Virus record (IMG/VR): IMGVR_UViG_3300031162_000506
Coordinates: 1-26,431 of that record
Reading direction: 5' to 3' (one strand)
DNA length: 26,431 nt
Source: a virus
Both the position numbers and the translations under genes were made by a program. Below, piece by piece: positions 1-26,431 of this stretch. The first letter of the stretch is position 1, and each line of letters begins with the position of its first letter. The notes below the pieces were generated by a model. It saw only the letters and a program-made list of their open reading frames with translations, did not search any database and was not told the DNA's origin.

Positions 1-22
1 ACAAATAATTTTATTCTATCAG

Positions 23-343
23 TCACACCTCACCCCTATCAAATCCTGATATTTCAACAGTACCGCTTGGTGGTTCTATATGTTCTCCAGTAAAAACATT
101 ATCTGGTGTTTCCATAGAGTTTTCTTCTTTCAAGATATACTTTGCAACAGCACCTCTATGTGTTGAGGAAAAATATAACTCTGCTGGAAATCCAAATGTC
201 AATGATAGTTTAGTATGTGTACTGTCCTCGTATTTAATATCATCAAAATCAAGATGAGTTGCTTCACATAACTCTGCACCATTGCTATCGTTTTTAAATT
301 CGGTCTTACAAAATTCACATTGGTAGTAACTAATTGTTTTCAT
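23..343 (-). CDS. Small zinc-finger-like protein of unknown function
   Basis: A 106-residue protein. Residues C9, C12, C26 and H30 (CEFC, then LCEATH) could form one zinc site, which suggests a small zinc-binding or regulatory protein; the rest is acidic with no domain I recognise. The start ATG at 343 has an AGAGGA ribosome site upstream and lies inside the last codons of the preceding P-loop gene (14-base overlap), so the two are probably co-translated. Likely part of the early or middle transcript starting at the promoter near 918-946. Function not known; the zinc assignment is inference from Cys/His spacing. Confidence 0.7.
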   Translation of the reverse strand: MKTISYYQCEFCKTEFKNDSNGAELCEATHLDFDDIKYEDSTHTKLSLTFGFPAELYFSSTHRGAVAKYILKEENSMETPDNVFTGEHIEPPSGTVEISGFDRGEV

Positions 344-884
344 ATTTCATTTCCTCTTGTAACATGACAACATCACTATGAATAATTTTACACGAATGTT
401 GGTCTGCGTTGATAACATTATATATTACATTATTATGTTGTAACATATTTTCTATGATGGAATCTTTTTCCTTTGCCTGTGATTCAGTATGCGGTCTACC
501 GAAAGTCTGGTATTCCTTTCTGCGTTTGATAAAGTAGTTTATAGAATTGTATTGACTATCAAGTTCACACACAAACTCATTAAACTTATTAAGTAGTTCA
601 CCCTCACCCCAAAAATCTCTAGGATAAACAGTAGACAATAATAAAGGACTGTCGGTAATAACCCAATCAACTTTATCTTTTAGTCTACTGATACGATGAT
701 GTTGTTCTGCTAAAATAAATTCTTGATGTGCGAACATATCAGTTCTGTTACTATATACTAAATCCTTCGCGTACTCGGTAACAAGTTCACATCTGAATCC
801 AGTTAGTTTCATTAAATAAAAAAGACCCGCTGCAGTTGTTGATTTACCTGCGCCCGGGCCACCATAAAGATTTATTACGTTCAA
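330..884 (-). CDS. P-loop NTPase (AAA/kinase-like), TTG start
   Basis: A 184-residue protein with a Walker A motif GGPGAGKS at residues 8-15 and a probable Walker B-like segment WVITDSPLL near residue 75. It resembles the small phage ATPases/nucleotide kinases related to the NadR-type AAA_28 family, which bind ATP and may phosphorylate a small molecule; the substrate is not evident. The start codon is TTG at 884-882, preceded by a GGAGAG ribosome site at good spacing. The next in-frame ATG would remove the P-loop, so TTG is preferred. A sigma70-like promoter sits just upstream (918-946). Confidence 0.8.
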   Translation of the reverse strand: MNVINLYGGPGAGKSTTAAGLFYLMKLTGFRCELVTEYAKDLVYSNRTDMFAHQEFILAEQHHRISRLKDKVDWVITDSPLLLSTVYPRDFWGEGELLNKFNEFVCELDSQYNSINYFIKRRKEYQTFGRPHTESQAKEKDSIIENMLQHNNVIYNVINADQHSCKIIHSDVVMLQEEMKYENN

Positions 885-917
885 TCCACTCTCTCCATAT
901 TTTAATGTCTACCCACT

Positions 918-972
918 ATTTTACAGGAAAATGGGTTGAAAGTCAAACGATTTCGTAAGTTATTGATTTATA
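918..972 (-). promoter_or_regulatory. Early-type promoter with upstream conserved box
   Basis: On the minus strand: -35 TTGACT (946-941), 17-base spacer, -10 TAAAAT (923-918). Immediately upstream is a 22-base box (972-951) ending in CTTACGAAA that matches 21 of 22 bases with 6911-6932. The spacer end CCTG just before the -10 is also shared with the promoters at 6876-6965. It reads into the P-loop gene. The 885-998 gap holds nothing else that I see. Confidence 0.75.
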
Positions 973-998
973 TAGACTTGTACCGAACGGGATAAATA

Positions 999-1448
999 CT
1001 ATGGTTTTTTAGTGGTTGGTGGTGGAATTGTACCACACAGGACATCTTTTGGGAAGTGGCTGCTGGATATTCTCACCTGTATGATACCATTATGATACTC
1101 GTCCGGTTTGAAAAGAACCTCACGTTCTACTTGTTCAAGCATTTCCAGATAGGACATCTCTGCTTTATATGAACATAAATGAAGTATCTCTCGATGGAAC
1201 TTATCCCTACCTAGTTGCTCAACAAGTTCATTTACTTTATCACTTGAACCATAATAGTCTTGCCAGTCCGACTCGACTATTTTAATCCTCTTTCTTTTCT
1301 TACCCTTTAACGGTGGAAGTTTTCTCTTATTGATAAAGACTTTCTTACCGACATACTTCATACCATCGGGATCAGTAATGATGTATACAAAACCTATGTA
1401 GTCTTGTATATCATCACTGGTGAATGGTTTATTTTTGTATGTCCACAT
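999..1448 (-). CDS. GIY-YIG-like endonuclease
   Basis: A 149-residue protein. The GIY-YIG signature appears as GFVYIIT (residues 19-25) and KYVGKK (31-36), followed by a basic stretch (residues 42-57) that could bind DNA. Such short GIY-YIG proteins are common in marine T4-like phages and may be homing-type or DNA-processing nucleases. Start ATG at 1448 has no Shine-Dalgarno but lies five bases after CATAAATA, a near match to the T4 late promoter. No clear insertion scar was found around it, so a free-standing homing role is unproven. Confidence 0.72.
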   Translation of the reverse strand: MWTYKNKPFTSDDIQDYIGFVYIITDPDGMKYVGKKVFINKRKLPPLKGKKRKRIKIVESDWQDYYGSSDKVNELVEQLGRDKFHREILHLCSYKAEMSYLEMLEQVEREVLFKPDEYHNGIIQVRISSSHFPKDVLCGTIPPPTTKKP

Positions 1449-1453
1449 TCATA

Positions 1454-1461
1454 TATTTATG
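1454..1461 (-). promoter_or_regulatory. Candidate late promoter CATAAATA
   Basis: Minus-strand octamer matches T4 late consensus TATAAATA at 7 of 8 positions, followed by five bases and the ATG at 1448. Overlaps the stop codon of the small lipoprotein ORF. Confidence 0.4.
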
Positions 1462-1588
1462 GGTATCGTTTATCACAAGTTTCGTGCTTTAGATACATTT
1501 CACATTCTGCTTTAGATGTGATTGGATTAATATCCATTCTAATACAACCAGAAAGAAGTATAATCATAATGCCAACTATTATAGGCAT
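1457..1588 (-). CDS. Small predicted lipoprotein (43 aa)
   Basis: Reading the minus strand between the methyltransferase and the GIY-YIG gene reveals a 43-codon ORF starting MPIIVGIMIILLSGC. It has a short hydrophobic segment ending in the lipobox LSGC, so the Cys would be lipidated and the ~29-residue remainder (with two further Cys) anchored in a membrane. Its ATG overlaps the TAA of the upstream 35-residue ORF (TAATG, 1590-1586), which is the coupling pattern used throughout this genome. An alternative ATG three codons earlier is at 1597. The n-region lacks a positive charge, which weakens the signal-peptide call. Could act as a superinfection-exclusion or lysis-accessory lipoprotein; this is inference only. 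Confidence 0.55.
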   Translation of the reverse strand: MPIIVGIMIILLSGCIRMDINPITSKAECEMYLKHETCDKRYP

Positions 1589-1695
1589 TAGACCCATACA
1601 GTTTCTATTACTGGTGGTTCATCTGCTGTATTGAACTGTGGTATATATGGAGCCCACCAAAACCCCGCATCATTAATTTTATTTGAATTTAACAT
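1588..1695 (-). CDS. Small protein of unknown function (35 aa)
   Basis: A 35-codon ORF beginning MLNSNKINDAGFWWAPYIP, overlapping the 3' end of the methyltransferase gene by 17 bases in another frame. A clear AGAGGA ribosome site lies nine bases before the ATG at 1695, and the next ORF starts on its stop codon. The composition (paired Trp, Pro-rich middle, acidic end) looks like real coding sequence rather than noise. No family recognised. Together with the following lipoprotein it accounts for the gap at 1449-1678. Confidence 0.55.
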   Translation of the reverse strand: MLNSNKINDAGFWWAPYIPQFNTADEPPVIETVWV

Positions 1696-2242
1696 GACAT
1701 GTTTTCCTCTTAGGATTTTTCTCAGGGTGAACACTTATAACATTAACAACTGTTAAGTCGTTAGGTGTCTTTACGTTTGCTCTTAAATCTAAGATAACAA
1801 CAGTATCATCAGTAGAATGTTTCTGTATTAATTCTTTATAAGTATCGGCTGGATAATGAAATCCACAACTGGCAAACGATACTATCAAATCAAACTTAAC
1901 ATCTTCTGGTATATCAATGTTGTTACTGTCAACAAAAGTATACTTCATATTCCTTGAGTCATATGATTTCTTTAAATCAGCAATGGTATTATAGTGAGCA
2001 AAGTTATCGGTTTCTTTATTAAAACCATCTTGGTGTTTACCATCCAAGTCTTGTTCGCCATCAAGTAAGTATAACTCACTACCATATTTCTTTTGAAACA
2101 TTTCTGATTCATATGCAAGACCACACCCAATATCTAAAATACGAGTTGGTGGTTTTTCGAGATAACCATATATGTTTGTAAAGTTATTTTCTTTGAACTT
2201 AGAAAAATTATCATTACTCCAAACGTTCAACCAATCAGTCAT
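1679..2242 (-). CDS. SAM-dependent methyltransferase (class I fold)
   Basis: A 187-residue protein. Residues 35-46 (ILDIGCGLAYES) match motif I, the glycine-rich S-adenosylmethionine loop, followed by an acidic residue at the end of strand 2 (LYLLDGE), as in Rossmann-fold methyltransferases. The segment FDLIVSFASCGFHYP fits the motif IV region. The target (DNA, RNA or small molecule) cannot be told. A GAGGAG ribosome site lies eight bases before ATG 2242, just after the nrdA stop, so it belongs to the same transcript as nrdA. Confidence 0.78.
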   Translation of the reverse strand: MTDWLNVWSNDNFSKFKENNFTNIYGYLEKPPTRILDIGCGLAYESEMFQKKYGSELYLLDGEQDLDGKHQDGFNKETDNFAHYNTIADLKKSYDSRNMKYTFVDSNNIDIPEDVKFDLIVSFASCGFHYPADTYKELIQKHSTDDTVVILDLRANVKTPNDLTVVNVISVHPEKNPKRKTCHVKFK

Positions 2243-2254
2243 TGTAATGACTCC

Positions 2255-3988
2255 TCATCCTTCACAAGCAAAACAAGTATCTTTCGATGCCTGTACCCCT
2301 GCTTTTGATCTAATGTAATAAAGACTTTTTATATAAGGGTCTTTAAATGCCATTTCATGTATCTTACTAATGTATTCCTCATCTTCCTTCGCATCAAAGA
2401 ATAGATTGATAGATTGTGCCTGATCAATATACTTTTGTCTTGCACTTGCAAGCCTAATGATAACTGTCTGGTCAATTTCAAATGCTGTCTTGAACACAAG
2501 TTTTTCGTGTTCACTTAACCAAGGAACATGTTGAACCGAACCATTATTATTTACAATATCATCTAATGTTTGTTCATTATATACTCCACATGCTTTCATA
2601 ACATCTATCAGTACAGGATTGATACGATCCATTTCTCCAGCAGCACCACCTTGTACAAATACATTTTCATACATAGGTTCAATACCCTGTGACACAGAAC
2701 CACACAACACAGCACTTGATAGGTTAGGCGCAATTGCAATGTTGTGTGTATTACGAACCCCATAACCTTCACACCATTCTGGTTCACCAAATTCTTCGGC
2801 CATCCAACTTGATGCTTTCTTTGCGTCCTCACCAAACTTCTTATAGATTTGAATGTTGAGCATGTGTGCTTCCAATGATTCAAATGGTAGTTTTTGCATT
2901 TGAAGATATGTATGGAAACCCAATGTGCCTAATCCTAGTGCACGTGACTTCTCTGTAAATCTTACTGCTTTTTCTAGTCCACGTTTATTTTTACCTACAC
3001 GAATGAACTCGGATGCAACAGCATCAAGAAACACAGTTGCAACAAATACAGCATCAGTATCTTTCCACTCATCATACTTGGCAAGGTTCATTGAAGATAG
3101 AACACAAGTGAACGTATGGTCTTTGTCAGACATAAGTGTGATTTCTGTGCATAAATTAGAAGCAAGAACTTTAAGTCCTCGTTCCTTGTAGTACACAGGA
3201 CTCAAATCATTTACCTTATCTCTAAAGAAATAATAACCTTTACCTGAAATCATTTTTAATTCTAAAGAACTTTGAAATCTATCAATAGCATCTTTATCAC
3301 CACTGTTAAGTCTTTCAATGAAATCATTTGTTATAATCCAACCAATGTTACAATCGTCTGGATTTGACTTGACCCAATTGATTGACTCCCAAAAATCATC
3401 ATGGTCTATTTCAATGTAACCAGCCCATGCACCCCTACGTGTTCCACCTTGAGAAATATCTCTGGAACACTGGATGAAGTCTCGCATAACAGGTAACATA
3501 CCAGATGCCTTGCCACCTGTTGATGCAATATTTGTTCCTCTTGCTCTAATATCACCTAAGTATGAAGATGTACCAAAACCATTCTTTGATAAAACCGCAA
3601 TCTCTTTTTGATCATCATAGAAGTCATATACACTATCACCAACATAGTTACCAGAACATGACACAGGACAACCTCTGTCTGCACCCATGTTTGCCATTAC
3701 TGGAGTTGATGGTGCTAACCATCCTTTCCACATAAGGTCATAGAATTTATTGAACCATTCTTCTTCAATTTTCTTCTTCTTACCATGTGTGAAGTAGTTA
3801 TCTGCAATACGTTCTGCCGCCCTACGTGAGATACGTGTGTAGATACTTTTCATAGTATCATCTTCGTTCACAACATACTTCTCTTTGATCATCTGCCAAC
3901 CAAGAGTGGTGAACCATTCAGGGATTTCACCTGATGCCTGTAACTCCTTTCTTTGATCGGAGTATTCTTCGTAAATTGATTTAGACAT
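2255..3988 (-). CDS. nrdA: Ribonucleotide reductase class I, large (alpha) subunit
   Basis: Catalyses reduction of ribonucleoside diphosphates to deoxy forms with NrdB, feeding phage DNA synthesis. At 577 residues it is shorter than typical NrdA (~750) and starts directly in the catalytic barrel region, with no N-terminal ATP-cone seen, so allosteric activity control may be lost. Key residues are visible: redox Cys C111 (VSCSGNY), N278/C280/E282 (NLCTE), second redox Cys C295 (TCVLSSMNL), radical-transfer tyrosines Y557-Y558 (SLYYIRS) and the C-terminal thiol pair CFACEG (572-577). The ATG at 3988 overlaps the stop of the HNH gene by one base (TAATG), with AGGA upstream. Confidence 0.95.
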   Translation of the reverse strand: MSKSIYEEYSDQRKELQASGEIPEWFTTLGWQMIKEKYVVNEDDTMKSIYTRISRRAAERIADNYFTHGKKKKIEEEWFNKFYDLMWKGWLAPSTPVMANMGADRGCPVSCSGNYVGDSVYDFYDDQKEIAVLSKNGFGTSSYLGDIRARGTNIASTGGKASGMLPVMRDFIQCSRDISQGGTRRGAWAGYIEIDHDDFWESINWVKSNPDDCNIGWIITNDFIERLNSGDKDAIDRFQSSLELKMISGKGYYFFRDKVNDLSPVYYKERGLKVLASNLCTEITLMSDKDHTFTCVLSSMNLAKYDEWKDTDAVFVATVFLDAVASEFIRVGKNKRGLEKAVRFTEKSRALGLGTLGFHTYLQMQKLPFESLEAHMLNIQIYKKFGEDAKKASSWMAEEFGEPEWCEGYGVRNTHNIAIAPNLSSAVLCGSVSQGIEPMYENVFVQGGAAGEMDRINPVLIDVMKACGVYNEQTLDDIVNNNGSVQHVPWLSEHEKLVFKTAFEIDQTVIIRLASARQKYIDQAQSINLFFDAKEDEEYISKIHEMAFKDPYIKSLYYIRSKAGVQASKDTCFACEG

Positions 3989-4005
3989 TATGTTCTATTC
4001 CTATT
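3986..4005 (-). repeat. nrdA leader copy of a duplicated ribosome-site sequence
   Basis: Minus strand AATAGGAATAGAACATAATG, the ribosome site and start of nrdA. It matches 18 of 20 bases with 4714-4733, the leader of the HNH gene. The same bases encode the last residues (NRNRT) of the HNH protein. Confidence 0.8.
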
Positions 4006-4716
4006 GAATGACATTCTACCCTCTACCCAACCGTTCGGGCAAGACGTAGCTCTCGTTGATGTTTTTCCGTTATTAAACCACTTATAACTTGACATTGTTT
4101 TTGATTGTTTCTCTCTCTGTTCTTTTGTTATAGTTGCACCAGAGTGAGACTTGCTCATTTTAGCACGACTTTCTGGTGAATGTTTCTTACCGTAAAAAGC
4201 ATTGTTCTTTCCACTTTGCTTTTCACTCATCTTAGCACGACTTTCTGGTGAATGTTTTAAACCCAGTGCGGGTTGTGGACAGACTTTCATTCTACCCTCT
4301 GTCATTTTTCTACGGTGTTCTGGTGTAACCACTTTCTTCTTTCCAGCTTTACTCATCCTCTTACGTGTTTCTTCTGTGACAACTCGTTCACTCATAACAA
4401 TAGAGTGTTGCTCTCTTGCATTTTCATACACAGTAGATGTTATCTTATAGTTTCTTTTTTCATTAGGACTATACTTGTAACACATACCCGCAAACGCAAC
4501 TTTTAAAGTTTTTTCTTTTGGGTGCATCTTAGTCAAAAGATGGTGACATATAAAATGTTCCTTTGCTGTTAAAAGTATCACATTACCTTGAGCATCATCC
4601 CCACCCATACAACGAGGGAGGATGTGATGCTTCTCAAAATATGACGATTTTGTCTTTTTACGGACTTGTCGTTTTGCGTTATTAATAATCTTATTATAAA
4701 CACTCTTATATTTCAT
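3988..4716 (-). CDS. HNH homing endonuclease between nrdA and nrdB (mobE-like position)
   Basis: A 242-residue protein. The HNH nuclease core is at the N-terminus: KHHILPRCMGG (residues 29-39), N45 and the H54/H58 region of KEHFICHH. The C-terminal half carries NUMOD3-type DNA-binding repeats; HSPESRAKMS occurs twice exactly, and looser copies precede it. This is the architecture of phage free-standing homing endonucleases. Its place between nrdA and nrdB parallels T4 mobE. Upstream lies a TATAAATA late promoter and a ribosome site that duplicates the one in front of nrdA, which looks like an insertion footprint. Function as a homing enzyme is inferred from family and position. Confidence 0.9.
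   Translation of the reverse strand: MKYKSVYNKIINNAKRQVRKKTKSSYFEKHHILPRCMGGDDAQGNVILLTAKEHFICHHLLTKMHPKEKTLKVAFAGMCYKYSPNEKRNYKITSTVYENAREQHSIVMSERVVTEETRKRMSKAGKKKVVTPEHRRKMTEGRMKVCPQPALGLKHSPESRAKMSEKQSGKNNAFYGKKHSPESRAKMSKSHSGATITKEQREKQSKTMSSYKWFNNGKTSTRATSCPNGWVEGRMSFNRNRT
4160..4257 (-). repeat. 26-bp direct repeat within the HNH gene
   Basis: Identical 26-base copies at 4160-4185 and 4232-4257 (72-base period) encode the two KHSPESRAKMS units of the DNA-binding region. Likely from internal duplication of NUMOD3-type modules. Confidence 0.85.
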
Positions 4717-4733
4717 TGTATTCTATTCCTATT
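4714..4733 (-). repeat. HNH leader copy of the duplicated ribosome-site sequence
   Basis: Minus strand AATAGGAATAGAATACAATG; 18 of 20 identical to 3986-4005. It supplies the ribosome site of the HNH gene. Confidence 0.8.
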
Positions 4734-4749
4734 TTATAGATAACAATAC

Positions 4750-4757
4750 TATTTATA
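4750..4757 (-). promoter_or_regulatory. T4-type late promoter TATAAATA
   Basis: Exact TATAAATA on the minus strand, about 33 bases before the HNH start. Could drive late expression of the endonuclease, and of nrdA beyond it, although nrd genes are normally early/middle. Confidence 0.6.
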
Positions 4758-4794
4758 AGAAATGTTCTTTAAAAAGACTGGTATATTAATGAAT

Positions 4795-4828
4795 AATAAC
4801 TATCATTGATACTATCTTGATAGTTATT
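4795..4828. other. Perfect 11-bp inverted repeat at the nrdB stop codon
   Basis: Arms AATAACTATCA (4795-4805) and TGATAGTTATT (4818-4828), 12-base loop. It spans the nrdB TAA. No T-run follows directly on the minus strand, so it is not a standard terminator; it may protect the nrdB mRNA 3' end or limit read-through. Confidence 0.6.
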
Positions 4829-5822
4829 CTATTTGACCCCACTTGAACCTTGTTTTACACCAAGCACGTGAATAGTCACTCCCTTGTTTGAAGAAAAAAT
4901 CATGCAACTTACCTGAGTTTATATTTTTATAAAACCATCCAGCAATAGGATTGTAGGTAGGTTTATAAATCTTATCGTGTCCAAGGTTCTCTACACACAA
5001 ATCCAATCTTGACATAACAAAGTTTTCAAGTTGAACATCAGTGATACCACGTATCAAACCTTTCTCGAATATTTTCTTAATGATTAATTTCTCATGTTGT
5101 AGAATTTCTTCTGCTACTCTAATAACATATGCGATCAATTGTTTCTTCTTATCTTCACTTAGGTTTGACTCTGCAAGTAAAGTACGGAACAACCACGCAC
5201 CAGCTTGTGCGTGTATGTTCTCATCACGCACAGAAAAGTTTATACCAGCAGTAACGTTGACAAGTTTGTTCTTACCTTCTGTTTGAAAGTGTTTAAGAAA
5301 CGCAAAGTTACTATAAAGTATAGCACCTTCAATCATAGAGAACACAGCAAGAGACTTTAACTTTTGATATGTTGTATCTGTTGGTTTAGTTGCTTGTCTA
5401 CCTAACCAATCCATTCTTGCCTTTAGGTCAGGGTCATTCGTATAACTGTTATAGAACTCATCCGTATTTAAACCAAGGACTTCGTTTAACTTGTTATAGA
5501 ATACTGCATGTACGTTCAACTCAAAGAAAGAAAAGCAGTTTGCCATTCTTTGTATCTCTGGTCTTGGAAACATTTCTATGATTCTTGAACCCCAATGCTC
5601 TTTACCAACTTGCAGTTCATATAGAGTGAACAATTTAAGTGTGGTTATAACACCATGTGTTTCTGATTCGGTGAAGTTTGTTTTTAACTCATGTAAATCT
5701 TTTTCTACTTCTATTTCGTTTGGTGGCCAAAAGACATCGGTTTGCTGTTCTGCGAACTCGATTGCTTCTGGATAGTCAAACGTATAGGTATTTTTCGGTT
5801 CTAAAATACGAATACTCTGCAT
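4824..5822 (-). CDS. nrdB: Ribonucleotide reductase class I, small (beta) subunit
   Basis: Ferritin-like metal protein that generates the radical used by NrdA. At 332 residues it is near the family's usual length. Ligand-like residues are visible in order: an acidic residue near E69 (LYELQVG), E101 and H105 (FELNVHAVFY), E165 (MIEGAILY), and E201/H204 (DENIHAQ). Y109 lies four residues after H105, where the radical tyrosine sits in E. coli NrdB (H118/Y122). The E101-H105 spacing is one residue longer than the usual ExxH. Start ATG 5822 has AAGGA six bases upstream; primase ends 15 bases before, so they are co-transcribed. Confidence 0.93.
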   Translation of the reverse strand: MQSIRILEPKNTYTFDYPEAIEFAEQQTDVFWPPNEIEVEKDLHELKTNFTESETHGVITTLKLFTLYELQVGKEHWGSRIIEMFPRPEIQRMANCFSFFELNVHAVFYNKLNEVLGLNTDEFYNSYTNDPDLKARMDWLGRQATKPTDTTYQKLKSLAVFSMIEGAILYSNFAFLKHFQTEGKNKLVNVTAGINFSVRDENIHAQAGAWLFRTLLAESNLSEDKKKQLIAYVIRVAEEILQHEKLIIKKIFEKGLIRGITDVQLENFVMSRLDLCVENLGHDKIYKPTYNPIAGWFYKNINSGKLHDFFFKQGSDYSRAWCKTRFKWGQIE

Positions 5823-5836
5823 TATTTTTCCTTATG

Positions 5837-6868
5837 TTAATATTTCCAATCAATGAATCTGGTAACTGCTGTAAGACCTGAATAGATATTAGTATTTATT
5901 ATCTTCAATATATCCTTCCTAGAAACACCGTTAAGAATACAGTTGTTTATATCCTTACCTTTAAGGTTATTCTTATTGGGCCAGATGAACACTCTGTACC
6001 CATCATCAATATACCTTTCCATGATGTTAGTCATTTCTTTATTTCTAGGTTGATTATCAAATACTAATACACATCGTTCTTTATCAAAGAACTCTGATGA
6101 TAATGCAAGGTTCGTTGAACCTACTGCAACACCATTAGGTAAAAACAAACTATCTATAACACCTTCTGTTACATATATGTTTGCTTTATTCTTAACACGT
6201 TCCTGACCAAAGATGATTGGTTCGTCATTTAAATTTAGATTAACGTACCGTTTACCCTTGCCCGTAATATCTCTACAAGAGAAACCACCAAGCACACCTT
6301 CTTTATTGTGCATAGGGAAAATAATACGTTCACCCGTTTCTAATTTATCTTTATACTTTGGAAATACATCTTCCAATGTTTTAAAATCTTCAACATAATA
6401 TATGTTTGCTACATCAAATATTCTTCTTGAATGGAGATACTTAACTGCACTTGAACTGTCTGGTAGTTTAGTACACTCCGTCATGTTCGATAATATATCA
6501 TGGTTGTGTAGTTTGGTTACTGTCATATCCGCAAGAATAGAAGTAACTGTTTCAAACTCCACATTTGCCTTTGAACGTTCAAAGGGCTTCTCGTCCTCTA
6601 ATTTCTCTAATACATATTCAGAATACAGGATTTCATCTATTCTTTTAAGAAAAGTATTAAAATCTGTACTACATGTCTGGTCATTCCAGCAACGATAGAA
6701 CAGTTCTCCTTTCCTTGTATATATGTAACCACGTTTCTTACTAGACTTACCATCCCCACAACCAAACGGACAAACAAAGTTTGATAGGTATGGTGAATGG
6801 TTCTTTACCGTATAGGATTTGAGTCTACTTGATAATAGACTAATGTATTTTAATTGTGTGTGTATCAT
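5837..6868 (-). CDS. 61: DNA primase, T4 gp61 type
   Basis: Makes RNA primers for lagging-strand synthesis, working with the replicative helicase (gp41 in T4, not in this window). It is 343 residues long, against 342 in T4. An N-terminal zinc module is visible (C33, C37, C60, C66), then the TOPRIM region with YVTEGVIDSLFLPNG and the acidic VLVFDNQPRN segment, matching T4 gp61 closely in order. Start ATG 6868 lies only one base after the predicted transcription start of a TAGACA/TATACT promoter, and no ribosome site precedes it, so its mRNA may be nearly leaderless. nrdB follows in the same direction. Confidence 0.93.
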   Translation of the reverse strand: MIHTQLKYISLLSSRLKSYTVKNHSPYLSNFVCPFGCGDGKSSKKRGYIYTRKGELFYRCWNDQTCSTDFNTFLKRIDEILYSEYVLEKLEDEKPFERSKANVEFETVTSILADMTVTKLHNHDILSNMTECTKLPDSSSAVKYLHSRRIFDVANIYYVEDFKTLEDVFPKYKDKLETGERIIFPMHNKEGVLGGFSCRDITGKGKRYVNLNLNDEPIIFGQERVKNKANIYVTEGVIDSLFLPNGVAVGSTNLALSSEFFDKERCVLVFDNQPRNKEMTNIMERYIDDGYRVFIWPNKNNLKGKDINNCILNGVSRKDILKIINTNIYSGLTAVTRFIDWKY

Positions 6869-6875
6869 AGGGTAT

Positions 6876-6904
6876 AGTATACAGGAAATAATCCCATATG
6901 TCTA
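6876..6904 (-). promoter_or_regulatory. Promoter for the primase-nrd operon
   Basis: Minus strand: -35 TAGACA (6904-6899), 17-base spacer ending CCTG, -10 TATACT (6881-6876). Predicted start is next to the primase ATG. Confidence 0.75.
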
Positions 6905-6910
6905 GTCCCT

Positions 6911-6932
6911 TATAAATCAATGACTTACGAAA
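6911..6932 (+). promoter_or_regulatory. Conserved 22-bp box between divergent promoters
   Basis: Begins TATAAATCAAT and ends CTTACGAAA; 21 of 22 bases match 951-972 (opposite strand). In both copies a TTGAC -35 follows five bases later. Here it also lies upstream of the leftward primase promoter, so it may be a shared activator or operator site. Confidence 0.65.
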
Positions 6933-6936
6933 GTGG

Positions 6937-6965
6937 TTGACAGTTCCTCAAAATACCTGTATACT
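6937..6965 (+). promoter_or_regulatory. Rightward sigma70-like promoter facing the late genes
   Basis: TTGACA (6937-6942), 17-base spacer ending CCTG, TATACT (6960-6965). No plus-strand gene follows: the next 14 kb is coded on the minus strand, so transcripts would be antisense to the late operon. Confidence 0.7.
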
Positions 6966-6992
6966 TGTCATGTGACATCGGGATAATAAGCT

Positions 6993-7757
6993 TTAAAGCA
7001 TTAATGATACTATATCATTATATGATTTCATTTCTTCTAATCCTTTCCTACCCAATAGTTTTTCAATCTTCTTGACTGCCTTTGGATTTGCCTTAGTTTT
7101 CTTTAGTGCACTATATGTTATAGCAACAGCAAGATTAGCATGAGTAGCACCCAACCAAGCAACACTCAACATCCCTCCAGATAAAATACCAGTAGCAAGG
7201 AATAACAACATAGTGTTACCTTGTGGTGATGCAAAATATTCATAGATAGAATAATTGCCAACAAGAGCATCGAACCAGTGACCTATATCCATATCATAGT
7301 TGAAGTTACCAATAAAGGTCATATTCAACCAAGTGTATATAAGGAGTCCTGCAACAACAGGCCCAGTTAGTTTTTTAAGTATTGGGTATTTGTTTAACAC
7401 ATCATCAATCTTCATAGCACCAGACTCGATCTTTTTAAATACCTTTGTCTTATGAAGTTCCTGAAACATTCTTGCTACTTTATCATGAACAAAAGTAGTT
7501 GCATCATTGATTGCCTTTAATATTTTAACTAAAGAGAAACCAAAGTATTTTAATAGTTTGAATACTGCCTTGTCTTTAAACGCACGAACAACATCAATTA
7601 TGGACATTCCCACCTTAGAGATTGTCTTATGTGCTGCACTTATTATACCACCTATCTTACCACGAATAGAAACTTTTGGCAAGGCAATTTCGTTTAAGAG
7701 ATTTTCCTCAAGACAATCAAGGTCATACAGATAGTTTTCGTAAGTGTATTCACGCAT
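6993..7757 (-). CDS. Membrane protein of unknown function, next to M15 peptidase
   Basis: A 254-residue protein. The N-terminal half is amphipathic and Lys-rich; likely membrane segments are near residues 131-151 and 180-203, with a third weaker one near 205-217. Genes of this type beside a peptidoglycan peptidase could encode a holin or a membrane-active virion protein, but no family motif confirms that. L21-N22-E23 near the N-terminus weakly resembles a prohead-protease site, but the following Ile is not typical. It is the last gene of the late minus-strand run. The ATG at 7757 has no good ribosome site. Confidence 0.7.
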   Translation of the reverse strand: MREYTYENYLYDLDCLEENLLNEIALPKVSIRGKIGGIISAAHKTISKVGMSIIDVVRAFKDKAVFKLLKYFGFSLVKILKAINDATTFVHDKVARMFQELHKTKVFKKIESGAMKIDDVLNKYPILKKLTGPVVAGLLIYTWLNMTFIGNFNYDMDIGHWFDALVGNYSIYEYFASPQGNTMLLFLATGILSGGMLSVAWLGATHANLAVAITYSALKKTKANPKAVKKIEKLLGRKGLEEMKSYNDIVSLML

Positions 7758-7768
7758 TTAGATTATTT

Positions 7769-8239
7769 TTATTCCAAGTCCTCTATTGAGATATTCTTGT
7801 AAACAGTCTTGCCTTTTACCTTTGTAGCTGACAGGAAATTTTTACGGTTATCACCTCTCGAATGTGATACATGCACCCATCCGCTATTGGGAATATTCAA
7901 GTCGTGAAACTCAAGTATACATTGATCAAACTCAAGATTTTCTACAATCCATTTAGCAAGTGTTGCATTACTAACACCATGACATTCTATGTCTGCTGCC
8001 TCACCTTTACAGTGTTGACTTGTTGTAGAACCACCGATCTTTTTATTTAGTTCAGGGGAACGATAACCTGATGATATTGTTACACGACCAAAGTGATCAC
8101 GTACAGGTTGTAGTACTTGAATAGCAAGTTCCTTTGCATTTCCAAATTCCTTTGACCCCATAGAGTTATCTATTTCATGTCGTGTCGCGGTTTGACTTTT
8201 AATAAACTCATTGACCGTAAAGTTTCTACTTAGTTTCAT
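7769..8239 (-). CDS. Peptidase M15-type cell wall peptidase (endolysin or virion peptidase)
   Basis: A 156-residue protein of the M15_3 (hedgehog/DD-peptidase) type, which cuts peptide cross-bridges of peptidoglycan. Zinc ligands are visible: H76 and D83 in SQHCKGEAAD, and H123 in GWVHVS; ISSGYRSPELN (55-65) is the usual preceding segment. No signal peptide. Its ATG overlaps the stop of the upstream virion gene (TAATG). Since the gp5 homologue in this window lacks a lysozyme domain, this enzyme may serve entry, lysis or both. Confidence 0.87.
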   Translation of the reverse strand: MKLSRNFTVNEFIKSQTATRHEIDNSMGSKEFGNAKELAIQVLQPVRDHFGRVTISSGYRSPELNKKIGGSTTSQHCKGEAADIECHGVSNATLAKWIVENLEFDQCILEFHDLNIPNSGWVHVSHSRGDNRKNFLSATKVKGKTVYKNISIEDLE

Positions 8240-9573
8240 TAAAACGCATTATGAAATTTTTTATATTGTTCTGGTGTTAGTTTCTTCTTTGCAGATGCAA
8301 ATAGTTTCTTATCCAACACCATTCTTTTCTTTCCATCAGCATCACTCAAATGTCCTACTTTTTCAACGTTGTCTCTAAGTTTGACATATGCCATATGTAA
8401 TTGCAGTTCTTTTATTATAGTAGCACCTTTGATTCTTGCCCCTGTGTGGTTGTTTTGATCTGTAAGTTGTGCAATCTTTTTAACCATTGTGTTGAAGTCT
8501 TTATCTGAGATACCTTCATCAATAGTTTCTTCTTTAGAAAATACAGGTTTACTGATAACACGAATACCTTTAACTGGATCATATTGTAGTTTTAACGCAT
8601 TAGTGATTCCGTCTCTATTCATAATTTGAAGGTCGACCGTTGTTTGATCACCACCAATAGCTGCTAAATTCCACTCAGAACCATATTCTTTCTTAACAAA
8701 TTTAGATATAGCATTATATGCTTTATCGTCCAACATTTCATATTTATCATATTTTTTTTGTTGACGATTACCTTTCCATTTATTATAGAGGTCTGCAATT
8801 TTACCTTCATCAATAGTTTCTTCTTTTGCCATCTTAGTTGCAGTACCATACATAACAGACTTTGCTTTATCACCATACCTCTTTTCAAAACCACTCTTGT
8901 CTTTCTTCATCCCCTTTACATAATCTTCTTTCTTCTTTTCTTCATCACCGGAAAGAGGACGTTCATCAAGTATTTCTTCTTCCTTCATATTGGTTTTACC
9001 AATAATCTTACGTGCTTTGTTGAGAACTCTCTTAGGGTCTATAGGTTGACCATACTTTTTATTAGGTTCACCCACTACACCCATCTTAGGTTGCTTCTTT
9101 GACCAATGGACATTACCATCAGTACCAGCAACGGCAGAACCAGTTGCATTAGTAGGTGCATCTTCTTTAATGTTTTTCTTTAGTTTATCTGCTTCCATTA
9201 TATCTTTAAATGTTTTTCTTTTGTCTGAGTTTTCCATGATAGTTTCCATTTCTTCGTAAATACGTTCTTTAAGATAATTTTCATCATCAATTAGATGAAA
9301 GGGTATAGTCTCACATTCTTTAATAAGGAATAATGCAGCAGCATAACTTGATACCTTTGAATGTAAACCAAATTTAGCAAGCAATCTTTTAATGTTAAAG
9401 ATAAGACGGTTGTACGGATTGTACGCATCTTTTTCTTCTGAACCACTGGGTTTCTTTAACAACTTCCCTTTATCATCAATGATGCCTAATTTAAAAGCAT
9501 CAGTTTCTTCCCACGGAATTGCGAGTCTACGAATAAACTCATAGACTAGATATAGGTCGAGTGCTTTTCCCAT
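8239..9573 (-). CDS. Virion/internal protein with prohead-protease-like sites
   Basis: A 444-residue protein resembling conserved structural proteins of marine T4-like phages; no enzymatic motif. The N-terminal ~130 residues look folded; the middle and C-terminal parts are charged and modular. Three sites fit the T4 gp21 protease pattern (I/L-x-E followed by a small residue, loosely): ILDE204-R, TIDE256-G and TIDE353-G. The last two are within an exact 25-base DNA repeat (8511-8535 and 8802-8826). This suggests a protein cleaved during head maturation. Start overlaps the upstream stop (TAATG) and has AAGGA before it. Confidence 0.75.
   Translation of the reverse strand: MGKALDLYLVYEFIRRLAIPWEETDAFKLGIIDDKGKLLKKPSGSEEKDAYNPYNRLIFNIKRLLAKFGLHSKVSSYAAALFLIKECETIPFHLIDDENYLKERIYEEMETIMENSDKRKTFKDIMEADKLKKNIKEDAPTNATGSAVAGTDGNVHWSKKQPKMGVVGEPNKKYGQPIDPKRVLNKARKIIGKTNMKEEEILDERPLSGDEEKKKEDYVKGMKKDKSGFEKRYGDKAKSVMYGTATKMAKEETIDEGKIADLYNKWKGNRQQKKYDKYEMLDDKAYNAISKFVKKEYGSEWNLAAIGGDQTTVDLQIMNRDGITNALKLQYDPVKGIRVISKPVFSKEETIDEGISDKDFNTMVKKIAQLTDQNNHTGARIKGATIIKELQLHMAYVKLRDNVEKVGHLSDADGKKRMVLDKKLFASAKKKLTPEQYKKFHNAF
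8511..8826 (-). repeat. 25-bp direct repeat encoding KEETIDEG
   Basis: Identical copies at 8511-8535 and 8802-8826 within the internal protein gene. Each encodes KEETIDEG, a candidate cleavage linker, separating segments of about 97 residues. Confidence 0.85.
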
Positions 9574-9995
9574 TAGATATTCCTTAGTGTCTCTACTATG
9601 TTTGTGTCCATCCCAATCATGGAATTGACAATTGCCAAGTTATCTATATTTATAACCTTTTGATCAGGCCAATAACTTAAGAATATAAGGAAGGGTTTTA
9701 GGAATTCTAGGTAGTCGTTCATTTTAAAACAGAGCATGTGTGTACATGCTTCTGGTTCGAATACATTATATAAGACAATCAAGTGGTTAAGAATTAAACG
9801 TTCCTTTAACTCTCCTGTCTCCCTGTACTTCTTAAATAACTTCTTAACATATTTAATTCGTTTCAAATCTTCTTCAAATTCTTCAAACTCTACGCAGTTA
9901 ATATTAGTGTAGTACATCTCTGCGAATAGTAGAAAGTTTTGTTCGTCTACTGGAGAATATATGTCTGAATCATTATCTTTTGTCATTATCAACAT
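9573..9995 (-). CDS. Conserved phage protein of unknown function
   Basis: A 140-residue acidic protein rich in aromatic and hydrophobic residues (LILNHLIVLYNVFEPEACTH near residue 67-86), probably all-helical. It resembles a small conserved late protein of T4-like marine phages, but I cannot name a function. ATG at 9995 is used here; a second ATG three codons on (9986) is equally possible, and neither has a clear ribosome site. Translation is coupled to the downstream 444-residue gene. Confidence 0.7.
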   Translation of the reverse strand: MLIMTKDNDSDIYSPVDEQNFLLFAEMYYTNINCVEFEEFEEDLKRIKYVKKLFKKYRETGELKERLILNHLIVLYNVFEPEACTHMLCFKMNDYLEFLKPFLIFLSYWPDQKVINIDNLAIVNSMIGMDTNIVETLRNI

Positions 9996-10000
9996 TTAAT

Positions 10001-10381
10001 TTACGAATCGAATATACTTAGTGCAACCCTCTTAATGACAGTATTGGAAGTAGCAAGGTACAAATAATTATCATCCCATACCATAGTGCCTTGTTTACCA
10101 GCACCAAACATGGTGGTTGTGTTATTAGAAGTGACACCAGTTTTATCAGCAATCGTTAATTGACTATTCGCAACCGTTAAACGTCCAACAGATGTATTAG
10201 CAGATACAGATAATGTACCTGTGATACTTGTATTGGAAGGAAGATTGCCAAGAAAATTCTTGATTGTTATTCTTTTACTGGTAGGAGTTCCATTTGGATC
10301 ATCTATAACTAGAACCAAGTCCTCTGCTGCTAAAGTAGCAGCAGAGAGAACAGGTAGTTGTGATACTTTAGAATCAGCCAT
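10001..10381 (-). CDS. Small virion structural protein (fibre/decoration-like)
   Basis: A 126-residue protein. The N-terminus (VSQLPVLSAATLAAEDLVLVIDD...KRITIKNFL) is the kind of short adaptor domain found at the start of many phage fibre and virion proteins. The remainder is Ser/Thr/Asn-rich with beta-repeat character (SITGTLSVSANTSVGRLTV). Probably exposed on the particle. It starts four bases after the stop of the preceding structural gene. Confidence 0.7.
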   Translation of the reverse strand: MADSKVSQLPVLSAATLAAEDLVLVIDDPNGTPTSKRITIKNFLGNLPSNTSITGTLSVSANTSVGRLTVANSQLTIADKTGVTSNNTTTMFGAGKQGTMVWDDNYLYLATSNTVIKRVALSIFDS

Positions 10382-10385
10382 CAGG

Positions 10386-11036
10386 TTATACTACTGTAAA
10401 TGTGCCAAGACCGTTAGACGATGCACCTGATATTACAAGGTTAGCAGAGTGTACAGTTGCTTGATCTGGATTATATAAAGGATTACCACCACCAGTTACA
10501 GATATTGATTGTGCATTAACTTGATAAGAACCTGCGACTGCTGCTGGGAAGGTAAATTTCAATGTGTTGTTTGCGTTTAGAACGGTTGTTGCAATACCTG
10601 CTGTACAAGTCGCAACTGCATGTGCACCGTTTACTGTGTTAGCAACTGTGAATGTAAGGTTGTTAGCACCAGCACCACCACTAAATGTGACAGGTGTTGT
10701 GAATACAACATATACGTTTGCCGCAACACCAGCAGTAAATGGTTGAACCTCTGGATATATTTGTGCAATATCTGGGCCACCACCATAGGTGTTTGCTGCA
10801 TATGAGAAACCACCAGCAGGGTGAGCAGCAACAAGGATTTCGTCCTTTGTACGTGCGTTACCATGTGTGTCTGTGAAGTTTTCTCTACGAACCCAACCTA
10901 ATTCGGTTAGGATAACGTTTCTTTTTGATGCGAGTACGTCAGCACTTGAACAAGGTTGACCACCCACGTTAAATTGGTTTGATACATTAGCACCCGCTGA
11001 CTCAGTACCTTCTTTCTTAAATTCCCATTTAGACAT
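10386..11036 (-). CDS. Virion structural protein with Ig-like C-terminal part
   Basis: A 216-residue protein. The N-terminal 75 residues (with GWVRRENFTDTHGNARTKDEILVA) match a conserved segment of marine T4-like virion proteins. From about residue 95 it becomes Ala/Thr/Asn/Gly-rich with alternating hydrophobic residues, which fits an immunoglobulin-like beta sandwich ending in TGGGNPLYNP. May decorate the head or tail. Preceded by late promoter CATAAATA and a TAGGAG ribosome site. Confidence 0.72.
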   Translation of the reverse strand: MSKWEFKKEGTESAGANVSNQFNVGGQPCSSADVLASKRNVILTELGWVRRENFTDTHGNARTKDEILVAAHPAGGFSYAANTYGGGPDIAQIYPEVQPFTAGVAANVYVVFTTPVTFSGGAGANNLTFTVANTVNGAHAVATCTAGIATTVLNANNTLKFTFPAAVAGSYQVNAQSISVTGGGNPLYNPDQATVHSANLVISGASSNGLGTFTVV

Positions 11037-11094
11037 TTGATATTTCTCCTATCGTTTTTCGTCTTTTCAGATTACTCTGCATTATGTATACTAC

Positions 11095-11102
11095 TATTTA
11101 TG
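11095..11102 (-). promoter_or_regulatory. Late promoter CATAAATA
   Basis: Seven of eight match to TATAAATA, next to the stop of the upstream gene; about 58 bases before the ATG at 11036, with a TAGGAG ribosome site between. Confidence 0.6.
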
Positions 11103-12041
11103 TTATCTTTCTGTTTCGGCATTACACGCTTGCATGAACTTTGCTTTGTTGAATCTTGGATTTGATTGTGCAAAAATTTCTGCTGCTACTTCTGCCATTG
11201 AACTACGTTCTGTGCTATTTGATATACGTTTAATACCATTGGCAAACTCTTGAAAGTGTTGACGAGTCATTGCTGCTTCATCAAGAACTTCTTCTGCAAG
11301 ATTCCAACCTTTCTTTTTATATTGATTCCATTCAGTCTTTTTAATTCTTTTAACTTTATGTCCAGATGGTTCAACAACTAACATAGTACCATCATCTTTA
11401 GAACTTGTACCTTCACTAAGTGCTGCCTCTAATTGTTTAGGAGTCGCACCTAACTTTCTAGCACTATTGGCAAGTTTTAACTTTGCCTGAGAACCCTTTG
11501 CCTTTTTAATTTGAGCAAGAACATCCCCAACCTTTTCTTCATTTATCTTTTTTTTAAACTTTAAAGGGTCACCAGATAACTCAGAAGTACCTTGTTTATG
11601 GGTTGCTTTTTCTCCATTCTTTTTATCCTGTGGACGATTATGTTTGTCCATCTCTGCTAACTTCTTACGATGTGCAACAAGTTTTTGAATACCTGTTGAT
11701 TCACTACAAGAACCTTCTTTATCCTCATCTTCATCTTTAGGATCAACTTTTACATCGTCAGGTTTACCACCTTTCTTATAAGGCTTGTCCTCATCCTTTT
11801 CTTCCTTTGCTACTGCCTTTGTGATTGCCTTTCTTTTATTGTGAAGAAATTTATCAGAAGAATCAGAATCACCATCATTGTCGATATCTTTGTCATCACG
11901 GTCATCAAAATCTTTTTTAACTTCATCTTTGTCAACAGAATCAAGTTTCTTTTCATTCATAACCGCAAGAACTGTGTTCAAAAGATCATCAGAAATACCC
12001 ATTGTGTTTTGGTATTCTTTTGTTGTTGTATAATTTTTCAT
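11103..12041 (-). CDS. Acidic internal/virion protein with EF-hand-like loop and protease sites
   Basis: A 312-residue, highly charged protein. Residues 52-66 (DIDNDGDSDSSDKFL) form an EF-hand/dockerin-like calcium loop followed by HNKRKA, a segment common in marine T4-like structural proteins. Two sites fit the T4 gp21 consensus: LSE210-G and LDE255-A. The C-terminal segment after the second site (AAMTRQHFQEFANGIKRI) looks like a small helical domain. Suggests a head core or internal protein that is cut during maturation. Late promoter TATAAATA and AGGA lie upstream. Confidence 0.75.
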   Translation of the reverse strand: MKNYTTTKEYQNTMGISDDLLNTVLAVMNEKKLDSVDKDEVKKDFDDRDDKDIDNDGDSDSSDKFLHNKRKAITKAVAKEEKDEDKPYKKGGKPDDVKVDPKDEDEDKEGSCSESTGIQKLVAHRKKLAEMDKHNRPQDKKNGEKATHKQGTSELSGDPLKFKKKINEEKVGDVLAQIKKAKGSQAKLKLANSARKLGATPKQLEAALSEGTSSKDDGTMLVVEPSGHKVKRIKKTEWNQYKKKGWNLAEEVLDEAAMTRQHFQEFANGIKRISNSTERSSMAEVAAEIFAQSNPRFNKAKFMQACNAETER

Positions 12042-12071
12042 ATTTGTTCCTGTTATTGAGTTAATATAGTC

Positions 12072-12079
12072 TATTTATA
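12072..12079 (-). promoter_or_regulatory. Late promoter TATAAATA
   Basis: Exact match, overlapping the stop codon of the nucleotidylyltransferase gene and about 31 bases before ATG 12041. Confidence 0.7.
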
Positions 12080-13178
12080 AACCAAGTATCTTCGACAATG
12101 CTGGACGCACTGTTCTTTCTGGAATAAGTGTTGCTGGCTTGCTGGTAGTCACTTCCGTTTGTTCGTTCTGATTAGTGTTCAATCTAAATGACTTTAGACG
12201 TTCCTTCTCAGCAACCTTTACTTTTGGAAGTAGTTTCCTTGCTAAAGCAGCAACTTTACCAGAGTGCTTCTCTACAATTTTATCTATTGCCATTTTCTGA
12301 GAAACTGAAAGATTAACGTAATTGGCTCCTACTTTTCCCGCAACTCTTGTACGGACGATCTTGAGTGCGGCCTTTCGTGCACGCTTCTCTAAATTCTCAC
12401 CTGTTGCCATACGTTTTTTTTTCATTTCTCTTTTCTTGGCCATTCTTGGTGCAAGACGTTTCATTGTTCTTGCCCTTTTCTTTCTTGCTTGTAGACTAAG
12501 CACCTCGTTTACTTCATCATAATCTTCTTCTTGCATGTTATCATACATGTCTTGTAATATTTCATCTGATATATAGAAGTCTTTATCTTCTATTATAATA
12601 TCATCTATGTTTTCTTCTACTTCATAATCTTCAAGTAGTTTCTTAAGTTTATTGAATAATTGTTTGCCCTTCACATTATCATGCCCTGCTAATCCTTTAG
12701 GCAATCCCTTATGGAACTTGTCAAAATCATTTGCCTTTGCCAATGCTCTCATCTTGGAAGCAGATAAACCAGAAACACCTTCCGCATCTGGATCACGATC
12801 ACCAGCAGATAGTATTCTTATACTCTTGAATTTATATTCTCTGTTGTTATAGTTATTGAGAAGTCTACGAAATTCTTCCACACGATCAGAACCAACAATC
12901 ATATATACTTCATCAGTATCTTCATTAATCTTTTTAAGAATGTCAATGATTGTTTTACGACCAGACCGTTTAATGACAGACCCAAATGCAATCTGTGCAA
13001 ACCCTAGTTTAGTTCTGTAGTCAAGAGGATTTTTCTTACGGTCTTTGGTGTGTGATAGATAGACACGTGCATCACCCCCAACAGTACGAGCAATTTCATA
13101 AACTTTATTAATAAGTTTTTCGTGCCCGGCTGTCGGTGGGTTCATTCTACCAAATGTGAATACTACTGGTTTAGACAT
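12075..13178 (-). CDS. NMNAT/cytidylyltransferase-like enzyme fused to a basic phage domain
   Basis: A 367-residue, two-part protein. Residues 1-160 are a nucleotidylyltransferase fold: TAGH at 16-19 (the T/HxGH nucleotide site), VGSDRVEEF at 95-103 and GLSASKMR at 137-144 (the ISSTxxR-like motif). This family joins a nucleotide to a phosphorylated partner (for example NAD synthesis), but the substrate is not evident. After an acidic linker, residues from about 225 form a Lys/Arg-rich domain (SLQARKKRARTMKRL to KERLKSF) seen in many marine T4-like virion proteins, likely binding DNA or the head interior. It overlaps the upstream gene by eight bases. Confidence 0.82.
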   Translation of the reverse strand: MSKPVVFTFGRMNPPTAGHEKLINKVYEIARTVGGDARVYLSHTKDRKKNPLDYRTKLGFAQIAFGSVIKRSGRKTIIDILKKINEDTDEVYMIVGSDRVEEFRRLLNNYNNREYKFKSIRILSAGDRDPDAEGVSGLSASKMRALAKANDFDKFHKGLPKGLAGHDNVKGKQLFNKLKKLLEDYEVEENIDDIIIEDKDFYISDEILQDMYDNMQEEDYDEVNEVLSLQARKKRARTMKRLAPRMAKKREMKKKRMATGENLEKRARKAALKIVRTRVAGKVGANYVNLSVSQKMAIDKIVEKHSGKVAALARKLLPKVKVAEKERLKSFRLNTNQNEQTEVTTSKPATLIPERTVRPALSKILGL

Positions 13179-13743
13179 TTTTAGTTTCTATTGCGAATAA
13201 TTTTGAATGTATTTTAGATGCTTCGTTATATAACTTCTTAACTTCTGGATTGCTAGACTTTTGTATAGCAGTAAGTGCCACAACATATTGTCTGCGAATT
13301 TTTGTCACTTCTGAATCAATACCTTCCTTGACAACCCCTGCTTTCTTCAAAGCACTGTGCATACCTGTCTTTGATTTTTCTTTGGGTGATGCAATAGTAA
13401 TACGTTCCCCTTTCTTTAACTTCTTTAATAAAGTTCTAAGGTGTCTGCGTTTTTCAATTTGCTTTGGGTGCATACCTGCTTTTACTAGCATTTGATTATG
13501 TGCAGACTCCATACCAGACTTAAAATCTTTTGCCGTGAACTTCTTCCAATCTGTACGAGGACGCATACCGTTACCTTCCTTGTAGAAATCAGAATACATT
13601 GATCTCATTGCATCGGTTGCAATTTCATTATCCTTATAGTTCTTTTTGCCGTTTAGGTAATCTTCTGCTGCTTGCCATTGTTTACCGTATTCTGGATCAG
13701 CAAAGCTTTCTCCAAGTCCTAATATTTGTTTTATTGTTTTCAT
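13171..13743 (-). CDS. Basic protein with capsid-targeting-like N-terminus
   Basis: A 190-residue basic protein of unknown function. The start MKTIKQILGLGES resembles the T4 internal-protein targeting peptide MKTYQEFIAEA, with a possible protease site at LGE12-S13; VKEG occurs again near residue 138. The centre (KKLKKGERITIASP) is strongly basic. No catalytic motif found. ATG 13743 lies five bases after GATAAATA, a near late-promoter match, so its transcript could be leaderless. It overlaps the next gene, the nucleotidylyltransferase, suggesting joint expression. Confidence 0.72.
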   Translation of the reverse strand: MKTIKQILGLGESFADPEYGKQWQAAEDYLNGKKNYKDNEIATDAMRSMYSDFYKEGNGMRPRTDWKKFTAKDFKSGMESAHNQMLVKAGMHPKQIEKRRHLRTLLKKLKKGERITIASPKEKSKTGMHSALKKAGVVKEGIDSEVTKIRRQYVVALTAIQKSSNPEVKKLYNEASKIHSKLFAIETKNV

Positions 13744-13748
13744 AGTTC

Positions 13749-13756
13749 TATTTATC
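13749..13756 (-). promoter_or_regulatory. Candidate late promoter GATAAATA
   Basis: Seven of eight match to TATAAATA, followed by five bases (GAACT) and ATG 13743. Confidence 0.5.
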
Positions 13757-13759
13757 CTT

Positions 13760-14383
13760 TTACGTCTTTACTGTTTTGACAGTTCCGTCTAATTTGGCAA
13801 AATATGCCTCGAACGTTATATCTGGAAATGATTTTTGAAGTTTTAAAAATACTTTTAAGTTTTCTAGGTTGTCATCAAATAACCTCACTCTACTAAACTT
13901 ACCAGTGTTTAAATAATTTCTAATGATGATTGATTTCTTTGCGGCAGTTCCAGATACATCTGAAATTTTACCAGCACGTTCAACACGTATTTGATCAATG
14001 TCTAATCCATGCTTTCTGAATGTTTGAAGAAATAATTTCTTATCATCAAAGTCACCCCTTGCGGTGACAACTATGATTTTACTATTAGGTTTGTTGGCAA
14101 TGTTCTTTAACATTGCTTTTGCTTTTGCTAACATCTTCCTGATGGGTTTTGACTCATCGTGGAATTTCTTTGAACTTTTAAATTCCCCAAAGTCATACTT
14201 CTCCCCAGACTTTAATTTGTATTCATTATATTCTGCACTGGTAAGTGTCTTTATAACTTTACCATCTTTCAATACCTTAATGACAGCGGTAGTGTGAAAC
14301 AGGGTATCGTCTATATCAAATACAGTAAGACCATTATCTTCTGCTTCTGACATAAACTCTTTGAATGATTTTAGGCTTTCCAT
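13760..14383 (-). CDS. HAD-superfamily phosphatase
   Basis: A 207-residue protein with all HAD motifs: motif I VFDIDDTLFH with nucleophile D23 and acid D25, motif II T107 in VVTARGD, motif III K149/K150, motif IV FDD at 169-171. HAD enzymes of this kind remove phosphates; the neighbourhood of nucleotidyl-transfer enzymes suggests a polynucleotide or nucleotide 3'-phosphatase, by inference. N-terminal MESLKSFKEFMSEAE resembles a capsid-targeting leader with possible cleavage at MSE13-A14. Its ATG lies within the end of the ligase-like gene (13-base overlap). Confidence 0.88.
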   Translation of the reverse strand: MESLKSFKEFMSEAEDNGLTVFDIDDTLFHTTAVIKVLKDGKVIKTLTSAEYNEYKLKSGEKYDFGEFKSSKKFHDESKPIRKMLAKAKAMLKNIANKPNSKIIVVTARGDFDDKKLFLQTFRKHGLDIDQIRVERAGKISDVSGTAAKKSIIIRNYLNTGKFSRVRLFDDNLENLKVFLKLQKSFPDITFEAYFAKLDGTVKTVKT

Positions 14384-15570
14384 TCTTTACCACCCGCACT
14401 GAATAGGTTTGCGGTAAACTCCATCTTGTCAACTAATTTAAATGCCTTGTCGTTGTCTTGTATTGCAACAAACCCCTCATCACCAACAACCTTAAACCCC
14501 TTTCCGGTTTTGAGGAACGTCTTAATGCTTTTCATACTGTCTAGTTTCTTGACTAGTGATGTCTTAATAATGATAACTTGTTCATGCCAATCAAGAACAC
14601 TGATGAAATTATGAGAGAACTTTTTGAGTTCATCCCGCAATACCTTTTCCTTTTCCTTTGTAAATGCTTTTGACTTCTTTCTCTTTTCTTCAACTATCCA
14701 ATTGGCATACTCATTGAAATATTTACGAGGATTACCTATGCCTTGTCCACCCCTAATCTTTTGGTTGTTGAACCTTAACAGTTCTGACATATAAAACTTA
14801 GGTAGTGTTGATAATTTTCCTAATGCAGACTTAATGATGGTTGCTTCTTTTTTAAGTCTTGCATATTGTGAATGTAATTTTGTTGTTTCTCGATCAGAGA
14901 ACGAGGCTATGTTTGTGATGTCTTTAAAATGCGCATCATCGAACCAAACATCCTTTGATGGTTTGAAATCTCTTTTGGTAACATTGAAAGAACCTTTCAT
15001 GTCTAACATTGTCTTTCCAGTGTATCGTGTATGGAACACAATACCGAACTGTGTTCCTTTAATGAAACGCCCTAGACCACTATTCAAAGGAACAGCATAA
15101 GTAATGTTGTTAGGTCTAAATGTAACGTACTTCTCACCATTAATCGTTTCGTTCTTTACCTGACTTTTGATAAACATCATGTCACCTTGAAATACACCTT
15201 TCTTCCATATAGAAGGTAGATACTTCAGTGCTGCCTTTAACTTCTCTGGTAATTCACCCTGCCCACCATGATACTTATCAACATCCTTATCGGTGTAGTT
15301 TATCTTTGGAACACCTTTTGAGAATACTGATTTTGTTCCGACAAAGAACTTCCCGTTCTCTGGATTAATCCCACCAATAATAGCTGGTGCACCATCCCAC
15401 TTACGGGTAACAATAGTTTCTTCATTGATACTCATCAACTGAAACATTGCCTCAATGAACCTCAACACATCATCAACACCATCCTTACCATTAATGATAA
15501 TACTATCTTCCAAGTGGGTTAGATGAGTATTTTTACTCTCATTTAACATTAATTGTATTAATCTACTCAT
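14371..15570 (-). CDS. Ligase-like nucleotidyltransferase (KxDG) of a T4-like phage family (DUF6267-like)
   Basis: A 399-residue protein resembling a conserved uncharacterised family of marine T4-like phages, which I believe is DUF6267. It carries ligase/capping-enzyme-like signatures in order: K57-WDG (motif I, lysine that would take AMP), FVGTKS near 76-81, FQGDMMF 127-133 (motif III position), EGFV 365-368 and KLVDKMEF 378-385 (like motifs IV and V). The large insert between III and IV is unusual, so activity is inference. The N-terminus MSRLIQLMLNES has a protease-like site LNE11-S12. Starts on the stop of the Pol-beta-like gene (TAATG). Confidence 0.75.
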   Translation of the reverse strand: MSRLIQLMLNESKNTHLTHLEDSIIINGKDGVDDVLRFIEAMFQLMSINEETIVTRKWDGAPAIIGGINPENGKFFVGTKSVFSKGVPKINYTDKDVDKYHGGQGELPEKLKAALKYLPSIWKKGVFQGDMMFIKSQVKNETINGEKYVTFRPNNITYAVPLNSGLGRFIKGTQFGIVFHTRYTGKTMLDMKGSFNVTKRDFKPSKDVWFDDAHFKDITNIASFSDRETTKLHSQYARLKKEATIIKSALGKLSTLPKFYMSELLRFNNQKIRGGQGIGNPRKYFNEYANWIVEEKRKKSKAFTKEKEKVLRDELKKFSHNFISVLDWHEQVIIIKTSLVKKLDSMKSIKTFLKTGKGFKVVGDEGFVAIQDNDKAFKLVDKMEFTANLFSAGGKEWKA

Positions 15571-16451
15571 TAGTAATTTTTAAGTTCCTTTGGCAATGTC
15601 AATCCCTGTATACCACGTATCTTATCAGCAGCAGTTTTTAATATTTCTTTTTTCTTATTCTTATATAAGAAATCTTTATGATCAAGTATTCTAACAAGTG
15701 ACTCAAATGAGTTTGCATCATCTGGTGTGAACTTAGTACCCAACACTAAGTCTATAATCTTTTGTGGTTGGTCTGCAACAACCTTAGTTGCAATAGTCTT
15801 TTTCTTACTAAGTAACTTACCCGTCTTACCAATTCGAGTTTGGATTCCGCGTATCAATCCTCTTTTTACATCCATAAAGTTTCGTTCAAACTCTACGGGG
15901 ATTTCTTCCCCTTCCTTATTGAATCCAGTTTTGATTGTTTTGAAGTCCATAGAACTTGCAATAGAACTCAACATAATATTACGATATAGTCCCTTGTATT
16001 TTGAAGTCATTGCTGATGGACTCCAGAATGTGAAACGTGCCAAGTCCATATCATTGACCAACATTAAGTCAAGTTGTACATATTTGTTTTTCTGATTTGC
16101 GATAGGCCATGCAACTGAAACAGTACCAAATCCAGCAAGTATTGCAGTTTGTTTAACCAATGGTCTTACCTTTGCCTCTACCACTTTATATAAATCAGCA
16201 GGGTCATTGATATTCAACAGATATATTAATCTGTGTGCATCAATGGCAAGATCAATATCTCCACTTGTTTCACCTTCTCGTTTCTTACCCGCACTACCAA
16301 GTAGTGTTGTTTCTTTTTTGGTGATGCCAAGTTTAGGTAGTAACTTCTTTTCAATGTCTTTCATTGTATCTGCGACATCTTCCTGACGAATACGACTAGA
16401 TACCGTGATAGCATTACCACCTTCGTTTATGAGTTGTTTGAATGTTTTCAT
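15570..16451 (-). CDS. Pol-beta-like nucleotidyltransferase with capsid-targeting-like N-terminus
   Basis: A 293-residue protein. The nucleotidyltransferase core is seen as LLGSAG (50-55), the metal-binding pair D65-I-D67, and a third acid D128 in VQLDLML. This fold covers poly(A)/CCA-adding enzymes, tRNA or antibiotic nucleotidyltransferases and DNA polymerase beta; the substrate is not known. MKTFKQLINEGG at the N-terminus aligns residue for residue with T4 IPIII MKTYQEFIAEA, including the protease site at position 10 (INE10-G11). Coupled at both ends by TAATG with its neighbours. Confidence 0.82.
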   Translation of the reverse strand: MKTFKQLINEGGNAITVSSRIRQEDVADTMKDIEKKLLPKLGITKKETTLLGSAGKKREGETSGDIDLAIDAHRLIYLLNINDPADLYKVVEAKVRPLVKQTAILAGFGTVSVAWPIANQKNKYVQLDLMLVNDMDLARFTFWSPSAMTSKYKGLYRNIMLSSIASSMDFKTIKTGFNKEGEEIPVEFERNFMDVKRGLIRGIQTRIGKTGKLLSKKKTIATKVVADQPQKIIDLVLGTKFTPDDANSFESLVRILDHKDFLYKNKKKEILKTAADKIRGIQGLTLPKELKNY

Positions 16452-16990
16452 TATGCTACTGATTGATCTAATATGGCAACGTGTTTAAGAAGTCGTTTCT
16501 TTTTAGTGCCAGATGCAATTGATGTGATTGTTTCTTTTACTTTCTTGATTGCTTCCTTAAATGCCTCAACATATCCCTTTGCCTTTGTTACGTGTGACTT
16601 AAGATTGACCATTAAATCCCAACCAGTTACAGCATCAATGAAATGTATCGGCCCAGTTACCACGTGCATTGTTGCCAAGTCCAACTTATAAAGAAAATCC
16701 ACCACCTGTTCTTTTTCAATACTGTTGGCAATCTGTTTAATCTTTGCACGATCACCTTTAACGGCAGCAAGTATCATTTGACCAGCACCCTTTGTAAAAT
16801 CCGCGACGTAATTAATAAGACCTTTACCTTTGTGTAATTTAAGACCCGCCTTGCCCAACCAATCATTAACACCTTCGGTTAATTCACTTTCGGTGTGTTC
16901 GTGTTCGTTCTCCAACACATAAAGCAAAAGATGTATATCCTCTTGCATTTCTTCTATGATAGATTTTCTTTGTTTATATGGTAACAACAT
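16451..16990 (-). CDS. Helical late protein of unknown function
   Basis: A 179-residue, largely helical and Lys-rich protein without a recognisable family. LTE39-G40 fits a prohead-protease site after a 39-residue acidic N-terminal part, so it might also be a processed head-interior protein. A mildly hydrophobic stretch near residues 68-80 (GAGQMILAAVKG) is too short to call membrane. Coupled by TAATG to the 78-residue gene upstream and to the Pol-beta-like gene downstream. Confidence 0.68.
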   Translation of the reverse strand: MLLPYKQRKSIIEEMQEDIHLLLYVLENEHEHTESELTEGVNDWLGKAGLKLHKGKGLINYVADFTKGAGQMILAAVKGDRAKIKQIANSIEKEQVVDFLYKLDLATMHVVTGPIHFIDAVTGWDLMVNLKSHVTKAKGYVEAFKEAIKKVKETITSIASGTKKKRLLKHVAILDQSVA

Positions 16991-17226
16991 TACATTTTGC
17001 CCTCTTGTTTCATCACAAACTCTGTATAGAGATCAATGACCTCTTGTGAACTTTCTATAAACTCTTTCATGTGGTCATAGTTGATTTGCATACTTCTTTG
17101 GGAAAACATTTGATCCACCACTGCTTCTCTGCGTTTCTCTTGTTCTTTGTCTATATTAAATCCAAACCCATCGTCATTACCCATTGCGGTTTGATCAAAT
17201 CCAAACATACTTTTTATATCATTCAC
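16990..17226 (-). CDS. Small helical protein of unknown function, GTG start
   Basis: A 78-residue protein, probably a helix in its second half. Start GTG at 17226 has AGGAG six bases upstream; an internal ATG at residue 7 has no such site. It lies 14 bases after the tape-measure candidate and is coupled to the next gene. It could be a minor tail or head protein; nothing in the sequence decides. Confidence 0.65.
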   Translation of the reverse strand: MNDIKSMFGFDQTAMGNDDGFGFNIDKEQEKRREAVVDQMFSQRSMQINYDHMKEFIESSQEVIDLYTEFVMKQEGKM

Positions 17227-17240
17227 TCAAAACTCTCCTA

Positions 17241-19037
17241 TTATGCGAAACCATTAATTGATTGTTTATATCTACTTATTGTATTGTCAGGATTTAATGC
17301 ACCTATATCCATATAAGTGTTCTGGCTTACTGTTGTTTGACTATTAGTAACTACTGAATTATTGTTAGTTGGTGCAATCAATGCGTTTGTTGATTTCTTC
17401 ATTGTCGCTTCCTCTGCACCTTTAGACTCCACTTTAACCTTTGCTGTAATCAATGGTGTTTCAATTGGGACTTTAATGGTGTCCCGTAACTCTGTGACTT
17501 TTTTAGGTATTGTACTTTCAAGTTCAGTTTGGATTTTTTTCTTCTGTGTTTCAATTTCCTCATCAGATAGTTTAGTGCCATAAAGCATTCCTTTGTTCTC
17601 ATCACTATACTTATATTCATCTAGTTTCTCATTTGTTTTCTTTTTGATTAAATCTTCTCTTGAAAGATATTCATCTGGGACATAATTTTCTAATCCCATT
17701 TTACCAGCAAGTGTGAAAAACATTTTCTTGAGTAAATCAAATACACTGAAAATATAGTTTAGAAATACTTGACTTATTTTTTCCAGCATAGTGTCATCTT
17801 CGTCAATGCCATTAGTGAAGATGTTAGTGAACCATGCTTTAACATCCTCAATGAAATTATTAAACAACATAACTAAATCTAGGTCTTGTAGTTTTTTCCC
17901 CATCTCACTAAATCCTAATTTTTCTAGCAACATCCCAGACCATTCTAATAAAGTATCGAGTGGTCGTAATATTCCATTCCGTACTATTTCTAACAGACCT
18001 TCCTTTAAACCACCCCAAATTTTATCAAATACATCACCTTCTGTGTTTTTAAACCCATCAATAAAACCACTAACAAAATCAAACAATGCAAACACTAAAT
18101 TTAGGCCAGGTATTCTTGCTAATATCCCCAATATCCCCTTTATTGGTTTTAGGAAAGTTTTAATACCTTCGAATACCGCCTTAACTGGTTTTAATGACAC
18201 GAAAAAATTCTTTATACCAACACCCAAACCTTTAAACATTCGACCATAGATTTGAAACTTTGTAACAATAAGTACAAATTTCTTTACAAGTGCACCGAAT
18301 TTCCCTGCCCAAGTATTGAACTCTTTAATCATTATCGGAGTTTTTACTATGCCTTTAGGGATCGTACCTAATTTTTTAAATCCATTCGCAAAGTTACTTA
18401 TGAAACTTAATTTAAACCGTTCCAGAACAGAAAAGATAAGTTTGAAAGTTCCAGTAATGCCAGTTGTAGCACTCCTTATTGTTTTCAGCAACACAGTGAA
18501 CGGCAATATAGCAAGTTTGCCGATTTTAAGGATAATAGGATTGAGTATTTTAAATGTATTGGGTAATAATATTACACGAACGTATTTGTCTATTTCAAAC
18601 CACCAAGCAGCAAATGCAGCTGTGATTATAGTACTCCAACCCCCGGCCGACTTAACTAACGAACTATAATCATACTCTTCGCCGAAGTCCGTGCCACTCG
18701 AATCTCCTCCTTTTGATTTTTCCCTCAGTGCATCCTTATCAATATCATCTTGAATATCCTGTTTCTTTTCATAGTCAAACCTGTCTTTGTCTAATTTAAA
18801 TCCCTCGACCAATGCACCCATTATACCTTCTAACAAATTAGCAACAACAGAATCTTCCTTGATGGTGTATTTTTCCATCTCTTTTGCCATTCCGACAAAC
18901 ACACTACCAGAAAATATTTGCTTTGCGGTGGCTTCATTATTTTTAATAAAGTTTTCGACACCCTCCCGCATCGCAATAATCTGTTTAAGAGTCTTTTCCG
19001 ATGTTTGTTCTATTACTGGTATTGCTTCATCTGCCAT
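17241..19037 (-). CDS. Putative tail tape measure protein (gp29-like size and position)
   Basis: A 598-residue protein. The T4 tape measure/hub gp29 is 590 residues, so length fits a similar tail. Long helical stretches flank hydrophobic segments around residues 130-220 (for example ITAAFAAWWFEIDKYVRVIL and KLAILPFTVLLKTI) and again near 290-320, as in tape measures that insert in the host membrane. It is preceded directly by the gp26-like gene and its out-of-frame extension, the order chaperone-then-tape-measure known from many tailed phages. Sequence alone gives no firm gp29 motif. ATG overlaps the preceding stop (TAATG). Confidence 0.62.
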   Translation of the reverse strand: MADEAIPVIEQTSEKTLKQIIAMREGVENFIKNNEATAKQIFSGSVFVGMAKEMEKYTIKEDSVVANLLEGIMGALVEGFKLDKDRFDYEKKQDIQDDIDKDALREKSKGGDSSGTDFGEEYDYSSLVKSAGGWSTIITAAFAAWWFEIDKYVRVILLPNTFKILNPIILKIGKLAILPFTVLLKTIRSATTGITGTFKLIFSVLERFKLSFISNFANGFKKLGTIPKGIVKTPIMIKEFNTWAGKFGALVKKFVLIVTKFQIYGRMFKGLGVGIKNFFVSLKPVKAVFEGIKTFLKPIKGILGILARIPGLNLVFALFDFVSGFIDGFKNTEGDVFDKIWGGLKEGLLEIVRNGILRPLDTLLEWSGMLLEKLGFSEMGKKLQDLDLVMLFNNFIEDVKAWFTNIFTNGIDEDDTMLEKISQVFLNYIFSVFDLLKKMFFTLAGKMGLENYVPDEYLSREDLIKKKTNEKLDEYKYSDENKGMLYGTKLSDEEIETQKKKIQTELESTIPKKVTELRDTIKVPIETPLITAKVKVESKGAEEATMKKSTNALIAPTNNNSVVTNSQTTVSQNTYMDIGALNPDNTISRYKQSINGFA

Positions 19038-19171
19038 TATTCTTCTTCTTTCTGTCTGTCCTTTAGGTGTTGTAATAACAAGTTGACATATATATCCCTC
19101 TCAAATGGTATCATGTTGTCTAACTCACTCAAAGAGTATTTATGGTGTTGCATTAATGAAAAGTTCAACAT
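19037..19171 (-). CDS. Small ORF after gp26-like gene; probable frameshift extension (T domain)
   Basis: A 44-codon ORF from ATG 19171 (MLNFSLMQHHKYSLSELDN...) ending at the tape-measure start (TAATG). Segment KYSLSELDNMIPFERDIYV resembles small helical proteins found next to T4-type baseplate gp26 genes. The ATG has no ribosome site. The frame is open upstream across the end of the gp26-like gene, and lies at -1 relative to it, so it is better explained as the product of a -1 frameshift at the T7 run (19216-19210). The fused tail would be 57 residues. Confidence 0.65.
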   Translation of the reverse strand: MLNFSLMQHHKYSLSELDNMIPFERDIYVNLLLQHLKDRQKEEE

Positions 19172-19203
19172 ATAATGATTTGCCAAACTATCGTGAGCTA
19201 GAC

Positions 19204-19908
19204 TTACATAAAAAAACTTTGTGCACCTCTTATTTCTAAACTCTGTTCTTCTTTACATTCTCCACACACCCATTCTATTTTGTGGGATAATGCTGGTATG
19301 CCTTCAAAGAAACTCATAATCTTTTGAAATTGTGATTGATTTAATGTTTCTATCCATTCTTTTTTATCTTGTAATGAAATATCTTCATATATCTTTTCTT
19401 TGTCATAAATGTTGACAAGACATTTGGAAATTAAACCAAATATTTTATCTATTTCTTTCCCAGTTAAATCAAGGGAATCTTCCATGTTTGGATATTTTAA
19501 AGTAACACCAACATCGTCAGTTATCATAATCTTTGGTTCAATAGTTTTACTCATATCTACTTCTAATGTATCAATTAGTATTTCTACTTTTGTTGAACCA
19601 CCACACTTTTCATCATTGTGTACTGCGTTGAAAGTTATGACTTCCCCGACAGACTTTGATCTTAACTGTAAGAACAAATACTCCACATCAAATGACGGCA
19701 TTTTTTTAACGTGAATGTCGTGAGTAGATATGCAATCTTGGATGATGTTTATCATCGCATTGGTGATTTCACTTTCTTCTCCACTCTCAATAGCCATATG
19801 TAAAATCTTTTGTTCTTTAACAAGAAAAGGTCTAAACATTATCTCTTGTTTATTCGATGGTAAAACACATCTGTATTCAGGTGCACTAATTTTTGGTAAT
19901 ATATTCAT
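19204..19908 (-). CDS. 26: Baseplate/hub protein gp26-like; likely tail assembly chaperone
   Basis: A 234-residue protein resembling the T4 gp26 family of baseplate hub proteins (T4_baseplate). The N-terminus LPKISAPEYRCVLPSNKQEIMFRPFLVKEQK is the typical opening, and a C-terminal CGEC pair followed by LEIRG...FF is the family's zinc-like end. In this genome it sits just before a -1-frame ORF and a tape-measure candidate, so it may act as a gpG-like chaperone. GAGGAT lies five bases before ATG 19908. The last sense codons contain T_TTT_TTT followed by ATG TAA. Confidence 0.8.
   Translation of the reverse strand: MNILPKISAPEYRCVLPSNKQEIMFRPFLVKEQKILHMAIESGEESEITNAMINIIQDCISTHDIHVKKMPSFDVEYLFLQLRSKSVGEVITFNAVHNDEKCGGSTKVEILIDTLEVDMSKTIEPKIMITDDVGVTLKYPNMEDSLDLTGKEIDKIFGLISKCLVNIYDKEKIYEDISLQDKKEWIETLNQSQFQKIMSFFEGIPALSHKIEWVCGECKEEQSLEIRGAQSFFM
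19207..19216 (-). other. Candidate -1 ribosomal frameshift site T_TTT_TTT
   Basis: Minus strand, gene frame: AGT TTT TTT ATG TAA. Slipping back one base gives a reading frame that continues for 57 codons to the tape-measure start. No strong downstream hairpin was seen. Confidence 0.6.
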
Positions 19909-19923
19909 AATATCCTCAGTTGA

Positions 19924-20586
19924 TTAAAAAATATTTTTTGCTTTGTTAAATAATGATTTGAAAAAACCACTTGGTTTTGCTAGGTTCAATTCCCCTTCTC
20001 TTGGTCTATATTGATCTAAGATATAATGGTACGACCATATCACCGACAACTTCTCATATTCTGGTGTTTGCCAACTTGTTTGTTGTGCACCCACTTGTTG
20101 TGGGTAACAATCTTTTAATGTTACTTTGTATCTCCAATCCTCTACTCCAGTTGCATCCAGATCATATTTTTTTATTGTTACTTGCCCTTTGTATGAATCA
20201 AGATACCCAGTGTTGAAAGAATTCTGCACACTAAAAAAGTTATTATTTCTTTCGTTTCTATGATTGCCAACAACCAAGTCCTGCCAACGCATGAACATTT
20301 CTCTTTCACGTAAGTCAGAACTTAATATAATTTCACTTTGTATGTCCACATAGTTCGCACTAGTACCTATTTTTCTGACACTTTGTGTGCCATATTTATT
20401 ATCAATTGTCGTTAAAGAACGACTTGGCAATAAAACAGATTCACATCTTAGTGGTATATCATCCTTTACATTTGGCATGTTAATGACACTTGGCATACTT
20501 TCAATAGTGAATGTATATGTATGAGCGTACGAAAACCCATTGCTTTTATTTATTGATGCTTTAAAATCTTCTACATTAAATGGCAT
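19924..20586 (-). CDS. Tail-tube-fold protein (gp19/gp54 family-like)
   Basis: A 220-residue protein with features of the T4 tube fold: an opening YTFTIESMPSVINMP, then CESVLLPSRSLTTID, and the segment LREREMFMRWQDLV, followed by the tube-like DWRYKVTLKDCYP. T4 has three such proteins (gp19 tube, gp48 cap, gp54 initiator). Because gp48 is found separately at 21668, this is most likely the gp54-like initiator or a minor tube protein; its length lies between gp19 (163) and gp54 (320). Coupled by TAATG to the upstream gene. Confidence 0.68.
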   Translation of the reverse strand: MPFNVEDFKASINKSNGFSYAHTYTFTIESMPSVINMPNVKDDIPLRCESVLLPSRSLTTIDNKYGTQSVRKIGTSANYVDIQSEIILSSDLREREMFMRWQDLVVGNHRNERNNNFFSVQNSFNTGYLDSYKGQVTIKKYDLDATGVEDWRYKVTLKDCYPQQVGAQQTSWQTPEYEKLSVIWSYHYILDQYRPREGELNLAKPSGFFKSLFNKAKNIF

Positions 20587-21176
20587 TACCTTAACATCCT
20601 TCTACTATCTCTCCAGACTTGATCTTCTGTTGCTTTCTGCCAACGGGCCGTCGGTAGAAATAGAGCTATGTCCCATTCTTTAGGACTTATCCTAAGAAAC
20701 TTTGAACGAACATGACTGTTTAAATATCTTTTGACACATGGTTTGAACCATTTGAATCTTGCTGAACCTTCTAATATCTCATAACTAAGGTCAAGTCTTG
20801 TCCTTTCGTTGAATTTATCATCAGATACTATGTTATACAAGGAGTCCATGAGTTTTGCCCTAAGTCTTGGTGGTAGATAGTGCATGTTTAATCCATAGAA
20901 ACCTTTTGGTGCACTGTCAAATGGAAACACCAATGGGAATCTGTCATAATATGGTAATGTCTTTTTGTGTTTAGGGTCATAGAAGAACGAATACATCTTA
21001 CCTATTGTTGGTCTACTCACCTGTGCTGTTGCATTTTTCTCCATCAAACCCTTAGAGGTTACTCTAGTTTTTGATGCCGATTGACGAAACCACTCCCTCG
21101 CCTTTTTAGTTTCGTTGGGAACGATGCCCTGCCTGTCTGCCCTGCGGAGAATATTGTCAAAGATGTATGCTGCCAT
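20586..21176 (-). CDS. Conserved late protein of unknown function (next to gp4)
   Basis: A 196-residue basic protein. The centre (IGKMYSFFYDPKHKKTLPYYDRFPLVFP, then GLNMHYLPPRLRAKLMDSLY) is a conserved motif of marine T4-like phage proteins placed next to gp4. I have seen it labelled as a DNA end protector-like protein, but cannot support that from the sequence. Start ATG 21176 lies exactly five bases after a TATAAATA late promoter and has no ribosome site, so its mRNA should be leaderless. Divergent from gp4. Confidence 0.72.
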   Translation of the reverse strand: MAAYIFDNILRRADRQGIVPNETKKAREWFRQSASKTRVTSKGLMEKNATAQVSRPTIGKMYSFFYDPKHKKTLPYYDRFPLVFPFDSAPKGFYGLNMHYLPPRLRAKLMDSLYNIVSDDKFNERTRLDLSYEILEGSARFKWFKPCVKRYLNSHVRSKFLRISPKEWDIALFLPTARWQKATEDQVWRDSRRMLR

Positions 21177-21181
21177 TATAC

Positions 21182-21189
21182 TATTTATA
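21182..21189 (-). promoter_or_regulatory. Late promoter TATAAATA (leftward)
   Basis: Exact consensus on minus strand, then GTATA and ATG 21176. Confidence 0.7.
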
Positions 21190-21196
21190 AGTTACG

Positions 21197-21204
21197 ACTA
21201 AATA
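21197..21204 (+). promoter_or_regulatory. Late promoter ACTAAATA (rightward, weaker)
   Basis: Six of eight match to TATAAATA, then GTATA and ATG 21210. Confidence 0.5.
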
Positions 21205-21209
21205 GTATA

Positions 21210-21659
21210 ATGAAAAATAGAACATACCATCAGGGGTTGTATAGAGTAAAAAACACACACAAGTATGTCGGTGATCTAAGTAGAGTTGTTTATAGAAGTT
21301 CGTATGAATTGAAGTTCTTCAAGTGGTTAGATTTTAATGAGAACGTGATAACATTCTCATCAGAAGAAATGTCCATACCCTATAAGAGTCCAAAGGATGG
21401 TAGGTGGCATAGGTATTATCCAGATGTTAAAGCAGAACTAATGACAAAGAACGGTATCAAGACATTTCTATTTGAAGTAAAACCAGATAAATTTACACGA
21501 CCACCAGAGACCCATAAGAGAAAAACAAAACATCACCTATATGAGTGCATCCAATACTCAATAAATGAAGCAAAGTGGAAGTACGCATTAGACTATTGTA
21601 AGAAAATGGGATATGAATTTAAACTAATAACCGAAAAGGAACTTGCGATTAAGTTATAA
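21210..21659 (+). CDS. 4: Head completion protein gp4
   Basis: A 149-residue protein (T4 gp4: 150). HKYVGDLSRVVYRSSYELKF (residues 12-31) and the run VITFSSEEMSIPYKSP...GRWHRYYPD followed by FEVKP are the characteristic gp4 segments; E, D and E-x-K residues also resemble a restriction-enzyme-like nuclease core. It acts in head completion before tail joining. The start used is ATG 21210; an in-frame upstream extension exists but would run through the divergent gene, and the homology begins near 21210. No ribosome site: the ATG is five bases after the weak late promoter. Confidence 0.92.
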   Translation: MKNRTYHQGLYRVKNTHKYVGDLSRVVYRSSYELKFFKWLDFNENVITFSSEEMSIPYKSPKDGRWHRYYPDVKAELMTKNGIKTFLFEVKPDKFTRPPETHKRKTKHHLYECIQYSINEAKWKYALDYCKKMGYEFKLITEKELAIKL

Positions 21660-21662
21660 ATA
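21655..21662 (+). promoter_or_regulatory. Late promoter TATAAATA before gp48
   Basis: Exact consensus, overlapping the gp4 stop codon; then GTATA and ATG 21668. Confidence 0.7.
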
Positions 21663-21667
21663 GTATA

Positions 21668-22651
21668 ATGGCAGACAATACAAAAGCATACATAACAGAC
21701 CCATCTGGATTAGGATTAGAAGTAAGACAACAAAATAATCCAATAAGTGTCCTTGACGATCCTGTAAATAATAACAAATCTTTATTCTTCCCAACTAATT
21801 TAGATGAGATAGACCATTGGGTGTGCTTCCGAGTACATAGTCATGAGTTAATGAGATCAACCGATTTCCTTAAAGAAAACACAAAGGCATTTATTTACCT
21901 TCCTATTCCAAATAATTTATCTACTAATTATGATCAAAAATATAATGACAGTGCATTAGGATTTGCTGGTAAGTGGGCGGCAGATAAAGGTGGAGATATT
22001 GGTGCAATGACAGATAGTTTATCTGGACTTGCAAGGGGAGAATATGATCCAGATGCTGTCAAATATTACGCAACCGTCGTCGCCGATGAAAATTTAACAG
22101 GATTTATTACTGGTAAAATTGGTGGCATACCGGGCGCACTTGCTGGTGTTGCGGCAGAACAAGCATACAAAGGTGCACTTGCTGCAAAGGGGCAAACAAG
22201 AAATCCCCATATGGCCGTAATGTATGAAGGGCCAGGCTTTAGAAAACACAAATTTGAATATAAGTTTGTTGCTAAAAACTTACAAGAAAGTAATACATTG
22301 AGAAATATTATATATCTTTTCAAATATCACATGGCTCCAACTGCATTAAACAACGGGCATTTTTTTGGTTATCCTGAAAAATTTGATATTGATTTCCACT
22401 ATGATTCATATCTTTTTAACATCGGCCCATCTGTATTAACATCTTTTGATGTTAATTATCACAGTGAAGGTCAACCATTATACTTTGATAATAATGATGG
22501 TGGTGATGTTAGAAGTTTTTTTGAACAACGTGATGGAGGTGGGGGTGGAGGATCAGAAAGTACCAAAGCACCAGTATCAATAACATTGTCTATGGAATTT
22601 CAAGAAATCTTTATCATTGATAAAACTAAGATACAAAAGGATAATAGATAG
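21668..22651 (+). CDS. 48: Baseplate tail-tube cap protein gp48
   Basis: A 327-residue protein (T4 gp48: 364). The segments FIYLPIPNNLSTNYDQKYND (about 75-94) and NPHMAVMYEGPGF followed by HKFEYKFVAKNLQES fit the T4 tail-cap family, which sits on the hub and nucleates the tube. A middle Gly/Ala-rich helix (GGIPGALAGVAAEQAYKGAL) and a Gly6 linker near residue 292 are visible. ATG 21668 directly follows a late promoter by five bases and lacks a ribosome site. The stop overlaps the GTG of gp53 (TAGTG). Confidence 0.85.
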   Translation: MADNTKAYITDPSGLGLEVRQQNNPISVLDDPVNNNKSLFFPTNLDEIDHWVCFRVHSHELMRSTDFLKENTKAFIYLPIPNNLSTNYDQKYNDSALGFAGKWAADKGGDIGAMTDSLSGLARGEYDPDAVKYYATVVADENLTGFITGKIGGIPGALAGVAAEQAYKGALAAKGQTRNPHMAVMYEGPGFRKHKFEYKFVAKNLQESNTLRNIIYLFKYHMAPTALNNGHFFGYPEKFDIDFHYDSYLFNIGPSVLTSFDVNYHSEGQPLYFDNNDGGDVRSFFEQRDGGGGGGSESTKAPVSITLSMEFQEIFIIDKTKIQKDNR

Positions 22652-23217
22652 TGGCATCATATTTCAAACATCATCCAGTGGTTAATTATGATATGTATCT
22701 TGACAGTAGACCACAGAAAATCTCTAATGTGCTGGTTAGTTTTACAATACAAAAATTACTTAAAGATAAGACAGTAATCTATTATCCATACAGCATAAAG
22801 GAATCTGACAGACCTGATATTATTTCTCAGAAATATTATGACGATCCAACATTGGATTGGATTTTATATGCAACTAACAAAATTGTCAACCCATTGTGGG
22901 AGTGGCCTCTTAATTATGTGAGTTTCCAAAACTACTTAAAGAACAAATATGGCTCTGTTGGTATCGCACAAACAACAGTGGGACGATATGAAAAAATATT
23001 ATCAACACAAACAATTTTACCAACTGGAGAAATCATTCCAGAGAAAGTTGTGACTATTGATTATACTACTTTTCTAGCAACCCCATCCTCTGAGACAAGA
23101 ACTATATATGCGTATGGACATGAAGAAGATTTGAACGATGACAGAAGAAATGTTAAAATTTTAGATAAGAGATATATTAATTTAATAGTTTCCGAATCCG
23201 AAAAGATATTTGACTAA
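22651..23217 (+). CDS. 53: Baseplate wedge protein gp53, GTG start
   Basis: A 188-residue protein (T4 gp53: 196). YYPYSIKESDRPDIISQKYYDDPTLDWILY (about 45-74) is the signature of the gp53 family, a wedge subunit that holds the baseplate together. The start is GTG at 22651, coupled to the gp48 stop; the next gene's ATG overlaps its TAA. No other ATG would keep the conserved N-terminus. Confidence 0.9.
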   Translation: MASYFKHHPVVNYDMYLDSRPQKISNVLVSFTIQKLLKDKTVIYYPYSIKESDRPDIISQKYYDDPTLDWILYATNKIVNPLWEWPLNYVSFQNYLKNKYGSVGIAQTTVGRYEKILSTQTILPTGEIIPEKVVTIDYTTFLATPSSETRTIYAYGHEEDLNDDRRNVKILDKRYINLIVSESEKIFD

Positions 23218-24599
23218 TGACCAACAGTAGAGCACAAGAACACCAAATAGGTGCTATTGATTTACAATCTATGGTGCTTATAAATTATAAAGGATCGATA
23301 TTAGACATCCGAAATATATGTGCGTCATTTAATATATTCTCTGATATATATGACAAGGGTATGTCATGTGACTTAACTATACAGGATAGTTTGGGTTTAT
23401 TAGAAAAATTTCCAATCGTTGGTGATGAGGTAATATTTCTCAGATTCAAGACAACATCATTTGACAGTTATGTTGATTATATTTTTTCTGTGTATAAAGT
23501 TTCAAACAGAACCAACCACAAAGCAAATTCAGAATCGTATGTGCTACATTGTGTCAGTCAAGAAAAGTTAAAGAACTTAAAGACAAAGGTTGAAAAGGTA
23601 TATAAAGAAAAACCAATATCAGAGATGATTCAAAATATATATAATGAATATCTAAGACCAACCCCAAGTGATTTTCCACGTTACAGTAAAAAACCTATAA
23701 CAGTAGAAGATACGAAGGATGATTTTTATTTTATATCTCCTAAGTTATCTCCCCTGTCTTTGATTAATTTATTAAGCATAGAGGCTCAATCTTCTACTTA
23801 CAAATCTTCTACTTATATGTTTTATGAAACAAGTAAGGGTTGGTTTTTTAAAACAATAGATAGTTTGTTAGAGCAAGAACCAAAAGAAAGTTTTCATCGT
23901 TCTCATTCATCAAATGAAAATAAAAATTCAGATGGTGAGGGAGAGGACACTGTCTTTCCATATCAAAAAATATTGTCGTTGAAATTTTTGAATACTCCCA
24001 ATACAATAGCATCTATGAACAATGGTCTTTATGGGAACTCGACACATGTGCTTGATCCAATTCGTAAGATATTTACCAGAGAGGATTTTTCATATGAAAA
24101 TAATTTTGATGACATCACACATCTAAAGGGTGGCAAAAAGATTTACCCAGAAAATTCATTTTTCAATTCTGGAACACCCGAATATTATAGTGCAGAATAT
24201 ATTGTCAGTGACTATGGGGATAACTATGCCAATCTTGATTATATTAAGAAGGGTAAAGACATTGATTTAAGAATTAAGAACACCAGAAAATATCATAAGT
24301 TTGGTAAATATAATACGGCAATGTTAGGACAACTTGGAAATATTGTTTTAGAAATAATAATCTCAGGCAACAGTGAAATGGAAATTGGTGATATGATAAA
24401 TGTTTTCATCCCACAAACAGATGCAGCAGTTCCACCTAAGAACAACACTAATTTATTATTCGGTGACAACAACGAGGCAAAGTTTTTAATAACTGCTATT
24501 AGACATTCATTTATCGCGAGTAAAAATTCTTATATAACAACTATACAATGTGTGAGAGATTCATATGTTAAGACCCCAACGGAGATTTCTGATTTCTAA
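23217..24599 (+). CDS. 27: Baseplate hub protein gp27-like
   Basis: A 460-residue protein, longer than T4 gp27 (391). Its N-terminal part (DIRNICASFNIFSDIYDKGMSCDLTIQDS) and following barrel-like repeats match hub proteins that form the ring holding the gp5 spike. A Ser/Asn/Glu-rich loop near residues 225-245 (HSSNENKNSDGEGED) looks like an insertion. The C-terminal GQLGNIVLEIIISGNSEMEIGDMINVFIP fits the hub barrel. Placed directly before gp5, as hub partners usually are, with TAATG overlaps at both ends. Confidence 0.8.
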   Translation: MTNSRAQEHQIGAIDLQSMVLINYKGSILDIRNICASFNIFSDIYDKGMSCDLTIQDSLGLLEKFPIVGDEVIFLRFKTTSFDSYVDYIFSVYKVSNRTNHKANSESYVLHCVSQEKLKNLKTKVEKVYKEKPISEMIQNIYNEYLRPTPSDFPRYSKKPITVEDTKDDFYFISPKLSPLSLINLLSIEAQSSTYKSSTYMFYETSKGWFFKTIDSLLEQEPKESFHRSHSSNENKNSDGEGEDTVFPYQKILSLKFLNTPNTIASMNNGLYGNSTHVLDPIRKIFTREDFSYENNFDDITHLKGGKKIYPENSFFNSGTPEYYSAEYIVSDYGDNYANLDYIKKGKDIDLRIKNTRKYHKFGKYNTAMLGQLGNIVLEIIISGNSEMEIGDMINVFIPQTDAAVPPKNNTNLLFGDNNEAKFLITAIRHSFIASKNSYITTIQCVRDSYVKTPTEISDF

Positions 24600-25435
24600 T
24601 GATGAACTTTGAAGAACAAATAGGTAATAGTTTCGTATGGTGGTTTGGTCAAGTAGAAGATTTGGCAGACCCGTTGAAACTTGGTCGTGCACGTGTTCGT
24701 GTATTTGATTGGTATGGTGAGAACATAGAAACAGCAGACTTGCCTTGGGCTCAACCAATCAATCCAATAGACAATGCAAGTAAAGATGGTATAGGAAAAT
24801 CCCCTACCGGATTGGAGGTTGGTTCGTGGATATTTGGTTTCTTCTTGGATGGTCAGAAAGCACAACGTCCAGTGATGATGGGAACTATTGGTGGCATACC
24901 TTCTACTGAACCAGATACAGATCGTCTTGCGAGAAACGATCCAGAATTCCCACCACCAGTTATAGCAACAAAGAACAACAGTAGAACCACCGCAATCCCT
25001 ACAGCATTAGGTGGAACTTGGGATGAACCTTTGTCTGCTTATGCTGCATCATATCCAAATAACACAGTTGATAAATCTACATCTGGACACATTAAAGAAG
25101 TAGACGATACTCCAAGTAATGAAAGAATACATGAATACCACAAGGCCGGAACGTTCTATGAAATAGATAAAGATGGAAACAAGGTAACACGTATTATAGG
25201 AAATAACTATGAAGTTGTTGCTGGGAGTGAATATGTCAACATCAAAGGTTCGTGCAATATCACAATAGATTCAAATTGCAAAACATATATTAAAGGCAAT
25301 TGGGATATACAAGTTGATGGAAACAAAACAGAATCTGTTGGTGGAAATAATCTTACGGTTGTGAATGGTACGGACACCACAGAAGTTGACGGGAACTTTA
25401 GTGTTGCCGCTGCTCGAATAGATTTGAATGAATAG
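24599..25435 (+). CDS. 5: Central spike protein gp5-like, without lysozyme domain
   Basis: A 278-residue protein (T4 gp5: 575). Residues 11-100 (FVWWFGQVEDLADPLKLGRARVRVF...LPWAQPINP) form the gp5 OB-fold that seats on the hub. From about residue 195 the sequence becomes an octad-type beta-helix (SEYVNIKGSCNITIDSN... GNWDIQVDGNKTESVGG... VNGTDTTEVDG) forming the membrane-piercing needle. There is no lysozyme insertion, so the phage must open the wall by other means; the M15 peptidase at 7769 is a candidate. Confidence 0.88.
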   Translation: MMNFEEQIGNSFVWWFGQVEDLADPLKLGRARVRVFDWYGENIETADLPWAQPINPIDNASKDGIGKSPTGLEVGSWIFGFFLDGQKAQRPVMMGTIGGIPSTEPDTDRLARNDPEFPPPVIATKNNSRTTAIPTALGGTWDEPLSAYAASYPNNTVDKSTSGHIKEVDDTPSNERIHEYHKAGTFYEIDKDGNKVTRIIGNNYEVVAGSEYVNIKGSCNITIDSNCKTYIKGNWDIQVDGNKTESVGGNNLTVVNGTDTTEVDGNFSVAAARIDLNE

Positions 25436-25448
25436 ACCATTAAAATAT

Positions 25449-25456
25449 TATAAATA
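25449..25456 (+). promoter_or_regulatory. Late promoter TATAAATA with leader and strong ribosome site
   Basis: Exact consensus; followed by AAGGAG (25469-25474). The site is 4 bases from an ATG at 25479 whose 6-codon ORF ends quickly, and 11 bases from the gene start at 25486. Confidence 0.65.
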
Positions 25457-25485
25457 GATATATATTTTAAGGAGAATAATGAACA

Positions 25486-25905
25486 ATGGCTACTTTTAAC
25501 AAATTTTTCGATTTCGTAGAACAGATCGGATTAGAAACACATCAATTAAACACAGATACACTTAAAGTATATCTTACCAATGCTATACCAGATCAAACTG
25601 CTGATACGGTAAAAAGTGATCTTGCTGAAATTACAATGACCAATGAATCTAATCATGGTGCAGGTGGTGCAGATACTACAAATACTTGGGCAGAAACTGG
25701 TGGCACAGCAACAGCTGTTGGGACAGACGTAACATTCTTAGCATCTGGCGGAACAGTCGGCCCTTTTAGATATGCTGTACTTTATAACGATACTGCGGTA
25801 TCGGATAATCTTATCGGTTGGTGGGATTATGGTTCATCAATAACATTACAAGACGGCGAATCTTTTACAGTCGATTTTGGTGCTTCAATGTTTACTATCA
25901 CATAA
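25486..25905 (+). CDS. Small phage structural protein
   Basis: A 139-residue protein. The opening MATFNKFFDFVEQIGLETHQLNTDTLKVYLTNAIP is a widely spread virion protein type found in many tailed phages; the remainder has beta-rich Gly/Thr sequence ending in FTVDFGASMFTI. Thought to be a tail or capsid component; exact place unknown. It has its own late promoter and an AAGGAG site. A short in-frame-shifted ATG between the site and this start (MNNGYF then stop) might tune its translation. Confidence 0.75.
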   Translation: MATFNKFFDFVEQIGLETHQLNTDTLKVYLTNAIPDQTADTVKSDLAEITMTNESNHGAGGADTTNTWAETGGTATAVGTDVTFLASGGTVGPFRYAVLYNDTAVSDNLIGWWDYGSSITLQDGESFTVDFGASMFTIT

Positions 25906-25908
25906 TAA

Positions 25909-26431
25909 ATGTTTAAATATGCCGATAGAGTCCAAGAAACATCGACTACTACAGGTACAGGAACATTAAATTTAGATGGTGCTTCTATCGGTTATCAAAC
26001 CTTTGTAGCAGGTATTGGGACAACTAATACCTGTTATTATTGTATAGTTGATAGTACTGATGCTTGGGAAGTAGGATTAGGAACAGTAACATCTGGTACT
26101 CCTGATACTTTAGCACGTTCAGTGATAGTATCATCAAATTCTGATGCTCTTATAAATTGTTCGGCATCTAGCACTGTATTTTGTACAGTTGCCGCTGAAA
26201 GATTTATTTTAAATAAAAATGATGCAACCATAGCACCAACCACTTCAAATGATAATACAGAAGGTTATTCTATAGGATCACGTTGGAATGATGTTACTAA
26301 TGATATTGTTTATTTTTGTTTAGATGCATCTACCGGCGCAGCTATATGGCAAGCTGTAGGCTCTGGTGGAGGCTCTGGTGGTGGTGATGATGTTATAGGT
26401 TACGAGAACGTGGTTGCTACTACTGGCGGTG
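25909..26431 (+). CDS. Tail fibre-like protein, 5' part (runs off the window)
   Basis: An ORF starting MFKYADRVQETSTTTGTGTLNLDG, open to the last base (174 codons). The segment DAWEVGLGTVTSGTPDTLARSVIVSSNS is a common N-terminal domain of phage fibre and receptor-binding proteins, followed by YSIGSRWNDVTNDIVYFCLDASTGAAIWQ, a second repeated fibre domain, then a Gly/Ser linker (GSGGGSGGGDD). Probably a virion adhesion protein; the C-terminal receptor-binding part is outside. It begins three bases after a tandem TAA TAA. Confidence 0.8.
   Translation, partial: MFKYADRVQETSTTTGTGTLNLDGASIGYQTFVAGIGTTNTCYYCIVDSTDAWEVGLGTVTSGTPDTLARSVIVSSNSDALINCSASSTVFCTVAAERFILNKNDATIAPTTSNDNTEGYSIGSRWNDVTNDIVYFCLDASTGAAIWQAVGSGGGSGGGDDVIGYENVVATTGG

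Follow-up and report, generated by a model that had tools for sequence, protein, structure and literature searches.

A probable head-cargo gene set with T4-type leaders in an uncultivated phage genome fragment

Why should neighboring genes for unrelated enzymes begin with nearly the same short peptide? The question is raised by the window analyzed here, the whole 26,431-nucleotide stretch of IMG/VR record IMGVR_UViG_3300031162_000506, from a phage known from sequence alone. We read the locus as a head-cargo gene set of a T4-like phage, in which leader-tagged enzymes would be packaged, trimmed, and delivered with the DNA, and we place the probability of this reading at roughly 0.8. An initial annotation had proposed adjacent, coupled genes whose products carry leaders ending in Glu. 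That layout is borne out, with all genes on the minus strand and overlapping or closely spaced, and the five Glu residues named (E10, E11, E13, E12, and E39) lie where they were placed. The features are as follows, with an arrow marking each predicted cut.

15570..16451 (−): Pol-beta-superfamily nucleotidyltransferase gene, 293 aa, GSAGKK...SGDIDLAI (AlphaFold, Foldseek, relatives)
16422..16451 (−): its leader MKTFKQLINE, then GGNAI; predicted cut after E10
14371..15570 (−): DUF6267/phrog_455 KxDG protein with ligase-like motifs K57xDG, QGD130, E365G, and K378LVD (Pfam, PHROG, invariant residues)
15538..15570 (−): its leader MSRLIQLMLNE, then SKNTH; predicted cut after E11
13760..14383 (−): HAD-superfamily phosphatase-like gene, FDIDDT and VVTARG (phrog_415, relatives in DUF6267 loci)
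14345..14383 (−): its leader MESLKSFKEFMSE, then AEDNG; predicted cut after E13
12075..13178 (−): HxGH-family (NMNAT/cytidylyltransferase-like) protein with a C-terminal basic domain and without an N-terminal leader (phrog_3041, phrog_395)
12504..12512 (−): internal VNE(225)↓V site of this protein, at the basic-domain junction (same junction position in C48C1 and DLP6)
13171..13743 (−): small basic protein, family unassigned
13708..13743 (−): its leader-like start MKTIKQILGLGE, then SFAD (E12); weaker fit with a two-residue shift (sequence only)
16451..16990 (−): 179 aa protein with a late site, ...ESELTE↓GVND (E39); weak candidate (same basis)
8239..9573 (−): multi-site protein with repeated KEETIDE↓G (residues 256 and 353); possible co-packaged polyprotein
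11103..12041 (−): acidic/basic multi-site protein, LSE210↓G and LDE255↓A; relatives at the same locus in other phages

The leader in the window and its relatives

In the T4 IPIII leader, residues 4 and 7 serve targeting and residues 8 and 10 processing, with cleavage after L/I-x-E (PMC9026906). T4 IPII and IPIII both begin MKTYQEFIAEA in the genome sequence (NC_000866), so the comparison first drawn with MKTFKQLINEG is correct. Three window genes fit the T4 type, an N-terminal leader of 10-20 residues with hydrophobic or aromatic residues at 4 and 7, an aliphatic residue at 8, and Glu at P1. The leader-like start of the basic protein and the E39 site fit the T4 rule poorly and appear to be weak candidates; searches of Pfam, PHROG, and the relatives' loci found no family match for the basic protein.

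We scored a T4-type leader pattern (hydrophobic-x-x-hydrophobic-aliphatic-x-E, with the Glu at residue 8-16) and a strict motif, [FYW]xx[FYW][LIM]xE, which on the T4 control recovers IPII, IPIII, and one false positive. The pattern occurs in 3 of the 33 called genes of the window versus 0.6 expected from shuffles, and all three belong to the set described here. Counts of the bare L/I-x-E↓A/G/S motif per protein were not enriched in the window and are uninformative, and a loose leader motif was not enriched genome-wide in S-SM1, HTVC008M, or Melnitz; enrichment is confined to position plus the strict form.

Single-protein queries against viral contigs found no relatives, while alignment queries recovered them. 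The T4-type pattern is present in 54/77 DUF6267 members (80 IMG/VR loci), and in the 58 aligned proteins the leader has F/L/Y at position 4 (54/56), L/I at P3 (55/56), and the scissile Glu (55/57). About 30% of DUF6267 relatives miss the pattern; in some the chosen start codon or a displaced leader accounts for this, and others are truly leaderless. Among 32 aligned Pol-beta relatives, E10 is kept in 29/30 and L/I/V at P3 in 29/30; their leaderless counterparts (Lak, Phosso, and L110, including jumbo-phage proteins) start with MGG or MSG, that is, at the predicted cut. The strict motif marks 46/78 DUF6267 proteins and 24/484 neighbor proteins from 11 families, against 0.16% per protein expected from internal sequence. 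Across three complete genomes it marks 3/573 genes, every one at the DUF6267-type locus. Leaders are near-identical in loci L123, L104, and L062, and the tag is shared by unrelated folds (HAD, NMNAT-like, P-loop kinases, and SAM hydrolase), spanning the 11 families near DUF6267 and the S-CREM2 cargo. The leader signal is thus modest in the window alone and, with relatives, strong and far beyond chance. The initial annotation had named a lack of leader conservation at homologous N-termini as one refuting outcome; the aligned relatives did not refute it on this count.

Cleavage junctions and virion proteomes

In the mechanism we propose, each tagged enzyme would carry a capsid-targeting leader of 10-13 residues (M-K-x-F-x-x-[F/Y/L]-[L/I]-x-E). 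This leader would bind the prohead core, and the enzyme would be closed up inside. Cleavage after the leader Glu by a gp21-type protease of the phage would follow, and the mature enzyme would enter the cell together with the DNA. The analysis directly shows the leader, its conservation, its modularity, and, through published proteomics, leader-bearing relatives in virions. Loading and trimming are likely; gp21 cleavage, ejection, and a function for the cargo are inferred. A gp21 gene was not found in the window, a 26 kb fragment; gp21-type proteases are annotated in the genomes of S-SM1, HTVC008M, Melnitz, S-CREM2, and S-SCSM1.

Candidate cleavage sites also occur within proteins. The NMNAT-like protein begins MSKPVVFTFGRMNPP, with no leader at its N-terminus, and its VNE(225)↓V junction matches a stand-alone leader in C48C1 (VSE↓VLDATQRRK) and a fused site in DLP6 (LTE↓ALNAQQRQK). 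For the P-loop kinase domain, x-x-E↓G immediately precedes the domain in 13/13 cases, whether stand-alone or polyprotein-internal.

Evidence on virion presence comes from published proteomes of relatives, mainly for the NMNAT relative. This relative, homologous to the 12075-13178 gene, was detected in purified virions of four cyanophages and carries a canonical leader in 4/4: S-SM1 (MKKFSAFLNE↓A), S-SZBM1 (MRFRQFIIE↓A), S-CREM2 (MKNFSSFLTE↓A), and S-SCSM1 (MKSFLQFLKE↓A). The window copy, in contrast, begins without a leader. The leader would supply a mechanism for the virion presence of the cyanophage enzyme; in the accessible portions of the papers reporting it, we saw no leader mentioned. 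The leaderless DUF6267 protein of S-SZBM1 is not listed in the published virion proteome. In S-CREM2, the SAM hydrolase, kinase, Cas9-like nuclease, and gp13 are all virion-detected and all leader-bearing, and genome-wide the strict motif occurs in 3/52 detected versus 0/163 undetected proteins (Fisher p 0.014); with a looser motif the same test is not significant (p 0.09). CsCl-purified virions may hold contaminants, according to the authors in the available text of PMC10665884, and two of the cyanophage virion papers, as far as their accessible text goes, leave carry-over contamination possible.

The leaders are predicted to be helical, as would be expected if they were mere N-terminal helices aiding assembly or solubility in infected cells, on proteins that are never packaged. 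We consider this very improbable, given the same tag on unrelated folds, a nearly invariant P1 Glu, sites at polyprotein junctions, and leader-bearing relatives in the virions of four phages. Head targeting and trimming, as first proposed, is instead well supported by leader conservation, modularity, leaderless starts at the cut, polyprotein junctions, and the relatives' virion proteomes. Because neighboring genes share the T4 head-loading tag, phages of this family probably send a few enzymes that handle nucleotides and nucleic acids into the cell along with their DNA.

Candidate substrates of the cargo

The AlphaFold model of the Pol-beta protein has a pLDDT of 93 and falls below 50 only at residues 1-10, exactly the leader. 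Foldseek places DNA polymerases beta and lambda at the top (probability 1.00, TM about 0.4), and G52 S53, D65, D67, and D128 (GS motif and DxD) are invariant in relatives, supporting a predicted Pol-beta nucleotidyltransferase fold for the 15570-16451 product. Membership in RlaP (PF10127) was rejected, as a Pfam match is absent at E 1, versus 4.6e-12 for the T4 nrdC.11 control.

The 14371-15570 product matches Pfam DUF6267 (E 4.7e-96) and phrog_455 (8e-90). Across 58 sequences, K57 D59 G60, G129 D130, E365 G366, and K378 are invariant, giving motifs I (KxDG), III, IV (EG), and V in order; its AlphaFold model has low pLDDT at residues 1-15. The protein also contains a helical insertion at residues 226-344. 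Fold and profile searches gave no significant PDB match to a ligase, and the family profile did not match T4 Rnl2, T4 DNA ligase, or the Phosso KxDG protein. The only ligase matches in a BFVD structure search were weak, sub-threshold RNA ligases. DUF6267 was accordingly not assigned to the covalent nucleotidyltransferases (RNA/DNA ligases), and its suggested ligase identity derives from the motifs and gene pairing: a ligase-like gene lies within two genes of Pol-beta in 23/140 cases versus 7/387 elsewhere (p 5e-9).

The HAD protein contains DIDDT, weakly matches the phrog_415 polynucleotide kinase (7.6e-8), and has no Pfam match above cutoff; its relatives occur in DUF6267 loci, with leaders there too (e.g., METFGEFLTE↓G and MQLFEEYIYE↓S). 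The NMNAT-like protein matches phrog_3041 (cytidyltransferase, 2.8e-62) and phrog_395 and contains TAGHEKL and GLSASKMR (HxGH and SSxxxR-like), with CTP_transf_like and TIGR00125 below their curated cutoffs.

We give even odds that ligase-like DUF6267, the Pol-beta nucleotidyltransferase, and the HAD phosphatase, with a P-loop kinase in relatives, jointly act on cut nucleic-acid ends. The substrate would probably be RNA, for instance tRNA cleaved by host defense, acted on before phage gene expression, and the HxGH enzyme may provide or regenerate an adenylated cofactor, for example NAD+. Of the end-repair kit originally proposed, the Pol-beta fold and its pairing with KxDG proteins stand, whereas the ligase match is missing, the HAD-PNK match is weak, and the NMNAT-like member suits a role in NAD+ metabolism no less well.

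This metabolic role is a serious competing account, if clearly below an even chance: the same packaging would deliver proteins that restore or shield the pools of NAD+ and nucleotides against NAD+-depleting defense, with DUF6267 and Pol-beta acting on a nucleotide rather than RNA ends. The NMNAT-like protein is the cargo most often detected in virions, and relatives include an NMNAT fused to a zeta-toxin/AAA_33 kinase (L040), resembling NadR, itself an HxGH-kinase fusion, as well as a leader-bearing adenylate kinase (L056) and an NT5C-like HAD (L031); phages do rebuild NAD+ (PMC9503650). This account leaves the conserved Pol-beta/KxDG pairing unexplained, and the NMNAT activity is itself putative, as these proteins could be HxGH transferases of a different kind. 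A role on DNA, in which the cargo would process or join ends and nicks of the genome as it enters, is unlikely. The enzymes would enter with DNA, and Foldseek sets the Pol-beta protein next to DNA repair polymerases, but superfamily matches at TM 0.4 fail to separate DNA, RNA, or nucleotide substrates, and the weak structural neighbors of DUF6267 are RNA ligases.

Relation to known systems

The set resembles T4 IPI-IPIII and Alt in leader length, residues 4/7/8/10, the cut after L/I-x-E, the use of one leader on unrelated proteins, and the presence of gp21 in relatives' genomes. It differs in the phages that carry it, Kyanoviridae-like and some jumbo phages, and in its cargo: in place of small restriction inhibitors there is an enzyme set that recurs, together with multi-domain polyproteins. 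Phage RNA repair, as described in the accessible text of PMC7824862, likewise combines RNA ligase, RlaP Pol-beta nucleotidyltransferase, PNK, and HAD phosphatase, but that text does not describe head packaging, and the window enzyme lacks the RlaP match. Polyvalent proteins and packaged NAD-ADPr enzymes (PMC9503650) are also virion-embedded, often multi-domain, and early-acting; here, by contrast, there are separate genes with T4-type leaders and cleavage-like sites at fusion junctions. Among the open-access papers searched, we found none on DUF6267, and none of those listed for the capsid targeting sequence together with cyanophages covered both.

More broadly, we tentatively propose, at somewhat less than even odds, that many marine T4-like phages, along with some jumbo phages, use a T4-type leader to inject a modular set of enzymes, and that this set includes polyproteins separated at their domain junctions by the prohead protease while still in the head. 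Ligase-like protein, nucleotidyltransferase, HxGH enzyme, kinase, and phosphatase would arrive already processed and mend damage inflicted by the host before transcription starts. The leader would then serve as a readable sequence tag for cargo injected by T4-like phages beyond those of E. coli, bringing scattered reports of enzymes in cyanophage virions under a single mechanism and naming more than ten uncharacterized families as injected candidates. The long-open functions of the cyanophage-core cytidylyltransferase and DUF6267 would thereby become directly testable.

The locus and a leader rule drawn from T4

The window fragment derives from a T4-like phage, its tail-tube-cap-like baseplate gene matching those of T4-like phages; a gp21 gene is absent from its 26,431 bases. 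The genes of the locus, in transcription order, are:

16451-16990, minus strand: 179 aa protein, no assigned family (first)
15570-16451, minus strand: Pol-beta-like nucleotidyltransferase (second)
14371-15570, minus strand: DUF6267 KxDG protein (third)
13760-14383, minus strand: HAD protein (fourth)
13171-13743, minus strand: basic protein (fifth)
12075-13178, minus strand: HxGH NMNAT/cytidylyltransferase-like protein with a basic C-terminal domain (sixth)

The leaders reported in the initial annotation are present at their assigned residues, but those of the basic gene and the 16451-16990 gene are only weak candidates. The HxGH gene has no leader at its own start. Across the window, a T4-type leader is seen in 3 of 33 genes versus 0.6 expected, which is modest evidence, and the rule was therefore drawn from published T4 mutagenesis rather than from these sequences. 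In the IPIII leader, residues 4 and 7 direct targeting and residues 8 and 10 direct processing, with gp21 cutting after L/I-x-E (PMC9026906). As a control, the rule recovered IPII and IPIII among 247 called T4 genes, with one false positive; it missed IPI, which starts MKTFKEF and has no L/I-x-E before residue 19. Elsewhere in the window, the gene at 6993-7757 carries a further possible long leader, MREYTYENYLYDLDCLEENLLNE(23)/I (slash, predicted cut), and a Peptidase M15 domain of endolysin type (7769-8239) adjoins multi-site cargo candidates.

Conservation of the leader and its predicted cut

An alignment query yielded 80 DUF6267 loci from IMG/VR, where gene starts are mechanical calls, with 77 usable DUF6267 genes. 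The comparison of homologous N-termini proposed in the initial annotation bore the leader out: 54 of the 77 begin with one (e.g., MKFTEFLTE/G, MQSFKQYLSE/S). Among 58 aligned sequences, position 4 is F, L or Y in 54/56, P3 is L or I in 55/56, and the P1 Glu is kept in 55/57; P1' is mainly A, S or G, and most remaining leader positions vary. Because the sequences are homologous, these column counts are not independent trials. Neighboring genes provide a more independent test: within four genes, DUF6267 excluded, the strict form [FYW]xx[FYW][LIM]xE occurs in 24 of 484 genes from 11 families, versus 0.16% expected from internal sequence. Its three occurrences in three complete genomes (573 genes) all lie at the DUF6267 locus.

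Among the neighbors with a leader are HAD, HxGH, P-loop kinase, adenylate kinase and NT5C-like proteins. At L056:4801-5388, L078 and L081, the protein behind the leader MKSFRDFIFE is clearly an adenylate kinase (Pfam ADK, 1.8e-40). One contig (L062:6439-9806) encodes three related genes with near-identical leaders (MKTFKHYLTE, MKTFKGYLTE, MKQFRSYLTE); the one scanned had no Pfam match. At L110:3070-4721, two adjoining leader genes (MHYKDFLFE, MRFSIFLQE) have LYRGT/FYRGD motifs resembling those of ADP-ribosyltransferases and sit near a P-loop kinase and a Pol-beta gene that lacks a leader. In S-PM2 (AJ630128, 9995-11774), two annotated genes appear to share one split DUF6267, half of it spanned by a 'cytidyltransferase' annotation, unlike record LN828717, where DUF6267 is a single match.

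The predicted cut also coincides with domain boundaries. Across 32 Pol-beta relatives, 29 of the 30 rows occupied at this column have the Glu, with G-G or S-G next to it on the mature side, and leaderless relatives (Lak and Phosso jumbo phages, L110) begin MSG/MGG, the exact predicted mature end. AlphaFold models the window Pol-beta protein with pLDDT 93 and low confidence at residues 1-10 only; for the window DUF6267, low confidence falls at residues 1-15 and 393-399. In C48C1 the basic domain forms a gene of its own, with leader VSE/VLDATQRRK; in DLP6 (LTE/ALNAQQRQK) and the window (VNE/VLSLQARKK) it follows the HxGH domain as part of a fusion. Could the leader be nothing more than an N-terminal helix? 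Such a helix would not persist inside a polyprotein, whereas a protease site would, and x-x-E/G immediately precedes the P-loop kinase domain in 13 of 13 copies, 7 stand-alone and 6 within polyproteins (2 of the 6 from near-identical contigs). LLNE/G likewise marks the junction of an HxGH-kinase fusion (L040:18423-21017, L020, L045). This leader-bearing polyprotein, an HxGH domain plus a zeta-toxin-like P-loop kinase, recalls the architecture of NadR.

Leader-bearing proteins in published virion proteomes

Published proteomes of purified particles include the HxGH protein for S-SM1 (MKKFSAFLNE/A; PMC3037559), S-SZBM1 (MRFRQFIIE/A; PMC9146016), S-CREM2 (MKNFSSFLTE/A; PMC10665884) and S-SCSM1 (MKSFLQFLKE/A; PMC9602691). 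Further leaders occur on S-CREM2 proteins reported there as virion-detected: a SAM hydrolase (MKDFDSFLEE), an APH-like kinase (VKRFDAFLTE) and gp13 (MKDLHSFLTE). Two endolysins were detected in these virions as well. The S-SZBM1 DUF6267 gene lacks a leader (MAKNTHLEHLED); its product is not listed in that proteome table, although its leader-bearing neighbor is (PMC9146016). Detection might alternatively reflect carry-over through CsCl purification, as the S-CREM2 (PMC10665884) and S-SCSM1 (PMC9602691) authors raise. Across the S-CREM2 genome, 3 of the 52 detected proteins have the motif and none of the 163 undetected ones does (p 0.014; p 0.09 with a looser motif). We consider it very probable (roughly 0.85) that leader-bearing proteins are packaged and trimmed. 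A Cas9-like protein (L186, 7704-10313), also among the reported S-CREM2 virion proteins, has a leader-like FASFMAE/A near residue 25; together, leader and detection make a virion-delivered Cas9-like nuclease plausible.

Possible functions of the putative cargo

The initial annotation proposed a possible end-repair kit, a reading supported in part: by the Pol-beta assignment, which is backed by fold and invariant catalytic residues, and by the KxDG pairing. Ligase-type motifs are invariant in DUF6267 and stand in the correct order, but profile and PDB fold searches against ligases gave no significant match, and in BFVD its own family came first, followed by RNA ligases at sub-threshold scores only. 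KxDG or DUF6267 proteins are far commoner at up to two genes from Pol-beta (23/140) than elsewhere (7/387; p 5e-9), and different KxDG proteins occupy the place of DUF6267 at loci L104, L105, L110, L112 and L127; this pairing favors the ligase-like reading. Phages are known to combine an RNA ligase with a Pol-beta nucleotidyltransferase, a HAD protein and a kinase for RNA repair (PMC7824862), although the window nucleotidyltransferase was considered as RlaP and rejected. The chances that the cargo performs nucleic-acid end repair appear about even. The presence of the HxGH enzyme, of NMNAT-kinase fusions and of adenylate kinase is just as suggestive of a role in NAD+ or nucleotide metabolism (PMC9503650). 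That its main job is NAD+ metabolism is a more tentative proposal than end repair, and the two are compatible with each other.
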